A DNA stretch of 64,000 nucleotides from Ruegeria spongiae. Lineage in GTDB: Bacteria > Pseudomonadota > Alphaproteobacteria > Rhodobacterales > Rhodobacteraceae. Location of the stretch: assembly GCF_023502395.1 (NCBI RefSeq), contig NZ_JAMFMB010000001.1, forward strand, positions 186,001 to 250,000, in the 5' to 3' direction. Positions 1 to 64,000 of this stretch are shown here, piece by piece. The notes beneath the pieces are model-generated. The model ran no database searches, was not told the origin of the DNA, and saw only the letters and a list, made by a program, of their open reading frames with translations. Numbering within the stretch: position 1 is the first letter of the stretch; every line of letters starts with the position of its first letter. The translations under genes and the position numbers were made by a program.

Positions 1-299
1 TACATCGCGGGGAAAACCGGGTTTGATAGCGTCCCCAGGCCGTGGCGCGCCCGCGTATCCTCACTGACATGTTGTTCTTTTTCAGCGGCTTGCAGCGCGT
101 TGATGTAACGTTCCGTGTGAAACCCGGTCAGCGCGGCGGGCTTGGCGCGGGGGCTTGTGTGGTATTGCGCCTCGGGCAGCCATCCCAGAGCCCGGCACAG
201 ATCAAGCACCGTCGACACCCGCGGGATCGCCAGCGGGTGTTTCACGCCATAGCTTGAGCCCCGGTAGATTTCTGATCCGATAAGGATCGGGGCGGGCAT
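1..299 (-). CDS. Histone-deacetylase-superfamily amidohydrolase, N-terminal part (cut by window edge)
   Basis: Reading from the ATG at 299 gives about 99 residues with no stop before the window edge. The start MPAPILIGSE, the segment SSYGVKHPLAIPRV and the later HTERYINAL and NPVFPAM resemble the N-terminal portion of AcuC/HDAC-like zinc amidohydrolases, which deacetylate lysines or acetylpolyamines. The zinc and charge-relay residues would lie outside the window, so activity cannot be judged. The ATG abuts the stop of the upstream holin-like gene (stop at 300-302), so it is the fourth gene of the operon starting at 2162. The family call is fairly secure; the substrate is unknown. Confidence 0.75.
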   Translation of the reverse strand, partial: MPAPILIGSEIYRGSSYGVKHPLAIPRVSTVLDLCRALGWLPEAQYHTSPRAKPAALTGFHTERYINALQAAEKEQHVSEDTRARHGLGTLSNPVFPAM

Positions 300-761
300 C
301 TATTTCCCGGCGCTTTTCATCAGAAGCGAGAGCAGCGGACCGATGAGGGCGGGCAGGGCGGAACCCAGCGGATCGCGGGCGATCTGGGTGACCTGACGGG
401 AGATGCCCCGCACCTCGTCCACGGCCTCTTCCAGGTCGGTTTCCAGTTCGGCAATTGCCATGTCCCGCATCTCGATGGCCGGACCGACATCCTTTTCGGC
501 GCTCAGGCGACTGGCGACCGAGACCAGGATCGCGGCCAGCACCAGATTGGCGAGCGCCACCACCACCGCCGCCAGATAGCTTTCCATCACCGTCGACAGC
601 GCCTGATACGCCGCGACATTCAGCATGATGATCCCGATACCGGTGATCAGCGCGGCAAACACCATCAGCCCCGTCTGCTGCTGGAACACGGCCATCTGGC
701 GCCGGGTGATCAGCCGTTCGGTGCGGTAGATGATCGAGAGGTTTCTTGTGATCCGGCTCAT
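300..761 (-). CDS. Phage-holin-family (DUF1469-like) membrane protein
   Basis: A 153-residue protein starting MSRITRNLSI. The start at 761 is chosen because AAAGGAG sits 7 bases upstream; a longer reading frame to 815 would run back into the preceding gene. It has two predicted membrane segments in a hairpin (around residues 28-50 and 60-85), followed by a helical, acidic tail with EMRDMAIAELETDLEEAV. This matches the putative actinobacterial-holin-X/DUF1469 family, which in proteobacteria commonly lies next to YqjD/ElaB-type small proteins. Holin here is only a family label: nothing phage-like surrounds it. It lies 13 bases after the small gene at 775-1050 and directly before the deacetylase-like gene. 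Confidence 0.7.
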   Translation of the reverse strand: MSRITRNLSIIYRTERLITRRQMAVFQQQTGLMVFAALITGIGIIMLNVAAYQALSTVMESYLAAVVVALANLVLAAILVSVASRLSAEKDVGPAIEMRDMAIAELETDLEEAVDEVRGISRQVTQIARDPLGSALPALIGPLLSLLMKSAGK

Positions 762-774
762 CCCTGCGCTCCTT

Positions 775-1050
775 TCAGAATTTCGTGACCCGGCCCAGGG
801 CAAAGCCCAGACCAAAGGCGGTAATCGTGGTCAGCAGCGGTTTTTGCACCGGAAAATCGCCCAACTCCTTGGAAAACTGCGCCCAGAGCGCGTCCAACTC
901 ACTGCTGTCGATGCCATGCCCGGCCAGCATCCTGTCAAAGCTTGAGCGATCGTCCTCTGCTTCGGGGCCGGGTTTGGCTGTCGCGGGTTTGTCCGCAAGC
1001 TGTGCCCTCAGCGCAGCCAGTTCGGCCTCGAGTTCGGCTTTGGTCGCCAT
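775..1050 (-). CDS. Small YqjD/ElaB-like protein with C-terminal membrane helix
   Basis: A 91-residue protein beginning MATKAELEAELAALRAQL. The N-terminal third is a charged amphipathic helix (likely coiled coil), the middle is Pro/Glu-rich linker, and the C-terminus ends in a hydrophobic segment containing ITAFGLGFALGRV, a glycine-rich tail helix as in YqjD/DUF883 ribosome-associated membrane proteins. The ATG at 1050 is preferred over an in-frame GTG just upstream because AAGGA is correctly spaced. The ATG overlaps the stop of the permease gene by one base (TGATG), so the two are translationally coupled. Function is not established; membrane anchoring is the only firm inference. Confidence 0.6.
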   Translation of the reverse strand: MATKAELEAELAALRAQLADKPATAKPGPEAEDDRSSFDRMLAGHGIDSSELDALWAQFSKELGDFPVQKPLLTTITAFGLGFALGRVTKF

Positions 1051-2162
1051 CACGATGTCCTTTCGGTGTCTGAATCAAAGATCGTCCCATCCTTCGACAT
1101 CAGGATAGCAACTGGTCGTAACGCTTTGATATGGCTGAAAACAATCAGCAGGCATACCGTCACCGGCACGCTCAGGAACGCGCCCACGACGCCCCAGACA
1201 GAGCTCCAGAATGTCAGCGATATGATGACCATGAAGGTCGACATGTTGAGCGAACGGCCCAGCAGCGCCGGGTCCAGGAAATTACCCATGAGGAATTGCA
1301 CCGTGCCGCAAAAGAACAGAATTACCAGAAAAGGCGTCAGCGAATCGAACTGGACCAGCGCGATCAGCGCCGGGAACACCACCGCCACGATCGAGCCGAT
1401 ATTGGGAATGAAATTCAGCCCGAAGGTCAGCACCGCCCAGGTTTCCGCATATTCCAGACCCAGCCAGCGGAACACCGAGTAGCTGATCAACGCCGTCATC
1501 GCCGAGACCAGCGATTTCACCCCGACATAGCTTTGCAGGCTGCGGGTGATCGCCGTCATCACCGCGCTCAGTTTCTGGCCGAACACCTTGTCATTGGCGG
1601 CCAGCAGGATCTTGCGCCGGAACATCAGCCGCTCGGCCATCAGAAAACCCACATAGAGGCTGATCAGAACAAAGGTGCTGAGGAACGAGGTCGCGCCACC
1701 AACCGCGCTGCGCGCGACAAAGGACATGTCGATATTGACCAGGCTGTCATGGATATATTGCGTCACATCATTGCCGACCAGCGCCACCAGCTTGTGCAGC
1801 GCGTTGTCGAACGCGTTCTCGTAATTGCTGAAGTTGCGCACCATCTGCGTGGCCTGGCTGCCCAGCACATACATGATCATGAACAGCCCGGCCAGAACCA
1901 CGATCACGGCCAGGATGTTGGCGAACCAGACGGGCAGGGGCAGAACATCGAGAATATGATCGCTTACCGCGATGATCAGCACATAGGCCAGCAGGGCCAG
2001 CACCAACGGGATCAGGAACCCGGACCCGGCATAAAGCCCGAAGACCACCACAGCGATGACGACCGACACATCCCGACACATGGACAGTTTCGGGTGCAGC
2101 CCCTCGCTGCGGGCGGGCGCGGTCTGGGGTGGATCGGAATTTTCGTCTGGGTTGAAGGACAT
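1050..2162 (-). CDS. AI-2E family transporter (PerM/TqsA-like permease)
   Basis: A 370-residue polytopic membrane protein with about seven to eight hydrophobic segments. It carries the hallmark C-terminal block of the UPF0118/AI-2E exporter family: LNFIPNIGSIVAVVFPALIAL, then GNFLDPALLGRSLNMS and the final SVWGVVGAFLSVPVT. Members include TqsA and PerM and cation/proton antiporters, so the substrate cannot be deduced. The start MSFNPDENSD at 2162 follows a GGGGA ribosome-binding site; the longer reading to 2258 lacks one. It is the first gene of a four-gene minus-strand operon. Upstream is a divergent spacer with a palindromic repeat. Confidence 0.85.
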   Translation of the reverse strand: MSFNPDENSDPPQTAPARSEGLHPKLSMCRDVSVVIAVVVFGLYAGSGFLIPLVLALLAYVLIIAVSDHILDVLPLPVWFANILAVIVVLAGLFMIMYVLGSQATQMVRNFSNYENAFDNALHKLVALVGNDVTQYIHDSLVNIDMSFVARSAVGGATSFLSTFVLISLYVGFLMAERLMFRRKILLAANDKVFGQKLSAVMTAITRSLQSYVGVKSLVSAMTALISYSVFRWLGLEYAETWAVLTFGLNFIPNIGSIVAVVFPALIALVQFDSLTPFLVILFFCGTVQFLMGNFLDPALLGRSLNMSTFMVIISLTFWSSVWGVVGAFLSVPVTVCLLIVFSHIKALRPVAILMSKDGTIFDSDTERTS

Positions 2163-2193
2163 GCAGGCATTCCCCGGTTGGCGTGCCGCAATG

Positions 2194-2219
2194 TTGCACC
2201 GGAGCGCCACGCGGTGCAA
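2194..2219. repeat. Short inverted repeat in divergent spacer
   Basis: TTGCACC at 2194-2200 and GGTGCAA at 2213-2219 form a perfect 7-base inverted repeat around a 12-base centre. It lies just upstream of the AI-2E permease start and could be an operator or a hairpin in the mRNA leader. No T-tract follows on either strand, so it is not a terminator. Confidence 0.4.
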
Positions 2220-2300
2220 TCGACGATTGAGACCCGCTTCGGCCATTGCACCGGTCATTCCTGACCCAGAGCCTCACGCGCTTGATCTGATTCTCAGGTG

Positions 2301-2371
2301 ATGCTCTATCCGTTTGTTTTGGCGCGCAATTCAATCCGAAAACCGGTTCCCACATTTCGGTTTGCGCACTA
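2301..2371. repeat. RIME-like palindromic intergenic repeat
   Basis: The segment starts ATGCTCTATCCGTTTGTTTT, continues GCGCGCAATTC, and then has CCGAAA (2336-2341) and TTTCGG (2355-2360) flanking ACCGGTTCCCACA, enclosed by outer GCGC arms (2322-2327 and 2364-2367). This layout resembles the dispersed intergenic mosaic repeats known from rhizobia and related alphaproteobacteria. It is the only copy seen in the window, so assignment rests on recalled family resemblance. It ends just before the yihY-like start codon. Confidence 0.45.
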
Positions 2372-2381
2372 GGCTGGGGCC

Positions 2382-3239
2382 ATGATCTTTCGCAATCATC
2401 CCGATCCGGCGCTGCCGGTCCGCGCCTTGGTGACCGCACTCAAGCGGTTCGGCGACAAGAACGGCTGGGTGATGAGCAGCCATGTGGCGATGTTTGCGAT
2501 GCTGGCACTGTTCCCTTTCATCCTGTTCAGCATCGCGCTTGCGGGCAGCCTGTCAGAGAACGTGATCAACGACGATGTCATCTCGCTGATCTTCGGGGCC
2601 TGGCCGCCAGAAGTGTCCGGCCCGATCATCGCAGAACTCCGGACCGTGCTCGGCACATCCGGCACCGGGGTTCTGACCTTCGGGGGGCTTCTGGCGCTGT
2701 TTTTCGCCTCAAACGGGGTGGATGCGGTGCGCATGGCGATGACGCGGGCCTATCACGATCGCGATGACAGGCCGTTCTGGCAGACAAGGCTGCTGTGTGT
2801 GTCGATCGTGCTGGCCGGGGCTGCCATCGTGATCGTGGCCGCCGCGATCGAGGTGATAGTGCCGCTTTACGGCCAATTGGTCTCTGAGGCGCTGACGGGC
2901 ACGTCCAAGGACCTGATCTCGGTCGAGCGGTTGAGCTGGATATTCATTGTGGCGATGCCGGCGGGTGGGGTGCTGACCTTTCATATGCTGCTGCCCGCGC
3001 GGCGCCACAGCCTGCGGCAGATCCTGCCGGGCGTGGTGTTGACGCTGGTGCTCTGGGCAGTGGTCGGCTGGGGCTTTTCGATTTACGTGACCCAATTTGC
3101 CAGCTACGGCGCGACCTATGCCGGGCTGGCGGGGGCGATGTCGGCGCTGATCTTTCTGTACCTGATCTCGGCCATTCTGATTCTGGGCGCCGAATTCAAC
3201 GGGGCGCTTATGGATCTTCTGTCCGAGGACCTCTACTAG
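2382..3239 (+). CDS. YihY/BrkB-family inner-membrane protein
   Basis: A 285-residue protein with a cytoplasmic N-terminus and about six membrane segments. It has the family pattern: an early helix preceded by SSHVAMFAMLALFPF, a middle region FFASNGVDAVRMAMTRAY, and C-terminal helices with SYGATYAGLAGAMSALIFLYL then LGAEFNGAL. Length matches the family. Members were once called ribonuclease BN or virulence factor BrkB; both names are misleading and the true role is unknown. It stands alone between a divergent operon and the cytochrome gene 63 bases downstream, with which it may be cotranscribed. Confidence 0.85.
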   Translation: MIFRNHPDPALPVRALVTALKRFGDKNGWVMSSHVAMFAMLALFPFILFSIALAGSLSENVINDDVISLIFGAWPPEVSGPIIAELRTVLGTSGTGVLTFGGLLALFFASNGVDAVRMAMTRAYHDRDDRPFWQTRLLCVSIVLAGAAIVIVAAAIEVIVPLYGQLVSEALTGTSKDLISVERLSWIFIVAMPAGGVLTFHMLLPARRHSLRQILPGVVLTLVLWAVVGWGFSIYVTQFASYGATYAGLAGAMSALIFLYLISAILILGAEFNGALMDLLSEDLY

Positions 3240-3302
3240 CGCTTGACCCGGTGGCGTGAATACCCCCCAATCCGGGCACAATGACCTGACTGGAATACGC
3301 TG

Positions 3303-5210
3303 ATGCACCGCCTGTTCGCACTTTTTTGTCTGCTCTGGGCGATGCCTGTTTCCGCACAAATACCTGACTACGTGGGATCGGAGCGTTGCATAGCGTGTCA
3401 TGAAGAGGCGGGCACGCTCTGGTCCGGGTCGCATCATGCCAAGGCCTGGACCCAACCGGGACCCGACACGGTGCTCGCTGATTTTGATGGCACAGGTTTT
3501 GACCATGACGGGATGGAGGTCACGTTCCGCATCGACGGGCCGGATTACCTGGCCCGCGTGGTCGAGAAGGATGGCAGCACGACCGAGTATAGACTGCATT
3601 CGGTGGTTGGTGTCGCGCCGCTGCAGCAATACCTGTTCGAGACGGGCCGCGGCCATCTGCAAAGCTTTGATGTGGTCTGGGATGTGGAGCAGGGGGAATG
3701 GCTGCACCTTTACCCCGATCAGGACCTGCCGCCCGGTGACGGGCTTCACTGGACCGGGACGTACAAGAACTGGAACGCCCGCTGCGCCGAATGTCACGCC
3801 GCGGGATATCGCCGCAACTATGGCCAACGCACCCGCAGCTATGCCTCGGATCAGGCCGAGATCGGGGTCGGGTGCGAGGCCTGCCATGGGCCGGGATCGG
3901 CGCATCTGGACTGGACCACCGGCAAGACCCCAGCCGAGGGGCTGAGCGCGCAGGGTTTCACCATGGATTTCGCCAGCGGGTCCGAGGCAGTGATCGGGCA
4001 ATGCGCCGGCTGCCATTCCCGGCGCGAGGCGCTGGCGGATGGCAATCCGCTGCCCGGAACGCCCTATCATGATGCCTACACGCTGGCGCTGCTGCGGCCC
4101 GGGCAGTATCACGCCGACGGTCAGATCCTGGACGAGGTCTATGTCTATGGCTCGTTCCTGCAATCCAAGATGTATGCCAACGGGGTCACCTGCCTGAACT
4201 GCCACAATGCCCATAGCGGAGAGCTGCTGGCCGAGGGCAATGCTGTCTGCACCCAGTGCCATTCGGCTGCGGGCAATCCGGATTTTCCCAGCCTGAGCCC
4301 TGGCGACTATGACAGCGCCGCGCATCATCATCACCCAGAAGGTGGGGCGGGCGCGCAATGCGTGTCCTGCCACATGCCCGAAAAGGTCTATATGCAGGTC
4401 GATCCGCGCCGCGATCATTCCTTCCGTATCCCGCGCCCCGATATGGCGGCTGAAACCGGTGCGCCGGACACTTGCACCAGTTGCCACAGCGATCGCGACC
4501 CGGTCTGGGCGACCGAGACGATCGCCACGTGGTTTCCCGACGACCGCAACCGGCAACCGCATTTCGGACAGGTCTTTGCCCGCGCGCGCAGCGCCCCCGG
4601 AAGCGCGGGTCCTGACCTGCGCTATCTGGCGCAGGACGAGGCGCAGCCGGGCATCATCCGGGCCACCGCGCTGTTCCTGCTGGAACCCGCCGCCACATCC
4701 GAACTGGCCACAGAGATCGCCGGTTTGCTGGCACATCACGATCCGCTGATCCGCTCCGCCGCGGCCTCGCTGCAACGCGCCGCACCTGTCCAGGACCGGC
4801 TGCAGCGCCTGTTGCCGGTGTTGCAGGACCCACGGCGCTCGGTCCGTATCGCGGCGGCAAAGCAGATGATCAACGTCCCGCCCGAAATCATGAGCAACAG
4901 CCAGCGGGCCATCGTGCAGCAGGCAATGGCGGATTGGCAGCGCTCGATCCGGACCCGGCTGGATTTCCCGGAAACCCATCTGGTTCTGGGCGGGATCGCC
5001 CTGGTGGGGCGCGACACCCAGGTCGCCGAACGGGCCTTCCGCGAGGTGGTCACGCTGGACCCGCAGCACCCCGACGCCTGGCCCATGCTGGTCCGGCTGG
5101 TGCACGCCAACAAGGGGCCGGAGGCAGCACGGCAGGCGCTGCGCGAGGGCCTGTCTCAGGTGCCCGACCACCCCGCATTGCTGGGCTTGCAGAGCCAGAT
5201 GAATCCCTGA
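3303..5210 (+). CDS. Periplasmic octaheme c-type cytochrome with HEAT/TPR-like C-terminal region
   Basis: A 635-residue exported protein with signal peptide (cleavage probably after PVSA, residue 18). Eight CxxCH haem-binding motifs are visible, with first Cys near residues 29, 161, 191, 234, 297, 316, 353 and 391. The first haem is separated from the rest by a beta-rich stretch. After residue about 410 there are no further haem sites; instead there are helical repeats resembling HEAT (EIAGLLAHHDPLIRSAAAS) and then TPR-like repeats (AERAFREVVTLDPQHPDAW). This is the multihaem doubled-CXXCH/cytochrome c554-like class. The electron donor and substrate are unknown; no quinol oxidase, nitrite reductase or haem-lyase gene is adjacent. 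The C-terminal repeats suggest a protein-binding surface. Confidence 0.85.
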   Translation: MHRLFALFCLLWAMPVSAQIPDYVGSERCIACHEEAGTLWSGSHHAKAWTQPGPDTVLADFDGTGFDHDGMEVTFRIDGPDYLARVVEKDGSTTEYRLHSVVGVAPLQQYLFETGRGHLQSFDVVWDVEQGEWLHLYPDQDLPPGDGLHWTGTYKNWNARCAECHAAGYRRNYGQRTRSYASDQAEIGVGCEACHGPGSAHLDWTTGKTPAEGLSAQGFTMDFASGSEAVIGQCAGCHSRREALADGNPLPGTPYHDAYTLALLRPGQYHADGQILDEVYVYGSFLQSKMYANGVTCLNCHNAHSGELLAEGNAVCTQCHSAAGNPDFPSLSPGDYDSAAHHHHPEGGAGAQCVSCHMPEKVYMQVDPRRDHSFRIPRPDMAAETGAPDTCTSCHSDRDPVWATETIATWFPDDRNRQPHFGQVFARARSAPGSAGPDLRYLAQDEAQPGIIRATALFLLEPAATSELATEIAGLLAHHDPLIRSAAASLQRAAPVQDRLQRLLPVLQDPRRSVRIAAAKQMINVPPEIMSNSQRAIVQQAMADWQRSIRTRLDFPETHLVLGGIALVGRDTQVAERAFREVVTLDPQHPDAWPMLVRLVHANKGPEAARQALREGLSQVPDHPALLGLQSQMNP

Positions 5211-5305
5211 TCCATGAATTGCCCCAGCGTTGCCATTTTCCGGACCCAATCGCCTTTTAGACGAGTAATCGGACCGGGACATCGTAGCACCTCGGGGGGA
5301 CCAGG

Positions 5306-5500
5306 ATGACCACCACTCAGCCGCGCGCGCGGCATAACATGTTGTTCGAACTTCTGCGGCAGAAACGCCTGTCGGAGGAGACAACGAAACGGGTAGACGA
5401 CCAGCCGCCGCAGGTGTCGAGAGGGGATGCTCTCCTGCTGCAATCTCTGGCTGTCTCATCGTTTCGCGAACAACGCCTGCCGCGCGCGCCACGGGTTTAG
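5306..5500 (+). CDS. Doubtful 64-residue ORF in spacer
   Basis: A 64-codon frame beginning MTTTQPRARHNMLFELLRQK, preceded by a purine-rich GGGGGGACC that could serve as ribosome-binding site. No recognised domain, signal or membrane segment; charged, Arg/Gln-rich composition. It sits in the roughly 480-base spacer between the cytochrome gene and the HxlR regulator. It may be a real small gene, a remnant, or chance. The rest of the spacer (5211-5305 and 5501-5694) shows no convincing gene and becomes more AT-rich toward the regulator. Confidence 0.25.
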   Translation: MTTTQPRARHNMLFELLRQKRLSEETTKRVDDQPPQVSRGDALLLQSLAVSSFREQRLPRAPRV

Positions 5501-5694
5501 ATTCCTCAAACTTATTGTGGATCTCGCTTGCTGAGATGTATCTGCGGTTTCCGCCCGTTCCATAGCTGTCAATTCAACCAAGCTGCTGCGCTTGGGACGA
5601 AGAAGCGTAACTTCTGGCATGTGCAACCAAAAAGATGACGGTTTTGCGGACAAAGCCACCGTTCGAAACTCTCAGTCTTAGCTCCGCTTTGAGG

Positions 5695-6072
5695 TCAGCT
5701 CGCCTGCTCACGGTCGAATTGCATGCGAAATTGTCTGACTTCATCCATCTGTTCATGCGACCAGAAGACGAGTGGCTTTAGCATCTCGAGTAAGCTTCGG
5801 CCCAAAGGCGTCAATTCATAGGATACAGCCACCGGCGGCCCGGGATCGACGGTACGGGTCAAATAACCGTCGCGCTGCAATCCACGCAGGTTCTCGGTAA
5901 GCACACTTTGGGTTACGTCTCCGATGCAGCGCTTGAGGTCGCCAAAGCGTTTTGGCTCATCCTCCAGCGCGAGGATGATGATCATCCGCCATTTGCCCGT
6001 CACATTAGATAGCACGGAGCGGATGGAGCAGGTGGAGGCTTCTGCTTTGTTGGCAACACCAATAGGTAGCAT
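5695..6072 (-). CDS. HxlR-family winged-helix transcriptional regulator
   Basis: About 125 residues from the ATG at 6072 (MLPIGVANKAEAST); the frame stays open upstream to 6138, so the start is uncertain. The core CSIRSVLSNVTGKW, then RFGDLKRCIGDVTQSVLTENLRGLQRDGY and VSYELTPLGRSLLEML is the typical HxlR winged helix: a Cys near the N-terminus, recognition helix in TQSVLTENLR, and a beta wing. HxlR proteins are usually dimeric, redox- or aldehyde-responsive regulators of the divergent neighbour. Here that neighbour is the tandem SnoaL protein at 6253, with a 180-base AT-rich divergent promoter region between them. Confidence 0.85.
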   Translation of the reverse strand: MLPIGVANKAEASTCSIRSVLSNVTGKWRMIIILALEDEPKRFGDLKRCIGDVTQSVLTENLRGLQRDGYLTRTVDPGPPVAVSYELTPLGRSLLEMLKPLVFWSHEQMDEVRQFRMQFDREQAS

Positions 6073-6252
6073 ATCAATCTCTGGTATTGTTTCGAAACTA
6101 AGAAACACCATAACCATGGATCGGCTTTTACGCAACACTCTGATCTATATGACAGTAGTGTTGAGCATACCAAGTCTGTTTGCAGTGCCTAATTGCAACA
6201 TAGTATGATTTTGCTACTACGTATTGAGGTGATACGAATCAGAGGAAAAACC

Positions 6253-7017
6253 ATGTCTCCCAAAGAACTTGTAATCGCACTCTTCACTGCTGCCTTTGCC
6301 GATCACGATCCGGATGCTGCGCGGCAACTCGTTACCCCGGATTACATCCAGCACAACCCGCAGGTCCCGACCGGAGCCGACGGGTTGGTTGGCTTGATAC
6401 CTTTGGTCGAGCAATCCGGAATGACCGCAACCACGCATAGGGTCATCACCGAAGGCGATTTGGTGGTGCTGCACAGCACTTTTGATAACGCAGACGCCTT
6501 TGGCGCACCGACCCTTGCCGCTTTCGACATATTCCGGGTGGAGGACGGCAAAGTTGCCGAGCATTGGGACAATCTTCAGCCAGTTCCTGAAACGACGGTG
6601 TCAGGCCGTGGTATGACCGATGGAGCGACCGAAATCACCGATCTCGACAAAACCGAAGAGAACAAGGCGTTGGTTCTTGGATTTGTGCGCGACGTCTTGG
6701 GCGGTGCCGCGCCAGAGAAAGCCCCCATGTATTCTGAGGTTTACATGCAGCACAATCCAATGCTTGCAGATGGGATTGATGGTCTGATTGAAGGTGCCAA
6801 GGCTTGGGCCGAACAGGGCAACGTCATAACCAAATTCGAGCCCCAGATTGTTGTGGCAGAAGGCAACTTTGTCTTTGTCGCCTCAGATGCGACTGTCAGC
6901 GAGAAACCATGGGCTTTCTTCGACCTATGGAGGGTTGAGGATGGCAAGATCGTCGAGCATTGGGACGTTGTTTCGCCCACCCCTGCGGAGATGGTGCACG
7001 GGAACGGAAAGTTCTAA
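6253..7017 (+). CDS. Tandem SnoaL-like/NTF2-superfamily protein
   Basis: A 254-residue protein beginning MSPKELVIAL, chosen because GAGGA lies 9 bases before this ATG. It contains two similar halves. The first has YIQHNPQVPTGADGL and FDIFRVEDGKVAEHWDN; the second has YMQHNPMLADGIDGL and FDLWRVEDGKIVEHWDV. Each half matches the SnoaL-like cyclase/isomerase alpha+beta barrel fold, so this is an internal duplication. The enzymatic role is unknown; single-domain relatives are often induced by HxlR regulators. Base composition is visibly less GC-rich than flanking housekeeping genes, hinting at acquisition. A stem-loop (7033-7040 pairing with 7051-7058) follows the stop but lacks a T-tract. Confidence 0.8.
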   Translation: MSPKELVIALFTAAFADHDPDAARQLVTPDYIQHNPQVPTGADGLVGLIPLVEQSGMTATTHRVITEGDLVVLHSTFDNADAFGAPTLAAFDIFRVEDGKVAEHWDNLQPVPETTVSGRGMTDGATEITDLDKTEENKALVLGFVRDVLGGAAPEKAPMYSEVYMQHNPMLADGIDGLIEGAKAWAEQGNVITKFEPQIVVAEGNFVFVASDATVSEKPWAFFDLWRVEDGKIVEHWDVVSPTPAEMVHGNGKF

Positions 7018-7178
7018 TAACCGGTGAGGAATGGCGGGTCGGAATTTGCGGGCCCGCCAACCAAAAAACGGACCTTCGAACAGATCACAGTATCGGTCAA
7101 AATGGGCTCAAAGCGGCCCTTGCGCCAAAGATCTAATGACATCGTTCGAACGCCATGGATCAACTGCTGGCAAGGGCT

Positions 7179-7895
7179 CTAGCCCCGAAATCCGGTCGCA
7201 ACCACGAACTTCTCGGAACTGTCCGAGCGCGAGGCGGGGGGCTTCACATTCGCTACTTTGGCGAACTTCTGTTTCAGCAGTTTCTGCAGATCGCCCTCGG
7301 CGCCACCGGCCAGCACCTTGGCCACGAAGGTTCCACCCTCTTCCAGCACATCAAAAGCGAAATAAGCGGCTGCTTCGCACAGAGAGATGATCCGCAAATG
7401 GTCGGTCTGCTTGTGCCCGGACGAAGAGGCAGCCATGTCCGACATGACGACATCCGCCTTGCCACCCAGCCACTCCTTGACCTGCAGATCAGCGTCATCA
7501 TCCATGAAATCCAGCACATGCGCCTCGGACCCGGCCACCGGTTCAACCTCTTGCAGATCGACACCCAGAACCGTGCCAATGGACTTGCCTGATTTCTCGC
7601 CCAGGGCGTTCACCCGCTTGACCGCGACCTGCAGCCAGCCTCCGGGTGCACAACCCAGATCGACCACGCGTGCGCCGGGGACAAGAAACCGGTATTTATC
7701 ATCCAGTTCCAATATCTTATAGGCCGCACGTCCGCGATATCCATCGGCCTGCGCGCGTTTCACATAAGGGTCATTCAACTGCCGCTGCAGCCAGCGCGTC
7801 GAGCTGAGCGTGCGCCCGCGCGCGGTCTTGACCTTGACCTTCAGGTCGCGCTGCCCGCGCCCCGAGGTGTTTTTGCCACTTGGTGTTTTTGCCAT
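7179..7895 (-). CDS. rlmE: 23S rRNA (uridine-2552-2'-O)-methyltransferase
   Basis: A 238-residue SAM-dependent methyltransferase of the FtsJ/RrmJ family. The SAM-binding motif [11 protein letters not shown] is at residues 78-87, and the catalytic tetrad reads K60 (AAYKIL), D153 (MSDMAA), K193 (FVAKVL) and E228 (SSEKFV). RlmE methylates U2552 in the A-loop of 23S rRNA late in 50S assembly. An N-terminal basic extension (residues 1-35) is slightly longer than in E. coli. The ATG overlaps the stop of the ppx/gppA gene by one base, so the two are translationally coupled. Confidence 0.95.
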
Positions 7896-9007
7896 CAGAA
7901 CGGTCCGTCTTCCAATACCCCGTCCGCACTCATCTGGGCATAGAGCAGCCCCTCGCGCAGGCCCCGGTCCGCGACCGACAAACGATCGGTGGGCCAGAGC
8001 CGGAGAAGGGCCTGCAATATGGCCGAGCCGGACATGATCAGGGCCTGCCGGTCCTCGCCGATGCGGGGGTCCGTGCGGCGGCCATGCGGGCCAAGGTCTA
8101 GATAACCTCGGATCACTTTGTCAATCTGATCACTGGTCATGCGCAGCCCGTCCACCTTGGTGCGGTCATACCGCTTGAGGCCCAGATGCGAGGCGGCCAC
8201 CGTGGTGACCGTGCCGCTGGTTCCCACGATCTGGAAGCCTTCGCGCGCCTGTTCGTCCTTGTAAGGCGCGAAATCGGCCAGGTTTTCCTCGAAAAACCAG
8301 CTCATCAGGGCGAAGCGGGCGGAATCGTCAAGCACATCGTTGAACTGGTCGCGCAGCGTGGCGACGCCCAAGGGGACCGAGATCCAGTCCACCACCTTGG
8401 CGGCGGGGAAGGGGCTGTCGGTGGTGTGAAACCCCGCGTGCAGCCGCATGATCGCCGCCGGCCGGTCGCGGCGCGGCACCGAGCTGAGGTCGATCCAGAC
8501 CAGCTCGGTCGAGCCACCGCCGATATCGACCACCAGCAGTTGTTCTGTTTTGGTCGAGACCAGCGGCGCGCAGGAGATCACTGCGAGGCGGGCCTCTTCC
8601 TCGGGCTTGATGATTTCCAGCGACAGGCCGGTCTCGCGCTTGACCTGGCTCACGAAATCGCGGGAATTCTTGGCCCGCCGGCAAGCCTCGGTCGCGACCA
8701 GCCGCATCCGCCGGACCCCGTTGCGCTTGAGCTTTTGCTGACAGATCCGCATCGCCTGCACGGTGCGTGCCATGGACGAGCGCGACAGGCGACCGGTGCG
8801 TTCCAGCCCCGAGCCGAGTTGCACGGATTTAGAGAAACTGTCCACCACATGAAAACCGCTACCCAGTGGCTGGGCAATCAGCATGCGACAACTATTTGTG
8901 CCGAGATCCAATGCGGCATAGAGCGCGTCTGGATCCGGCCGGGACGGCGCGGGGGTATCTACCGCTTTCGGGAACGCGCCCGCACCTTTGGGACGCTTGG
9001 GCGCCAT
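7895..9007 (-). CDS. Ppx/GppA-family exopolyphosphatase / pppGpp phosphohydrolase
   Basis: A 370-residue protein with the ASKHA-fold phosphate loops of the family: [14 protein letters not shown] near residue 32, [14 protein letters not shown] near 165, and [13 protein letters not shown] near 258. It corresponds to the short Ppx/GppA form without a C-terminal HD domain. The reaction is hydrolysis of terminal phosphate from polyphosphate or pppGpp; sequence alone does not separate these. It is the first gene of a two-gene operon with rlmE. A basic Pro/Lys-rich N-terminal tail of about 28 residues precedes the domain. Confidence 0.9.
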
Positions 9008-9250
9008 ATCTACACGCCCTCCGATTTCGAGTTACCCCGACCATAGGTGCGGGCAGGGCTCGGCGCAAGCCGCTCATGTAAGACATGAACAATTTGGGGA
9101 TTGGCGTGGATGGCAATTCCGGGCGGATATCCGTTACCTTACCCCGTGCAGAAAACGTCGCTGCAAAAGCGGAAGGTGTCGAAATCGAACCGTTCCGTCA
9201 TCGCAATGGCAGATATCAAGCGCGTTAGGAAGCCGGGAGGAATCAGAACA

Positions 9251-9547
9251 ATGCCGGACGTCACTGTGGTATATTGGCGCGACATCCCCGCTCAGGTCAT
9301 CGTGGGCAAGGGGCGCCGCGGCGCAAAACGCCAGTTGGAAGAGCGGTTCGAGCAAGCGATCGACCGCGCCGCGATGAAGGTGAACGCCAAGGATTCCGAT
9401 GCCTATCTGGCCGAATGGCGCAAGGCGGCCCCTTATACGGTCGAAGGCGATCCATCCGAGATCGTCGAATCCGAGGCCGTGCGTCTGGAAACGGAGTATG
9501 ATCAGGAACGCATCAAGACCCTGATTGCAAATGACGGGTGGGCATGA
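9251..9547 (+). CDS. PF13769-type 'virulence factor' domain protein, first gene of one-carbon operon
   Basis: A 98-residue protein beginning MPDVTVVYWRDIPAQVIVGK. The start at 9251 is preferred because GGGAGGA lies about 10 bases upstream; the frame is open back to 9101 without a better site. The single domain, with RRGAKRQLEERFEQAIDRAAM and a C-terminal ERIKTLIANDGW, matches the small conserved domain annotated as virulence factor, a name that carries no functional information. It precedes the MetF-like reductase by 26 bases and is almost certainly cotranscribed with it, suggesting an accessory role in methyl-THF/corrinoid metabolism. Confidence 0.7.
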   Translation: MPDVTVVYWRDIPAQVIVGKGRRGAKRQLEERFEQAIDRAAMKVNAKDSDAYLAEWRKAAPYTVEGDPSEIVESEAVRLETEYDQERIKTLIANDGWA

Positions 9548-9573
9548 GCCTGCAATCGTTGAGGGAGGCCGTG

Positions 9574-10503
9574 ATGGCTCTGCTGAATTTCAAGAAACGC
9601 GACACGGTTGAAAACGTCCCCGTGAACCCCACCGTCGAGGCCTTTCTGCAAGGTTATTCCATCGAGGTGATGCCGCGCACCGCCGAGAAGGTGGAAGACT
9701 TCCGCACGCTGCTGCCCGAAGGCACCCGCGTCTATATCGCCCATATCGAAGGCACCCCGATCGAGGATATGGTCAAGACCGCCAAGCGTCTGGCCGATGA
9801 GGGATATCCGGTGATGCCGCATTTCCCCGCCCGCATCATCAAGGATGCAGCGACGCTGGAGAACTGGATCGCCATGTACCAGGGCGAGGCGGGCGTTGAT
9901 CAGGCGCTGCTGCTGGCCGGTGGCGTCGCCACACCGCATGGCGATTTCGACAGCTCGATGCAGATGATGGAAACCGGCCTGTTCGACAAGGCCGGGTTCA
10001 AGCGGCTGCACGTGGCGGGTCACCCCGAGGGCAACAAGGATATCGACCCGGACGGCTCGACCAAAAATGTGGTCGAGGCGCTGCTCTGGAAGCAGAAATT
10101 CTCTGAGCGCACCGATGCTGAGATGGCACTGGCCACGCAGTTTGCGTTCGAGGCCAAGCCGATCATCGAATGGGCCAATGCGGTCAAGGCGGCGGGTGTC
10201 GACATTCCGATCCATATCGGCATCGCCGGTCCGGCCAAGCTGCAGACGCTGATCAAGTTCGCCATTGCCTGCGGGGTTGGCCCGTCGCTGAAGGTCCTGC
10301 AGAAACGGGCGATGGACGTGACCAAATTGCTGCTGCCCTACGAGCCGACCGATGTTGTCACCGAACTGGCCGAATACAAGGCGGCCAACCCGGATTTCAA
10401 CATCACCAATGTGCACTTCTTCCCGCTTGGTGGCATCAAGACCAATGCCAACTGGGCCATCAAAAGCGGCGGGGACAGCACGCGCCCCGCACATCCGGCG
10501 TGA
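9574..10503 (+). CDS. Methylenetetrahydrofolate reductase-like flavoprotein
   Basis: A 309-residue TIM-barrel protein starting MALLNFKKRDT; GGGAGG at 9563-9568 decides the start over an upstream GTG frame. Motifs YSIEVMPRTAEKVEDF, TRVYIAHIEG, and LHVAGHPEGNKDI are those of the divergent MTHFR family: the early Glu is the likely proton donor and the mid-region binds FAD. These enzymes interconvert 5,10-methylene-THF and 5-methyl-THF. Because the next gene transfers methyl groups between methyl-THF and a corrinoid, the enzyme could run in the oxidative direction, turning methyl groups from demethylation into methylene-THF. That direction is inference. Confidence 0.85.
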   Translation: MALLNFKKRDTVENVPVNPTVEAFLQGYSIEVMPRTAEKVEDFRTLLPEGTRVYIAHIEGTPIEDMVKTAKRLADEGYPVMPHFPARIIKDAATLENWIAMYQGEAGVDQALLLAGGVATPHGDFDSSMQMMETGLFDKAGFKRLHVAGHPEGNKDIDPDGSTKNVVEALLWKQKFSERTDAEMALATQFAFEAKPIIEWANAVKAAGVDIPIHIGIAGPAKLQTLIKFAIACGVGPSLKVLQKRAMDVTKLLLPYEPTDVVTELAEYKAANPDFNITNVHFFPLGGIKTNANWAIKSGGDSTRPAHPA

Positions 10504-10513
10504 AAGGCCTGAC

Positions 10514-11575
10514 ATGACGCAGACACTCGTAGAAAGCAAAACGAAAACCGCGATCATCGGCTTTGACCAGCCATTCTGCGTGATCGGCGAGCGGATCAAT
10601 CCGACGGGCCGCAAGAAGCTGGCTGCCGAGCTGGAAGCGGGTGATTTCTCGACCGTGGAAAAGGATGCGCTGGCGCAGGTTGCCGCTGGCGCCACCGTGC
10701 TCGATATCAATGCGGGCGTGGTCTATAATTCCAACCCCAACCCCAACGAGACCGAACCGCCGCTGATGCGCAAGATCATCGAGCTGGTGCAGGGGCTGGT
10801 GGATGTGCCGCTCTGCATCGACTCATCGGTGCCCGGCGCGCTTGAGGCGGGGCTGGAGGTCTGCGAGGGCCGTCCGCTGCTGAATTCGGTCACCGGCGAG
10901 GAAGAGCGACTGGAACAGATCCTGCCGCTGGTCAAGAAATACAACGTGCCGGTTGTGGCGATCTCGAACGATGACACCGGCATTTCCGAAGACCCCGATG
11001 TGCGCTTTGCCGTGGCCAAGAAGATCGTCGAACGCGCCGCTGATTTCGGCATTCCGGCCCATGACATCGTGGTTGATCCGCTGGTGATGCCAGTGGGCGC
11101 GATGGGCACGGCCGGGTTGCAGGTCTTTGCCCTGGTGCGCCGCCTGCGCGAGGAACTGGGTGTGAACACCACCTGCGGCGCGTCGAATATTTCCTTTGGC
11201 CTGCCCAACCGCCATGGCATCAACAACGCCTTCCTGCCGATGGCGATGGGGGCGGGCATGACATCCGCGATCATGAACCCGGTGGCGCTGCCGATCGGCC
11301 CCAAGAAGATCGCCGAGAAGCGCGCCGAGATCGAGGCCGCGGGCATCATCCTGCCCGAGGGCATGGATGACGAGGCTTTCGTGCAGATCTTCGGCATGGG
11401 CTCGACCCTGCCGCGCGCAGGCAAGGAGATGGAGGCCATTCGCGCCGCCAACTTCCTGACCAACAATGACCCCCATGGTGGTGAGTGGATCAAGGCCAAC
11501 AAGGCCCCGCCGAAAGCCGGTGAAGAAAGCCGGGGCCGGGGTGGCCGCGCCGGCGGCCGCCGCCGCCGCGCCTGA
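10514..11575 (+). CDS. Methyltetrahydrofolate:corrinoid methyltransferase (pterin-binding domain) with Arg/Gly-rich tail
   Basis: A 353-residue protein beginning MTQTLVESKTK. Residues about 20-290 form a dihydropteroate-synthase-like TIM barrel: VIGERINPTGRKKL, TVLDINAGVV, LCIDSSVPGALEAGL, LLNSVTGE, VVDPLVMPVGA and CGASNISFGLPNRH, all characteristic of AcsE/MtvA-type methyl-THF:corrinoid methyltransferases. It moves the methyl group of 5-methyl-THF to or from a corrinoid protein. The end is unusual: after NKAPPKAGEES comes a strongly basic RGRGGRAGGRRRRA tail. No corrinoid protein or RamA-type activator is encoded nearby, so partners must lie elsewhere. Third gene of the operon, 10 bases after the reductase. 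Confidence 0.88.
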   Translation: MTQTLVESKTKTAIIGFDQPFCVIGERINPTGRKKLAAELEAGDFSTVEKDALAQVAAGATVLDINAGVVYNSNPNPNETEPPLMRKIIELVQGLVDVPLCIDSSVPGALEAGLEVCEGRPLLNSVTGEEERLEQILPLVKKYNVPVVAISNDDTGISEDPDVRFAVAKKIVERAADFGIPAHDIVVDPLVMPVGAMGTAGLQVFALVRRLREELGVNTTCGASNISFGLPNRHGINNAFLPMAMGAGMTSAIMNPVALPIGPKKIAEKRAEIEAAGIILPEGMDDEAFVQIFGMGSTLPRAGKEMEAIRAANFLTNNDPHGGEWIKANKAPPKAGEESRGRGGRAGGRRRRA

Positions 11576-11598
11576 GGCTGATACCTGCAAAAACAGAC

Positions 11599-11627
11599 AA
11601 GGCCGGGCCACATGCCCGGCCTTTTTT
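11599..11627 (+). terminator. Rho-independent terminator of the one-carbon operon
   Basis: AAGGCCGGGC (11599-11608) and GCCCGGCCTT (11614-11623) form a 10-base stem with loop CACAT, followed by a run of T to 11627. It lies 23 bases after the methyltransferase stop. Confidence 0.93.
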
Positions 11628-11720
11628 GGCTTTGTGGGTGGGTGTCACGCGCTTACCGGGGCTTGCTCTGGGGGGGGGATTGCCATTAGGTGCAACGACC
11701 TGCCGCAATTGAGGACCGAA

Positions 11721-12611
11721 ATGATCAAGTCGATGACCGGATTCGCCTCCAGCAAAGGCGAGCTTGCGCCGTTTGCCTGGAGTTGGGAACTGCGCAGCGT
11801 CAATGCCAAGGGGCTCGATCTGCGGCTGCGGGTGCCGGATTGGCTGGAGGGGCTGGAAGCCGCCCTGAAGCCCATGCTCGCCAAAGCGGTGGTGCGCGGC
11901 AATATCACCCTGTCGCTGCGTCTGGGTCGGGACGAAGCGAGCACGGGACTGTCGCTGAACCGGGACATCCTGTCCGCCGCATTGGACGCGCTGCACGAGA
12001 TCGAAGCCGAGGCGATGAACCGGGGCATCACATTTGCGCCCTCAAAAGCCAGCGACCTTCTCTCGGTGCGCGGCATTCTGGATGCGGGCGCGGGAGACGA
12101 GGACCTGTCCCCGCTGATTACCCAGTTGAAATCGGAATTTCAGGCGCTGGTACAGGCCTTTGTCACGATGCGTGCCACCGAAGGTGCATCTTTGGCCGAA
12201 GTGCTGGACGGGCAGTTGAGCCAGATCGAAGACCTGACCGCGCAAGCTGCAAGTATCGCCGAGGCGCGCAAAGAGGCCATGGCTGACACGTTGAAAGCCA
12301 ATCTGGCCAAGGTTCTGGAAAACACTGACGGGGCCGACCCGGACCGGGTCGCGCAGGAACTGGCGATCCTGACGGTCAAAGCAGATGTCACAGAAGAGAT
12401 TGACCGGCTGGGCGCTCATATCAAGGCCGCCCGCGATCTTGTCGCCAAAGGCGGTGCAATGGGACGCAAGCTGGATTTCCTGATGCAGGAGTTCAACCGT
12501 GAGGCCAATACGCTGTGTTCGAAATCACAGAACATCGACCTGACCGCCATCGGGCTGGACCTCAAGGCGGTAATCGACCAGATGCGCGAACAGGTACAGA
12601 ATGTCGAATAA
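11721..12611 (+). CDS. yicC: YicC/YloC-family endoribonuclease
   Basis: A 296-residue protein beginning MIKSMTGFASSKGE, the invariant YicC N-terminus; GAGGA sits 7 bases upstream. The N-terminal YicC domain (about residues 1-155, with ELRSVNAKGLDLRLRVP) is followed by the C-terminal DUF1732 domain with MGRKLDFLMQEFNREANTL and the end SQNIDLTAIGLDLKAVIDQM. Family members are now regarded as endoribonucleases that affect small-RNA stability and stationary-phase growth. It lies 12 bases before gmk, the classic yicC-gmk pairing. Confidence 0.93.
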   Translation: MIKSMTGFASSKGELAPFAWSWELRSVNAKGLDLRLRVPDWLEGLEAALKPMLAKAVVRGNITLSLRLGRDEASTGLSLNRDILSAALDALHEIEAEAMNRGITFAPSKASDLLSVRGILDAGAGDEDLSPLITQLKSEFQALVQAFVTMRATEGASLAEVLDGQLSQIEDLTAQAASIAEARKEAMADTLKANLAKVLENTDGADPDRVAQELAILTVKADVTEEIDRLGAHIKAARDLVAKGGAMGRKLDFLMQEFNREANTLCSKSQNIDLTAIGLDLKAVIDQMREQVQNVE

Positions 12612-12623
12612 AGGACGCTCCAA

Positions 12624-13265
12624 ATGACCAACAGACGCGGGCTTCTGATCATCCTGTCCTCGCCCTCGGGCGCGGGGAAATCCACCCTGGCGCGGCGCTT
12701 GATGGAATGGGACAGCGGGCTGGAGTTTTCGGTCTCGGCCACCACCCGCGCACCGCGACCCGGCGAAGAGGACGGGCGCGAGTATCATTTCATGAGCGAG
12801 GACAGCTTCAAACAGACGGTTGCGGATGGCGGCATGTTGGAACACGCCCATGTGTTCGGAAATTTCTACGGCACACCTGCGGCCCCCGTGCGCGAGGCGA
12901 TCGATGCCGGAAACGATGTGCTGTTCGACGTGGACTGGCAGGGCGAGATCCAGATCCGCAATTCGGATCTGGGCAAACATGCGCTGTCGATCTTCATCCT
13001 GCCGCCCTCGATCCGCGAGTTGCGGCGACGGCTGGAAACCCGCGCGCAGGACAGCGAGGATGTGATCGGCAAACGGATGCTCAAAAGCTGGGACGAGATC
13101 AGCCACTGGGGTTATTACGAATATGTTCTGGTCAACGATGATCTGGACGAGACCGAAGAGCGGCTGAAAACCATCATCAGCGCCGAGCGGATGCGCCGCA
13201 TCCAGCAACCCGTGCTGCAAAGCCATGTGCGCAATCTGCAAACCCAGTTCGAGGAGCTTACATGA
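12624..13265 (+). CDS. gmk: Guanylate kinase
   Basis: A 213-residue enzyme phosphorylating GMP to GDP with ATP. The P-loop is [15 protein letters not shown] at residues 11-25, and the GMP-binding segment includes [19 protein letters not shown] and ENAVYGT-equivalent [10 protein letters not shown]. Length and motif order are standard. The stop overlaps the next ATG (ATGA at 13262-13265), so the carbonic anhydrase gene is translationally coupled to it. Confidence 0.96.
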
Positions 13266-13786
13266 CACTTTATGCTCTGGACGGCCACGCGCCCGAAATC
13301 CACGAAGATACCTGGGTCGCACCGGGCACGCATCTGATCGGCAAGGTTGTGCTGGAGGAGGGTGCCTCGGTCTGGTTCGGCTGCACATTGCGGGCCGATC
13401 ACGAGGAAATCCGCGTCGGGGCGGGCAGCAATGTGCAGGAAAACGTGGTCATGCATATTGATCCCGGTTTCCCGCTGAGCATCGGTCGGAACTGCACCAT
13501 TGGCCACAAGGTCATGCTGCATGGCTGCACGATTGGTGACAATTCCCTGATCGGGATGGGGGCCACCGTTCTGAACGGCGCCAGGATCGGCAGGAACTGC
13601 CTGATCGGGGCAGGGGCGCTGATCACCGAGAACAAGGTCATCCCCGACAACTCGCTGGTGATGGGCGCGCCGGGCAAGGTGGTGCGTGAACTGGACGACG
13701 CGGCAGCGCAGAAACTGACGCTGAGCGCCCTGCATTACCAGCAGAACATGCGACGCTTTCGCGATGGGCTGGTTGAAGTCACATGA
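13262..13786 (+). CDS. Gamma-class carbonic anhydrase family protein
   Basis: A 174-residue left-handed beta-helix protein with hexapeptide repeats ([54 protein letters not shown]). Metal-binding His residues are seen in [17 protein letters not shown]. It belongs to the CaiE/YrdA/PaaY-type gamma-carbonic anhydrase group; many members are trimers binding zinc or iron, and not all have measurable activity. It is embedded in the yicC-gmk-phoR operon by ATGA overlaps on both sides. Confidence 0.88.
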
Positions 13787-14970
13787 GCCGGAACGACAAA
13801 GGCTCGCTCGTCCGGCCCGACCCGCTGCCCGAAAGCGCCAGCCGTCCGGTTGCGACCCCGCTGAGCCCCTCGGTCGTTTATGCCTCGGACACGCCCGATG
13901 CGCTGGACGACCAATATGAGGGCCGCGTGCAGGGTTACACCTATTCGCGCGAAGGCCATCCCAACGCCAATGTGGTCGCCAGGCGGCTTGATGCGATGGA
14001 GGGTGCCAGTGGTGGCGTCGTGACCGGGTCCGGCATGGGGGCTGTGACGGCGGCGCTGATGGGGCTGCTCTCGGCCGGGGATCACGTGATCGGCGGTAGC
14101 CAGCTTTATGGGCGCTCGCTCCGTCTGATGACCGAAGACCTGCCGCGATTGGGGATCGCGACGACATTGGCGGAGTCCGGCGATATCGCGGCAATGACGG
14201 CGGCGGTCCGCCCTGAGACGCGGATGATCCTGGTCGAGGTCGTGTCGAACCCGGCGCTGAACGTGGCCGACATTCAGGGGCTGGCGGCGCTGTGCCGTGA
14301 ACGCGATATCCTGCTGGCCGTGGACAACACCTTTACCACGCCGCGCGCGTTCCGGCCGCTGGAGCATGGTGCGGACATCGTGCTGCATTCGATCACCAAG
14401 CTGCTGGCCGGGCATTCCGACGTGATGCTGGGCTATGCGGTGGCGCGGAACCCGGAGCAGAGCGACCGCATGCGCGTATTCTCGGTGACAACCGGCCTGA
14501 CCCCCAGCCCCTTCGATTGCTGGCTGGCCGAACGCGGCATGCTGTCCTTTGATCTGCGGTTCGACCGGGCGCAGGCCAGCGCGGCGCTGCTGGCCGATCA
14601 CGTTGCGACATTGCCGGGCGTCAAACGGGTGCTTTACCCGACCCGCGCCGACCACCCCGACCATGCCCGCGCCATGGCGCTGCTGAACGGGCAGGGCTGC
14701 AACATGGTCAGCTTCGAGCTGGACGGGGGCCGCGCCGCCGCCAACGCTTTCACACGGGCGGCGGACGGTTTGAGTTTTGCGCCGACGCTGGGTGATGTCG
14801 GCACCACCCTGTCGCATCCCGCATCCTCATCTCACCGCGCCCTGAGCGCGAAAGATCGCGCCTCGCGGGGTCTGACCGAGGGGTTCTTTCGGGTCTCTGT
14901 CGGTCTGGAAGACCCCGACATGCTGAAGCGCATCTTCACACAGGCCATTGCTGAGGCCACCGGAACATGA
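13783..14970 (+). CDS. Cys/Met-metabolism PLP-dependent enzyme (transsulfuration family)
   Basis: A 395-residue fold-type I PLP enzyme. Visible motifs: YTYSREGHPN (substrate/PLP phosphate region), SGMGAVTAALMGLLSAGDHV, AVDNTFTTPRAF with the PLP-ring Asp, and HSITKLLAGHSDVMLGY carrying the Schiff-base Lys. Family members include cystathionine gamma-synthase, cystathionine lyases, O-acylhomoserine sulfhydrylase and methionine gamma-lyase; the exact reaction is not decided by sequence. It is coupled by ATGA overlaps to the carbonic anhydrase gene upstream and phoR downstream, an odd metabolic mixture within one operon. Confidence 0.85.
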   Translation: MSRNDKGSLVRPDPLPESASRPVATPLSPSVVYASDTPDALDDQYEGRVQGYTYSREGHPNANVVARRLDAMEGASGGVVTGSGMGAVTAALMGLLSAGDHVIGGSQLYGRSLRLMTEDLPRLGIATTLAESGDIAAMTAAVRPETRMILVEVVSNPALNVADIQGLAALCRERDILLAVDNTFTTPRAFRPLEHGADIVLHSITKLLAGHSDVMLGYAVARNPEQSDRMRVFSVTTGLTPSPFDCWLAERGMLSFDLRFDRAQASAALLADHVATLPGVKRVLYPTRADHPDHARAMALLNGQGCNMVSFELDGGRAAANAFTRAADGLSFAPTLGDVGTTLSHPASSSHRALSAKDRASRGLTEGFFRVSVGLEDPDMLKRIFTQAIAEATGT

Positions 14971-16022
14971 CCCCGCTCCCCGAGGAGACCATCCGTGGGC
15001 TTTTGGCCGGAATTCCTCTGGTCGCGTTGATCGTCGATCCCTCCGAGCGGATCATCGGCGCCAATGCCGAGGCACAGGCCATGCTTGGGCGGCAGATCAT
15101 CGGCAGGCATTTCGCCACCATTCTGCGCCAGCCCCCGGTGATCGACGCGCTGGAACAATGTCTGAAGCGTCAACAGGCGACGCAGACGCGTTTGCTGATC
15201 AGTGAGGGCGCGCAGGATGTCAGTTATGATGTCACCTGCCGGTTTATCCCGGATCTGGGCGCCCTGATGTGCCTGACGGATGTGACACCGATGGAGCAGG
15301 CCGGGCAGATGCGCCGGGATTTTGTCGCCAATGTCAGCCACGAGCTGCGCACGCCGCTGACCGCGCTGATGGGGTTCATCGAAACCCTGCGCGGTCCGGC
15401 GCGCGACGACGCTGTTGCCCGCGAACGGTTCCTGCAGATCATGGATGGCGAAGCTAGCCGGATGAACCGGCTGGTGGGTGACCTTCTGTCGCTGAACCGG
15501 GTCGAAAGCCAGGAACGCGTGCGGCCCGGCGAAAAGGTCGACCTGACCGGGTTGCTGAACTCGACCCTGAACTCGCTCAAGCCGCTGTCGGAAGAGGCCG
15601 GTGTGGTGCTGAACCTGACCACGCCCGAGGCACCGGTTCTGATTGTAGGCGATCCCGACCAGTTGCGGCAGGTCTTCACCAATCTCATCGAGAACGCGAT
15701 CAAATATGGCGGCAGCGGCGGGGTTGTCGATATCTCGCTTGTTGCGCAGGAGCGCGATCCGGCCCTGCGTGCGCCCTCGGCACGCATTGCGGTGGCTGAT
15801 CAGGGACCAGGCATCGACCCCATCCACTTGCCGCGCCTGACCGAGCGGTTTTATCGCGCCGACAGTCACAGATCACGTGAACTTGGCGGTACGGGCCTTG
15901 GCCTTGCCATCGTCAAACATATCCTCAACCGCCATCGCGGGCGGCTGCGGATTGAAAGCGAGTTGGGGCAGGGCGCGATCTTTCTGGTCACCCTGCCGCA
16001 GGGTAATGTCACCGGGCTCTAG
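14967..16022 (+). CDS. phoR: Phosphate-regulon sensor histidine kinase
   Basis: A 351-residue kinase. Residues 1-108 form a PAS domain (IVDPSERIIGANAEAQAML). HisKA follows with the phospho-acceptor His125 in FVANVSHELRTPLTAL. The HATPase domain has the N box near 243 (NLIENAIKYGG), G1 near 278 (ADQGPGI) and G2 near 308 (GGTGLGLAIVKHIL). No transmembrane segment is evident, unlike E. coli PhoR; the N-terminal helix (GLLAGIPLVALIV) is only weakly hydrophobic. The kinase assignment as PhoR rests on location immediately before pst-phoU-phoB. It starts within an ATGA overlap and so is expressed with the yicC-gmk operon, though the Pho box lies downstream of it. Confidence 0.92.
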   Translation: MTPLPEETIRGLLAGIPLVALIVDPSERIIGANAEAQAMLGRQIIGRHFATILRQPPVIDALEQCLKRQQATQTRLLISEGAQDVSYDVTCRFIPDLGALMCLTDVTPMEQAGQMRRDFVANVSHELRTPLTALMGFIETLRGPARDDAVARERFLQIMDGEASRMNRLVGDLLSLNRVESQERVRPGEKVDLTGLLNSTLNSLKPLSEEAGVVLNLTTPEAPVLIVGDPDQLRQVFTNLIENAIKYGGSGGVVDISLVAQERDPALRAPSARIAVADQGPGIDPIHLPRLTERFYRADSHRSRELGGTGLGLAIVKHILNRHRGRLRIESELGQGAIFLVTLPQGNVTGL

Positions 16023-16091
16023 CTGTTACCAAATAAATTCAGCGCTTTACCGGATTGAACGCGAATTAACTTTTTCACCACAAAACCCCGA

Positions 16092-16120
16092 TTGTCATAT
16101 GGCTGTTACATAGCTGTCAC
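16092..16120 (+). promoter_or_regulatory. Pho box with three direct repeats (PhoB binding)
   Basis: TTGTCAT (16092-16098), CTGTTAC (16103-16109) and CTGTCAC (16114-16120) are spaced exactly 11 bases apart with 4-base spacers, matching the CTGTCAY-N4 repeat bound head-to-tail by PhoB. A possible -10, TAGCTA, lies at 16142-16147. The site is 85 bases before the pstS start, so it should drive pstS and the downstream genes under phosphate limitation. Confidence 0.9.
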
Positions 16121-16204
16121 AAAAGGCCAACGCAGGGCGGCTAGCTACCGCGGCAAGATCATCATTGGGGTGATCGCTGTAAATTCTCTACCAAGGAGAC
16201 TCGA

Positions 16205-17260
16205 ATGTCCTTTGTGAAACTTTCCGCCTCGGCGCTCGCTATCGCTGCCGTTTCGGCAACTGCTGCTGCCGCGCGTGATCAGGTTCAGGTTGCCGGTTCG
16301 TCGACCGTTCTGCCCTATGCCTCGATCGTGGCCGAAGCCTTTGGTGAAAACTTCGACTTCCCGACACCGGTTGTGGAATCGGGTGGCTCGTCGGCCGGTC
16401 TGAAGCGGTTCTGCGAAGGTGTTGGCGAAAACACCATCGACGTGGCCAACGCATCGCGCAAGATCAAGGACAAGGAAATCAAGGCCTGCGCCGAAAACGG
16501 TGTCACCGACATCATCGAAGTGCGCATCGGCTATGACGGCATCGTCTTTGCCAGCGACATCGCCGGCAATTCCTACGAGTTCACGCCCGATGACTGGTTC
16601 CTGGCGCTGTCCGACAAGGTCATGGTCGACGGTCAGTTGGCCGACAACCCGAACGTGACCTGGGCGGATGTGAACCCCAACTTCCCCGCCGTCGACATTC
16701 AGGCCTTCATCCCGGGCACCAAGCACGGCACCCGCGAAGTGTTCGAAGACAAGGTGATCCTGGCGGGCTGCGAGCACACCGGCGCCTTTGACGCGCTGCT
16801 GGCAACCGCCGAGGGCGACAGCGACAAGGCCAAGAAAAAAGCCGCCGAGAAAGCCTGCATCGCGCTGCGCACCGATGGCAAGTCGGTCGATATCGACGGC
16901 GATTACACCGAGACGCTGGCGCGGATTGAGTCCAACAAGGACGGCATCGGCGTCTTTGGTCTGGCCTTCTACGAGAACAACACCGACAAGCTGCAGGTTG
17001 CGACCATGTCGGATATCGTTCCTTCGACCGAGAGCATCGCAACCGGCGAATACCCGGTCTCGCGCCCGCTGTTCTTCTACGTCAAGAAAGCCCATATCGG
17101 CGTGATCCCGGGCCTCAAGGAATATGCCGAGTTCTTCGTCGCTGACGAGATCGCTGGCCCCGATGGCCCACTGGCCGAATATGGTCTGGTGTCGGACCCC
17201 GAGCTGAGCGACACCCAGGGCGCGGTCGCCGATGAGGCGGTTCTGGGCGGCAATTCCTGA
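16205..17260 (+). CDS. pstS: Phosphate ABC transporter, periplasmic binding protein
   Basis: A 351-residue protein with a signal peptide (MSFVKLSASALAIAAVSATA, cleavage near residue 22). The mature N-terminus QVQVAGSSTVLPYAS contains the phosphate-binding AGSST motif; further ligand residues appear in ESGGSSAGLKRFC and PGTKHGTREVF. AAGGAG precedes the ATG. It is soluble (no lipobox). It delivers phosphate to PstCA. A stable stem-loop follows the stop and may leave pstS mRNA more abundant than the rest of the operon. Confidence 0.95.
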   Translation: MSFVKLSASALAIAAVSATAAAARDQVQVAGSSTVLPYASIVAEAFGENFDFPTPVVESGGSSAGLKRFCEGVGENTIDVANASRKIKDKEIKACAENGVTDIIEVRIGYDGIVFASDIAGNSYEFTPDDWFLALSDKVMVDGQLADNPNVTWADVNPNFPAVDIQAFIPGTKHGTREVFEDKVILAGCEHTGAFDALLATAEGDSDKAKKKAAEKACIALRTDGKSVDIDGDYTETLARIESNKDGIGVFGLAFYENNTDKLQVATMSDIVPSTESIATGEYPVSRPLFFYVKKAHIGVIPGLKEYAEFFVADEIAGPDGPLAEYGLVSDPELSDTQGAVADEAVLGGNS

Positions 17261-17283
17261 TCGGGTTGCGCTTGCATGACGTG

Positions 17284-17313
17284 ACCGGGGCGGGTTGATC
17301 GCCCCGGTTCTTT
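17284..17313 (+). terminator. Intercistronic stem-loop after pstS
   Basis: ACCGGGGCG (17284-17292) pairs with CGCCCCGGT (17300-17308), loop of 7, followed by TCTTTCT. The T-tract is interrupted, so it is probably a partial terminator or 3' mRNA-stabilising hairpin that allows high pstS and lower pstCAB expression. Confidence 0.65.
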
Positions 17314-17342
17314 CTCATCCCTCGACAACGGATTGTGAATCG

Positions 17343-18815
17343 ATGCCAACACTCTGGCTGGTCGTTTCGGTGCTTGTTCTCGCTGCCATCGGGTATGTGC
17401 TGGGCCGCAAACGCGCCCTGCAATCCGCGAATGGCAACATCCGCGAACTGCATTCGCTGCCCATTTACTACGGACTCAATGTCGCCTTTGCCGCGCTGTT
17501 GCCCGCTCTTGGCGTGCTGATCCTCTGGCTGCTGGCGCAGCCGATGATCATAGATAGCACGGTTTCGGGCATGGTCCCGCACGAGGCCATCCCCGAGGAG
17601 ACCACCCTTGGTCTGGTCATGTCCGATGTTCGTCGCGTTGCCAGTGGTCTGGATGCCGCTGTCGAGCAGGGGGTGATGACGCTGGCGGAGTCACATTCGC
17701 TGCGCGCCGAGGCCGCCGATATCCGCGCCCGCCTGGGTGAGGTCGGGGTGGCGCTTGGCGCCGAGGTCAAGGCCGAGGTGCTGCAGGCGGCACAAAGCTA
17801 CCGGCGGATGACCGCCACCGGCACACATGCGATGACATTGGTGGTCGCGCTGCTGGCGGTGACCGGTCTGGCGATTGCCTATGCGCGCACGCACAAGGAT
17901 TTCCGCGCCCGCAACGTGGTCGAGCGGGGCATTCTTGTCCTGCTGATCCTGGCGGCCTCGCTTGCGATCCTGACCACGATCGGAATCGTCTTTTCGATGC
18001 TGTTCGAGACGATGAATTTCTTCGGCCTGCATTCGTGGAAGGATTTTTTCTTTGGCGGCATCTGGGCGCCGAACTTCCGGGGCGACTCCGAACTGTCGAT
18101 CCTGCCGCTTCTGTGGGGCACGCTGTTCATTTCGTTCATCGCGCTGCTGGTCGCGGTTCCGGTCGGGCTTTTCGCGGCGATTTACCTCGCGGAATACGCC
18201 AATAACGCGACCCGCAGTTTCGCCAAGCCGCTGTTGGAGATCCTCGCCGGTATCCCCACCATCGTTTATGGCCTTTTTGCGCTTCTGACCATCGGCCCGA
18301 TGCTGGTGGATTTCTTTGGCAAGGGCGGGTTGCTGGGCGTGGAATGGATGGCCGGGGCAACCTCGGTCCTGACGGCGGGGATGGTGATGGGAATCATGCT
18401 GATCCCGTTTGTGTCCTCGCTGTCGGATGACATCATCAACGCGGTGCCGCAGGCGATGCGCGACGGCTCGCTGGGGCTGGGCGCGACCAAATCCGAGACC
18501 GTACGGCAGGTGGTGATGCCCGCAGCCCTGCCGGGGATCGTGGGGGCTGTGCTGCTGGCCGCCAGCCGCGCCATCGGCGAGACCATGATCGTGGTGATGG
18601 GGGCAGGGGCGATCGCGAAATTCTCGCTCAACCCGCTGGAATCGATGACCACGATCACCACGCGGATCGTCAGCCAGTTGACCGGTGATACCGACTTTGC
18701 CAGCCCCGAGACGCTGGTGGCCTTTGCGCTGGGTCTGACCCTGTTTGTTCTGACGCTGGGGCTGAACATTCTGGCGCTTTACATCGTGCGCAAATACCGG
18801 GAGCAGTACGAATGA
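17343..18815 (+). CDS. pstC: Phosphate ABC transporter permease PstC (long form)
   Basis: A 490-residue permease starting MPTLWLVVSVL at 17343; the frame is open 16 codons further up without a good ribosome site. It is about half again as long as E. coli PstC because of two extra N-terminal membrane segments flanking a helical loop (residues about 70-150). The core BPD_transp_1 domain lies in residues 250-485, with the EAA-loop region DGSLGLGATKSETVRQVVMPAALPG contacting PstB. Long PstC forms are common in alphaproteobacteria. Its stop overlaps the pstA start (ATGA). Confidence 0.93.
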   Translation: MPTLWLVVSVLVLAAIGYVLGRKRALQSANGNIRELHSLPIYYGLNVAFAALLPALGVLILWLLAQPMIIDSTVSGMVPHEAIPEETTLGLVMSDVRRVASGLDAAVEQGVMTLAESHSLRAEAADIRARLGEVGVALGAEVKAEVLQAAQSYRRMTATGTHAMTLVVALLAVTGLAIAYARTHKDFRARNVVERGILVLLILAASLAILTTIGIVFSMLFETMNFFGLHSWKDFFFGGIWAPNFRGDSELSILPLLWGTLFISFIALLVAVPVGLFAAIYLAEYANNATRSFAKPLLEILAGIPTIVYGLFALLTIGPMLVDFFGKGGLLGVEWMAGATSVLTAGMVMGIMLIPFVSSLSDDIINAVPQAMRDGSLGLGATKSETVRQVVMPAALPGIVGAVLLAASRAIGETMIVVMGAGAIAKFSLNPLESMTTITTRIVSQLTGDTDFASPETLVAFALGLTLFVLTLGLNILALYIVRKYREQYE

Positions 18816-20158
18816 GCGATATCAGTCAAAATGGTGCCCCCAAACGCACCGGATCGCTGCTGTCGAAAGACGCGCGGACCGCAAAGCGCAACCGGGCGGA
18901 AAGCCGGTTCAAGCTCTACGGCATCCTCGCCATTGCGGTGGGCCTCTTGATGCTGGTGACGCTGGTCTACAACATCGTCAGCCGGGGCACGGGGGCGTTC
19001 ACACAGACTTTTGTCACGCTTGAGGTGACGCTCTCCGAGGACAAACTGGACAAGAAGGGCAACCGCAATCTGGACGAGATCAAGAAGGTTTCGACCTTCG
19101 GTTATGCGCCGCTGATCAAGGATGCGATCGGCAAAGAGGTTGAGAAGCTGGGTATCCAGACCGATCTGCCAGCCAAGAAACAGGCCGCGATCCTGTCCAA
19201 GAGCGCCGCCGCGCAGCTGCGGGACTATGTAATCGCCAATCCGGACAAGATCGGGGACACGGTCGAGTTTCGTTTTCTCACCAATTCGCGCGTCGATGGC
19301 TATATGAAGGACCGCGTCAGCCGCGACAGCATCGCCAATGACAAGTCGATCTCGCCCGCGCAATTGGATTTCGTGGATCAATTGGTGGCAGAGGGCGTGA
19401 TCGTCAAATCCTTCAACCTGGATTTCATCTTTGGCGCTGACGCCTCTGACCAGCGGCCCGAGGCTGCGGGGATCGGGGTGTCGATGATCGGCTCACTGTT
19501 CATGATGCTGGTGGTTCTGGTGCTGGCGCTGCCCATTGGCGTGGCCGCCTCGATCTATCTGGAGGAATTCGCGCCGAAGAACTGGATCACCGATGTGATT
19601 GAGGTCAATATCTCGAACCTCGCCGCTGTTCCCTCCATCGTGTATGGTATTCTGGGCCTGGCGGTGTTCATCAACTACATGCATCTGCCGATGTCGGCAC
19701 CGCTGGTGGGGGGGCTGGTTCTGACGCTGATGACGCTGCCCACCATCATCATCTCGACACGTGCCTCGCTGAAGGCGGTACCGCCCAGCATCCGCGATGC
19801 CGCACTGGGGGTAGGGGCCTCGAAGATGCAATCGGTGTTCCACCATGTGCTGCCGCTGGCCGCACCCGGCATCCTGACCGGCACCATCATTGGTCTGGCG
19901 CAGGCGCTGGGGGAAACCGCACCGCTGCTGCTGATCGGCATGGTGGGCTTCATCGCCTCGAACGCGCCCGACAGTGTGGCGGGCGGGCTGCTGTCGCCGA
20001 ACTCGGCCATGCCCGCGCAGATATATGAGTGGGCCAAACGCGCCGATCCGGCGTTTTATGAACGCGCCTGGGGTGGAATTATCATCCTGCTGATCTTTCT
20101 TGTAACAATGAACACTGTGGCCGTAATCCTGCGTCGCCGCTTTGAGCGCCGCTGGTAA
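18812..20158 (+). CDS. pstA: Phosphate ABC transporter permease PstA (with DUF3333-like region)
   Basis: A 448-residue permease. One N-terminal membrane helix ([19 protein letters not shown]) is followed by a roughly 170-residue hydrophilic periplasmic insertion (residues 60-225, the DUF3333-type region of alphaproteobacterial PstA), then the five-helix permease domain with the EAA-like loop [25 protein letters not shown]. It forms the channel with PstC. ATGA-coupled to pstC; its stop TAA overlaps an unused ATG just before the pstB ribosome site. Confidence 0.93.
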
Positions 20159-20172
20159 TGGAGGGGCACGAA

Positions 20173-20970
20173 ATGAACGATATGGCACGAGTGGAGAGAC
20201 GTGTGGGCACCAAAAACGCCAAAATCACCGCGCGTGACGTGCAGGTCCATTATGGCGACACCCACGCCATCAAGGATGTGAACGTTGAGATTGGCGACAA
20301 GACCGTCACCGCCTTCATTGGCCCGTCGGGCTGCGGCAAGTCGACCTTTCTGCGCTGTCTGAACCGGATGAACGACACGATTGATGCCTGCCGCGTCCGG
20401 GGCGACATCCTGCTGGATGGCGAGGATATCTATGACAAGCGGGTCGATCCGGTGCAACTGCGCGCCAAGGTGGGCATGGTGTTTCAGAAACCCAACCCGT
20501 TCCCCAAGTCGATCTATGACAATGTGGCCTATGGGCCGCGCATCCACGGTCTTGCCAGAAACAAGCCGGAACTGGACGAGATCGTCGAGAAATCCTTGCG
20601 CCGTGCCGCCATCTGGAACGAGGTCAAGGACCGGCTGGACGCGCCGGGCACCGGCCTTTCGGGTGGTCAGCAGCAGCGTCTGTGCATCGCCCGCGCGGTG
20701 GCAACCGAACCAGAGGTTCTGCTTATGGACGAGCCCTGTTCGGCGCTGGACCCCATCGCCACCGCCCAGGTCGAGGAGTTGATCGACGAGCTGCGCCAGC
20801 GCTATTCGGTGGTGATCGTGACCCACTCGATGCAGCAGGCCGCGCGGGTCAGCCAGAAGACCGCGTTTTTCCATCTGGGCAACCTTGTCGAGTTCGGCGA
20901 GACCGGCCAGATCTTTACCAATCCGCAGGACCCGCGGACGGAAAGCTACATCACCGGGCGTATCGGCTAA
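20173..20970 (+). CDS. pstB: Phosphate ABC transporter ATP-binding protein
   Basis: A 265-residue ATPase beginning [16 protein letters not shown] at 20160-20164 supports this start over an ATG at 20158. Walker [11 protein letters not shown]-loop VFQKPNPFP, signature [14 protein letters not shown], Walker [13 protein letters not shown] and the switch His in [12 protein letters not shown] are all intact. It energises the PstCA channel and participates with PhoU and PhoR in phosphate signalling. Confidence 0.96.
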
Positions 20971-20986
20971 GCAAGGGCAGAGAGAC

Positions 20987-21688
20987 ATGAGTGAACAACA
21001 TATCGCATCCGCCTTCGACCGCGAGCTCGAGTCGATACAGGCGCATATCATGAAAATGGGCGGGCTGGTCGAAGAGGCCATCGGCGCCTCGGCGAAGGCG
21101 CTCGAAACACGGGACGAGGAACTGGCCCTGAAAGTGCGGGCTGATGACAAAGCCATCGATGCGCTGGAAGAGGTGATCGACGAAGAAGCCGCGCGGCTGA
21201 TCGCCCTGCGCGCGCCCACCGCGATCGACCTGCGGTTGGTGCTGTCGGTGCTGAAGGTCGCTGGCAATCTGGAACGCATCGGCGATTACGCCAAGAACAT
21301 CGCCAAGCGCAATACCGTGCTGATCACCGTGCCGCCGGTCAATGACAGCGCCGCCGCCCTGCGCCGCATGGCGCGCGAGGTGGAGCTGATGCTGAAGGAC
21401 GCGCTTGATTCCTACATCCAGCGCGATGCCGAACTGGCCGCTGACGTGATCGAACGCGACCGCGAGGTCGATCAGATGTACAATGCGCTGTTCCGCGAGT
21501 TCCTGACCTTCATGGCGGAAGAGCCGCGCAGCATAACCTCTTGTATGCACTTGCATTTCATAGCCAAGAACATCGAACGCATGGGCGATCACGTGACCTC
21601 TATCGCCGAGCAGGTTGTGTATCTCGTCACTGGCGAACGCCCCGAAGAATCGCGCCCGAAAGCCGATACCACCTCACTGACAGCATAA
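20987..21688 (+). CDS. phoU: Phosphate signalling complex protein PhoU
   Basis: A 233-residue all-helical protein starting MSEQHIASAFDREL. It has two PhoU repeats of three helices each, with metal-cluster motifs ERIGDYAKNIAKR (first repeat) and ERMGDHVTSIAEQ (second repeat). PhoU couples PstSCAB transport state to PhoR and keeps the regulon off when phosphate is plentiful. Start chosen because the frame upstream overlaps pstB; it follows pstB by 16 bases. Confidence 0.95.
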   Translation: MSEQHIASAFDRELESIQAHIMKMGGLVEEAIGASAKALETRDEELALKVRADDKAIDALEEVIDEEAARLIALRAPTAIDLRLVLSVLKVAGNLERIGDYAKNIAKRNTVLITVPPVNDSAAALRRMAREVELMLKDALDSYIQRDAELAADVIERDREVDQMYNALFREFLTFMAEEPRSITSCMHLHFIAKNIERMGDHVTSIAEQVVYLVTGERPEESRPKADTTSLTA

Positions 21689-21700
21689 AGGACCAGAGAC

Positions 21701-22396
21701 ATGGCTGCTGCCGCTGCACAACCAACCGTTCTGGTGGTCGAGGACGAGCCGGCCCAACGCGAAGTGCTGGGCTATAATCTGGAAGCCGAAGGGTTTCGCG
21801 TCGTCAAGGCCGAGAATGGCGAAGACGCGCTGCTGTTGGTGGAAGAGGACAATCCCGACATCATCGTACTGGACTGGATGATGCCCAATCTCAGCGGCAT
21901 CGAGGTCTGCCGTAGGCTCAAGATCCGCCCCGACACGCGTTCGATTCCGGTCATCATGCTTTCGGCCCGGTCCGAGGAGGTCGATAAGGTACGGGGTCTG
22001 GAAACCGGGGCGGACGATTATGTGGTCAAACCCTATTCGGTGGCCGAACTTATGGCCCGCGTCCGTACCCAGCTGCGCCGCGTGCGCCCCTCGACGGTGG
22101 GGCTACGGCTGGAATTCGAGGACATCGTGCTGGATGCCGAAACACATAAGGTCAGCCGGTCCGAGCAACCGTTGAAGCTGGGCCCGACCGAGTTCCGCCT
22201 GCTGAGCACCTTCATGGAAAAACCCGGTAGGGTCTGGAGCCGCGAGCAATTGCTGGATCGGGTCTGGGGCCGTGACATCTATGTGGATACAAGGACCGTG
22301 GATGTGCATATCGGGCGGTTGCGCAAGGCACTGACCCAGCATGGCGGCAATGATCCGGTGCGCACGGTGCGCGGCGCGGGCTATGCGTTGGGCTGA
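21701..22396 (+). CDS. phoB: Phosphate-regulon response regulator
   Basis: A 231-residue OmpR-family regulator. Receiver domain residues 8-125 with acidic pocket ED near 14-15, phospho-acceptor D58 (IIVLDWMMPN), and Lys in VVKPYS near 109. The winged-helix effector has LKLGPTEFRLLSTFMEKPGRVWSREQLLDRVWG and the wing VRTVRGAGYALG. It binds Pho boxes such as that at 16092. Last gene of the pst operon; its stop is only 3 bases from the convergent LysR gene's stop. Confidence 0.95.
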   Translation: MAAAAAQPTVLVVEDEPAQREVLGYNLEAEGFRVVKAENGEDALLLVEEDNPDIIVLDWMMPNLSGIEVCRRLKIRPDTRSIPVIMLSARSEEVDKVRGLETGADDYVVKPYSVAELMARVRTQLRRVRPSTVGLRLEFEDIVLDAETHKVSRSEQPLKLGPTEFRLLSTFMEKPGRVWSREQLLDRVWGRDIYVDTRTVDVHIGRLRKALTQHGGNDPVRTVRGAGYALG

Positions 22397-22399
22397 AGC

Positions 22400-23308
22400 T
22401 TAACGCGGCAGATCATCCTCGGGCTGCGCCTTTTGCGCCAGCCAGTCGCGGAATTGGCGCAGAACCGGGTCTTCGGAACTGGTTTTCGGCCAGACCAGAT
22501 AATAGGCGCCATTCGCCTCGACCGAGTGGTCATGAACCGGGAGCAACCGCCCGGTCGCCAACTCCTGTTCGACCAGATATTCCGGCATCAGGGCGACACC
22601 AAGCCCGTGCAGCGCCGCCTGGGTGATGGTCGAGAACTGATCATAGATCATGCCGGGCAGGGGCGGTGACACCGAAACGCCCACGCGCGCAAACCAGTCC
22701 TGCCAGGCATTTGGCCGGGTCTGGATATGTAGCAAAGGCAGTTTCAGCAGATCCGCCGGATCATCCGGGACCGCAGCGATCAAACCGGGCGCGGCCACCG
22801 GCACCACCCGTTCCGTCTTTAGCAGGAGCGCTTCGGTGCCCCTCCAGTCCGGTTGACCAAAATGTATCGCCGCATCAAAGGGTTCCACATCGAAGCTGAA
22901 CGGTCTGAGCTGGGTGGACAGGTTGACCGTGATATCGGGATGCAGATGGGTGAATTCGGGCAGTCTGGGCACCAGCCAGCGCATCCCGAATGTCGGCAGG
23001 ATCGCCAGGTTCAGGCTGCCGCCTGTAGGCTGCACGCGCAATTGGATCGACGCCTGGGCTATCTGGTTCAACGCGGCGCGAACCTCGACGACATAATCCG
23101 CCGCAGTCGAGGTCAACGACAGACGTTTCCGATCCCGCCGAATCAGTGTGACACCCAATTGCTCTTCCAGCCCCTGTAACTGACGCGAGATGGCGCTTTG
23201 GGTCAGCGCCATTTCCTCGGCCACAGCCGAGGCAGACCCCAGACGATCAAGTGCTTCAAGCGCGCGCAGGGCGGAAAGCGAGGGGATCAGACGGCGGGCA
23301 GGGGTCAT
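22400..23308 (-). CDS. LysR-family regulator divergent from glutaryl-CoA dehydrogenase
   Basis: A 302-residue LTTR. The HTH is in residues about 15-75 ([35 protein letters not shown]), followed by the periplasmic-binding-like effector domain ([38 protein letters not shown]). The GcvA-like effector region and the divergent position, with 95 bases between the two starts, suggest it controls gcdH in response to a glutarate/lysine-catabolic metabolite. That effector is inference. Confidence 0.88.
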
Positions 23309-23403
23309 CTATGCGAAATTCTCACGTATCGATGCGGTTTTATCGCTGTTTTTTGCGCCACACGCACGTTATTTTTGCCCGATACCCGCATTGGAGACCC
23401 GCC

Positions 23404-24633
23404 ATGAACGCCCCCGTCGCCACACCATCGCTGAAACCCAAGGACGCCCCGGATCTGGGATCGTTCAACTGGGAAGATCCGCTGCGCCTGGACGACCAGT
23501 TGACCGAAGACGAACGCATGATTGCCCAGAGTGCGCGCGCCTATGCGCAAGGCAAGCTGCAGCCGCGCGTGACCGAGGCCTTCGAGTCCGAGGCCACCGA
23601 TCCCGGCATCTTTCGCGAGATGGGTGAGATGGGACTGCTGGGCATCACCATCCCCGAAGAGTATGGCGGGTTGGGTTCTGGTTACGTCTCTTATGGGCTC
23701 GTTGCGCGTGAAATCGAGCGGGTGGATAGCGGCTATCGCTCGATGATGTCGGTTCAAAGCTCGCTGGTGATGTATCCGATCTATGCCTATGGCAGCGAGG
23801 AGCAGCGCCGGAAATACCTGCCCAAGCTTTCAAGCGGTGAATGGGTCGGCTGTTTCGGCCTGACCGAACCCGATGCGGGGTCAGACCCGGCAGGCATGAA
23901 GACACGCGCCGAGAAGATTGAGGGCGGTTTCCGTCTGACCGGCACCAAAATGTGGATTTCCAACGCGCCGATTGCGGATGTTTTTGTGGTCTGGGCCAAA
24001 TCCGACGCCCATGACGGCAAGATCCGCGGCTTCGTGCTGGACAAGGGGTTGGAAGGCCTGAGTACGCCAAAAATCCGCAACAAGATGTCCCTGCGCGCCT
24101 CGATCACCGGCGAAATCGTGATGGACGGCGTCGAAGTCGACGAGGAGGCGCTGTTGCCAAATGTGCAGGGCCTCAAGGGACCGTTCGGCTGCCTGAACCG
24201 GGCGCGCTATGGCATTTCGTGGGGTGTGATGGGCGCGGCAGAGGCCTGTTGGCACGGCGCGCGGCAATACGGGTTGGACCGCAAGCAGTTCAACAAACCG
24301 CTGGCACAGACCCAGCTGTTCCAGCGCAAACTGGCCGATATGCAGACCGAGATCGCTTTGGGCCTGCAGGCCAGCCTGCGTGTCGGGCGGTTGATGGATG
24401 ACGCCAGCGCGGCACCCGAAATGATCTCGATCATCAAGCGCAACAACTGCGGCAAGGCGCTCGACATCGCGCGCCAGTCCCGCGATATGCATGGCGGTAA
24501 CGGCATCAGCCTGGAGTTCCAGGTGATCCGCCACATGGTGAACCTTGAAACGGTGAACACCTACGAAGGCACCCACGACGTCCACGCGCTGATCCTGGGC
24601 CGCGCACAAACCGGTTTGCAGGCATTTTATTGA
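23404..24633 (+). CDS. gcdH: Glutaryl-CoA dehydrogenase
   Basis: A 409-residue acyl-CoA dehydrogenase starting [16 protein letters not shown] lies 8 bases upstream. FAD-binding and family signatures: [51 protein letters not shown] and the C-terminal [20 protein letters not shown] with the catalytic Glu. The Arg in the RYGISWG block and EPDAGSD pattern fit the glutaryl-CoA (decarboxylating) subgroup, which makes crotonyl-CoA from glutaryl-CoA in lysine and tryptophan catabolism. An ETF partner is not in the window. Confidence 0.93.
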
Positions 24634-24663
24634 AATAGGCAAGGGCGCACCGCAGCGTACGCG

Positions 24664-24691
24664 TTAATTGTATAATTGGTATTATGATTAA
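24664..24691. promoter_or_regulatory. AT-rich nested palindrome upstream of SDR gene
   Basis: TTAAT (24664-24668) and ATTAA (24687-24691) enclose ATAAT (24672-24676) and ATTAT (24681-24685), giving a two-level inverted repeat in an otherwise GC-rich genome. It lies about 80 bases before the SDR start and about 30 bases after gcdH. It may be an operator and/or contain promoter elements; there is no T-tract and the stem is weak, so it is not a terminator. Confidence 0.45.
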
Positions 24692-24768
24692 TTTGATATC
24701 GAGTAATATGACGCCAGCACAATGGCTTGGCGTTGACAATCCGTGTGGATGGCCCTCAACCTGCTGAA

Positions 24769-25533
24769 ATGGATATCAGAGATCGAGTTGTTGTTGTAAC
24801 CGGTGCTGCCGGTGGAATTGGACACGCGCTCGCCAAGGCCTTTGCCGAGCATGGCGCCGCGAAAGTTGTCTGCACGGATTTACATGCACGGGACGTCGAA
24901 GATGTCGCACGCAGTATTGATGGCATCGGGATAGCTGCCGACCTGCGCAACGAAGCCGAAGTTGCGCGGCTTATCGAAGATGTCGAGGATCAGACCGGCG
25001 GCATCGACATTTTCTGCTCCAATGCGGGCATCCTGACTCTGGGTGGCGTCGAAACCAGCAACGAAGATTGGCAAAAGACCTGGGAAATCAACGTGATGTC
25101 ACATGTTTGGGCCGCGCGTCATGTGGTGCCGCGCATGATCGCGCGCGGTGGCGGATACCTGCTGAATACCGCTTCGGCCGCTGGCTTGTTGAACCAGATT
25201 GGAGCTGCGCCTTACGGGGTCACGAAACATGCCGCGATCGGGCTGGCGGAATGGTTGCACATTACCTATCGCGATGAGGGTATCGGTGTCTCGGTCCTGT
25301 GCCCACAGGCCGTCCAGACCGACATGATCCGCGGCAACGAGGCCTCCATCGCCAGTCTGGATGGCATTATCGAGCCAGAAGTCGCTGCGAGGTTTTGCAT
25401 GGAAGCGATTGAAAAAGAAGAATTCCTTGTGCTTCCACATCCACAGGTCCGGGATTATGTCGCGCTCAAAGGCACCGATTATGAACGTTGGCTCAGCGGC
25501 ATGCGCAAACTGAAACGTCAGTTTGAACGTTAA
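24769..25533 (+). CDS. SDR-family oxidoreductase
   Basis: About 254 residues from MDIRDRVVVVTGAAGGIGHAL. The nucleotide motif TGAAGGIG is at residues 10-17, SNAG follows near 85, and the catalytic Ser-Tyr-Lys triad is in TASAAGLLNQIGAAPYGVTKHA. The C-terminus is Arg/Lys-rich. The upstream frame is open to a TTG at 24727 but the domain begins at 24769; no strong ribosome site is seen at either. The substrate is unknown; position after gcdH suggests acyl or alcohol catabolism. Its stop shares a GTTAAC palindrome with the stop of the convergent gene. Confidence 0.85.
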   Translation: MDIRDRVVVVTGAAGGIGHALAKAFAEHGAAKVVCTDLHARDVEDVARSIDGIGIAADLRNEAEVARLIEDVEDQTGGIDIFCSNAGILTLGGVETSNEDWQKTWEINVMSHVWAARHVVPRMIARGGGYLLNTASAAGLLNQIGAAPYGVTKHAAIGLAEWLHITYRDEGIGVSVLCPQAVQTDMIRGNEASIASLDGIIEPEVAARFCMEAIEKEEFLVLPHPQVRDYVALKGTDYERWLSGMRKLKRQFER

Positions 25534-26558
25534 CGGTCGAGAGCCTCCAGCCCATGCTGCGCAAAGAGCGGCACGTAACGTCCTAATCTTTCGGCATGTT
25601 CCGGGTTTGAGGCATTGCCGTCCTGCGCCCGTTTTGCGACCCCTTGCAGAATGCCCGCCATGCGGAAAAACGTGAATGACAGGTAGAACCCGAACCGCTC
25701 GATCCGGGGCAAGCCGCGCCGCTCGCAATAGTCCGCAATAAACGCACCATCCGACGGAAGACCAAGCGCTGCGCGGTCGATCCCCGCCAGCCCGCGCCCC
25801 TCGCGACCCGGCGGCATCTGCCATTGCATGATAACGGCGGCAAGATCGGCGTATGGATGCCCTATTGTGGACAATTCCCAATCCAGAACCGCCAGACAGG
25901 CGCTGCCTTCATGGGCATAGATCAGGTTGTCGATCCGGTAATCTCCATGCACCAGCGTGCGCTGACCGTCATCGGGCGGCATCGCTTTTGGCAGCGCCTC
26001 GATCAGCGCGTTCATCCCGGGAATGTCATGGGTTTCCGAGGCGCGATATTGCTTGGTCCAGCGCGTGATCTGGCGTTCGAAATAGTTCCCCTCGGGGCCA
26101 TAGTCCGACAGCCCTGCCCGGTTGATATCGACGCTGTGCAGCGCGGCCAACACGCGGTTCATCTCATCCATGATCGCCGTGCGCGCCTGGGGTGTTTCAT
26201 CCGGCATGGTCGGGTCGGTGAAAATGCGCCCGTCCACATGCTCCATCACATAAAAATCGGAACCGATCACCGCGTCGTCCTGACACAGAACATGCATGGC
26301 CGCGACCGGCACGTCGCTGCCTTCGAGCGCCTTTTGAACCCGGAATTCGCGGTCGACCGCATGGGCCGATTTCAGCAGGACGCCCGGTGGCTTGCGGCGC
26401 AGAACATATTTCTTTTCAGGTGTTTGCAAGAGAAAGGTCGGGTTGGATTGACCGGTCTCGAATTTCTGTGCCGTAAGCGGGCCACCATAGCCGGGAAGCT
26501 GTTCCGACAAATAGGCGTCGACGGCCTGCAAGTCGATGGATTGGGCAGCGTTGGTCAT
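25530..26558 (-). CDS. ACAD10/11-like phosphotransferase (APH-fold kinase)
   Basis: A 342-residue aminoglycoside-phosphotransferase-fold protein: FETGQSNPTFLLQTPEKKYVLRRKP in the N-lobe, the catalytic HGDYRIDNLIY and metal-binding LDWELSTIGHPYADLA in the C-lobe. This is the subgroup found next to acyl-CoA dehydrogenases, related to the kinase domain of human ACAD10/ACAD11, which phosphorylates 4-hydroxyacyl-CoAs. Antibiotic resistance is not implied. It probably forms an operon with nothing upstream; the SDR at 26608 follows divergently in order but on the same strand 50 bases before its start. Confidence 0.88.
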   Translation of the reverse strand: MTNAAQSIDLQAVDAYLSEQLPGYGGPLTAQKFETGQSNPTFLLQTPEKKYVLRRKPPGVLLKSAHAVDREFRVQKALEGSDVPVAAMHVLCQDDAVIGSDFYVMEHVDGRIFTDPTMPDETPQARTAIMDEMNRVLAALHSVDINRAGLSDYGPEGNYFERQITRWTKQYRASETHDIPGMNALIEALPKAMPPDDGQRTLVHGDYRIDNLIYAHEGSACLAVLDWELSTIGHPYADLAAVIMQWQMPPGREGRGLAGIDRAALGLPSDGAFIADYCERRGLPRIERFGFYLSFTFFRMAGILQGVAKRAQDGNASNPEHAERLGRYVPLFAQHGLEALDR

Positions 26559-26607
26559 TAGGTCACCCTTGGGACATATCTTGATTCAGCCTGATAACGC
26601 GGCGAGA

Positions 26608-27438
26608 TCACTCGAACGCGGCGGCAAAAATATTCTGCCCCGACATCACGTTGATGCCGCCCGAAACCGGGATGATGGTCCCTGTGACATAACCACCGCC
26701 GGGACCACACAGGAACTGCATCGCTGCGGCGATGTCTTCGTCACGTCCGACGCGGCCCAGCGGAACAGACTGGCCGACCTTGTCGCGGGTCGCGGGGTCT
26801 GCGGTGGCAAAAGCGGTCATGCGCGACACGAACGGCCCCGGCGCCAGCGCGTTTGCGGTGATATGTTCGCGCGCCAGTTCCTTGGCCAGAATGCGGGTCA
26901 TGTGGATGATGGCGGATTTCGACGCCGCATAGCTGTAGGCGCCGTCGCCCATCGGAATCTCGCCCATGACCGAGCCGACATTGACGATCCGCGCCGGGTC
27001 CTCGGCCCGGGCCGAGGCGCGCAGGAGAGGCAGCAGTTGGCGGGTCAGCTCGAACGGGCCAGCGACATTGACGGCCATGACGTCTTTCCAGGCCTCATAC
27101 GGGAAGTCATCCAGCGGCGCGCCCCAGGTCAAGCCTGCATTATTCATAAGAATATCAAGGCTGTCCGTCCTGGTCTTGACCTCATCCACAAGCGCTGTGA
27201 GCCCCTCGGCAGACCCGACATCGCCGCCAAAGCCCTCTGCCCTGCCCTCTGCCCCCATCGCGTTCAGTTCGTCGGCAACGGCGCGGCAGGCATCCGCTTT
27301 GCGCGAAGCGATCAGGACACGTGCGCCGGCCTGCACCAACCCTTCGGCGGCCATGCGACCGATACCGGTCGCGCCCCCGGTCACAAGGGCGGTCTTGCCC
27401 TGCAGCGAGAACAGGGTTTGCGGGCTGAGTTTGGTCAT
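26608..27438 (-). CDS. SDR-family oxidoreductase
   Basis: A 276-residue SDR starting MTKLSPQTLFSLQGKTAL, with GGAGG upstream. TGGATGIG is the NAD(P)-binding motif (residues about 21-28), NNAG near 100, catalytic SVMGEIPMGDGAYSYAASKSA with Tyr-x3-Lys, and the C-terminal SGGINVM typical of classical SDRs. Same strand and 49 bases upstream of the phosphotransferase gene, so likely cotranscribed with it. Sequence resembles 3-oxoacyl/rhamnolipid-type reductases, but the substrate is undetermined. Confidence 0.88.
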   Translation of the reverse strand: MTKLSPQTLFSLQGKTALVTGGATGIGRMAAEGLVQAGARVLIASRKADACRAVADELNAMGAEGRAEGFGGDVGSAEGLTALVDEVKTRTDSLDILMNNAGLTWGAPLDDFPYEAWKDVMAVNVAGPFELTRQLLPLLRASARAEDPARIVNVGSVMGEIPMGDGAYSYAASKSAIIHMTRILAKELAREHITANALAPGPFVSRMTAFATADPATRDKVGQSVPLGRVGRDEDIAAAMQFLCGPGGGYVTGTIIPVSGGINVMSGQNIFAAAFE

Positions 27439-27565
27439 GGGGCCTCCGGCGGAATTCGGTCTGGTGTCAATGAACCATTGCATCGGGGGTCGCGATAAAC
27501 AACATTTGCCTGAACGACTTTGCGTCACCCCGCCTATCCAACCAGATCCCAAGAGCGAGATCCCG

Positions 27566-28570
27566 ATGAAAGCAATGCTGAGCACCGACCCCGGCGGTCC
27601 CGAGACGCTGGAACTGACCGACCTGCCCGATCCCGAACCGGGCAAGGGGCAGGTGTTGGTGCGCGTGCACGCGGCGGGCGTCAACTATCCCGACACGCTG
27701 ATCATCCGCGACCTTTACCAGATGAAGCCGCGCCGCCCCTTTGCCCCCGGCGGCGAGATCGCCGGTGAGGTTCTGAGCTGCGGTGAAGGAGTCTCGAACG
27801 TGAAACCCGGCGACCGGGTTCTGGCCCTGACCGGGTATGGTGGTTTCGCGACCCATGCGGTTGCCCCGGCCCAGGCGCTGGTTCCGCTGCCGGATGCGAT
27901 GCCCTATGACGTGGCGGCGGCGTTCATATTCACCTATGGCACCTCGTATCATGCGCTGCACGATCGGGCGGCGATCAAACCGGGCGAGACATTGCTGGTG
28001 CTTGGCGCCGCAGGCGGCGTGGGTTCCGCCGCGATCGAGCTGGGCAAAGCGGCGGGCGCACGGGTGATCGCAGCGGTCTCGTCCGAGGAAAAGGCAGCGT
28101 TCTGCACATCGCTGGGGGCGGATGACACGCTGGTCTATGCCAAAGAAATGGATCGCGACGCGCAGAAATCCCTGTCGAATGAGATCAAAACCCTGACCGG
28201 GCACAAGGGCGCGGATGTGGTCTATGACGCGGTGGGCGGGGACTATGCCGAGCCGGCGCTGCGGGCCATGGCATGGCAGGGGCGCTATCTGGTCGTCGGC
28301 TTTCCGGCCGGCATTCCCAGCCTCCCGCTCAACCTGCCGCTGCTCAAGGGCGTCCAGATCGTCGGGGTGTTCTGGGGGGACGCGGTGCGCCGCGACCCGC
28401 AGGCCCATGCTGCCAACATGAAAGCGCTGTTCGATCTTTACGCCGAGGGACGGATCGCACCGCCGGTCAGCGCGCATTTTGCCCTGCCCGAGACGGCGCA
28501 GGCGTTGAACCTGATGCAGGACCGCAAAGTGATGGGCAAGGTTGTGATCCTCATGGACGCACCCGAATGA
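27566..28570 (+). CDS. NADPH:quinone oxidoreductase-family MDR protein
   Basis: A 334-residue zinc-less medium-chain dehydrogenase/reductase starting MKAMLSTDPGGPETLEL. GroES-like N-terminal half includes AAGVNYPDTLIIRDLYQ and FAPGGEIAGEVLSCG; the Rossmann half has LLVLGAAGGVGSAAIELGKAAGARVIAA and KGADVVYDAVGGDYAEPAL. Related proteins are quinone or enoyl reductases. Divergent from the SDR at 27438, with a 127-base shared promoter region. Confidence 0.9.
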   Translation: MKAMLSTDPGGPETLELTDLPDPEPGKGQVLVRVHAAGVNYPDTLIIRDLYQMKPRRPFAPGGEIAGEVLSCGEGVSNVKPGDRVLALTGYGGFATHAVAPAQALVPLPDAMPYDVAAAFIFTYGTSYHALHDRAAIKPGETLLVLGAAGGVGSAAIELGKAAGARVIAAVSSEEKAAFCTSLGADDTLVYAKEMDRDAQKSLSNEIKTLTGHKGADVVYDAVGGDYAEPALRAMAWQGRYLVVGFPAGIPSLPLNLPLLKGVQIVGVFWGDAVRRDPQAHAANMKALFDLYAEGRIAPPVSAHFALPETAQALNLMQDRKVMGKVVILMDAPE

Positions 28571-28932
28571 TCCCCTCAATCGCAGCCCGGAATTCCGCGC
28601 CAACTGCAACCTGTGGACGCAATCTGCCCGCAAATCAGGCAGTTTCCTGTGCGCTGCGACATTCTGACACCAGCATTGCGATCACATTTCGGCGGGTTCG
28701 CGCCCGGAATGCCGGATCGTTACCCCCGCACATCCACACCTAATGGTTGCAGGAAAGAAGAGTTCTTTCAGATTATCTCGTTAATATAGCAGGTAAAACA
28801 TCTTGAAGTTGATGTTCACGCCTTGCCTCGTCGCAAGGACGGCAGTTCATTCGCCCTTATCGGCAGTCCGGTCCATGACTGGACAAGCCGGGCAGAACAC
28901 GCTTATTGGTTTTATGAATGGGGACATTAGAA
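28571..28932. other. Intergenic region before aroQ
   Basis: A 362-base gap with no credible gene. The second half is AT-richer and holds a small inverted repeat (GAAAGAA and TTCTTTC around 28755-28773) followed by TCTCGTTAATATAGC, which may include the aroQ promoter -10. No other structure is convincing. Confidence 0.4.
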
Positions 28933-29382
28933 ATGGCGAATATTCTGGTTCTGAACGGTCCGAACCTCAATCTTCTGGGCACGCGACAACCCGAAGTTTA
29001 CGGCTCGACCACTCTCGCGATGGTTGAGGATGCGTGCAAACGCCACGGCGCGGAAATCGGGCTGACAATCTCCTGCGCCCAAAGCAATCACGAAGGTGCA
29101 CTGATCGACCTGATCCATGATGCACGCGGCACCCAGGACGGGATCGTGTTCAATGCCGGAGCGTATACCCACACCTCGATTGCGCTGATGGATGCGATCG
29201 CCTCGGTGGAGTTGCCGGTTGTCGAGGTGCATCTGTCCAACATCCACGCCCGCGAGCCGTTCCGCCACAGCTCGTACATCGCCAAGGTTGCGATTGGCCA
29301 GATCAGCGGGTTTGGCGCCGACAGCTACCGCTTGGCGCTGGATGCCCTGGCCACGCATATCCGCGGGGGACGACCGGAATGA
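28933..29382 (+). CDS. aroQ: Type II 3-dehydroquinate dehydratase
   Basis: A 149-residue enzyme beginning MANILVLNGPNLNLLGTRQPE, the invariant type II dehydroquinase N-terminus. The catalytic Tyr is in PEVYGSTT, with QSNHEGALID, FNAGAYTHTSIAL and VEVHLSNIHAREPFRHSSY completing the active site. It catalyses the third step of the shikimate pathway as a dodecamer. Its stop is within an ATGA overlap with a LuxR-type regulator. Confidence 0.95.
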   Translation: MANILVLNGPNLNLLGTRQPEVYGSTTLAMVEDACKRHGAEIGLTISCAQSNHEGALIDLIHDARGTQDGIVFNAGAYTHTSIALMDAIASVELPVVEVHLSNIHAREPFRHSSYIAKVAIGQISGFGADSYRLALDALATHIRGGRPE

Positions 29383-30134
29383 AGCTGGTCGAATACCTGG
29401 AGTTCATCAGCTACACCAAGACGCTTGAAGAGCTCTGGGCGGGTCACACCGCGCAGATGGCGAATTACGGCTTTGACCGGCTGCTTTATGGCTACACCCA
29501 ATACCGGACCGCCACATCGCTGGGCGATCCCGAGGATTTCGTGATCCTCACAAATCACGATCAGGATTATATCGACGGCTTCCTGCATGCGGGCCTCTAC
29601 TTTCATGCACCGATGCTGCATTGGGCGCTCGAGAATGAAGGCGCAGGCAGTTGGCGCATGATCAGCGCGTTGATGAGTGACCGAAGCGTGTCAAAGAAGT
29701 CTCGCGAAGTCTATGAATTCAACGCCAAAATGGGTGTGACCGTCGGGTACACTGTAAGTTTCAACTCAGTCTCGATCCGTTCGAAAGGGGCGATCTCGCT
29801 CTGCGCGCAACCCGATCTGACGCAGGACGAGATCGACGCGCTTTGGGCCGAGAAAGGGCGCGAAGTGCTGCTGATGAACAACATCGCGCATCTCAAGATC
29901 CTCACCCTGCCCTACACCGCCCCCAACCGCGCGCTGACCAAGCGGCAGCGCGAGGCGCTGGAATGGGTTGGCGATGGCAAGACCATTCAGGATATCGCCA
30001 TTCTGATGGGCCTGACATCCGCAACGGTCGAAAAGCACCTGCGCCTTGCGCGCGAGTCTCTGGCGGTGGAAACCACGGCACAGGCCGTTCTGAAAGCCTC
30101 GCTGCACAACCAGATGTTCGTGGTCGAGGCCTGA
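29379..30134 (+). CDS. LuxR-type regulator with autoinducer-binding domain (solo)
   Basis: A 251-residue regulator. The N-terminal 165 residues match the autoinducer-binding domain (NYGFDRLLYGYTQYR, HAPMLHWALENEGAGSW, VTVGYTVSFNS); the C-terminal LuxR helix-turn-helix is ALTKRQREALEWVGDGKTIQDIAILMGLTSATVEKHLRLARESL. No luxI-type synthase is in the window, so it is a LuxR solo here. It is translationally coupled to aroQ (ATGA). Whether it binds an acyl-homoserine lactone or another ligand cannot be told. Confidence 0.88.
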   Translation: MKLVEYLEFISYTKTLEELWAGHTAQMANYGFDRLLYGYTQYRTATSLGDPEDFVILTNHDQDYIDGFLHAGLYFHAPMLHWALENEGAGSWRMISALMSDRSVSKKSREVYEFNAKMGVTVGYTVSFNSVSIRSKGAISLCAQPDLTQDEIDALWAEKGREVLLMNNIAHLKILTLPYTAPNRALTKRQREALEWVGDGKTIQDIAILMGLTSATVEKHLRLARESLAVETTAQAVLKASLHNQMFVVEA

Positions 30135-30460
30135 CCAGCGCCCATCACGTCCTGGAGCGCGCCAAGTTTACGCGGGGTAAGGAATCCATTACTTTCCCCT
30201 TAACGCGTATTCTCGCAATATAGTTACGTTCCGTGAGTGGTGGCTTTAGCCAAGGGACATCGGGAAATGATCCCTGTGATTTCAGGGCACTCAAACCTGT
30301 CCGGAGTCGGGTGTGCATAGTCCGCATCCGCTTCGGAGCTTCTGAGGGGTCCCATCCATCCCCATTGAATCGGGGCCCCTCTTCCTCAATCCCCTCATAT
30401 TTCATTGACGCCAGAGGGCATCGCGACTGTACAGCATCGGATTGGCACGCGCGGCGCATG
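30135..30460. other. Structured non-coding region downstream of luxR-type gene
   Basis: About 325 bases with no convincing gene on either strand. A strong 10-base stem with one G-U pair is formed by GAGGGGTCCC (30344-30353) and GGGGCCCCTC (30372-30381) around an 18-base loop, without a T-tract. An imperfect inverted repeat built on ACGCG and TAAGG with CCTTA and CGCGT lies at 30170-30207. The region may carry an unannotated RNA or the 3' end of the luxR-type mRNA. Confidence 0.35.
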
Positions 30461-30490
30461 AAAAAACCGGTCACCCAAAGATGACCGGTT
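30461..30490 (-). terminator. Rho-independent terminator after tsf
   Basis: Read on the minus strand, AACCGGTCA and TGACCGGTT form a 9-base stem with an 8-base loop (arms 30482-30490 and 30465-30473), followed by a run of six T. It lies 49 bases after the tsf stop. Confidence 0.93.
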
Positions 30491-30538
30491 CAATTTGTCT
30501 TCAGCAGGTCGGGAGGCCCGACCCGCGATGGAATACCC

Positions 30539-31414
30539 TCAGCCCTGTACGGCCTTGGCCACCTCGGCTGCGAAGTCTTCCTTTTCAACCTCGATGCCTT
30601 CGCCAACTTCCAGACGCACGAAACCGGTGACGGTTGCGCCGGCTTCCTTGGCGGCGGCCTCGACGGTCAGGTCGGGGTTCACAACAAAAGCTTGGTTCAG
30701 CAGGGTCGATTCAGCGACGAATTTCTTCATCCGGCCGACGATCATCTTTTCGATCACCTGCTCCGGCTTGCCGGATTCGCGGGCGATGTCCATCTGTACC
30801 TGCTTTTCCTTTTCGACAACCGCCGGGTCCATGTCGGCCTCGGACAGGGCCGCCGGGTTGGCAGCGGCGATGTGCATCGCAACCTGCTTGCCGATGGCCG
30901 CGTCGCCACCGTTCAGCGCGACCAGAACACCGATCTTGCCCATGCCGTTGGTTGCGGCGTTGTGCACATAAGAAACAACGGTCTCGCCTTCCAGCTTGGC
31001 CATCCGGCGCACCGACATGTTCTCGCCAATGGTGGCGATCTTGTCGGTCAGCGTGTCAGCGACGGTCTTACCACCCAGATCAGCCGCTTTCAGCGCGTCG
31101 ACATCATCGACACCCAGCGCGGCAAAGGCGATCTTGCCGACCATTTCCTGGAACTCGGCGTTCTTGCCGACGAAGTCGGTTTCCGAGTTCACTTCGACGG
31201 CAACACCGGTGCCACCCTCGACGACAACGGCAACCAGACCCTCGGCGGCGGTACGGCCCGATTTCTTGGCCGCCTTCGCCAGACCCTTGGTGCGCAGCCA
31301 GTCGATGGCTTCGTCCATGTTGCCTTCGGTTTCAGTCAGCGCCTTCTTGGCGTCCATCATGCCTGCGCCTGTGGTGTCGCGCAGTTCTTTCACCATTGCT
31401 GCTGTGATTGCCAT
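30539..31414 (-). CDS. tsf: Translation elongation factor Ts
   Basis: A 291-residue guanine-nucleotide exchange factor for EF-Tu. N-terminal UBA-like domain [29 protein letters not shown], then [15 protein letters not shown] in the core domain; the length is usual. GAGGAGA precedes the ATG. It follows rpsB by 77 bases in the conserved rpsB-tsf order. Confidence 0.96.
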
Positions 31415-31491
31415 CTCTTGGCTCTCCTCAATTCAAAACGGTTTGGGGCAGGTCATACCCTGCCCCTGATGTCATTTCGATGACGGTCGGA

Positions 31492-32280
31492 TCAGGCTTC
31501 GGCAGGCGTTTCCGCTGCCGGGGCCTCTTCGGCAACGGCCTCTTCGACCGGCGCTTCTTCCATCGCGCCCAGATCAACACCGGCGCTGCCCAGCTGGGCG
31601 GTCATGCCGTCCAGCGCGGCGCGGGCTGCCAGATCGCAATAGAGCGAGATCGCGCGGGCCGCGTCATCGTTGCCCGGAATGATGTAATCGACACCATCGG
31701 GCGAGCAGTTGGTGTCGACAACAGCCACAACCGGGATGCCCAGCTTGTTGGCTTCGGCGATGGCCAGCGCTTCTTTCTTGACGTCGATGACGAAGAGCAG
31801 GTCGGGCGTGCCGCCCATCTCGCGGATACCGCCCAGCGATGCTTCCAGCTTCTGCTGGTCGCGCTCCATGCCCAGACGCTCTTTCTTGGTCAGGCCTTCG
31901 GCACCGGATTCCATGGCCTCATCGATCTGACGCAGGCGGTTGATCGACTGGGACACGGTTTTCCAGTTGGTCAGCGTGCCGCCCAGCCAGCGGTGGTTCA
32001 TGTAATATTGCGCCGACTTCTCGGCGGCTTCGGCGATCGGCTGTGCCGCCTGACGCTTGGTGCCGACGAACAGCACGCGGCCACCCTTGGCGACGGTGTC
32101 ACGGATGGCCTGCAGCGCCTGATCCAGCATCGGAACGGTCTGCGTCAGGTCCATGATGTGGATGCCGTTGCGCGAGCCGTAGATGAACGGGCCCATGCGC
32201 GGGTTCCAGCGCTGGGTCTGGTGGCCAAAGTGAACGCCCGCTTCAAGCAGCTGACGCATGGAGAACTCAGGAAGAGCCAT
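31492..32280 (-). CDS. rpsB: 30S ribosomal protein S2
   Basis: A 262-residue protein starting [20 protein letters not shown], with AAAGGA upstream; a longer frame to 32376 covers only the leader. Motifs [27 protein letters not shown] and [25 protein letters not shown] are classic S2. The C-terminus is an acidic Ala/Glu-rich tail ([17 protein letters not shown]) longer than in E. coli, as in many alphaproteobacteria. Confidence 0.96.
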
Positions 32281-32402
32281 GCTCAAGTATCCTTTCCGGT
32301 TTCGATCCTCGGCGGGGGTGTAGAGCGGATGCTCCAACCGGGGGTCTGTCAGGGATGTCTCTCCTGAACAGGCCAAAACCCCGCCTGTGGGTTAATGGCG
32401 CG

Positions 32403-32431
32403 CGTATAAGTCAGCACTGACTGAACCGCAA
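32403..32431 (-). promoter_or_regulatory. Probable sigma-70-type promoter of rpsB-tsf
   Basis: On the minus strand TTGCGG (32426-32431) is followed after 17 bases by TATACG (32403-32408). Transcription would start near 32396 and give a leader of about 115 bases before the rpsB ATG, long enough for S2-type autoregulation. Confidence 0.6.
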
Positions 32432-32441
32432 GCCCTATTTT

Positions 32442-33284
32442 TCAAGGCTGCGCCTCGAGTGCACGCATCTGCCCGTGGCCCTGCCGCACGATTGTTTCGC
32501 AATGGGCGGCCAGCGCCTTGCGGTCGGCAAAATCGCTGACTTTCACCGGGATGTGATAGATCAGTTCCACGCTTCCCTGCGGCCAGGCGGCCAGGGTCTT
32601 GAGCAGATGCGGCCCGAAGTCCATCTCGCCCCACCAGCCATAAAACCGCTCGGGCTGCCCCTTGGGGGCATGAAACACCACCGAGACCGGCTGCACATAC
32701 ATGAACGCGCGCAGCTCTTCGGTGAAGAAGGCGGCAAACAGCGTGGTCTTGAAGGGCAGCACACGCTGCCCGTCGGTCGAGGTGCCCTCGGGGAAAAACA
32801 GCAGTTTGTGCCCGGCTTTCAGACGCTCTTCGAACAGTTTGGTCTGCTCGCGCGCCTTGCGGCGGTCGCGCTCGATGAACACGGTGCCGGTAGCGCGCGC
32901 CAGCCAGCCGATACCGGGCCAGGCCGCGACTTCGGCCTTGGACACGAAATAGATGCGTTTGCGGGCGTTGAGCGCAAAGATGTCGAGCCAGGAACTGTGA
33001 TTTGCCACCACCGCGCCGGGTTCACTCATCAATGTTCCGCTGGTTCTGAAGCCCATCCCAACAATGCGGAACGCGTTGCGGCAGACGAATTGGGTGATGA
33101 ACGGAGTTACCGGGCGGCGCATCCCGAAAAGCGGACGCTCAATCACGCGCAGCGCCAGCAGGATCAGCAGCCCCCCCAGCACCAGCAACGCCAACAACGG
33201 ACCGCGCAGCGCAACAAGCGCCCAGCCACGTAATCCAATCCGGAGCGGGTCGGGTGCATCGTTGCCTTGCCAGGTGGTGCTCAT
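32442..33284 (-). CDS. olsA: Lyso-ornithine lipid O-acyltransferase (PlsC-like)
   Basis: A 280-residue membrane-bound acyltransferase starting MSTTWQGNDAPDPLRIGL. One N-terminal hydrophobic segment (PLLALLVLGGLLILLALRV) precedes the PlsC domain with the HX4D motif NHSSWLD and FFPEGTSTDG. It would add the second, ester-linked fatty acid to lyso-ornithine lipid. Its ATG overlaps the olsB stop (ATGA), and this linkage is why OlsA is preferred over a generic PlsC. Confidence 0.88.
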   Translation of the reverse strand: MSTTWQGNDAPDPLRIGLRGWALVALRGPLLALLVLGGLLILLALRVIERPLFGMRRPVTPFITQFVCRNAFRIVGMGFRTSGTLMSEPGAVVANHSSWLDIFALNARKRIYFVSKAEVAAWPGIGWLARATGTVFIERDRRKAREQTKLFEERLKAGHKLLFFPEGTSTDGQRVLPFKTTLFAAFFTEELRAFMYVQPVSVVFHAPKGQPERFYGWWGEMDFGPHLLKTLAAWPQGSVELIYHIPVKVSDFADRKALAAHCETIVRQGHGQMRALEAQP

Positions 33285-34045
33285 GCGCTGCGGCCCCCGC
33301 CATAGATGCGCTGCTGCCGGGCGTTGAGGCGCGCGGTATCCAGCACCAGACAGATATCGGTGGTGTTGAAGGCATGGTCGATGAACGCCCCCTCGCCCAC
33401 AAAGCCGCCGAGACGCAGATAGGCCTTGATCAGCGCGGGCACCTGCACCATGGCGGCGCGCCGGTCCAACTGATCCGGCGCGACCAGATCCATCGACTGG
33501 AAATGGTCGGGCTGCGCCCGCACCCGCAGTTCCGGCGGCGCAAGATGGTTGTGATGCAGCATCGACAGCGGCTGCGCCAGTGCCCCCATGTCGGTGCCGT
33601 GAAAGCTTGCCACACCGAACAGAACCTCGATGTCGTGATCGGCGACATAATCCGACAGCCCGTTCCACAGATGATACATCGCAGCCCCTCCCCGGTACTC
33701 GGCATGCAGGCACGAGCGGCCCAGCTCCAGCAGTTTGCGGCCACTTTGGCGCAGGACGCTCAGATCATACTCATCCTCGGAATAGAACTGACCCATCTTT
33801 TTGGCCTGATCACCGCGCAGCAGGCGATAGACACCGACCACCTGATCCGAACTGTCATCCGAGATCAGCATATGGTCAAAATAGGGATCAAATTGGTCCT
33901 GCTCCAGCCCCTGCTCATGGTCGACCATCGCACCACCGCCGCCCAATTCGCGCACGAATACGTCATAGCGTAACCGCTGCGCCGCGCGCAGGTCGGCGTC
34001 GGTTTCGGCAAGTCTGACTGTAAAGCTCGGTCCGCTATCCGGCAT
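33281..34045 (-). CDS. olsB: L-ornithine N-alpha-acyltransferase
   Basis: A 254-residue GNAT-fold acyltransferase: LRYDVFVRELGGGGAMVDHEQGLEQDQFDPYFDHMLI, VGVYRLL, LELGRSCLHAEYRGGAAMYHLW and LIKAYLRLGGFVGEGAFIDHAFNTTDICL are the OlsB signature blocks. It transfers a 3-hydroxyacyl group from ACP to the alpha-amine of ornithine. First gene of olsBA. No Pho box is found in the upstream 90 bases, although ornithine-lipid synthesis is phosphate-controlled in several alphaproteobacteria. Confidence 0.92.
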   Translation of the reverse strand: MPDSGPSFTVRLAETDADLRAAQRLRYDVFVRELGGGGAMVDHEQGLEQDQFDPYFDHMLISDDSSDQVVGVYRLLRGDQAKKMGQFYSEDEYDLSVLRQSGRKLLELGRSCLHAEYRGGAAMYHLWNGLSDYVADHDIEVLFGVASFHGTDMGALAQPLSMLHHNHLAPPELRVRAQPDHFQSMDLVAPDQLDRRAAMVQVPALIKAYLRLGGFVGEGAFIDHAFNTTDICLVLDTARLNARQQRIYGGGRSA

Positions 34046-34141
34046 CAGGTTCAGGTCTCAAAAAGCGAGGGTTTGCGCGCTGATACCGCATCGCGTGCGC
34101 CGATTGCAACCGACGCCGGATTAACCTTTCGTAAACCTATT

Positions 34142-34324
34142 TCACGGATCAAAGACGGGCATCAGGGCGATGCGCGTGCCGTCGATCACCATCTTCCCTT
34201 GGTCGGGGAAATTCACGGTAATCTTACCGCCGATATTGGACTGTACCTGTCCAATGCCCCAATCGGGGTAATCGGGGTGGCGCACGAACATGCCCGGTGC
34301 AAGGATAGCGTTCAGATCAGACAT
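34142..34324 (-). CDS. DUF3553 small protein
   Basis: A 60-residue protein from MSDLNAILAPGMFVRHPDYPDWGIGQVQSNI to IDGTRIALMPVFDP. The all-beta core (VRHPDYPDWGIGQVQ, KITVNFPDQGKMVI) resembles an SH3-like/CarD-like fold and matches the DUF3553 family, widespread in alphaproteobacteria. The longer open frame to 34666 overlaps chpT antisense and is ignored. It is divergent from chpT with 48 bases between the starts. Function is unknown; a nucleic-acid-associated role is only a fold-based guess. Confidence 0.8.
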   Translation of the reverse strand: MSDLNAILAPGMFVRHPDYPDWGIGQVQSNIGGKITVNFPDQGKMVIDGTRIALMPVFDP

Positions 34325-34372
34325 GTCGGCCCCTGTCTGGGATATGAGAAAGCGATATACCGGAGGTAGCGC

Positions 34373-34969
34373 ATGGGCGAAAGCACCGTCAACCTGGCAA
34401 CCCTGATCGGGTCGCGCATCTGTCATGACCTGATCAGCCCGATCGGCGCGATCAACAATGGTCTGGAACTTCTTGAAATGACAGGCGCACCCAGCGGCCC
34501 CGAGATGGATCTGATCTCGGACAGCGTCGACAGCGCCGGGGCGCGGATACAGTTCTTTCGCATCGCTTACGGGATTGCCGGGGCGCAGATGCTGGGCGGG
34601 CCCGAGATCCGTTCGGTCCTGAAAGAGGTAAATCGCGGCGCAAGGGTCACCGTGGATTGGACCCATGACGACCCCTGCCCGCGCACTGTGGTTCGGCTGG
34701 CCTTCCTGGCGTTCCAGTGCTGTGAAACCGCACTGCCCCAGGGCGGGCAGGTGCGCTTTGACAAGACTGGCGGGCGCTGGACCGTGACCGCGACCGGTCC
34801 GGTCCTTTCGTTGGACCCGAAGGTCTGGGAAACGCTGAGCAACCCGGCAGCCGGGGCCGAGATCACGCCTGCGCTGGTTCAGTTCGCGCTGCTGCCCGCA
34901 GCCGCCACTGAACTGGGCAACCGCGTCGAGGTGACCTCGGACGAGGCGCAGATCACCATCCGGTTCTGA
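34373..34969 (+). CDS. chpT: Histidine phosphotransferase ChpT
   Basis: A 198-residue protein beginning MGESTVNLATLIGSRICHDL. The phospho-acceptor His18 lies in SRICHDLISPIGAINNGLELL; the C-terminal half is a degenerate HATPase-like domain lacking ATP-binding motifs, as in Caulobacter ChpT. It relays phosphate from CckA to CtrA and CpdR; in Rhodobacterales this relay controls motility, gene-transfer agents and related traits. Its presence fits the CtrA box at 44165. Confidence 0.9.
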   Translation: MGESTVNLATLIGSRICHDLISPIGAINNGLELLEMTGAPSGPEMDLISDSVDSAGARIQFFRIAYGIAGAQMLGGPEIRSVLKEVNRGARVTVDWTHDDPCPRTVVRLAFLAFQCCETALPQGGQVRFDKTGGRWTVTATGPVLSLDPKVWETLSNPAAGAEITPALVQFALLPAAATELGNRVEVTSDEAQITIRF

Positions 34970-34973
34970 GCGC

Positions 34974-36236
34974 TCAGCTCCGGACCGTGCCGTCGCCTTC
35001 GACCAGGTATTTGAAACTGGTCAGCTGCGCCGCGCCCACCGGGCCGCGCGCGTGCATCTTGCCGGTGGCGATGCCGATCTCGGCGCCCATACCGAACTCG
35101 CCACCATCGGCGAACTGGGTCGAGGCATTGCGCATCAGGATCGCACTGTCGAGGCGTTCAAAGAACCGCGCGGCGGCGGCATCGTCTTCGGTGATGATGC
35201 AATCGGTGTGGTTCGAGCCATATCGCCGGATATGCGCGATGGCCGCGTCGATATCGGCCACCGGTTTGGCGGCGATGATCATGTCGAGGAATTCCTTGCC
35301 CCAGTCCTCGCTCGTGGCGACCGATGTCCCTTCCTGCGCCAGCGCACCTTCGGCATGGACATCCACGCCCGCCTGAACCAGCGCCGCGATGGTGTCGTGG
35401 CCAATCCCGTCAAGAATGTCCTGATGCACCAGCAAGCATTCGGCCGCACCGCAAATACCGGTGCGGCGGGTCTTGGCGTTCATCACCACTTCACGCGCCT
35501 TTATCGGGTCCGCATGTTTGTCGATATAGATATGCACGATGCCTTCGAGATGGGCAAAGACCGGAACCCGCGCTTCGCGCTGCACCAGCCCGACCAACCC
35601 CTTGCCGCCGCGCGGCACGATCACATCGACGGTGTCGGTCATGGTCAGCAATTCCTGCACCGCCGCCCGGTCGCGGGTCGGCACCAGCTGGATCGCATCC
35701 TCGGGCAGGTTGGCCGCTTTCAGCCCGTCAACCAGACAGGCGTGGATCGCGCCGGAGGAATGAAAACTTTCCGAACCGCCGCGCAAGATCACCGCATTGC
35801 CCGATTTCAGACACAGCGCACCGGCATCGGCGGTCACGTTGGGGCGGCTTTCATAGATCACCCCGATCACACCCAAAGGCGTGCGCACCCGGCGGATATG
35901 CAGGCCACTGGGCATGTCCCATTCGGCCAGAACCTCGCCAACCGGATCGGGTTGTTCGGCCACGGTGCGCAACCCGTCGACCATGCCGCGAATACGGTCT
36001 TCGTCCAGCATCAACCGGTCCATCATCGCCGCGCTCAGCCCTTTGTTGCGGCCATAGTCCAGGTCCTTGGCATTGGCGGCGATGATCTCATCCCGGCGGG
36101 CCCAGACCGCCTCGGCGGCTCCGATCAGCGCGGCATGCTTGCGCTCGGCATTGGCAAAGGCGAGCTCTGCCGAGGCCGCTTTGGCACGGGCACCGATGTC
36201 GGCCATCAGGGCGGGAATGTTGTCGAGGTCTTTCAT
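34974..36236 (-). CDS. proA: Gamma-glutamyl phosphate reductase
   Basis: A 420-residue aldehyde-dehydrogenase-fold enzyme from [10 protein letters not shown]. Catalytic Cys in [10 protein letters not shown], substrate/NADPH region [34 protein letters not shown], and the C-terminal [28 protein letters not shown]. It reduces glutamyl-5-phosphate to the semialdehyde in proline synthesis. The ATG at 36236 is preferred over an in-frame GTG just upstream because AAAGG is better placed. It follows proB by 49 bases. Confidence 0.96.
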
Positions 36237-36285
36237 CACATGCGCCTTTGATCAGATCGTTGCGAGTTCTTTACAGCCAGACGCT

Positions 36286-38423
<2,138 letters not shown>

Positions 38424-38451
38424 CTAATGCAAAGGCCCCATCGGCCTCAAG

Positions 38452-38988
38452 TCACAGTTTTCGGCTATAGGTCCAGGTGGGCACATTTGCATCGCGCGCC
38501 ACCGAGAAATTTTCAGCATCGCCCAGATATTCGAAGCCACAGCGTGTCAGCACCCGCGCCGAGGCCGGATTGTCCTGAAATACGCTGGCAAACATCGTGT
38601 CATTGTCCAGCGGGTTGGCCAGAACCAGCGCCTCGACCGCCAAGGACGCGATACCGGTGTTCCAGAAAACCGGCGCAACCCAATACCCGATCTCGGATTG
38701 ATTGCGGTCCAACCGTTCGAGCGCGATCAGCCCCATCAATTCAGAGCCGCCTTCGGGCGTGCCGTCGATGGCCCAGACATCCTCGTCGCGGTATTCGGAC
38801 ATCGAGCGGGTCACAAAATCCTCGACCGCGCCCGGTGGCAAAGGGTGCGGGATCGACTGGGTCATGCTGGCCACGCGTTTGTCGCTGGCGAAATGCTCGA
38901 TCAGCCCCATATCCGAACGCCGCAAAGGGCGCAGGACAAAGCGGTCGGTCTCAATCACCGGCTGGTTGATGATAGTATCAAATTTCAT
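38452..38988 (-). CDS. GNAT-family N-acetyltransferase (RimJ/RimL-like)
   Basis: A 178-residue protein from MKFDTIINQPVIETDRFVLRPLRRSDM, with GGAGGAA upstream. The Acetyltransf_3 layout is clear: N-terminal TDRFVLRPL, IGYWVAPVFWNTGIASLAVEAL as the acetyl-CoA-binding region and SARVLTRCGFEYLG. This subgroup acetylates protein N-termini or small amines. Its ATG overlaps the LysE stop (ATGA) and it ends 37 bases before obg, so it belongs to the GNAT-LysE-GNAT-obg-proB-proA run. Confidence 0.85.
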   Translation of the reverse strand: MKFDTIINQPVIETDRFVLRPLRRSDMGLIEHFASDKRVASMTQSIPHPLPPGAVEDFVTRSMSEYRDEDVWAIDGTPEGGSELMGLIALERLDRNQSEIGYWVAPVFWNTGIASLAVEALVLANPLDNDTMFASVFQDNPASARVLTRCGFEYLGDAENFSVARDANVPTWTYSRKL

Positions 38989-39593
38989 GCGCGCGTTCCT
39001 CCTCCGAACAGCACAAACAGGACCGATGCGACGGTGAGCGCCGCCAATGTCCACATCAGATATTTCTCCGCCGGGCGTCCTGCGACGCTATGCGCGATCC
39101 GGTCCCCGGCGAAGGTCCAGATCGGGTGCAGGATCACCTGGCAACTCAACAAACAAACAGCGATTGTGAGCGTAGACCAGAATGGTGACGATCCTGGGGC
39201 GACGAAGCCGGTGAACCCGGCCACGATCATGGCCCAGGCCTTGGGGTTGAGCGGATGGACGATCAGACCGGGCAGAAACCCCGGCGCGGCCTGCTCTGCC
39301 TGTCCCGGCGACAGGCGCAGGTTCGCGACCTTCCATGCCAACCAGCAGATATAGGCGGCCGAGGCGTATTTCAACGCCGCGAACAGCATTGGGGCCTGAT
39401 CCGCCAGTTGCATCAGCCCAAAGCCCACCGGCCAGATGATCAGCTGCTTGCCCGCGATCACACCCGCCACAAAGGGCAAGGCCGCCCGGAACCCATAGCG
39501 GGCACCGGTGCCCAGCAGGACCATGTTGGCCGGACCCGGTGTGCCCACCTGAGAGGCGGCGAAGATCAGGAAGCTGCCCGCAGCGACGCTCAT
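38985..39593 (-). CDS. LysE-family amino-acid/metabolite exporter
   Basis: A 202-residue, six-helix protein from MSVAAGSFLIFAASQVGTPGPANMVLLGTGARYGF; the GTPGPANMV motif in helix 1 is the LysE/RhtB signature, and HPLNPKAWAMIVAGF is also conserved. Members export basic amino acids, homoserine/threonine or related compounds. ATGA overlaps join it to both flanking acetyltransferase genes, suggesting that acetylation and export may act on related amines; that link is inference. Confidence 0.88.
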   Translation of the reverse strand: MSVAAGSFLIFAASQVGTPGPANMVLLGTGARYGFRAALPFVAGVIAGKQLIIWPVGFGLMQLADQAPMLFAALKYASAAYICWLAWKVANLRLSPGQAEQAAPGFLPGLIVHPLNPKAWAMIVAGFTGFVAPGSSPFWSTLTIAVCLLSCQVILHPIWTFAGDRIAHSVAGRPAEKYLMWTLAALTVASVLFVLFGGGTRA

Positions 39594-40093
39594 TGCGCAG
39601 CCTCCCAGCAGGCGCGGGTCAGCACCATGTTCTGAATTATGACGTCTCGTTGCAGGGGCTCTGACAGAGCACATCGTCGACCCGTTGGCCGAAAGCCCAG
39701 ATTGGTCAGAACCGCACACGACCTTTCGTTGCCCAGATGGTAGCCCGACGGCAGATCGGCATCCTGACTTTCGAAGTACCTTGCAACCATCGCCCTTGCG
39801 GCTTCAGTCACATAGCCCCGGTTCCAATAGGGTTGCCCGATCCAATAGCCAAGTTCCTCGCCTACGGAGATTGTCCCCACAAGCTTCTGATCTTTCAGAA
39901 TTGCACATGCATTCAAATCCCGGGTGGCGACGTTCTCGATGAAGTCGAGCGCGTGATCGAGCCGGTAAGGGTATGGTACCCGTGTCAACCAGCGGACCAC
40001 CTCCAGATTGTTCAGGAGGTCGACCAACTCAGCAGCATCGCCACGCCGGAACCGGCGCAGGACAAGGCGTTGAGTTGTGATCACGTCGGTCAT
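39590..40093 (-). CDS. GNAT-family N-acetyltransferase
   Basis: A 167-residue Acetyltransf_3 protein from MTDVITTQRLVLRRFRRGDAAEL; AGGAG is 9 bases upstream. The acetyl-CoA region is LGYWIGQPYWNRGYVTEAARAMV and the end NERSCAVLTNLGFRPTG. It is paralogous in layout to the protein at 38452-38988. First gene of the run after the rpmA terminator; its stop overlaps the LysE start. Confidence 0.85.
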   Translation of the reverse strand: MTDVITTQRLVLRRFRRGDAAELVDLLNNLEVVRWLTRVPYPYRLDHALDFIENVATRDLNACAILKDQKLVGTISVGEELGYWIGQPYWNRGYVTEAARAMVARYFESQDADLPSGYHLGNERSCAVLTNLGFRPTGRRCALSEPLQRDVIIQNMVLTRACWEAAQ

Positions 40094-40107
40094 GGGACCG
40101 CTCCTGA

Positions 40108-40141
40108 AAACGAGAAAGGGACCGGCATTTCTGCCGATCCC
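40108..40141 (-). terminator. Terminator after rplU-rpmA
   Basis: On the minus strand GGGATCGGCA and TGCCGGTCCC (arms 40132-40141 and 40118-40127, one G-U pair) form a 10-base stem capped by a GAAA tetraloop, followed by TTTCTCGTTT. The T-tract is interrupted, so some read-through into the GNAT genes is possible. Confidence 0.75.
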
Positions 40142-40171
40142 CGATTTTGTCAAACCTGTTTGGGTTCCGGC

Positions 40172-40441
40172 TTACTCGGCGGCCTCCGCCACTGGCAGGA
40201 CCGAAATAAAGGTGCGGTTTTTCAGTCCCTTGTGGAACTTCACGGCACCGTCAACAGTTGCAAAGATGGTGTGATCCTTGCCCATGCCCACGCCTTCGCC
40301 CGGCCAAAACTTGGTGCCGCGCTGACGCACGATGATGTTGCCCGGGATGACCGCCTGGCCACCATAGAGTTTCACGCCAAGGCGGCGACCCGCTGAGTCG
40401 CGGCCGTTACGGGAGGAACCGCCAGCTTTTTTATGTGCCAT
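40172..40441 (-). CDS. rpmA: 50S ribosomal protein L27
   Basis: An 89-residue protein starting [20 protein letters not shown], the conserved L27 N-terminus reaching the peptidyl-transferase centre; then [41 protein letters not shown]. No Firmicute-type N-terminal cleavage extension. It lies 11 bases after rplU. Confidence 0.97.
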
Positions 40442-40452
40442 TCTCTCTCTCC

Positions 40453-41061
40453 TTAGCCTTTGGCCAGTTCTTTGGCCTGCTCAACCCATTCGGGTTTCAC
40501 TTTGACCGCGTCGATAGCAGCAATCTGCTCGTCCGACAAGGCGGCCAGAGCGGCAAAGCTCTCGATACCGGCTTCGGCCAGCTTCTTGGCGGCGGCAGGG
40601 CCAACACCGGTCAGCTTGGTCAGGTCGTCGGTGGCAGCGGCAGGTGCTGCGGCCTTCGCTTCGGCCTTTTTGGCAGGCTTGGCAGCAGGTGCAGCGGCGC
40701 CCGCAGGTGCGGAACCGGTTGCGGCCTTGATGCCCGACTTGTCTGCGCCAGCGGCCAGAATGTCGGTGATCTTGACCAGCGTCAGCTTCTGACGGTGACC
40801 TTTGGTGCGCTGCGAGCTGTGCTTGCGGCGACGCTTGACGAAGTGGATGAGCTTTTCACCCTTGATCTGGTCGATGACCTCGGCCTGAACGGCAGCACCG
40901 TCCACAAAAGGCGCACCAACAACCGGAGCGTCACCGCCCAGCATCAGAACTTCGTTGAATTGGATTTTTTCGCCGGCATCAGCAGCAAGTTTCTCGACGC
41001 GCAGGATGTCGCCCGCCTGAACCTTGTATTGCTTGCCGCCGGTCTTGAGAACCGCGAACAT
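40453..41061 (-). CDS. rplU: 50S ribosomal protein L21 with C-terminal helix-hairpin-helix extension
   Basis: A 202-residue protein, about twice the usual L21 length. Residues 1-103 are the L21 domain ([54 protein letters not shown]). Residues 104-145 are a low-complexity Ala/Lys/Pro linker ([21 protein letters not shown]). Residues 146-202 form a helix-hairpin-helix-type domain: [40 protein letters not shown]. Such extensions are known in other alphaproteobacterial L21 entries; the role of the extra domain is unknown. First gene of the rplU-rpmA operon. Confidence 0.95.
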
Positions 41062-41234
41062 GCGAGTTTCCTTTTCTTTACCGCGTTCTGTGGTCCCCGG
41101 TCCGGGTGTTTGCGACCCCCCGTTTCAGGCAGGGCCACCGTCGAACAGCGCGCCCATTGCAGCGGGCGGAATTGCGGCCCCTGAAGGGCCAATGATAACG
41201 AAACCCGGCGCGGGTGTCCGGGCCGGGATGGGCG

Positions 41235-41263
41235 CTTATTGATGGATCAGTAAAAGATGTCAA
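41235..41263 (-). promoter_or_regulatory. Promoter of rplU-rpmA
   Basis: On the minus strand TTGACA (41258-41263) and AATAAG (41235-41240) are 17 bases apart; the -35 is a perfect consensus. Transcription would start near 41228, giving a roughly 165-base leader with GC-rich inverted repeats that might mediate autoregulation. Confidence 0.7.
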
Positions 41264-41270
41264 TCCCTTT

Positions 41271-42080
41271 TCAGAGATCGCTGGATTGCATGGCGAATCC
41301 CACCGCCTCGCCCAGTTCAAACGAGATCCGGTCATAGACCCGGTCAAAGCCCACGAACAGCGCCTGATTAAGCGCCTGCCCCGTCTCGGAGGCGGAGAAG
41401 GCAATATTCTCGCGCATCTGCACATCCGTGAGCGGCTGATAGGCCAGCACGAGGAACCCGTGCAGCCACTCGCGGGTGTCACTCTCCATTGCTTCGCGCT
41501 GCGAAAACAGCTCGGCCAGCAGCGCGCGGTCGTCGGAACCTGTGTCCTGAATCGAGGCCATGCCCTGGAAAAAGCTGAAATCCGAGCTCAGCGTTCCCTC
41601 GACATTACGCACGACCAGTTCGTTGACCTCGATATATTCCTCGATCAGCTGGAACCGGTGGCTGTCGCGATCCATCGTCTTGGCGTTTTCCTGCGCCATC
41701 TCCTCCACCGCCGGATCGCTGAGCGCACGGCGGGCTGAGTTTTCAAGCGAGATGATGGTCTGCCCCAGATCGCTGCTGAAAAACACCGCCGCCTCTGATA
41801 TCTGCGCCGGGTTCAATTCCTCGCGGATGGTGTCGCGCATCGTCTGCACCATCTGGTCGGGCGCATAGATCTCGTCAACCCGCGCAAAGAAATAGCTCCC
41901 CGCATCGCCATCCAGCATGTCGGTGTTCAGCGACGCGGCATAGCGGCGCCCCTCATCCACCAGAATGGTGACCACCTCCTCCAGTCGCATGGCGGTGACC
42001 AGTTCATCCAGCGATTCCTCGGCCGCCGCCGGAGCCCCGAGCAGCATCGCGGTCGCGATCACCGAGGCCGCGCGGCGCAT
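41271..42080 (-). CDS. DUF2059 exported protein (second of a tandem pair)
   Basis: A 269-residue protein from MRRAASVIATAMLLGAPAAAEES, with a signal peptide cleaved near residue 20. The mature protein is almost all helical and acidic, with the DUF2059-type block MVQTMRDTIREELNPAQISEAAVFFSSDLGQTIISLE repeated loosely later (AFSASETGQALNQAL). Function unknown, periplasmic. Its ATG overlaps the stop of the related upstream gene by one base (TGATG). The GTG codon before the ATG could also be a start. Confidence 0.75.
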   Translation of the reverse strand: MRRAASVIATAMLLGAPAAAEESLDELVTAMRLEEVVTILVDEGRRYAASLNTDMLDGDAGSYFFARVDEIYAPDQMVQTMRDTIREELNPAQISEAAVFFSSDLGQTIISLENSARRALSDPAVEEMAQENAKTMDRDSHRFQLIEEYIEVNELVVRNVEGTLSSDFSFFQGMASIQDTGSDDRALLAELFSQREAMESDTREWLHGFLVLAYQPLTDVQMRENIAFSASETGQALNQALFVGFDRVYDRISFELGEAVGFAMQSSDL

Positions 42081-42922
42081 CACAATTCCTGCGACGGGCG
42101 CAACTCGGCCATGCGCGCGGCCAACACTTCGAACCGGTTGGCCATGATCTCGTATTGGACCGCGTTGAGCAGTTCATAGACCTCCTGCATAAGCGGCTGT
42201 TCCAGCGCTTCGGTATAGGCCAGCATGTCCGCGTCCGAGAACCCCTGATAGGTATAGGCCGCCCCGGACAGGGCCGAGCGTTGCAGGGCCAGCCGCAATT
42301 CGGTTTCATTGTTCTTCAGCATCTCGCGCAGATCGCCGGGATCAAGGCGCAGATCGACCACGCCCGCCGCACTGGCGGCCAGCAGGAACCGGTACTGGAT
42401 TTCCTGCAGCGCACGCAAGGACGTGCCGGTGGAATCGATGGCCTGGTTCATCCGCTTGAGCGTCTCGACCCGGAGCGATCCATCCTCGACCCATTGCGAC
42501 ACAAGCGCCTCGCCTGCGTCACGCTTGACGGTATCGTCCTCAATCATATGCGAGGCGTTTTCGGCCTCGACCAGTCGCTGGCCCAGATTGCTGGCGTAAA
42601 ACTCGACCGCATGGGTCAGCGCTTCGTCACTCAGTGTCTGTTCCAGAATGTCCAGCGCGATGCTGCGCATCACCTCGGTATCAAAGACCTCATTGGTCAG
42701 TCGGGTCCATTCCGACCCGAAATCGCCGGGATCAAATCCCAGCATCTCAGGCGCCGAGGAGGAGGACAGTGCGATACTGTCCAGCGCCACATCGAATCCG
42801 GTGGTTGTCAGAAATGCCTCGACCCGTGTCCGGTCCGCGGCGTGCGCCGCGGATGACGTCCAGAGGATCAGGGCTGCGATCAGGGCCGCAAAATACGGCG
42901 GTGTCAAAACTCGTCTCAGCAT
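42080..42922 (-). CDS. DUF2059 exported protein (first of a tandem pair)
   Basis: A 280-residue protein from MLRRVLTPPYFAALIAAL; the signal peptide ends with SSAAHAAD near residue 29. A helical mature domain with VMRSIALDILEQTLSDEALTHAVEFYASNLGQRLVEAE matches DUF2059-type proteins and resembles the downstream gene product in length and layout, so the pair probably arose by duplication. The frame is open 20 codons upstream, but the signal peptide fits better from 42922. Function unknown. Confidence 0.75.
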   Translation of the reverse strand: MLRRVLTPPYFAALIAALILWTSSAAHAADRTRVEAFLTTTGFDVALDSIALSSSSAPEMLGFDPGDFGSEWTRLTNEVFDTEVMRSIALDILEQTLSDEALTHAVEFYASNLGQRLVEAENASHMIEDDTVKRDAGEALVSQWVEDGSLRVETLKRMNQAIDSTGTSLRALQEIQYRFLLAASAAGVVDLRLDPGDLREMLKNNETELRLALQRSALSGAAYTYQGFSDADMLAYTEALEQPLMQEVYELLNAVQYEIMANRFEVLAARMAELRPSQEL

Positions 42923-43054
42923 GCAGTCAAGCCTAATCCATTTCCGTAAACGGGCAATCAATTTCAAGTGATAAATTCTCAAGTGTGGTTTTCGGAAATT
43001 TCTGCTTGCACCGCGTGGCGTTCCTGACTACATCCCCGCCTCACAGACCCCCGC

Positions 43055-43144
43055 GGAGAGGTGCCGGAGTGGTCGAACGGGGCGGTCTCGAAAACCGTTG
43101 TGGGTGCAAGCCCACCCAGGGTTCGAATCCCTGTCTCTCCGCCA
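43055..43144 (+). tRNA. tRNA-Ser (anticodon CGA)
   Basis: A 90-base class II tRNA with long variable arm: acceptor stem GGAGAGG...CTCTCC, anticodon loop CTCGAAA in stem CGGT/ACCG, so anticodon CGA reading UCG codons; T-loop GGTTCGAATCC. The 3' GCCA includes an encoded CCA. Confidence 0.95.
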
Positions 43145-43311
43145 CAGGCTTTTCTACGGGGAAACGCCATTCAACCCTGGATCAGGACACTGAACGGCTC
43201 GTCGTTTCGCAGATACGATGAGCGCGCGCAAAAAGCGACCTCATCCGTATCGGTCTACCGCTTGCCTGTTTGGCTGATATTTTTCGCCATCGCCCGGGCG
43301 GGCATCAGCCG

Positions 43312-43896
43312 TTATTGCGCGGGACGCCACATCAGCCATTCTTTCGGGCAGCCTTCGACCGGATGACAGGTGCCCGTCACTTCGAAACCATAGTTCCGGT
43401 AAAAGCCGATATTCTCTTCTTTGCTGCTTTCCAGATAGGCAGGCAGCCCGGCTTTGTCCGCCTGTTCCAGCCCGGCCTTCAGCAGCTTGCCGCCCATGCC
43501 CTTGCCGCGTCCGGCCAGGGTCGTCCCGATCGCATAGAGGTAGAAATGGGGTTCCTTGGGGCGATGCCGGGCGAACTCGTCATCTGCGGGCAGCGCCCGG
43601 ATAAGCCGGCGTGGACCACTATGTCTCAGCAGCGCGGCCAAAGTTGGCAACATCTTATGGAACGCGATATGTTTGGACACACCGGGTGGCAACCACATCG
43701 TACCGGCGGAATGGTCTTCGGCCACGTGACCGAACCCATGTTTCAGGTATAATTCCCGCGCCACATAGACGTTAAACGCGGTGATGGCGGGCTGCGGCCC
43801 AAGGAGGAATTCATTCACAGGATCGCCTGTGAAGCTTTCGCCGATGATTGCGCCGATCAGTTTGTGCTCGCCCCTGCGAAGCGGTCTGATGTTCAT
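43312..43896 (-). CDS. GNAT-family N-acetyltransferase
   Basis: A 194-residue protein from MNIRPLRRGEHKLIGAIIGESF. The acetyl-CoA-binding motif is LYAIGTTLAGRGKGMGGKLLKAGLEQADKAGL, followed by PAYLESSKEENIGFYRNYGFEVTGT, a layout typical of small-molecule GNATs. The frame is open to 44022 but no domain lies there. The substrate is unknown. The 167 bases between this gene and the tRNA hold no gene. Confidence 0.85.
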   Translation of the reverse strand: MNIRPLRRGEHKLIGAIIGESFTGDPVNEFLLGPQPAITAFNVYVARELYLKHGFGHVAEDHSAGTMWLPPGVSKHIAFHKMLPTLAALLRHSGPRRLIRALPADDEFARHRPKEPHFYLYAIGTTLAGRGKGMGGKLLKAGLEQADKAGLPAYLESSKEENIGFYRNYGFEVTGTCHPVEGCPKEWLMWRPAQ

Positions 43897-44164
43897 TCGA
43901 AATTCCTGTGTGGCTCTGGGATGCCGTTCAATATCCGCGCTCAGGCTTGTTACCGTCTGACCGCTGGATGGCGTTGCCCGGGCGATTGATGACGAAAGAT
44001 TGTTGGTCGCAAGCTGCCTCAATTCTTCTGCACTGTCGAGAGGCCAATGGTCGGGCTCGGTTGACCACCAACCAGTTGCCCTTTCGCGGGGCGCGGGAGG
44101 TTCGACAGAGGGGAAAGGAGTTCTGCTTGAATTCGCTTTCGAGTCGGCCTTTGCCCGGACATCG

Positions 44165-44179
44165 TTAACCAGTCGTTAA
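44165..44179. promoter_or_regulatory. CtrA binding site upstream of the PAS_5 gene
   Basis: TTAA-CCAGTCG-TTAA is an exact match to the CtrA full-site consensus TTAA-N7-TTAA. It is the only exact match found by reading the window and lies 116 bases before the PAS_5 start. The rest of the 398-base gap between the GNAT and PAS_5 genes (43897-44294) contains no credible gene. ChpT, the upstream relay protein of CtrA, is encoded at 34373. Confidence 0.65.
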
Positions 44180-44294
44180 AGATTTGATCCAAAATTGAAG
44201 TAAATCATGTCAGTTTGATGGGCAGAAGATGCTTCGTGATGCTGGTTTACCTGCCAGACGAGGCCGGACATGAGACCGTGAAAGGAGTGTATCG

Positions 44295-44951
44295 ATGAAA
44301 CCGCTGGCCAGACCCGCACAGCTTTCGGGCAAGGGTTCAAAGATTGTGACACTCGACAGTTTCCGGCCCCGCGCCAGCCTGTCACCGCTGCGTCAGGCCG
44401 AGGCCTATTGGGCCGCGCTGCGTCAGGGGGATGGGGTCCCCAAACGGGCGGCGATCGACCCGCGCGGCCTGTCAAATCTGCTGCAATACGCCTTCATTCT
44501 GGAACGTGTGGCCCCCGGCTTGGCCCGGTTCCGGCTGGCCGGACAACACCTGACACAGTTGATGGACATGGAGGTTTCAGGCGTCCCGCTGACCGCTCTG
44601 TTTGCGGGACCGGACCGGCAGGCGGTGAGTGATCATCTGACCCGTCTGTTCGATGGCCCGGCCATCGTGGACCTGACGCTCTGCGGGCAGCGCCGGTTCG
44701 GGCGCAAGACGCCGACCGCGCGGATGATCCTGCTGCCGCTGCGCAGCGAATGTGGCAATGTAGACCGGGCGCTGGGGGTCATCGTGTCCGAGGATGCCTC
44801 GGCCAAGGGTATCGGTCAGATGCATATTGAAACCGCGCATCATCGCGCGATCAGTCCGGAGCTGGAACCCGGACGGTGCGCCGGTACGGGGGCAACCGCA
44901 CCAACGCGTGACCGGTCGGGTCTTCGGCTGGAGCCGGTTCGCGAGACATGA
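44295..44951 (+). CDS. PAS_5 (PF07310) domain protein
   Basis: A 218-residue protein from MKPLARPAQLSGKGSKIVTLDS; AAAGGAG precedes the ATG. Residues about 30-170 form the PAS_5 domain (AYWAALRQGDGVPKRAAIDPRGLSNLLQYAFILERVAPGLARFRLAG, then GVPLTALF). No kinase, HTH or GGDEF domain is attached, so it is a stand-alone PAS protein; alphaproteobacterial relatives are mostly uncharacterised and some take part in cell-cycle or motility signalling. The last 40 residues look disordered. The CtrA box upstream fits that context. Confidence 0.82.
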   Translation: MKPLARPAQLSGKGSKIVTLDSFRPRASLSPLRQAEAYWAALRQGDGVPKRAAIDPRGLSNLLQYAFILERVAPGLARFRLAGQHLTQLMDMEVSGVPLTALFAGPDRQAVSDHLTRLFDGPAIVDLTLCGQRRFGRKTPTARMILLPLRSECGNVDRALGVIVSEDASAKGIGQMHIETAHHRAISPELEPGRCAGTGATAPTRDRSGLRLEPVRET

Positions 44952-44980
44952 AAAAGGCGGGCACCCTGCCCGCCTTGTCC
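44951..44980. terminator. Bidirectional terminator between PAS_5 and DAHP synthase genes
   Basis: AAGGCGGGC (44954-44962) pairs with GCCCGCCTT (44968-44976), loop ACCCT. A run of A before the stem gives a T-tract on the minus strand, so it is a strong terminator for the DAHP synthase gene; the plus-strand T-tract is poor. Confidence 0.88.
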
Positions 44981-45001
44981 GTTTAGCGATAGTGGCCGTG
45001 A

Positions 45002-46372
45002 TCAGCTGGCGGCGCGCTTGCTGCCATTCTGGCGGCGCTGTGACAGTTCCTCGGCCACGAGGAAGGCCAGTTCCAGTGACTGGTTGGCATTCAGGCGCGG
45101 GTCGCAGGCGGTGTGGTAACGGTCGCTCAGATCCTCTTCGGTCACTGCGCGCACGCCACCGGTGCATTCGGTCACGTCCTGGCCGGTCATCTCGAAATGC
45201 ACGCCGCCGGGAATTGTGCCCTCGCCCTGATGCACGGCGAAGAAATCCCGCACCTCGCCCAGCACCGCGTTGAAGGGGCGCGTTTTGTAGCCGGTGGCCG
45301 ACTTGATGGTGTTGCCATGCATCGGGTCGCAGACCCAGGTCACGGTTGCGCCCTCTTCTTTCACCGCATTGATCAGACGCGGCAGGTGTTCAGCCACTTT
45401 GCCGGCACCAAACCGCGCGATCAGGGTCAAGCGCCCCGCTTCGTTTTCGGGGTTCAGTTTGCCCATCAAAACCTTGAGGTCCTCGGGCGTCGTGGTGGGC
45501 CCGCATTTCAGACCGATCGGGTTCAGCACGCCGCGCGCAAATTCCACATGCGCCCCGTCGGGCTGACGGGTGCGGTCGCCGATCCAGATCATGTGCCCGG
45601 AGCCCGCCAGCCAGTTGCCCGAGGTCGAATCAAGCCGCGTCAGCGCCTCTTCGTATTCCAGCAGCAGGCCCTCGTGGCTGGTGTAGAACTCGACCGATTG
45701 CAGCGTGTGGGCCGCGTCCTGGGTCACACCGGCGGCTTTCATGAAATCCAGCGTGTCGGTGATGCGGTTGGCCACCTCGCGATAGGCCTCGGCCTTTTCG
45801 CTTTCGGTAAAGCCCAGCGTCCAGGCATGAACCTGATGCACATCCGCATACCCGCCCGTGGAAAAGGCCCGGATCAGGTTCAGCGTTGCCGCCGCCTGGG
45901 TGTAGGCCTGCAACATCTTTTTGGGATCTGGAATGCGCGACTCTGGCGTGAAGGGCAGCTCGTTGATGATGTCGCCGCGGTAGCTGGGCAGTTCCACCCC
46001 GTCCACCACTTCGGTCGGCGCGCTGCGTGGCTTGGCGAACTGGCCCGCCATGCGGCCCACTTTCACCACCGGCACCTTGGCGCCATAGGTCAGCACCATC
46101 GCCATCTGCAGCATCACCTTGAACGTGTCACGGATGCCGTCGGCGCTGAATTGCTCGAAGCTTTCGGCGCAATCGCCGCCCTGCAGCAGGAACGCCTCGC
46201 CCCGGCCCGCGGCGCCGATATGCTGTTTCAGCCGTCGGGCCTCGCCCGCAAATACCAGCGGAGGATACTTTGCAAGCTGCGCCTCAACCGCAGCCAGGGC
46301 CGCCGGATCGGTATAGTCGGGCATCTGAACCCGAGGCTTGTTGCGCCAGTCGGTTTTTTGCCACTCACTCAT
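45002..46372 (-). CDS. Class II 3-deoxy-7-phosphoheptulonate (DAHP) synthase
   Basis: A 456-residue enzyme beginning [20 protein letters not shown]. Class II signatures: [15 protein letters not shown] (metal Cys), [70 protein letters not shown] and [10 protein letters not shown]. It condenses PEP with erythrose-4-phosphate at the entry to the shikimate pathway. It stands alone, divergent from the GlxA-type regulator, with 174 bases between starts. The pathway partner aroQ is 16 kb away. Confidence 0.95.
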
Positions 46373-46546
46373 AGCTTTTCGTCTCCGCTAAGAACTGTTC
46401 AGGAGGCTTCTATACAAAAAGCGGGAAACAGAGGCCATACGTGATTTGAAGCTCTTGACGCGGCAATTTACGTCAGAGCATGGTGCTGCGCACGCCATGC
46501 TGTCCGGCGCTACCCGCGACAGCCGCCAGTTTGGGAAGATCCGGAA

Positions 46547-47551
46547 ATGAAAGAGCAACGCCAAGTTGTCGAAGTGGACGTTGAATCCACCAAGCCAAAG
46601 CACTTTGTCTTTGTGCTGCTGGACAAGTTTTCGCTGCTGTCCTTTGCCTCGGCGCTCGACAGCCTGCGCATTGCCAACCGCATGTCCGGGCGTGAGCTCT
46701 ATTCCTGGAGCCTTGTGAGCGAGGGCGGCGATATCACCCATTGCTCGGCAGGCACCAGTTTCAAGCTGGACGGCGATCTGGGCGAGCTGTCGCGCGACGA
46801 CACGGTGCTGATCTGCTCGGGCGTCGATGTGCAAAAGGCCACCACCAAGCGGCTGCTCAGCTGGCTGCGCCGCGAGGCCCGCAAGGGGATCAAGATCGGC
46901 GGGCTATGCACCGGTGCATATACTCTGGCCCAGGCCGGGCTGCTGGATGGCAAACGCGCAACCATCCACTGGGAGAACTCCGACAGTTTCACCGAGGAAT
47001 TCGACGAGGTCGAGCTGACCAAATCGGTCTTTCTGGTCGACGGCAACCGGATGACCACGGCGGGCGGCACCTCGTCCATCGACCTGATGCTCAAGCTCAT
47101 TGCCGATGATTTCGGAGAAGAACTGGCGAATTCCGTGGCCGATCAGATGATCTATTCCACCATCCGCACAGATCAGGACACCCAGCGCCTGTCGGTGCCC
47201 ACCCGCATCGGCGTTCGCCATCCCAAGTTGAGCCAGGTGATCCAGATGATGGAGCGCAATATCGAGGAACCGATCAGCCCGTCGATTCTGGCCAAGGATG
47301 TGGGCATGTCCACCCGCCAGCTCGAACGGCTGTTCCGCCGCTATCTGAACCGTAGCCCCAAGCGCTATTACATGGAGCTACGGCTGCAAAAGGCGCGCAA
47401 CCTGCTGATGCAGACCGACATGACGGTGATCAACGTGGCGCTGGCCTGCGGCTTTGCCTCGCCCAGCCATTTCTCGAAATGCTACCGCGCGCATTATAAT
47501 ACCACGCCCTACCGCGAGCGTGGTGCGCAGGCCGGGCGAACAACGGGATAG
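46547..47551 (+). CDS. GlxA-family (DJ-1/PfpI plus AraC) transcriptional regulator
   Basis: A 334-residue regulator. N-terminal DJ-1/PfpI-like domain (residues 15-205) with GLCTGAYTLAQAGLLDGKRATIHWE, where the Cys of the nucleophile elbow is retained; C-terminal AraC HTH pair (residues 225-325) with LAKDVGMSTRQLERLFRRYLNRSPKRYYMELRLQKARNLL and ALACGFASPSHFSKCYRAHYNTTPYRER. Related regulators (GbdR, ArgR, CdhR) respond to quaternary amines or arginine. The ligand and targets here are unknown. Confidence 0.9.
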   Translation: MKEQRQVVEVDVESTKPKHFVFVLLDKFSLLSFASALDSLRIANRMSGRELYSWSLVSEGGDITHCSAGTSFKLDGDLGELSRDDTVLICSGVDVQKATTKRLLSWLRREARKGIKIGGLCTGAYTLAQAGLLDGKRATIHWENSDSFTEEFDEVELTKSVFLVDGNRMTTAGGTSSIDLMLKLIADDFGEELANSVADQMIYSTIRTDQDTQRLSVPTRIGVRHPKLSQVIQMMERNIEEPISPSILAKDVGMSTRQLERLFRRYLNRSPKRYYMELRLQKARNLLMQTDMTVINVALACGFASPSHFSKCYRAHYNTTPYRERGAQAGRTTG

Positions 47552-47578
47552 CCGTCGCGTTCCGCCTTGGATGAGATC

Positions 47579-48505
47579 TCAATGCGGCGCATGATTGGGG
47601 TGCGCTGCTTTTGAATGCAACCGGGTCGCGATCAGAACGCCACAGATGATGAGCGCGGTGCCGACGCCCTGATAAGCGTGTAGGTCTGCCCCTAAGACAA
47701 GCACAGCTTCGACCGAAACAAAGATCGGGACCAGATAAGAAAACAGGGACGCCGAAGACGCCCCGACCTCTCTTGTGCCAAAGTTGATCAAGTGCAGATA
47801 GATCGCCCCCATTCCGATGCCGACAAAGCAGATCGACCCCCAGACCTGCCATGAATAATCGAACGGCCTGGGCGTGCTCAGCTCGTACGCGATGAAAACC
47901 GGCGACAACACAACGACGCCGACCACCAGAATAACAAAGAGACCCTCTTCGGGTTTCGGGTGCATATCCCATTTCCTCAGCAATACCAGATAGAGTGCCC
48001 GGCACGCGTTGGATGCGATCATCAGCAGAAAGGCCAGATGTGGATTGAACTCCAGCAGATTTGCAAGGCTTCCCCTGAAGGCAAAGACCAGCGCGCCCGC
48101 GAGCGCAAGTGCCACGCCCAGATACTGGAGCGCGCGCAACTTCTCGTTCAACAGCAGCGCAGAAAACAAGATCGTCAGCAGGGGTACGCTGGTGTAGCCC
48201 GCGCCGAGGTCAATCAGATCATTTGAGCGCAATGCAAGATAGACAAGCCAGGGCGTGAAAACCACGCCGACGACGGCAAGGACCGATATCCGAAACGCAT
48301 GATCAAGAAAATAACGAACCGGCCTGGCGCGCCGCGTGAATACAAATGGCAGCACGCAGATCGCAGCGATGAAGCTGCGCCAATACGCCAGCACGACCGG
48401 AGGCACCTCCTTGACGGCAAGATTGCCGAACAAGAAGTTTCCGGAACTGACCAGCATCGCCAGAAGCAGCGCGCAATACGCAATCGCGATCTTATCCCTT
48501 TGCAT
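47579..48505 (-). CDS. DMT-superfamily (EamA) transporter
   Basis: A 308-residue protein with ten predicted membrane helices in two EamA halves. The first half has LAYWRSFIAAICVLPFVFTRR and LNEKLRALQYLGVALALAGALVF; the second has the matching GASSASLFSYLVPIFVSVEAVLVLGADLHAYQGVGTALIICGVLIA. These are metabolite or drug exporters; the substrate is unknown. It is convergent with the GlxA-type regulator, 27 bases between stops. Confidence 0.88.
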   Translation of the reverse strand: MQRDKIAIAYCALLLAMLVSSGNFLFGNLAVKEVPPVVLAYWRSFIAAICVLPFVFTRRARPVRYFLDHAFRISVLAVVGVVFTPWLVYLALRSNDLIDLGAGYTSVPLLTILFSALLLNEKLRALQYLGVALALAGALVFAFRGSLANLLEFNPHLAFLLMIASNACRALYLVLLRKWDMHPKPEEGLFVILVVGVVVLSPVFIAYELSTPRPFDYSWQVWGSICFVGIGMGAIYLHLINFGTREVGASSASLFSYLVPIFVSVEAVLVLGADLHAYQGVGTALIICGVLIATRLHSKAAHPNHAPH

Positions 48506-48571
48506 GACGAAAGCAGAGCATGCGCCTCGTCAAATGCAAAGCGTTAAGCTTGCGACGCGTTATGTCCCGCG

Positions 48572-49669
48572 TCAGCCCGGCGCAATCCGGTAAACCGCGC
48601 CATCCCCCACCGATATGAACCAGATCGACCCGTCCGGTGCCTCGACGATGTCGCGCACGCGACCGGTCTGCGCGCCTTCGATCTGCTCGACTTCGTGCAG
48701 GTCTTTGCCCGCCAGCCGCGCGATATATTCGAACTTGAGCGAGCCGACAAAGATATCGCCGCGCCACGCGGGCCAGAGCTTGCCGGAATAGACCATCAAC
48801 CCCGAGGGCGCGATCGACGGATCCCAGTAATGTTCAGGCTGTTCCAGTCCCGGTTTCGAGGTGCCCTCACCGATCTTCTTGCCGGAATAATGCCGCCCGT
48901 AGGAAATCACCGGCCAGCCATAATTTGCCCCCTTGCGGATCAGGTTCACCTCATCACCACCCTTCGCACCATGTTCCGAGGTCCAGAGCCGCCCCTGCAG
49001 ATCAAGCGCAGCCCCCTGCGGATTGCGGTGACCGTATGACCAGATTTCCGGGCGCACGCCCTCTTGCCCGACAAACGGGTTGTCGGCGGGAACTGAGCCA
49101 TCGCGGTTGATCCGCACGATGGTTCCGTTGTGGTTGCTGACATCCTGCGCCGAAGGTCGGTCTCCGCGCTCGCCTATGGTCAGGAACAGCGTGCCGTCCC
49201 GCGCCTCGACCACACGGCTGCCGAAATGACGCCCGCCCGAACGGCCCTCAGACGCCTCGAAGATCACCCGGACATCCTCCAGCCGGCTGTTATCGGGACT
49301 CAGCCGCCCGACAGCCAGCGCGGTCCCGGCCCCGCCCCGCATCTTTTTGGAGAAGGTCAGAAACACCTCGCGGCTTTGCGCGAAATCCCTTGGCAGGGTG
49401 ACGTCCAGCAATCCGCCCTGCCCGCGCGCCACCACTTTGGGCACGCCGGTGATGCGAGACTTGCGCCCGCCAGCGACATGAAACAGATCGCCGCCACGCT
49501 CGGTGACCAGAAAGCCACCCCCGGGCAGATGCGCGATGGCCCAGGGCGCATCGAGATCACCCGCCATCCGGGTCACGCTCACCGGTCCGGCACTGGTCTG
49601 CAGCGGGTCGGCGGCCTGTGCCGCACCGGCCAGTAGAAGGGCGGAAAAGATTGAAATGAGTAAACGCAT
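48572..49669 (-). CDS. PQQ-dependent aldose-type sugar dehydrogenase (soluble, YliI-like)
   Basis: A 365-residue exported protein; signal peptide MRLLISIFSALLLAGAAQAAD. The six-bladed GSDH-type propeller shows LDAPWAIAHLPGGGFLVTERGG, GQGGLLDVTLPRDF, IGERGDRPSAQD, SYGHRNPQGAALD, TSEHGAKGGDEVNLI and the late Asp/Trp-rich blade. These are the PQQ- and calcium-binding motifs of the soluble glucose/aldose dehydrogenase family. It oxidises aldoses in the periplasm; PQQ synthesis genes are not in the window. Confidence 0.9.
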   Translation of the reverse strand: MRLLISIFSALLLAGAAQAADPLQTSAGPVSVTRMAGDLDAPWAIAHLPGGGFLVTERGGDLFHVAGGRKSRITGVPKVVARGQGGLLDVTLPRDFAQSREVFLTFSKKMRGGAGTALAVGRLSPDNSRLEDVRVIFEASEGRSGGRHFGSRVVEARDGTLFLTIGERGDRPSAQDVSNHNGTIVRINRDGSVPADNPFVGQEGVRPEIWSYGHRNPQGAALDLQGRLWTSEHGAKGGDEVNLIRKGANYGWPVISYGRHYSGKKIGEGTSKPGLEQPEHYWDPSIAPSGLMVYSGKLWPAWRGDIFVGSLKFEYIARLAGKDLHEVEQIEGAQTGRVRDIVEAPDGSIWFISVGDGAVYRIAPG

Positions 49670-49847
49670 GAAACCTCCCTAAACGCTGAGACTGCCTGAC
49701 TGACATGTAACGCGCGACCGCCCGGGGACGAGCCCGTTCGACATGAAGTTTATCTGAAGCCTGCCGGTTTGCTTTGGACTTTTCTTTTGCATGGCTCTTG
49801 CCTAGGGTCGGGTCAGAACAAAAAACGACCAAATTGGGAGTCTACGC

Positions 49848-51038
49848 ATGAAGAAATTTCTGATGGCCACAGCGGCCACCGCCCTGATGTCTGGCGCCGC
49901 CTTTGCCGGCGGTCACGCCAAAGAGGTCAAGCTTGGCATTCTGATCGGTTTCACCGGTCCGATCGAATCGCTGGCCCCAGCCATGGCGGCTGGCGCGGAA
50001 CTGGCCATGAAAGAAGCAACCGATAGCGGGCTGCTGCTGGACAGCGCCACAGTCGTGCCGATCCGCGCCGATACCAACTGCATCGATAACGGCTTGGCCA
50101 CGTCGAACGCCGAACGCCTGATATCGGAGGGGATCAACGGGCTTATCGGCGGTGACTGCTCGGGCGTGACCGGAGCGATTCTGCAGAACGTGGCGATCCC
50201 GAACGGGATGGTGATGATCTCGCCCTCGGCCACCTCGCCGGGCCTGACCACGGTAGAGGACAACGACCTGTTCTTCCGCACCGCGCCCTCGGATGCGCGC
50301 GAAGGCGAAGTGATGGCCGATGTGCTGAAGGATCGCGGCATCACCTCGATCGCGCTGACCTATACCAACAACGACTATGGCAAGGGTCTGGCCGATGCGA
50401 TCACCACCGCCTTCGAGGCGGCCGGTGGCGAGGTGACCATCTCGGCCGCGCATGAGGACGGCAAGGGCGACTATTCCGCCGAAGTGGGCGCGCTGGCCTC
50501 GGCTGGCGGCGACCTGCTGGTGGTTGCGGGCTATCTGGATCAGGGCGGCCTGGGCATCATCCAGTCCTCGCTGGACAGCGGCGCGTACGACACATTTGGT
50601 CTGCCCGGCGGCATGATCGGCGACAGCCTGCCCGCCAATGTGGGTGCCGACCTGAACGGCTCTTTCGGTCAGATCGCGGGCTCGGGCGGCGAAGGCATCG
50701 AGCGTCTGACCGCGCTGGCCGGGGATGCGTTTGACGCCACCTCGCCCTATTCCCCCGAAAGCTATGATGCGGCGGCGCTGTTCATGTTTGCGATGCAGGC
50801 GGCCAATTCGACTGATCCGGCGGACTACGGCCCCAAGATCATGGACGTGGCCAACGCACCGGGTGAAAAGATCTATCCCGGCGAACTGGCCAAGGGGCTT
50901 CAGATCCTCAAGGATGGCGGCGAGATCGACTATGTCGGCGGCTCGGCGGTCGAGTTGATCGGTCCGGGCGAAAGCGCGGGCAGCTATCGCGAGATCGAGG
51001 TCAAGGACGGCAAGAACGAGACCGTCGGTTTCCGTTGA
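49848..51038 (+). CDS. HAAT-family ABC transporter, substrate-binding protein
   Basis: A 396-residue periplasmic protein; signal peptide MKKFLMATAATALMSGAAFAGG. Peripla_BP_6 fold: KLGILIGFTGPIESLAPAMAAGAELAMKEA, GGDCSGVTGAILQNVAIPNGMVMISPSATSPGL, LTYTNNDYGKGLADA and SYDAAALFMFAMQAA. LivK-type relatives bind branched-chain amino acids or other amides; the substrate is not determined. Strong hairpins separate it from livG. Confidence 0.92.
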   Translation: MKKFLMATAATALMSGAAFAGGHAKEVKLGILIGFTGPIESLAPAMAAGAELAMKEATDSGLLLDSATVVPIRADTNCIDNGLATSNAERLISEGINGLIGGDCSGVTGAILQNVAIPNGMVMISPSATSPGLTTVEDNDLFFRTAPSDAREGEVMADVLKDRGITSIALTYTNNDYGKGLADAITTAFEAAGGEVTISAAHEDGKGDYSAEVGALASAGGDLLVVAGYLDQGGLGIIQSSLDSGAYDTFGLPGGMIGDSLPANVGADLNGSFGQIAGSGGEGIERLTALAGDAFDATSPYSPESYDAAALFMFAMQAANSTDPADYGPKIMDVANAPGEKIYPGELAKGLQILKDGGEIDYVGGSAVELIGPGESAGSYREIEVKDGKNETVGFR

Positions 51039-51060
51039 TCGCAACGCTTTGAAACTCTAG

Positions 51061-51117
51061 AACGGCCCGGGCCTGGCTCGGGCTGTTTCAATAAGGGAAA
51101 AGCCGCGCAAAAGCGGC
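51061..51117 (+). terminator. Two intercistronic stem-loops between binding-protein gene and livG
   Basis: AACGGCCCG (51061-51069) with CGGGCTGTT (51079-51087) forms a 9-base stem with one G-U pair, followed by GCCGC (51102-51106) with GCGGC (51113-51117). No good T-tract follows, so they are more likely attenuating or mRNA-protecting hairpins that raise binding-protein output relative to the transporter, as after pstS. Confidence 0.6.
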
Positions 51118-51132
51118 GGGGGACGTGACTTC

Positions 51133-51924
51133 ATGATTTCCGTAGAGGACGTGCACAAGCATTTCGGCGGATTCCATGCCGTTGATGGGGCGAGCCTGCG
51201 CATCGAGCCCGGTTCGATCACCGGGTTGATCGGCCCAAACGGCGCCGGAAAGACCACTCTTTTCAATGTGATCGCGGGCGTTCTTCCACCGACATCCGGC
51301 CGCGTGACCATGGATGGCGAGGATATCACCGGCCTGCCACCGCACACGTTGTTCCACAAAGGGCTCTTGCGCACCTTCCAGATCGCCCATGAGTTTTCCA
51401 CCATGTCCTGCCGCGAGAACCTGATGATGGTGCCGGGCGGGCAATCGGGGGAATCGCTATGGAACACCTGGTTCGGGCGCAAACGCATCGCCGATGAGGA
51501 ACGTGCGCTGCGGGCCAAGGCCGATGAGGTGCTGGAATTCCTGACCATCGAACATTTGGCCGATCACAAGGCGGGTCAGGTCTCGGGCGGGCAGAAAAAG
51601 CTGCTGGAACTGGGCCGCACCATGATGGTGGACGCCAAGATCGTGTTCCTCGACGAGGTCGGCGCGGGCGTGAACCGCACCCTGCTCAACACCATCGGCG
51701 ACGCGATCATCCGGCTCAACAAAGAGCGTGGCTATACTTTCGTGGTGATCGAGCATGACATGGATTTCATCGGCCGTCTTTGCGATCCGGTGATCTGCAT
51801 GGCCGAGGGCCACGTGCTGGCCGAAGGCAGTTTGGCCGAAATCAAGGCCAATGAGCAGGTGATCGAGGCCTATCTGGGCACCGGTTTGAAGAACAAGGCA
51901 AAGCTGGAGGCAAGTGATGGCTGA
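51133..51924 (+). CDS. livG: HAAT-family ABC transporter ATPase LivG
   Basis: A 263-residue ATPase: Walker A GLIGPNGAGKTTLFNV, Q-loop LRTFQIAHEFSTMS, signature VSGGQKKLLELGRTMM, Walker B IVFLDEVGAGV and switch His in VVIEHDMDFIG. The D-loop reads DEVGAGVNRTL rather than the more usual DEPxxGL. The start GCGGGGGACGTGACTTC gives the ribosome site. Its stop lies 8 bases inside livF. Confidence 0.93.
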   Translation: MISVEDVHKHFGGFHAVDGASLRIEPGSITGLIGPNGAGKTTLFNVIAGVLPPTSGRVTMDGEDITGLPPHTLFHKGLLRTFQIAHEFSTMSCRENLMMVPGGQSGESLWNTWFGRKRIADEERALRAKADEVLEFLTIEHLADHKAGQVSGGQKKLLELGRTMMVDAKIVFLDEVGAGVNRTLLNTIGDAIIRLNKERGYTFVVIEHDMDFIGRLCDPVICMAEGHVLAEGSLAEIKANEQVIEAYLGTGLKNKAKLEASDG

Positions 51925-52630
51925 GCCGTTTCTGATCGGTGACACGATGACCGGCGGCTATGGCAAGGGGCCGGATATCCTGCATGAGTGCACCATTGCG
52001 GTGAACCCCGGTGAGATCGCGGTCATTGTCGGCCCCAATGGCGCGGGCAAGTCGACCGGGATGAAGGCGGTGTTTGGCATGCTGGATGTGCGCTCGGGCC
52101 ATGTGCGGCTGGATGGCGAGGATATCACCGCTCTGTCCCCACAGGACCGGGTCGTGAAAGGCATGGGGTTTGTGCCGCAGACCTCGAACATTTTCACCTC
52201 TTTGACGGTCGAGGAGAACCTCGAGATGGGGGCCTTCATCCGGCGCGACGATATCTCGGGAACGATGGAGCAGGTCTATCACCTGTTCCCGATCCTCAAG
52301 GACAAGCGCAACCAGGCGGCCGGAGAGCTGTCGGGAGGGCAACGCCAGCAGGTCGCCGTGGGCCGCGCGCTGATGACCCAGCCCAAGGTGCTGATGCTGG
52401 ACGAACCCACCGCGGGTGTCTCGCCCATCGTGATGGATGAGCTGTTTGACCGGATCATCGAGGTCTCGCGCACCGGTCTGCCGATCCTGATGGTGGAACA
52501 GAACGCCAAGCAAGCCCTTGGGATCGCGGACAAAGGCTATGTGCTGGTGCAGGGGCGCAATGCCTATACGGGGACGGGCAAGGAACTGCTTGCCGATCCC
52601 GAAGTGCGCAAGAGTTTCTTGGGGGGATGA
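51917..52630 (+). CDS. livF: HAAT-family ABC transporter ATPase LivF
   Basis: A 237-residue ATPase from MAEPFLIGDTMTGGYGKGPDIL. Walker A IVGPNGAGKSTGMKA, signature LSGGQRQQVAVGRALM, Walker B VLMLDEPTAGVSP and His-switch region ILMVEQNAKQAL. It overlaps livG by 8 bases and ends with GGGGGATGA, whose ATGA begins the small gene that follows. Confidence 0.93.
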   Translation: MAEPFLIGDTMTGGYGKGPDILHECTIAVNPGEIAVIVGPNGAGKSTGMKAVFGMLDVRSGHVRLDGEDITALSPQDRVVKGMGFVPQTSNIFTSLTVEENLEMGAFIRRDDISGTMEQVYHLFPILKDKRNQAAGELSGGQRQQVAVGRALMTQPKVLMLDEPTAGVSPIVMDELFDRIIEVSRTGLPILMVEQNAKQALGIADKGYVLVQGRNAYTGTGKELLADPEVRKSFLGG

Positions 52631-52902
52631 CGATGTTCTTTTTGAAAGGCGCTAAGTTCATCGCCTATCTTACCGTGACCTTGGGTGTCATCCGGACTTT
52701 CATGGGTTTCGTGGTTGCCATAGTCTTTGTTGGACATCCAGATGCAGTTTCTCGCTATTTAGGGAGCGTAGAAAGCAGCGGTAACACGATTGATCAAGGA
52801 ATAATATTGATTTTTCTAGGGGGGACATTCGGCCTAGTCACCCATGTTGCCGGGGCAGTTTTTTCTGCCCAAAGTTCGGATTCTACAGGGATTGAGACCT
52901 AA
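52627..52902 (+). CDS. Unknown small two-helix membrane protein within the liv operon
   Basis: A 91-residue protein starting MTMFFLKGAKFIAYL (a second ATG follows two codons later). Two hydrophobic segments are evident: FIAYLTVTLGVIRTFMGFVVAIVFV (residues about 11-35) and GIILIFLGGTFGLVTHVAGAVF (about 58-79), joined by a polar loop with SRYLGSVESSGNTID. No homologous family is recognised. It fits exactly between livF (ATGA overlap) and livH (one-base overlap), so it is translated from the operon. Its GC content is visibly near 50 percent, well below its neighbours, and its codon choice is unlike theirs, suggesting later insertion. It might modulate LivHM assembly; this is only a guess. Confidence 0.75.
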   Translation: MTMFFLKGAKFIAYLTVTLGVIRTFMGFVVAIVFVGHPDAVSRYLGSVESSGNTIDQGIILIFLGGTFGLVTHVAGAVFSAQSSDSTGIET

Positions 52903-53912
52903 TGGACCTGCTCAACGCCCTCGTGGCGCTCTCCAATTTCGTTCTGATCCCCGCCATCGCTTATGGCAGCCAGCTTGCCCTCGGCGCGCTGGGGGTGACG
53001 TTGATCTATGGCATCCTGCGTTTCTCGAACTTTGCCCATGGCGACACGATGGCCTTTGGCGCGATGATCGCCGTTCTGGTCACCTGGTGGATGCAGAGCG
53101 TAGGGATCGGCCTTGGCCCCCTGCCCACCGCCCTGCTCGCCCTGCCCTTTGCCATTCTCGGCTGCATGGCGTTTCTGCTGCTCACCGACCGGATGGTCTA
53201 TCGCTTTTACCGCGAGCAGAAGGCCAAGCCGGTGATCCTTGTCATTGTCTCGATGGGGGTGATGTTCATCACCAACGGCTTGGTGCGCTTCATCATCGGC
53301 CCCGGAGATCAGCGCTTTTCCGATGGTGAGCGGTTCATCATTTCCGCCCGTGACTTCAAGGCGATGACCGGGCTGAAAGAGGGGTTGGCGATCAAGACCA
53401 CCCAAGGCATCACCGTGGTTGTGGCAGTGATCTGCGTGGCGCTGCTGTTCTGGTTCCTGAACCGGACCCGCACCGGCAAGTCCATGCGCGCCTATTCCGA
53501 CAACGAGGATCTGGCGCTGCTTTCGGGCATCAACCCCGAACGGGTGGTGATGTATACGTGGCTGATCGTGGCGGCGCTGGCGACCACGGCGGGGGTGCTT
53601 TATGGGCTCGACAAAAGCTATCGCCCGTTTGTCTATTTCCAGCTTCTGCTGCCGATCTTCGCCTCGGCCATTGTCGGGGGCCTCGGCAGCCCGTTGGGGG
53701 CGATTGCGGGCGGCTTCCTGATCGCGTTCTCCGAGGTGCTGATCACCTATGCGTGGAAAAAGGTTCTGGTCTATGCGCTGCCCGAGGGGATTGAGCCGAC
53801 CGGCCTCGCCCAGCTTCTGAGCACCGATTACAAATTTGCGGTCAGCTTCGTGATCCTGCTGATCGTGCTGCTGTTCCGACCGACCGGCCTGTTCAAGGGG
53901 CAAACGATATGA
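52902..53912 (+). CDS. livH: HAAT-family ABC transporter permease LivH
   Basis: A 336-residue permease with about eight membrane helices. Family blocks: LGALGVTLIYGILRFSNFAHGDTMAFGAM near the N-terminus, TRTGKSMRAYSDNEDLALLSGINPERVVMYTWLIVAALATTAGVLYGL as the cytoplasmic EAA-like loop, and LPIFASAIVGGLGSPLGAIAGGFLIAFSE near the end. ATG overlaps the TAA of the preceding small gene by one base. Confidence 0.93.
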   Translation: MDLLNALVALSNFVLIPAIAYGSQLALGALGVTLIYGILRFSNFAHGDTMAFGAMIAVLVTWWMQSVGIGLGPLPTALLALPFAILGCMAFLLLTDRMVYRFYREQKAKPVILVIVSMGVMFITNGLVRFIIGPGDQRFSDGERFIISARDFKAMTGLKEGLAIKTTQGITVVVAVICVALLFWFLNRTRTGKSMRAYSDNEDLALLSGINPERVVMYTWLIVAALATTAGVLYGLDKSYRPFVYFQLLLPIFASAIVGGLGSPLGAIAGGFLIAFSEVLITYAWKKVLVYALPEGIEPTGLAQLLSTDYKFAVSFVILLIVLLFRPTGLFKGQTI

Positions 53913-55213
53913 GTGAGAGCGTCAGGAACACCGCGCTGTTTGCCGTGGTTGCCGGGCTGATCCTGCTGACCGGTTTCATGCAGAGCTGGAACAGCGCTTT
54001 GTTCATTCTGAACATGGGGCTGATCTCGGCCATCATGGCGCTTGGGGTGAACCTGCAATGGGGCTTTGCCGGGCTGTTCAACGTGGGCGTCATGGGATTT
54101 GTGGCGCTGGGCGGTCTTGCGGCGGTTCTGGTCTCCATGCAACCCGTGCCCGAGGCTTGGGAGCAAGGCGGCACCGGCGTCATCATCGGCCTGCTTTTGG
54201 GCGCTGCCACCGTCTTTGCCGCGGTCATGGTGATGAGCCGGATGCCCAAGGGGCGCGCGCGTAGCGTCGCGGTCATCGCTATCCTTGTGATCGGTTTCAT
54301 CATCTATCGCCGGGTCTTTGATCCGTCCGTTCTTGCGGTCGAATCCGTGAACCCTGCCGCCGAAGGCTATCTGGGCGGGCTGGGTCTGCCGGTGCTAGTC
54401 GCCTGGCCGGTCGGAGGTTTGCTGGCGGCAGGCGCCGCCTGGTTGATCGGCAAGACGGCGCTGGGGCTGCGTTCGGACTATCTGGCGATCGCCACGCTGG
54501 GCATTGCCGAAATTATCATCGCCGTCATCAAGAACGAGGACTGGCTGGCGCGCGGCGTAAAAAACGTCATCGGCATCCCGCGCCCGATGGCCTATGAGAT
54601 CGACCTGCAGAACACCCCGAGTTTTGTCGAAACGGCCAACAACATCGGCCTCGATCCGGTCATTGCCTCGACGCTCTATGTCAAACTGGTCTATTCCGCG
54701 CTGTTTCTGGTGGTGCTGCTATTGCTGCTCTGGATGGCGCAGAAGGCGCTGCACAGCCCCTGGGGCAGGATGATGCGGGCGATCCGTGACAATGAGGTCG
54801 CGGCCGAGGCGATGGGCAAGGACGTGACCCGCCGCCATCTGCAGATCTTCGTGCTGGGGTCTGCCATTTGCGGTATCGCCGGCGCGATGATCACCACGCT
54901 GGACGGGCAGCTGACGCCCGGCACCTATCAGCCGCTGCGATTCACCTTCCTGATCTGGGTGATGGTGATCGTTGGCGGATCGGGAAACAATTTCGGCGCC
55001 GTATTGGGAGCGTTTCTGATCTGGTTCCTCTGGGTGCAGGTTGAGCCGATCGGCCTCTGGATGATGCAGATGATCACCTCGGGACTGCCCGAAGGCAGTG
55101 GCCTGAAGGCACATCTGATCGAGTCGGCAGCCCATATGCGACTGTTAACAATGGGAATTGTCCTGTTGCTTGTGCTGCGGTTCAGCCCGCGCGGGCTGAT
55201 CCCGGAAAGGTAA
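53909..55213 (+). CDS. livM: HAAT-family ABC transporter permease LivM
   Basis: A 434-residue permease with ten or more hydrophobic segments. MGLISAIMALGVNLQWGFAGLFNVGVMGFVALGG and ALHSPWGRMMRAIRDNEVAAEAMGKDVTRRHLQIFVLGSAICGIAGAMI are the family signatures; IWVMVIVGGSGNNFGAVLGAFLIWF follows. It is longer than E. coli LivM because of added N-terminal helices (residues 60-190). ATGA-coupled to livH; last gene of the operon. Confidence 0.93.
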   Translation: MSESVRNTALFAVVAGLILLTGFMQSWNSALFILNMGLISAIMALGVNLQWGFAGLFNVGVMGFVALGGLAAVLVSMQPVPEAWEQGGTGVIIGLLLGAATVFAAVMVMSRMPKGRARSVAVIAILVIGFIIYRRVFDPSVLAVESVNPAAEGYLGGLGLPVLVAWPVGGLLAAGAAWLIGKTALGLRSDYLAIATLGIAEIIIAVIKNEDWLARGVKNVIGIPRPMAYEIDLQNTPSFVETANNIGLDPVIASTLYVKLVYSALFLVVLLLLLWMAQKALHSPWGRMMRAIRDNEVAAEAMGKDVTRRHLQIFVLGSAICGIAGAMITTLDGQLTPGTYQPLRFTFLIWVMVIVGGSGNNFGAVLGAFLIWFLWVQVEPIGLWMMQMITSGLPEGSGLKAHLIESAAHMRLLTMGIVLLLVLRFSPRGLIPER

Positions 55214-55314
55214 CCCCATCCGCCGAAACTGATGCGACGGGCGGGTTCTTCCCCTTTGTGCCAAGATGTTGGTGGGTTTATACCCTTCCAACAATTCTTT
55301 GGGGAAAGAAAACA

Positions 55315-55569
55315 ATGAAAACTGTAATAAGTTCCGTGCCGGTTTTGGCATGTATTGCCGCCGTGTTGGTGGCGGGGTGCGTACCGTCGCCCGAAAATTA
55401 CGAAACCACACCGGTGCAGGTGCAGACCGACAAGGGCATCGTCACCTGTCAGCTATATTCCAAGGACCTCGTCGTCTGGGACCGCGCCATCGACCGTCCC
55501 AACAGCATGGGCGTGCAAGAGGCTGACGCCATCTGCAAGGAAGAGGGCAAGCGCGAGAAACGCCGCTAA
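55315..55569 (+). CDS. Small predicted lipoprotein
   Basis: An 84-residue protein from [22 protein letters not shown] with a lipobox (LVAGC, Cys22) and a short mature part [35 protein letters not shown] ending in a basic tail. GGGGAAAG precedes the ATG. The position-2 residue after Cys is Val, not Asp, so outer-membrane delivery is likely. No known domain; function unknown. It overlaps the convergent HerA-like gene by 4 bases. Confidence 0.75.
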
Positions 55570-57107
55570 CGCCCTTTGAACAGGCTGCCGAGGATACCCC
55601 GCACCAGACGGCGGCCTGTGGTGCCTTTCAGTTCCTTGATCACCGCCTCACCCATCGCGCTGGCGAACGTATCCTTGCGGCGGGTGATGCGTGACGAGGA
55701 CCGACTGACCCGCGACCCGCTGTAGCGCCGTGCCGAGGCATACTCGCGCTGCGCGGTGGGCTGGTCTTCGAAGAATGTCTCGGCGGTCTCCGCCTCCTGC
55801 GCCGCCTTGTCCGCGCGGGCCGACAGGATTTCGAAGGCGGATCGGCGATCCAGCGTCTTTTCGTATTTTCCCGCCAGATCCGAGTTGGCAATGAACGCCT
55901 TGCGCTCGGCCACAGTGATCGGACCAAGCTGCGTCGAAGGTGGGCGGATCAGGGTGCGTTCGACAATGCCGGGCACGCCTTTCTTCTGCAACATCGAGGT
56001 CACCGCCTCGCCCACACCGACCTCGCGGATCGCCTCTTCGGTGTCAAAAGCCGGGTTCTCGCGATAGGTTTCGGCGGCCAGCCTGAGATTCTTGCGGTCG
56101 CGCGCGGTGAAGGCGCGCAGCGCGTGCTGGATACGGTTGCCGAGCTGGCCCAGAATATCCTCGGGCACATCGGCCGGGTTCTGGGTGATGAAATAGACGC
56201 CCACCCCCTTGGAACGGATCAGCCGCGCCACCTGTTCCACCTTGTCGACCAGAACCTTGGGCGCGTCATCAAACAGCAGATGCGCCTCGTCGAAAAAGAA
56301 GACCAGCTTGGGTTTTTCGGGATCACCCACTTCTGGCAACTCCTCGAACAGCTCGCTCAGCAGCCAGAGCAGGAACGTGGCATAAAGCCCCGGTGCCGAC
56401 ATCAGCTTATCGGATGCAAGGATGTTGATCATCCCGCGCCCCTCGCCGTCCTGGCGCATCAGGTCCGACAGTTCCAGCGCCGGTTCCCCGAACAGCTTGT
56501 TGGCGCCCTGGTTCTCGATCACCAGCAAACGCCGCTGGATCGCGCCCACCGATGCGGTCGAGATATTGCCATAGCGCAGCGACAGTTGCGCCCGGTTCTC
56601 GCCAACCCAGACCAGCAATGCCTGCAGGTCCTTGAGGTCGAGCAGCGGTAGACCCTCTTCATCGCTCAGACGGAAGGCAATGTTCAGGATGCCCTCCTGC
56701 GCCTCGCTCAGTTCCAGCAGGCGCGACAGCAGCAGCGGCCCCATTTCGCTGACCGTGGTGCGCACCGGGTGGCCTTGTTCGCCGAACAGGTCCCAGAAGG
56801 CGACCGGGCTGGCGCGATAGGCGTAATCGTCGAACCCGATCTGCGCGGCGCGGTCGGTGAAGGCCTGATGCAGCTTGTGATCAGCACGGCCCGATTTTGC
56901 GAGCCCGGACAGATCGCCTTTGACATCGGCCAGGAACACCGGAACGCCGGCCTGCGAGAATCCTTCTGCCAGGATCTGCAATGTGACGGTCTTGCCGGTG
57001 CCTGTCGCCCCGGCGATCAGACCGTGCCGGTTGGCGTAATTCAGCGCCAGCCCCTGTTTCACGCCATAGTCCGGCCCGCCGCCGCCCAGGAAAATCTTGC
57101 CGTCCAT
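55566..57107 (-). CDS. HerA-like (DUF853/YjgR) ATPase
   Basis: A 513-residue HerA/FtsK-superfamily ATPase. Walker [19 protein letters not shown] is near residues 30-45, Walker [17 protein letters not shown] near 270 and the arginine-finger/sensor region [32 protein letters not shown] near 310. The C-terminal 90 residues are Ser/Arg-rich. These stand-alone proteins probably form hexameric rings; the substrate (DNA or protein) is not known. Unlike archaeal HerA, no NurA or Sir2 gene is adjacent. Confidence 0.88.
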
Positions 57108-57182
57108 TGATCTTGTGCCCCAATCTCACCGTTTCGCCCCGACCATACAAACTTAACCTTTGTCTGCGAAAGTGCTTTCTGT

Positions 57183-57247
57183 CCTGCCATTTGGCGGGGC
57201 AGTTTCCTCCCTGTCAGACTGGCCGTGCCTCCGGGCACGGCTTTTTT
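57183..57247 (+). ncRNA. Candidate small RNA 1 (3' end defined by terminator)
   Basis: On the plus strand an otherwise gene-free stretch ends in a perfect intrinsic terminator: GCCGTGCC (57222-57229) with GGCACGGC (57234-57241) and six T. Upstream is a hairpin CCTGCC/GGCGGG (57183-57198, loop ATTT) and a single-stranded CU-rich patch TTTCCTCCCT (57203-57212) that could pair with ribosome-binding sites. No plus-strand ORF feeds this terminator. The 5' end is not identifiable, so the start given is only the first base of the hairpin. Confidence 0.55.
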
Positions 57248-57289
57248 GCGTGTTTCCGTCAAAGCGATTCGATTTTTTTCGCTTAGCTG

Positions 57290-57318
57290 TTGACCCGTTG
57301 GCTCTGCTCTCGTAACGT
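57290..57318 (+). promoter_or_regulatory. Promoter of candidate small RNA 2
   Basis: TTGACC (57290-57295) is followed after exactly 17 bases by TAACGT (57313-57318). A start near 57325 would give a transcript that ends at the terminator at 57393, with no ORF. Confidence 0.55.
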
Positions 57319-57324
57319 CTGCGC

Positions 57325-57393
57325 ATAACTAAGTCGGCCAGTCCGACGGGGAGAAAAATTTTGAAGAGAGGCTGATCAACGGCCTCTCTTTTT
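57325..57393 (+). ncRNA. Candidate small RNA 2
   Basis: About 70 bases: a short stem-loop GTCGG-CCAGT-CCGAC (57333-57347), a purine/A-rich linker GGGGAGAAAAATTTTGA (57348-57364) typical of an Hfq-bound region, and a terminator AGAGAGGC (57365-57372) with GCCTCTCT (57382-57389) and T-tract to 57393. A promoter is visible upstream. No reading frame explains the promoter-terminator pair. The family is not recognised. Confidence 0.6.
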
Positions 57394-57519
57394 GCTTTCT
57401 CACGCGCGGCAATTTCATGGAATTTCGCAAAACGCTGCCACCCGCGCCGATTGCCCCTGACACGCCTCTGCGGCCATGCTAGACCCGGCCCAAACAGAGC
57501 GACAATCCAAGAGGCAAGC

Positions 57520-58152
57520 ATGTTCAAGAAAGTGACACCGGCCTGCATAGCGGCCCTTCTGGCGCTGAGCACAGCGACCTATGCGCAGGACACGACCGAG
57601 ACCGAGACCGACACTGTGGAAAGTGACCAGGGTGCCGTCGAAAACGCCGAGAGCGAAGGCGTTCTGGACCTCGGTCAGCCGGTTGCCGATGCTCAGCAAC
57701 TGGGCAGCCGCTACTCCAAGGAAACCTTTGGTGACTGGAACCTGGCATGTATCAGAACCGAAGCCGAGACAGATCCCTGCTCACTGTTGCAGGTCATGAA
57801 CGGCCCTGATGGCAATCCGATGGCTGAAATGTCGCTGTTCCGGATCAAAAACAGTGGTGCCGCGATCGCGGGTGCAACGATCATCGTCCCGCTTGAAACA
57901 CTGCTGACCGCGCAACTGACCATCTCGGTCGATGGGGCGCCGGGCAAGCGGTACAATTACACACTGTGCAACCCGGTCGGCTGCGTGGCGCAGATCGGGC
58001 TGACCCAGGAGGATATCGACGCGATGAAAAAAGGGACCGAGGCCACCATTTCGCTGGTACCCGCACCAGCCCCGGACCAGAAGATCGACATCAAGATGTC
58101 ACTCAAGGGCTTCACCGCCGGATTCGACGCGGTGGATGTGATCGACAACTGA
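57520..58152 (+). CDS. Invasion-associated locus B (IalB)-family exported protein
   Basis: A 210-residue protein from MFKKVTPACIAALLALSTATYAQD, with signal peptide cleaved near residue 22, followed by a Thr/Glu-rich acidic stretch to about residue 60 and the IalB domain with FGDWNLACIRTEAETDPCSLLQVM, ATIIVPLETLLTAQLTISVDGAPGKRYNYTLCNPVGCVAQIGLTQEDIDAM. Cys residues pair for disulfides. IalB was named in Bartonella; in marine Rhodobacterales it is a common periplasmic protein of unknown role. AAGAGGC positions the start. Confidence 0.88.
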   Translation: MFKKVTPACIAALLALSTATYAQDTTETETDTVESDQGAVENAESEGVLDLGQPVADAQQLGSRYSKETFGDWNLACIRTEAETDPCSLLQVMNGPDGNPMAEMSLFRIKNSGAAIAGATIIVPLETLLTAQLTISVDGAPGKRYNYTLCNPVGCVAQIGLTQEDIDAMKKGTEATISLVPAPAPDQKIDIKMSLKGFTAGFDAVDVIDN

Positions 58153-58167
58153 TCAGCGATGGCGGTT

Positions 58168-58220
58168 GGGGGCGCTGCCCCCGTCGCCCCCCGGGCGTCT
58201 CCCCGGATACTTCAGCCAGA
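58168..58220. repeat. Probable dispersed REP-like intergenic repeat
   Basis: GGGGGC-GCT-GCCCCC (58168-58182) followed by GTCGCCCCCCGGGCGTC and TCCCCGGATACTTCAGCCAG is a G/C hairpin motif I recall as common in Rhodobacteraceae intergenic spaces near 3' ends of genes. Only this copy is in the window, so assignment is from memory of the family. Confidence 0.4.
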
Positions 58221-58255
58221 AAAAACGGATCAGCGCGCCAGTCGAATCTGGCGCG
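58220..58255 (-). terminator. Terminator after fabF-like gene
   Basis: CGCGCCAG and CTGGCGCG (58248-58255 and 58234-58241 on the minus strand) make an 8-base stem with a 6-base loop directly after the stop; a run of six T begins 8 bases after the stem. The gap makes termination efficiency uncertain. Confidence 0.55.
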
Positions 58256-59464
58256 TCAGACCTTGCGCAGAGCCAGAACCGCATTCAGCCCGCCAAAGGC
58301 GAAGGCATTGGTCAGCGCCACATCGACATCTGCCTCGCGGGCCTCGTTCGGCACCACATCCAGCGCGCATTCGGGGTCGGCCTCTTCATAGCCAATGGTT
58401 GGCGCAATGATCCCGTCGCGTAGCGCCATGATACAGGCCAGCAATTCCACTGCACCGGTGCCGCCGATCAGGTGACCATGCATGGATTTGGTCGAACTGA
58501 TCATCAGAGTGTCGGCATGCGTGCCAAACACCCCCGCCACGGCAGCGCATTCTGTCTTGTCATTGGCAGCAGTGCCGGTGCCATGGGCGTTGATGTATCC
58601 CACCTGATCGGGATTGATGCCCGCATCGGCCAACGCGCCGGACATGGCCCGCGCCGCGCCCTGTTTCGAGGGCATCACGATATCGGCCGCATCCGAAGAC
58701 ATGGCAAAACCCACCACCTCGCACAGGATATTGGCGCCGCGCGCGCGCGCATGGTCGTACTCCTCAAAAACGAAGATACCCGCGCCCTCGCCCTGCACCA
58801 TACCGTTGCGGTTGCCGCTGAAGGGGCGGCAGGCGTCCTTTGACATCACCCGCAGACCTTCCCAGGCCTTCACGCCGCCAAAGCACAGCATCGATTCAGA
58901 CCCGCCGGTAACCATCGCGGGTGCAGCACCACTGCGCACCATCGAAAAGGCCAGCGCCATGGCGTGGTTGGACGAGGCACAGGCGGTGGACACGGTGAAG
59001 CTGGGGCCTTTGAGGTTGTACTCCATCGACACGTGACTGGCGGCCGCGTTGTTCATCAGTTTCGGCACCACGAAGGGATGCACCCGGTTCTTGCCGTCCT
59101 CATAGACCGAGCGGTAATTGTCATCCCAGGTGCTGACGCCACCGCCCGCCGTGCCCAGCACCACGCCGGAACGCGCCGCCAGATCGCCGTGAAACTCAAT
59201 CCCGGACTGGTCGATCGCCTCTTTGGCGGCGGTCAGGGTGAACTGGGTGAACCGGTCATACAGCGTCATCTGCTGGCGGTTGAACCGGCCTTCGGCCTCG
59301 AAGCCGCGCACCTGCCCGCCGATCTTGATGGCCAGCCGGTCGACATCACGAAACTCCAGTTCTCCGATGCCGCAACGGCCCTCGCGCATGGCCTCAAGCG
59401 TGTCGGCGACACAATGGCCAAGTGCGTTGATCGTGCCGGCACCGGTGATGACTACGCGTTTCAT
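58256..59464 (-). CDS. Beta-ketoacyl-ACP synthase (FabF/NodE-like)
   Basis: A 402-residue condensing enzyme from MKRVVITGAGTINALGHCV. The catalytic Cys is in STACASSNHAMALAF (about residue 165), His in YINAHGTGTAANDKTE (about 300) and His in STKSMHGHLIGGTGAVELL (about 335), so all three triad residues are present. It is one of the KAS II-type enzymes; being 9 bases after a dedicated ACP gene and separate from a fabD/fabG cluster suggests a specialised acyl chain rather than the main FAS II. Confidence 0.88.
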   Translation of the reverse strand: MKRVVITGAGTINALGHCVADTLEAMREGRCGIGELEFRDVDRLAIKIGGQVRGFEAEGRFNRQQMTLYDRFTQFTLTAAKEAIDQSGIEFHGDLAARSGVVLGTAGGGVSTWDDNYRSVYEDGKNRVHPFVVPKLMNNAAASHVSMEYNLKGPSFTVSTACASSNHAMALAFSMVRSGAAPAMVTGGSESMLCFGGVKAWEGLRVMSKDACRPFSGNRNGMVQGEGAGIFVFEEYDHARARGANILCEVVGFAMSSDAADIVMPSKQGAARAMSGALADAGINPDQVGYINAHGTGTAANDKTECAAVAGVFGTHADTLMISSTKSMHGHLIGGTGAVELLACIMALRDGIIAPTIGYEEADPECALDVVPNEAREADVDVALTNAFAFGGLNAVLALRKV

Positions 59465-59473
59465 ATCCGGTGA

Positions 59474-59731
59474 TCAGACCTTTTCCGACACCAGTTTCTC
59501 GATCCCGGCGATGATCGCCGCCACGTTCGAGATATCAAAATCGCTTGCCTCGGGTTCATTGGCGTTGAAGGGGATCGTGATGTCGAACTCCTCTTCGATG
59601 GCAAAGATGCTTTCGACCAGCCCAAGGCTGTCGATTCCCAGATCCTCCAGCGTGCTTTCGGGCGTCACGTCGGATGGTTCCAGAACCGCCTGTTCCGCGA
59701 TGATGGCAATAACGCGGTTGCTGATGCTCAT
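59474..59731 (-). CDS. Dedicated acyl carrier protein
   Basis: An 85-residue ACP, MSISNRVIAIIAEQAVLEPSD; the phosphopantetheine site is LGIDSLGLVE (Ser about 36), and it retains a strongly acidic helix II. The sequence differs from housekeeping AcpP (no DSLDTVEL), looking more like NodF-type or special-purpose ACPs. AGGGG lies before the ATG. It sits between lpxD and the fabF-like gene. Confidence 0.88.
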   Translation of the reverse strand: MSISNRVIAIIAEQAVLEPSDVTPESTLEDLGIDSLGLVESIFAIEEEFDITIPFNANEPEASDFDISNVAAIIAGIEKLVSEKV

Positions 59732-59764
59732 GTCAGACCCCTGTCTGTTTGTGTCGGCGCAGAT

Positions 59765-60853
59765 TTAATCGCTGGGGTCGGGTTTGGAAACCGCCTTTTT
59801 CAGCATCTCGACGTCACGCGCCAATCGCGGCAGGCGACGCTGCGTTTTGTAGATTTCGGTATGGCTGTCCATCTTGATCGCAGGATATCCCATGATGACC
59901 CGGCCCGCCGGAACATTGGACAGGATCTTTGATCCGCCCCCGGCCACGACGCCATCCCCGATAAAGATGTTGTCGACCACGCCGCACATGCCGCCCAGCA
60001 CCACATTGTTGCCGATCTCGACCGAGCCCGAGACGCCGGTATGACCACAAAGCAGGCAATCGGTGCCGGTGCGGGTGTTGTGGCCCACATGCACGAGGTT
60101 ATCGAGCTTGGTACCGCTGCCGATCCGTGTGTTGCGGATGGTGCCATTGTCGATGGTGGAGTTCGCGCCGATCTCGACATCGTCGCCAATCTCGACCGCG
60201 CCAAGAGAATGGATACGCAGCCAGGATTGCGCCCGCGCGTCACCGGCGTCGCCCATGGTCTTGCGGGCGTTTTCGGCGGCAGAAACCTCGGGCGTGACAA
60301 AACTGAACCCATCGGCGCCAATCCGGGCACCGGGCTGGGCAATGAAACGGTCGCCGATAGTGACCCGCGCGCCGATGCTGACATGATCGCGCAGATAAGC
60401 GCCTTCGCCCAGCACCGCGTCCATGCCAATGGTACATTGCGGACCAATGACCGAGCCAGCCCCGATCCGCACCCGCGCGCCGATCACCGCCAATGGCCCG
60501 ACCGAGACATCTCCGGCCAGTTCCGCGCTCGGGTCGATAACGGCCGAGGGATGAATGCCGGGTGCCACGCCCTGCCCCTTGTCGAGCAGCCCGGTCACGC
60601 CAGCCATCGCCATACGGGGGCGCGGCGCGAAGATTGCCGCGCTCAGCCCCAGTGCCTGCCAATCGGCGTCGGGCCAGAGAATGGCAACCCGGGCCTGTCC
60701 CCCGGACAGCGCGTCGGCATATTTCGGGGACATGGCCAGCGCAAGATCCGATCCTGTGGCATCACCCGGTTCGGCGGCCCGCTGGATTTCGAGCGACAGA
60801 TCGCCCGCCGCCTCGGCGCCGAGCGTTTCGGCAATTTGCTGAACTGTGAACAC
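59765..60853 (-). CDS. lpxD: UDP-3-O-acylglucosamine N-acyltransferase (LpxD)
   Basis: A 362-residue LbH-fold acyltransferase: N-terminal uridine-binding domain (residues 1-95, PKYADALSGGQARVAILWPD), then hexapeptide repeats (IHPSAVIDPSAELAGDVSVGPLAVIGARVRIGAGSVIGPQC) with the catalytic His likely in LVHVGHNTRTG, and a C-terminal helical end. LpxD adds the amide-linked 3-hydroxyacyl chain to lipid A. It is not in the usual lpxD-fabZ-lpxA arrangement, so it could be a second, specialised LpxD. Confidence 0.9.
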   Translation of the reverse strand: MFTVQQIAETLGAEAAGDLSLEIQRAAEPGDATGSDLALAMSPKYADALSGGQARVAILWPDADWQALGLSAAIFAPRPRMAMAGVTGLLDKGQGVAPGIHPSAVIDPSAELAGDVSVGPLAVIGARVRIGAGSVIGPQCTIGMDAVLGEGAYLRDHVSIGARVTIGDRFIAQPGARIGADGFSFVTPEVSAAENARKTMGDAGDARAQSWLRIHSLGAVEIGDDVEIGANSTIDNGTIRNTRIGSGTKLDNLVHVGHNTRTGTDCLLCGHTGVSGSVEIGNNVVLGGMCGVVDNIFIGDGVVAGGGSKILSNVPAGRVIMGYPAIKMDSHTEIYKTQRRLPRLARDVEMLKKAVSKPDPSD

Positions 60854-60886
60854 ATGGGCCTCCGGCTGGTTCGGATGCCTTCGTGC

Positions 60887-62503
60887 TTAGCTCTGAACGC
60901 CGGAAAGAACCACCCCTGCCCGGTTCAATGCCGCCCAGATCTTGGCGTCACGGCCGTAGACATCGCGGCGAAACTGCGCTTTGCCGTCCGCGCCGACAAA
61001 GGCAGTCCGATAGATCAGGTGAACCGGAACCTTCTGGTCCAGCTTGACCTTGGATTCGCGCCCGGTGTCCAGCGTGCGATGGAAGAACGTCTTTGGGTTC
61101 TCTTCCTGTTTGGCCAGCAGCGCATAGGCAAAGTCAAAGGGCTGTGCCAGACGGATGCACCCATGCGAGAACGCACGGGATTCACGGGCAAACAGGGCCT
61201 TCTGCGGGGTGTCGTGCAGATAGATGTTGTACTTGTTCGGGAACATGAACTTGACCAACCCCAGCGCGTTCTTGGTGCTGGGCGGCTGCCGCATGGCAAA
61301 GGGAAAGTTGCGCTTGGAATATTGCGTGAAATCCACCGCGCCCCGGTTCACCACCCGACCCCGGCGGTCGGTGATCTCCAGATGCGAAACCGCGTAAGGA
61401 TTGGCCTTGAGCTTGGGCAGATATTCCTTACCTATGATCGAGCGTGGCACATACCAGCTTGGGTTGATGACCATATGCTCCATCTCGTCCGAGAACTCGG
61501 GGCTCTGACGATCATGGGTGTTCTTGCCGATCACGGCGCGGGTCTCGAAGGTGATCCGCCCGTCATCGACGATCTTGGCCGAGAAATCTGTCTGGTTGAC
61601 CAGAACATGACGGGTGCCGCGGTCTTCGGGCAGCCAGCGTTCGCGCTCCAGCGCTACGATCACCGATTTCAGCCGGTCCGAGACAGACCGGTTGAGCTCC
61701 TCGATCGTGCCGGGGCCGGCGACGCCGTCCTGTTCCAGCCCATGGGCGGCCTGAAAGGCCTGCACGGCGGATTGCATCGTCGAATCGAAACCACGCCCGG
61801 CGCTGGGTCGCATGTAACCCATGGCAACCAGTCGGTTGCGCAGCGCAATCACGCCCTGTCCTTCGCTGCCCAGTTCAAGCTTGCCCGACGGCACGCCTGC
61901 CCCCCAGCCGCCCTGCGCCAGCAACGTCTCGAGCTTGATCTTTTCCTTCTGCAGCGCCCGGTATTGCGATGAGGTCGGTGCCAGCGACCGCATATAGGCG
62001 TTGGGTTCGGCCTGGATCAGCGCCTTGAGCAGCGCGACCGGATCGGGACGCTCAACACTGCGCACCATGTATTCCGCATCAATGGAGGACGGGCGCAGGA
62101 TGCCCGATTTCAGATCGCGCGCCAGTTTCAGGAAGGCCCGGCTCAGCGCAACCTCGACCTGCGCCAGATCCTGACGGGTCTGGGCCTGAGACATCTGTTC
62201 GACCAGAGCCGCCGTGTCATAGCGCCCCTGCGGCAACCCATGTACATCCGTGTTGCGCAAGGCTCCGATCAGCGCGGTACGACGGGCCTGGAATGCGGCG
62301 CCATCACCTGTCCAGACCGGTTGATAGGCGTTCTCACGATAAAACGTGGCGAGATCCTCGCTGCCATATGTTGCCGCAGCGACAGATTGCTTGAACGCCA
62401 TCTCTTGCGCCGCGACTGGTGCCGCCAGCACAACGGCCAGACACGCCGCGCGGAAAACCGCTGACAGCGGACTGGCTTGTTGACGCCGTTTCTCATGAGC
62501 CAT
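60887..62503 (-). CDS. L,D-transpeptidase (YkuD domain, LdtD/YcbB-like)
   Basis: A 538-residue periplasmic protein from MAHEKRRQQASPLSAVFRA; signal peptide to about PVAAQE, residue 32. A helical scaffold precedes a peptidoglycan-binding domain near residues 215-280 (QGVIALRNRLVAMGYM...GPGTIEELNRSV) and the YkuD catalytic domain near 295-460, with HDTPQKALF and SRAFSHGCIRLAQPFDFAYALL holding the His-Gly-Cys active site. It makes 3-3 crosslinks. First gene of a four-gene operon; AAGGAA lies 9 bases upstream. Confidence 0.92.
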   Translation of the reverse strand: MAHEKRRQQASPLSAVFRAACLAVVLAAPVAAQEMAFKQSVAAATYGSEDLATFYRENAYQPVWTGDGAAFQARRTALIGALRNTDVHGLPQGRYDTAALVEQMSQAQTRQDLAQVEVALSRAFLKLARDLKSGILRPSSIDAEYMVRSVERPDPVALLKALIQAEPNAYMRSLAPTSSQYRALQKEKIKLETLLAQGGWGAGVPSGKLELGSEGQGVIALRNRLVAMGYMRPSAGRGFDSTMQSAVQAFQAAHGLEQDGVAGPGTIEELNRSVSDRLKSVIVALERERWLPEDRGTRHVLVNQTDFSAKIVDDGRITFETRAVIGKNTHDRQSPEFSDEMEHMVINPSWYVPRSIIGKEYLPKLKANPYAVSHLEITDRRGRVVNRGAVDFTQYSKRNFPFAMRQPPSTKNALGLVKFMFPNKYNIYLHDTPQKALFARESRAFSHGCIRLAQPFDFAYALLAKQEENPKTFFHRTLDTGRESKVKLDQKVPVHLIYRTAFVGADGKAQFRRDVYGRDAKIWAALNRAGVVLSGVQS

Positions 62504-62859
62504 GGGGAAGTTCCTTGAAAATCTTGTTAATCGCATCACTCGTCACATCTTCTGTAATTTTCGGTAACAAAAGCGGAAAATGTCCACTCACAATCATAAC
62601 ATTGCGGCACAGTTTTTGCAGATGGTGCAGTGCTGCATCGCCGCGCAGCGTTGCCCGACGGCCACGTTTTCCAAAATAACACGCTTCAATACCTCTTTGC
62701 GCAGAAAATTGCCGAAAATTCCCCCTAGTCTTTAAACCAAAAAATCCCTGCTTGGCCGACGAATCCCACTATGGCATAAGGTCACCACTTGGGGATGAAT
62801 ATTAAGAAAGCGCCCGTAACATCGGGTGCAGGCAGGACTAGTACGGGACGACGCAGTAA
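62504..62859. other. Divergent promoter region, ldt and mepK-like genes
   Basis: A 356-base AT-richer gap with no gene. It contains several A/T runs and direct repeats of TTCGG/GAAAA type words but no clear consensus promoter or operator I can name. Confidence 0.4.
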
Positions 62860-63429
62860 ATGACTGACATCACATCGACGGGTCTGACCCGGCGCGCTCT
62901 GTTGGGCGCGTTCGCAGCGAGCGCTGTTGCAGCAGCGCCAAACTATTCCCAAGCCGCAGGTTTCCTGCGCGGAGGCGGCGACATCCGACGCATCCGTATG
63001 TATTCCGGTCGCACAGGCGAGCGGATTGACATGATATATTGGATCGACGGCGACTATATCAAGGACGCTGTCAAAGAAGTGAACCACTTCATGCGCGACT
63101 GGCGCACCGATCAGGTCAAATCCATCGACCTGCGCACCATCGACATCATGGCCGCCTCGCATAACCTCATGGATGTGAGCGAGCCATATATGCTCCTCTC
63201 CGGCTATCGCAGCCCCCAGACCAACGCGATGTTGCGCAGCCGGTCGCGAGGCGTTGCCAAGAACTCGCTTCACATGAAGGGCCAGGCGGCCGATCTGCGG
63301 CTTTCGTCACGCTCTGTGGGTCAGATCGCCCGCGCCGCGCAATCCTGCCGCGCCGGTGGTGTCGGGCGTTATTCGCGGTCGAACTTTGTGCATATGGACT
63401 GCGGCGACGTGCGCAACTGGGGCCGCTGA
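62860..63429 (+). CDS. DUF882/YcbK (MepK-like) peptidase M15 family protein, Tat-exported
   Basis: A 189-residue protein from MTDITSTGLTRRALLGAFAA; twin-arginine signal (TRRALLGAF) cleaved after SQAA near residue 33. The M15/DUF882 domain follows: MLLSGYRSPQTNAML, NSLHMKGQAADLRL, HMDCGDVRNWGR with zinc-binding His/Asp residues (SLHMKGQAAD, FVHMDCG). E. coli MepK (YcbK) is an endopeptidase cleaving 3-3 crosslinks, and its gene adjoins ldtD (ycbB); here the pair is divergent. Confidence 0.9.
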   Translation: MTDITSTGLTRRALLGAFAASAVAAAPNYSQAAGFLRGGGDIRRIRMYSGRTGERIDMIYWIDGDYIKDAVKEVNHFMRDWRTDQVKSIDLRTIDIMAASHNLMDVSEPYMLLSGYRSPQTNAMLRSRSRGVAKNSLHMKGQAADLRLSSRSVGQIARAAQSCRAGGVGRYSRSNFVHMDCGDVRNWGR

Positions 63430-63460
63430 AACCGCCCCTTTCCGAATAGAACCGACGACC

Positions 63461-63490
63461 AACCCCCGCGGCCTTGCCCGGGGGTTTTGT
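63461..63490 (+). terminator. Rho-independent terminator after DUF882 gene
   Basis: AACCCCCG (63461-63468) pairs with CGGGGGTT (63479-63486), loop of 10, followed by TTTTGTTGTTTT. Lies 31 bases after the stop. Confidence 0.9.
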
Positions 63491-63598
63491 TGTTTTAGCC
63501 CCGCACGCCAAGCCGCACGATCACGCAAACTGTGCCCGGAGCGGTCAACACTGCGTTTGCAAGAGCGTGTTTCAAGGTCGATTCGATTCGTCGAGATT

Positions 63599-63675
<77 letters not shown>

Positions 63676-63753
63676 CTGTGACGGGCTATAGGATATCACC
63701 CGGCGCGCTGCAATCGGAAATGCCCGTGCGGCGCGGCTTTTTGCACCTGCGTC

Positions 63754-64000
63754 TCAGCCGAACAACTCATGCGCCAGTTCCAGCGCATCGACCAGCGTGT
63801 CGACCTCGTCGGTGGTGTTATAAAGCCCGAAGCTGGCGCGGCAGGTGGCTGTAACGCCAAGATGATCCATCAGCGGTCCGGCACAATGATGCCCGGCCCG
63901 GACGGCCACGCCCTTCTTGTCGAGAATCGTAGAGATATCATGGGCATGCGCGGCACCGTTCAAGGTAAAGCTGAAGATCGCCGCTTTGGTGGGCGTGGTG
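63754..64000 (-). CDS. sufS: Cysteine desulfurase SufS, C-terminal part (cut by window edge)
   Basis: The last about 81 residues of a class V aminotransferase-fold cysteine desulfurase: AVRAGHHCAGPLM and VTATCRASFGLYNTTDEVDTLVDALELAHELFG. The Cys in TATCRASF corresponds to the sulfur-accepting Cys of SufS, and the segment matches SufS rather than IscS. The 5' part and neighbouring suf genes are beyond the right end. The stop at 63754 has no T-tract downstream; tRNA-Arg follows 78 bases later. Confidence 0.92.
   Translation of the reverse strand, partial: TTPTKAAIFSFTLNGAAHAHDISTILDKKGVAVRAGHHCAGPLMDHLGVTATCRASFGLYNTTDEVDTLVDALELAHELFG

Follow-up and report, generated by a model that had tools for sequence, protein, structure and literature searches.

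What places a small stand-alone PAS protein of Ruegeria spongiae under regulatory control, and does CtrA, which governs cell cycle and motility as a master regulator, have a part in it? The question is raised by a single motif in the 64,000-nucleotide stretch of DNA analyzed here, hereafter the window. The 15-mer TTAACCAGTCGTTAA (44165..44179, plus strand) is an exact CtrA box of the form TTAA-N7-TTAA, and it precedes a gene (44295..44951, plus strand) encoding a 218-aa protein with a single PAS_5 domain (PF07310, E = 1.9e-34, residues 31-163). The original prediction held this to be the only exact CtrA consensus in 64 kb and to lie at a promoter-like distance from the gene. Both statements proved correct: a scan of both strands found no second exact TTAA-N7-TTAA in the window, and 115 bases separate the box from the ATG at 44295. 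Read on the minus strand (44164..44179), TTAACGACTGGTTAAC matches exactly both TTAA-N7-TTAAC and TTAAC-N5-GTTAAC, the latter cited as the motif of CtrA in this group (PMC7232146), and the box thereby fits the full-site consensus on both strands. As a match in one genome it is unremarkable and weak evidence, because an exact TTAA-N7-TTAA turns up at least once in 8 of 100 shuffled windows (0.08 expected). Over the entire genome (4.6 Mb), a search for TTAA-N7-TTAAC gave 19 hits at 13 places (12 hits in the backward control) and one for TTAAC-N5-GTTAAC gave 8 hits at 6 (none in the control), with the PAS_5 box present in both lists.

Conservation in orthologous promoters, the check named with the original prediction, bore it out. 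Rather than missing from close relatives, the site is present as an identical 17-mer in the other species of the genus examined, referred to below as the sister species. We collected 200 orthologous upstream regions, from about -400 to +30, and counted spacings over 198 of them. TTAA-N7-TTAA was present in 76 and TTAA-N7-GTAA in 108, against shuffled values of approximately 0.6 and 0.4, and other spacings reached at most 20 (TTAA; the count for TTAA-N4-TTAA) and 8 (GTAA). Some genomes had entered twice; a recount over 178 upstream regions sharing no 60-mer gave 68 and 94 for the two forms, 133 for either, and 18 (TTAA) and 8 (GTAA) for the best other spacings. The 7-base spacing stands out among spacings. 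In a set of about one promoter per genus (112 promoters), TTAA-N7-[TG]TAA was found in 68, most of them with the GTAA form at a position about 50 bp downstream; when one mismatch was allowed, 93 had a site and 19 had none. The exact TTAA-N7-TTAA was present in just 14 of this set, and TTAA-N4-[TG]TAA recurred in 18. Control upstream regions of 322 other genes from 20 family genomes contained TTAA-N7-[TG]TAA once and a one-mismatch version eight times; among controls whose intergenic gap was 150 bases or longer, the corresponding values were 1/103 and 4/103. Of 80 named loci of relatives, 79 had a TTAA-N7-[TG]TAA site, in 64 of them as the exact TTAA form. The family sample (loci L051-L140) is non-random, most of it being the highest-scoring orthologues of a ranked list. 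The best-matching named locus was that of Ruegeria sp. 2205SS24-7, and many other matches came from Ruegeria, Phaeobacter, Tritonibacter, Leisingera and other Rhodobacteraceae/Roseobacteraceae. Related promoters are non-independent, and the contrast of 79/80 named and 68/112 per-genus promoters with 1/322 controls is strong but inexact as a statement of probability.

Orthologous promoters carry the motif at two positions. Site A, between about -120 and -160, mostly reads TTAACCAttcgTTAA; site B, TTAAcnnntngGTAA, is in most cases between -80 and -120. The distance between them was 50 bp in 27 of 29 pairs once duplicates were removed (32 of 34 before removal), the second site in the PAS_5 promoters of relatives being TTAA-N7-GTAA, 50 bp downstream of the first. 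The window promoter has site A alone, with a degenerate site B downstream. Identity of 20-mers with the sister species, together with a consensus over the 76 promoters with a T-type site, delimits a conserved promoter block that starts at the box (44164..44213, plus strand). In those 76 promoters CCAAAaTT is conserved 24-31 bases from the box start, and the window has CAAAAT (44190..44195, plus strand) 25 bases from the same point. We read this short motif as a putative -10 element, an assignment that would place the box over the -35 region. Activating CtrA sites of Caulobacter are reported to lie near -35 (PMC6180460), and the 25-bp distance would therefore put the box where activating sites lie. 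From its sequence, AAAGGAG (44281..44287, plus strand) is the likely ribosome binding site. A GcrA/CcrM-type promoter, as in mopJ, was considered and rejected on the scarcity of GANTC, which occurred in 53 of 198 PAS_5 promoters versus 118 expected from base shuffles and may be rare genome-wide.

Two members of the CtrA relay were identified in the genome, CtrA itself (NF045991, 431.8 bits; cut-off 350) and ChpT. The latter is a ChpT-like histidine phosphotransferase encoded within the window (34373..34969, plus strand; PF10090, 100.8 bits), and its NCBIfam ChpT matches of 107.9 and 97.2 bits lie below the cut-offs of 240 and 225. The original prediction had cited the nearness of chpT to the PAS_5 gene. 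The PF10090 match supports a ChpT-like gene 9.2 kb from the box, and that proximity adds little and by itself proves nothing. Upstream of ctrA, 470 bases contained no exact site and two one-mismatch sites. Elsewhere in the genome, an exact CtrA box lies 176 bases before luxR of a LuxR-LuxI pair (contig C54, 165500-170500). We take this pair, and the DivL candidate described below, as positive controls for the exact consensus. CtrA sites at luxR-luxI are reported in Rhodobacterales, among them perfect sites before luxR2 of Dinoroseobacter shibae (PMC4046655), a likeness that concerns quorum sensing rather than a PAS_5 protein. The 16-mer at this LuxR-LuxI box, TTAACACTTCGTTAAC, is also found unchanged in the sister-species genome (contig C23). 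Further exact sites lie near genes for Hint_2, nuclease-like, kinase, aminotransferase, peptidase and glycosyltransferase proteins or within reading frames, and some of these are probably due to chance.

The PAS_5 gene is the only one found in this genome, and its product has no other Pfam domain over cut-off and no effector domain. AlphaFold2 predicted a confident PAS fold (mean pLDDT 83.2), with 10-residue means of 84-98 over residues 31-190 and poorly predicted ends. The best 50 Foldseek matches of the model, with E values no better than 4.5e-5, are LOV and flavin-protein PAS domains, from which no ligand can be inferred, and a sequence search returned no solved structural relative. A short LRLV-like motif ends 71 of 78 named PAS_5 orthologues; the window protein, with the tail GLRLEPVRET (about 44907-44948), retains it in partly degenerate form. 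It is possible that the motif is a docking peptide. A PAS_5 orthologue was detected in 359 of 394 family genomes, with one match each and two in a single genome (G079). CtrA was sought in 30 genomes with PAS_5 and in 20 without. It exceeded its cut-off in 28 of the former, the remaining two having partial matches (297 and 208 bits), and in 7 of the latter. Some of the PAS_5-negative genomes are incomplete (three at 74, 82 and 89%). The association (Fisher p 1.6e-5) is overstated, as it ignores relatedness. Absence of PAS_5 thus tends to accompany absence of CtrA, and the 7 genomes with CtrA and without PAS_5 indicate that PAS_5 is not required for CtrA.

An exact, conserved site between two divergent genes can serve either of them, and in most relatives that second gene is yicC. 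Of the 80 named loci, 79 have yicC upstream of the PAS_5 gene on the other strand, where position alone cannot assign the site. On this arrangement the box could serve the divergent neighbor, which is yicC in most relatives and a GNAT acetyltransferase gene in the window, with PAS_5 as a bystander. The sole exception among the 80 belongs to the window's own genus, the Ruegeria sp. 2205SS24-7 locus. In the window, yicC (11724..12608, plus strand) and the PAS_5 gene are on the same strand and 32 kb apart, a separation that fits inversion or relocation in the genus. In the sister species, too, yicC is unlinked from the PAS_5 gene. Upstream of yicC there is no CtrA site within one mismatch in the window or in the sister species, nor was a site found upstream of yicC in three genomes without a detected PAS_5 gene, 325 bases being covered in one of these. 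Because yicC has moved away without the site while PAS_5 has kept it, the box belongs to, and travels with, the PAS_5 gene. The present neighbors fare no better. The nearest large divergent frame is the GNAT gene in the window and an SDR-like frame (recognized by eye, its start some 680 bases distant) in the sister species, yet the 17-mer is identical in the two. Furthermore, conservation lies on the PAS_5 side of the box. The first two 20-mers from the box each share 19/20 bases with the sister species and the third 15/20, with identity falling thereafter, whereas the 20-mers of the preceding 300 bases all share 2-8/20. A gapped comparison of the two species gave one homologous segment, running from 2 bases before the box into the gene; upstream of the box it returned short chance matches and no homologous sequence. 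We regard service to the divergent neighbor as very improbable.

The reading we favor, at a probability of roughly 0.87, is that the 15-mer genuinely binds CtrA and controls the PAS_5 gene, probably as an activating site, and that this link is common to many genera of the family. Phosphorylated CtrA, supplied by the CckA-ChpT relay, would bind the box at the -35 position and activate the promoter with the -10 element CAAAAT, and this promoter would drive transcription of a small cytoplasmic PAS protein. Conservation of the box, its ownership by the PAS_5 gene, a ctrA gene in the same genome and the co-occurrence of the two genes support and strengthen the proposal, made in the original prediction, that the PAS_5 gene is a candidate member of the CtrA regulon. 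Very probably CtrA acts on it directly, as on a conserved target. Chance origin of the box is in keeping with the shuffled windows that have a match and with the modest genome-wide excess of 19 hits over 12, but conservation and the spacing control, with the control upstream regions and the per-genus and named-relative counts, lead us to reject it as a negligible prospect. Another regulator that recognizes TTAAC could be the one that binds, for instance a Dnr/Fnr protein, whose site TTAAC-N4-GTCAA shares the half-site (PMC7232146), and the N4 arrangement does occur in some of the orthologous promoters. We consider this improbable, however, given that 7-base spacing dominates in those promoters, that the window box matches the CtrA consensus whichever strand is read and that the PAS_5 gene co-occurs with CtrA. 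That CtrA binds the box and represses the gene is a more serious, if still rather unlikely, reading. CtrA can repress, and in Caulobacter a half-site then overlaps the -10 region (PMC6180460); here, by contrast, the -10-like CAAAAT lies at a distance that would put the box near -35, at the activating position.

It could also be argued that the PAS_5 protein is simply the short DivL of Rhodobacterales, for which control by CtrA was predicted earlier. DivL of this order is reported to be reduced to its PAS part, and predicted CtrA sites have been described for divL (PMC9430884, PMC2877005). Like that protein, the PAS_5 protein is a PAS protein without a kinase domain, encoded downstream of a CtrA box. 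This genome, however, encodes in a separate gene a 503-aa PAS_7 protein, adjacent to tsaE and an APH-type kinase gene and preceded at 48 bases by its own exact CtrA box (contig C98; positions 3613-3627 of locus L282). Adjacency to tsaE and a PAS_7 domain are features that we take to mark the DivL locus. The 503-aa protein is probably the short DivL of the order, although NCBIfam gives it no DivL name. It has no meaningful alignment with the PAS_5 protein. With the PAS_7 gene filling the DivL place, identity of the PAS_5 protein with DivL was rejected as highly improbable.

Direct CtrA control of the PAS_5 gene, the reading retained, invites comparison with MopJ of Caulobacter crescentus (CCNA_00999), which is reported to promote CtrA accumulation and to act on the CtrA regulon (PMC4432633). 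Both are stand-alone, single-domain PAS_5 (pfam07310) proteins of an alphaproteobacterium with a CckA-ChpT-CtrA relay. They differ in size, MopJ having 165 aa and the window protein 218 aa with an extra tail, and in promoter, since mopJ is described as bound by GcrA and induced by (p)ppGpp (PMC4432633) whereas the window promoter has a CtrA box. A further difference concerns the targets of MopJ, which acts at DivJ, DivK and DivL (PMC4432633); the first two of these are reported to be missing from Rhodobacterales (PMC9430884). Membership in the MopJ equivalog was rejected (NF051868, 36.2 bits versus a cut-off of 200); no match over this cut-off was obtained in 142 genomes of the class, and the Caulobacter control passed. 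PAS_5-type matches are, moreover, numerous in other Alphaproteobacteria, with at least 23 in one genome. Orthology to MopJ is not claimed, because NF051868 failed and because such matches are numerous elsewhere.

A second parallel is Osp of Rhodobacter sphaeroides, a single-domain response regulator that inhibits CckA; osp is reported to be activated by CtrA, and CtrA-like sites precede it in many Rhodobacterales (PMC9430884). Osp resembles the PAS_5 protein as a small single-domain protein whose gene follows a CtrA-like site, and differs from it as a response regulator with CckA as its target, the window protein being a PAS_5 protein without a known partner. With Osp, Rhodobacterales offer an example of a small protein that is driven by CtrA and able to act back on CckA (PMC9430884). 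In the least certain step of the proposed mechanism, the PAS_5 protein might likewise feed back on the CckA-ChpT-CtrA relay in a MopJ-like manner. Tentatively, the Rhodobacterales PAS_5 protein may be a signal-sensing regulator of this relay, itself CtrA-driven and forming a widespread feedback loop, that would take MopJ's part by way of CtrA instead of GcrA; we hold this to be possible and less likely than not to be correct in full. A protein that occurs about once per family genome, has a CtrA box before its gene and tends to vanish with CtrA is a candidate input or feedback arm. It bears on how CckA-ChpT-CtrA is tuned in Rhodobacterales, which are reported to lack DivK and DivJ. No paper among the matches listed described a CtrA-controlled PAS_5 gene in Rhodobacterales; the genome-wide CtrA regulon predictions of Brilli et al. 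(PMC2877005) may include one.

Two other CtrA-like sites, each with one mismatch, were seen in the window. TTAACCTTTCGTAAAC at 34121-34136 lies about 236 bases before chpT, and it precedes the start of a minus-strand acyltransferase gene (33284-34045, PF13444) by about 75 bases. A LuxR-type autoinducer-binding regulator is encoded at 29379-30134, with no adjoining autoinducer synthase noticed, and the second site, TTACTTTCCCCTTAAC at 30189-30204, follows this gene by less than 60 bases.

Follow-up and report, generated by a model that had tools for sequence, protein, structure and literature searches.

In Ruegeria spongiae, the 412 bases that separate ialB from a divergently oriented herA-like gene hold the genes of two candidate small RNAs (sRNAs), here called RNA1 and RNA2, in tandem on the plus strand of the 64,000-nucleotide window (the whole stretch of DNA that was analysed). 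The two are probably separately promoted and terminated sRNAs, RNA1 being a SorX/alphaR8-like regulator and RNA2 a sponge of the SorX/SorY-like family. Three results go beyond an earlier sequence-only reading of this DNA: the same genome encodes, in SorX and a SorY-like RNA, the best partners of RNA2, the arrangement is family-wide, and a conserved block stands upstream of RNA1.

The herA-like gene (HerA_C family; PF05872, E 3e-223) occupies positions 55566..57107 on the minus strand and ialB (PF06776, E 1e-37) positions 57520..58152 on the plus strand; both lie outside the RNA system, as its divergent upstream and its downstream neighbour. A divergent herA-like neighbour is present in 72/80 relatives, and in 69 of the 70 relatives that could be tested RNA2 is followed by ialB in the same orientation. 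RNA1, RNA2 and ialB are also found together in R. sphaeroides 2.4.1, where a catalase gene stands upstream in place of herA (L045 2413-3879), so that the sRNA pair is linked to ialB and not to herA. The genome was assigned to this strain from its SorX and SorY, whose positions agree with those published for 2.4.1. The terminator hairpins of the two RNAs lie 142 bases apart on the plus strand, at 57221-57242 and 57363-57391. A T run follows each, and among the plus-strand terminator candidates of a GC-rich 5-kb stretch these two are the strongest. The sequence-only reading had described them as terminators with no upstream plus-strand ORF to terminate, and both are indeed present behind a gene that runs the other way.

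RNA2 extends from about 57325 to 57393 on the plus strand, the start being placed from the -10 element. Its sigma-70-type promoter, TTGACC-N17-TAACGT, is present as the earlier reading gave it (57290..57318, plus strand; TTGACC at 57290-57295, TAACGT at 57313-57318). It falls below the 9-of-12 cut-off of a simple promoter scan; GTTGAC is found in 112/115 relatives, with a common C.TAgCGT element about 17 bases further on. The 5' stem-loop and A-rich linker that had been proposed also appear in the predicted fold, which consists of a 5-bp hairpin, the A-rich (purine-rich) linker and the terminator, and folding is stronger than in shuffled sequence (z = -3.5). The antisense core CGGCCAGUCCGACGGGGAG (57335..57353, plus strand) comprises most of the hairpin (57333-57347) and a free GGGGAG, and the intrinsic terminator (57363..57393, plus strand) has a 12-pair stem before its T run. 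Hairpin 1 is paired in all 30 aligned sequences, with C-G or U-G replacing U-A at one position, and nine of the ten modelled pairs of the terminator helix show two-sided changes that keep the pair in the same alignment. The covariation observed in these helices was reached by none of 500 shuffles and was far lower for slid versions. RNA2 matched none of the families of Rfam 15; the only hits were two sub-threshold microRNA models of the hairpin, with E values of 5-7.

RNA1, a candidate SorX/alphaR8-like sRNA gene, lies at approximately 57181..57247 on the plus strand, both ends being inferred. It is made up of a hairpin (57181-57200), the sequence UUUCCUCCCU (57203-57212) and the terminator (57221-57247), and its folding is also stronger than that of shuffled sequence (z = -4.0). 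A hairpin followed by a single-stranded CU-rich patch had been claimed for it, and this depends on the 5' end: with a start at 57181 the predicted fold has an isolated 5' hairpin, a free CU-rich patch and then the terminator, whereas a start at 57183 leaves part of the patch paired. Among 31 aligned relatives the CCTCCCTGT..GACTGGCCG core is conserved and the terminator covaries, and the sequence of the 5' hairpin is too variable to align. Upstream of RNA1 is a conserved block, ATACA - TTAACC - GCGAAAGT (57145..57173, plus strand), with the consensus A..ATaca...TTAACc.tt...tGccA...T in 99/115 relatives, those that could be anchored on TTAA. A variant of the block is retained in R. sphaeroides with the catalase gene replacing herA, which indicates that it belongs to RNA1 and not to herA; judged by its sequence it is probably the promoter of RNA1 or a regulator site. 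TTAACC (57153-57158), in the relatives as well, is followed by A/T-rich bases and resembles a CtrA half-site.

The covariance search that had been proposed for this spacer returned three sub-threshold Rfam matches to RNA1: SorX (RF02784; 30.5 bits, E 3e-5, gathering score 46.6), mmgR/alphaR8 (RF00519; 24.3 bits, gathering score 41) and SorY (RF02651; 22.7 bits, gathering score 111). The gathering score of RF00519 is reached by no locus in ten Rhodobacteraceae genomes. RNA1 is not SorX itself: the true SorX of this genome scores 88.7 bits in RF02784 and is found on a different contig with other gene neighbours, beside a gene for an OmpR-type regulator, the same arrangement as in R. sphaeroides. 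The genome also holds a SorY-like RNA (59.4 bits). With a SorX and a SorY-like RNA of its own in the genome, and with scores below the gathering scores, RNA1 is a further related RNA of the loose SorX/SorY/alphaR8 group and neither SorX, SorY nor a formal member of alphaR8. It shares with SorX and SorY the motif CCUCCCUGU..GAC.UGGCC and a terminator, but has GUCAGAC where they have GUUGGAC and lies at another locus, behind the divergent herA-like gene. Like MmgR/alphaR8 RNAs (RF00519, ‘suhB’), it has the exact UUUCCUCCCU core, with a hairpin ahead of it and a terminator behind, although its score is too low for that family and its gene neighbours differ. The single-stranded position of UUUCCUCCCU between hairpin and terminator is what defines alphaR8 sRNAs (PMC12559287), and the earlier suggestion that the CU patch could mask ribosome-binding sites fits, by analogy, the published role of this core in alphaR8 sRNAs (PMC12559287).

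The CU patch had also been called roughly complementary to GGGGAGAAA in RNA2, which in terms of sequence is an understatement. The RNA1 segment CUCCCUGUCAGACUGGCCG (57207..57225, plus strand) is antisense to RNA2 57335-57353, with 18 of 19 bases able to pair and a duplex energy of -38.3 kcal/mol, and only 1/2000 shuffles of the RNA2 core gave as good a pairing. RNA2 pairs better still with the SorX of this genome, at -43.2 kcal/mol over 20 contiguous pairs, and for the SorY-like RNA the energy is -38.7 kcal/mol; for each of these two, 0/2000 shuffles were as good. When the opening of both partners is taken into account, the net energy is -14.1 kcal/mol for RNA1, about -23 kcal/mol for SorX and about -15 kcal/mol for the SorY-like RNA. 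About 8 kcal/mol of this cost falls on the opening of the RNA2 hairpin, for which a chaperone would be needed, or else a contact that begins in the loop.

This complementarity is specific. In 26 genomes there are 87 occurrences of CTCCCYGTYRGACT, the 14-base partner site, compared with four of the reversed pattern, and nearly all of the occurrences are in SorX-family RNAs, in RNA1 or in the complement of RNA2 itself. In the genome of the window there are exactly four: SorX, the SorY-like RNA, RNA1 and RNA2's own complement. Since the site is confined to SorX-type sRNAs, the perfect partners of RNA2, if it acts through the CGGCCAGUCCGACGGGGAG stretch, would be a single group of sRNAs. Extended complementarity to the common seed of siblings, the mark of a sponge, is thus found for SorX, the SorY-like RNA and RNA1 of one genome. 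Three exact copies of CTCCCYGTYRGACT lie outside known SorX-family RNAs (G011:C3:131963, G019:C4:379167 and G164:C18:141681); these may be further siblings or chance occurrences.

Across 32 genomes, the best SorX-family RNA and the RNA2 of the same genome form 13 to 20 uninterrupted pairs, and a total energy as low as that of the own-genome RNA2-SorX pairs was obtained in 11/2000 permutations, a comparison that ignores phylogeny. Substitutions in RNA2 at positions paired with the consensus RNA1 partner kept a standard pair in 76 cases and broke it in 3, again with phylogeny ignored. Changes in the hinge and the GACTGGCCG block of RNA1 often break the pairing with RNA2, and RNA1 may therefore be the looser partner. 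Compensatory two-sided changes between RNA1 and RNA2 were looked for at 19 pairs and seen at none of them (0/19). In the RNA1-RNA2 alignment 93% of cells are paired, no better than in row shuffles, because both sides hardly vary. As far as sequence can tell, the case for a selected pairing is one of extreme conservation and specificity, not of compensatory change. A longer RNA2 loop, CCAAGU, is seen in some relatives, and GGACUU tends to occur in SorX/SorY-type RNAs of the same genomes, in few cases of mixed types. The same loop occurs with GACUUGCC in RNA1 at 4/9 versus 2/106, likewise a small number of cases in which phylogeny is ignored. Both associations are suggestive of co-change.

The pair is widespread in Rhodobacteraceae. 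A 251-base query had a blastn match in 146 of 198 genomes of the family, and the RNA2 core was found in at least 119 stretches of named genomes, the matches listed being almost all from Rhodobacteraceae, Rhodobacterales or member genera. From stretches with the RNA2 core and from other loci, a set of 115 non-identical RNA1-RNA2 pairs was drawn. In more than 100 relatives from many genera the cores of both RNAs are nearly invariant and the flanks are not. The alignment of the spacer among relatives, which had been suggested as a check, bore the sequence-only reading out: stems, terminators, promoters and cores are conserved, and the RNA2 helices and the RNA1 terminator covary. A covariance model of RNA2 (R1) finds it in 271/292 Rhodobacteraceae genomes, nearly always as one copy, and outside the family, in a sample of the class, in 8 genomes only and weakly (25 to 32 bits). 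Most members of one genus (g24) and a few other genomes have no RNA2 or only a very weak match to it.

Known sponges offer the closest comparison. CrfA of Caulobacter crescentus is a sponge whose G/A-rich element pairs with the UUUCCUCCCU core present in each of SisA-D, four sibling alphaR8 sRNAs; with the help of Hfq it lowers the level of the main alphaR8 sibling and so relieves the mRNA targets of that sibling (PMC12559287). RNA1 has exactly the UUUCCUCCCU core that the CrfA targets have in common, and the sponge reading of RNA2 is favoured because its complementarity is of the same kind, and to the same kind of seed, as that of CrfA. The two differ in that CrfA uses residues 49-63 of its second stem-loop, while RNA2 uses its short first hairpin and GGGGAG, in that the RNA2 match extends 13 to 20 bases into GUUGGACU, and in that one target-like RNA stands in tandem with RNA2. 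RNA2 is thus likened to CrfA by its mode of pairing, as an analogue and not a recognisable homologue, R1 having no strong matches outside Rhodobacteraceae in the sample of the class. QrrX of Vibrio is likewise a single sponge that acts on several siblings, the Qrr sRNAs, in another bacterial group and with other targets (cited in PMC12559287).

In the proposed mechanism, the CU-rich core of RNA1 would pair with ribosome-binding sites, and the RNA2 hairpin with the adjoining GGGGAG would serve as the antisense of the common motif of the family, CUCCCUGU(U/C)(G/A)GACU. GGGGAG and the loop CCAGU would make the first contacts, after which RNA2 would form 13 to 20 base pairs with SorX, with the SorY-like RNA and with RNA1. 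The sRNAs so bound would be kept from their mRNA targets or sent to decay, presumably with Hfq and an RNase assisting. Because SorX and SorY contribute to the survival of photo-oxidative stress in R. sphaeroides (PMC8307010), RNA2 would reset the response to that stress. For this sponge role we infer from sequence that the RNAs are transcribed, which way the antagonism runs, that Hfq and an RNase take part, and what the physiological signal is. The wider proposal, that a single-copy sponge beside one of its own targets sets the level of free SorX/SorY-like sRNAs in nearly all Rhodobacteraceae and is a family-wide hub, seems to us only slightly better than an even bet.

RNA2 could instead be an ordinary trans-acting regulator of mRNAs, using its loop and G-rich patch, with RNA1 and SorX as its antagonists or with the pairing as a side effect of their anti-ribosome-binding-site sequences. 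GGGGAG is a generic purine patch, and the RNA2 core is conserved more strictly than pairing with RNA1 alone needs, both of which would suit this reading. However, the complementarity continues over 14 to 20 bases into GUUGGACU, which is not generic, and within the genome it is confined to SorX-type RNAs; moreover, mRNAs are known to be regulated by SorX and SorY in R. sphaeroides (PMC8307010), so that RNA2 is more likely to be the antagonist. The published targets are a polyamine-transporter mRNA for SorX and takP for SorY. We regard the mRNA regulator as unlikely, if still the most serious competitor. Considerably less probable is a reading of RNA2 as a terminated leader at the 5' end of ialB, with read-through controlled by SorX-type RNAs. 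The near-constant position of ialB next on the same strand is what such a leader would predict, and the family already offers an example in UpsM, the leader of the dcw cluster (PMC5089854), yet ialB has a likely promoter of its own past the RNA2 terminator, CTGACA-N17-TAGACC with TGC before the second element (57457..57485, plus strand). A looser form of this pattern is found in 36/76 relatives, where shuffles give about 0.04 per locus, and the strict form, TGACA-N12to16-(T/C)GCTA, in 26/76, where they give 0.001. The RNA2 terminator is also strong and covaries, which does not favour regulated read-through.

That the spacer merely has RNA-like features by chance, with conservation limited to terminators and promoters, is very improbable. 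Terminator-like sites are not rare here, eight being found in the 5-kb stretch against 4.4 expected, but the invariance of the RNA cores next to variable flanks, together with the covariation, excludes a chance origin in practice. Identity or homology with StsR (‘sRNA targeting sRNA’) of R. sphaeroides can be dismissed almost entirely. StsR is a stress-induced RNA of 72 nt that pairs with another sRNA (PMC8307010), and the sRNA-with-sRNA pairing of StsR and UpsM is a real likeness to RNA2; sequence and locus differ. The published sequence of probe p-0827 for StsR/RSs0827 (PMC3688512) has its site near 858 kb on chromosome 1. The RNA2 homologue lies elsewhere on that chromosome, at 1426.5 kb (1426533-1426605, minus strand), and does not contain the probe sequence, and this candidate was rejected.

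Sponges of sibling sRNAs are already known. As far as the literature examined and Rfam go, RNA2, as a family-wide sponge in tandem with a partner, is undescribed, and it may already stand, without a name, in an RNA-seq list for R. sphaeroides. If the sponge reading is correct, RNA2 would be a ready answer to how the SorX/SorY anti-Shine-Dalgarno sRNAs are switched off in R. sphaeroides, and the answer would cover a large and ecologically important bacterial family. The sponging of alphaR8-type sRNAs, reported from Caulobacter in 2025, would then be a recurring principle in Alphaproteobacteria.

One further feature of RNA1 is seen outside the window. The window's own RNA1 does not have it, but in many relatives (L020, L025, L031, L032, L223, L228 and others) there is another CU-rich stretch, GUCCUCU, in the loop of the RNA1 5' hairpin, and this stretch is possibly a second anti-ribosome-binding-site element.
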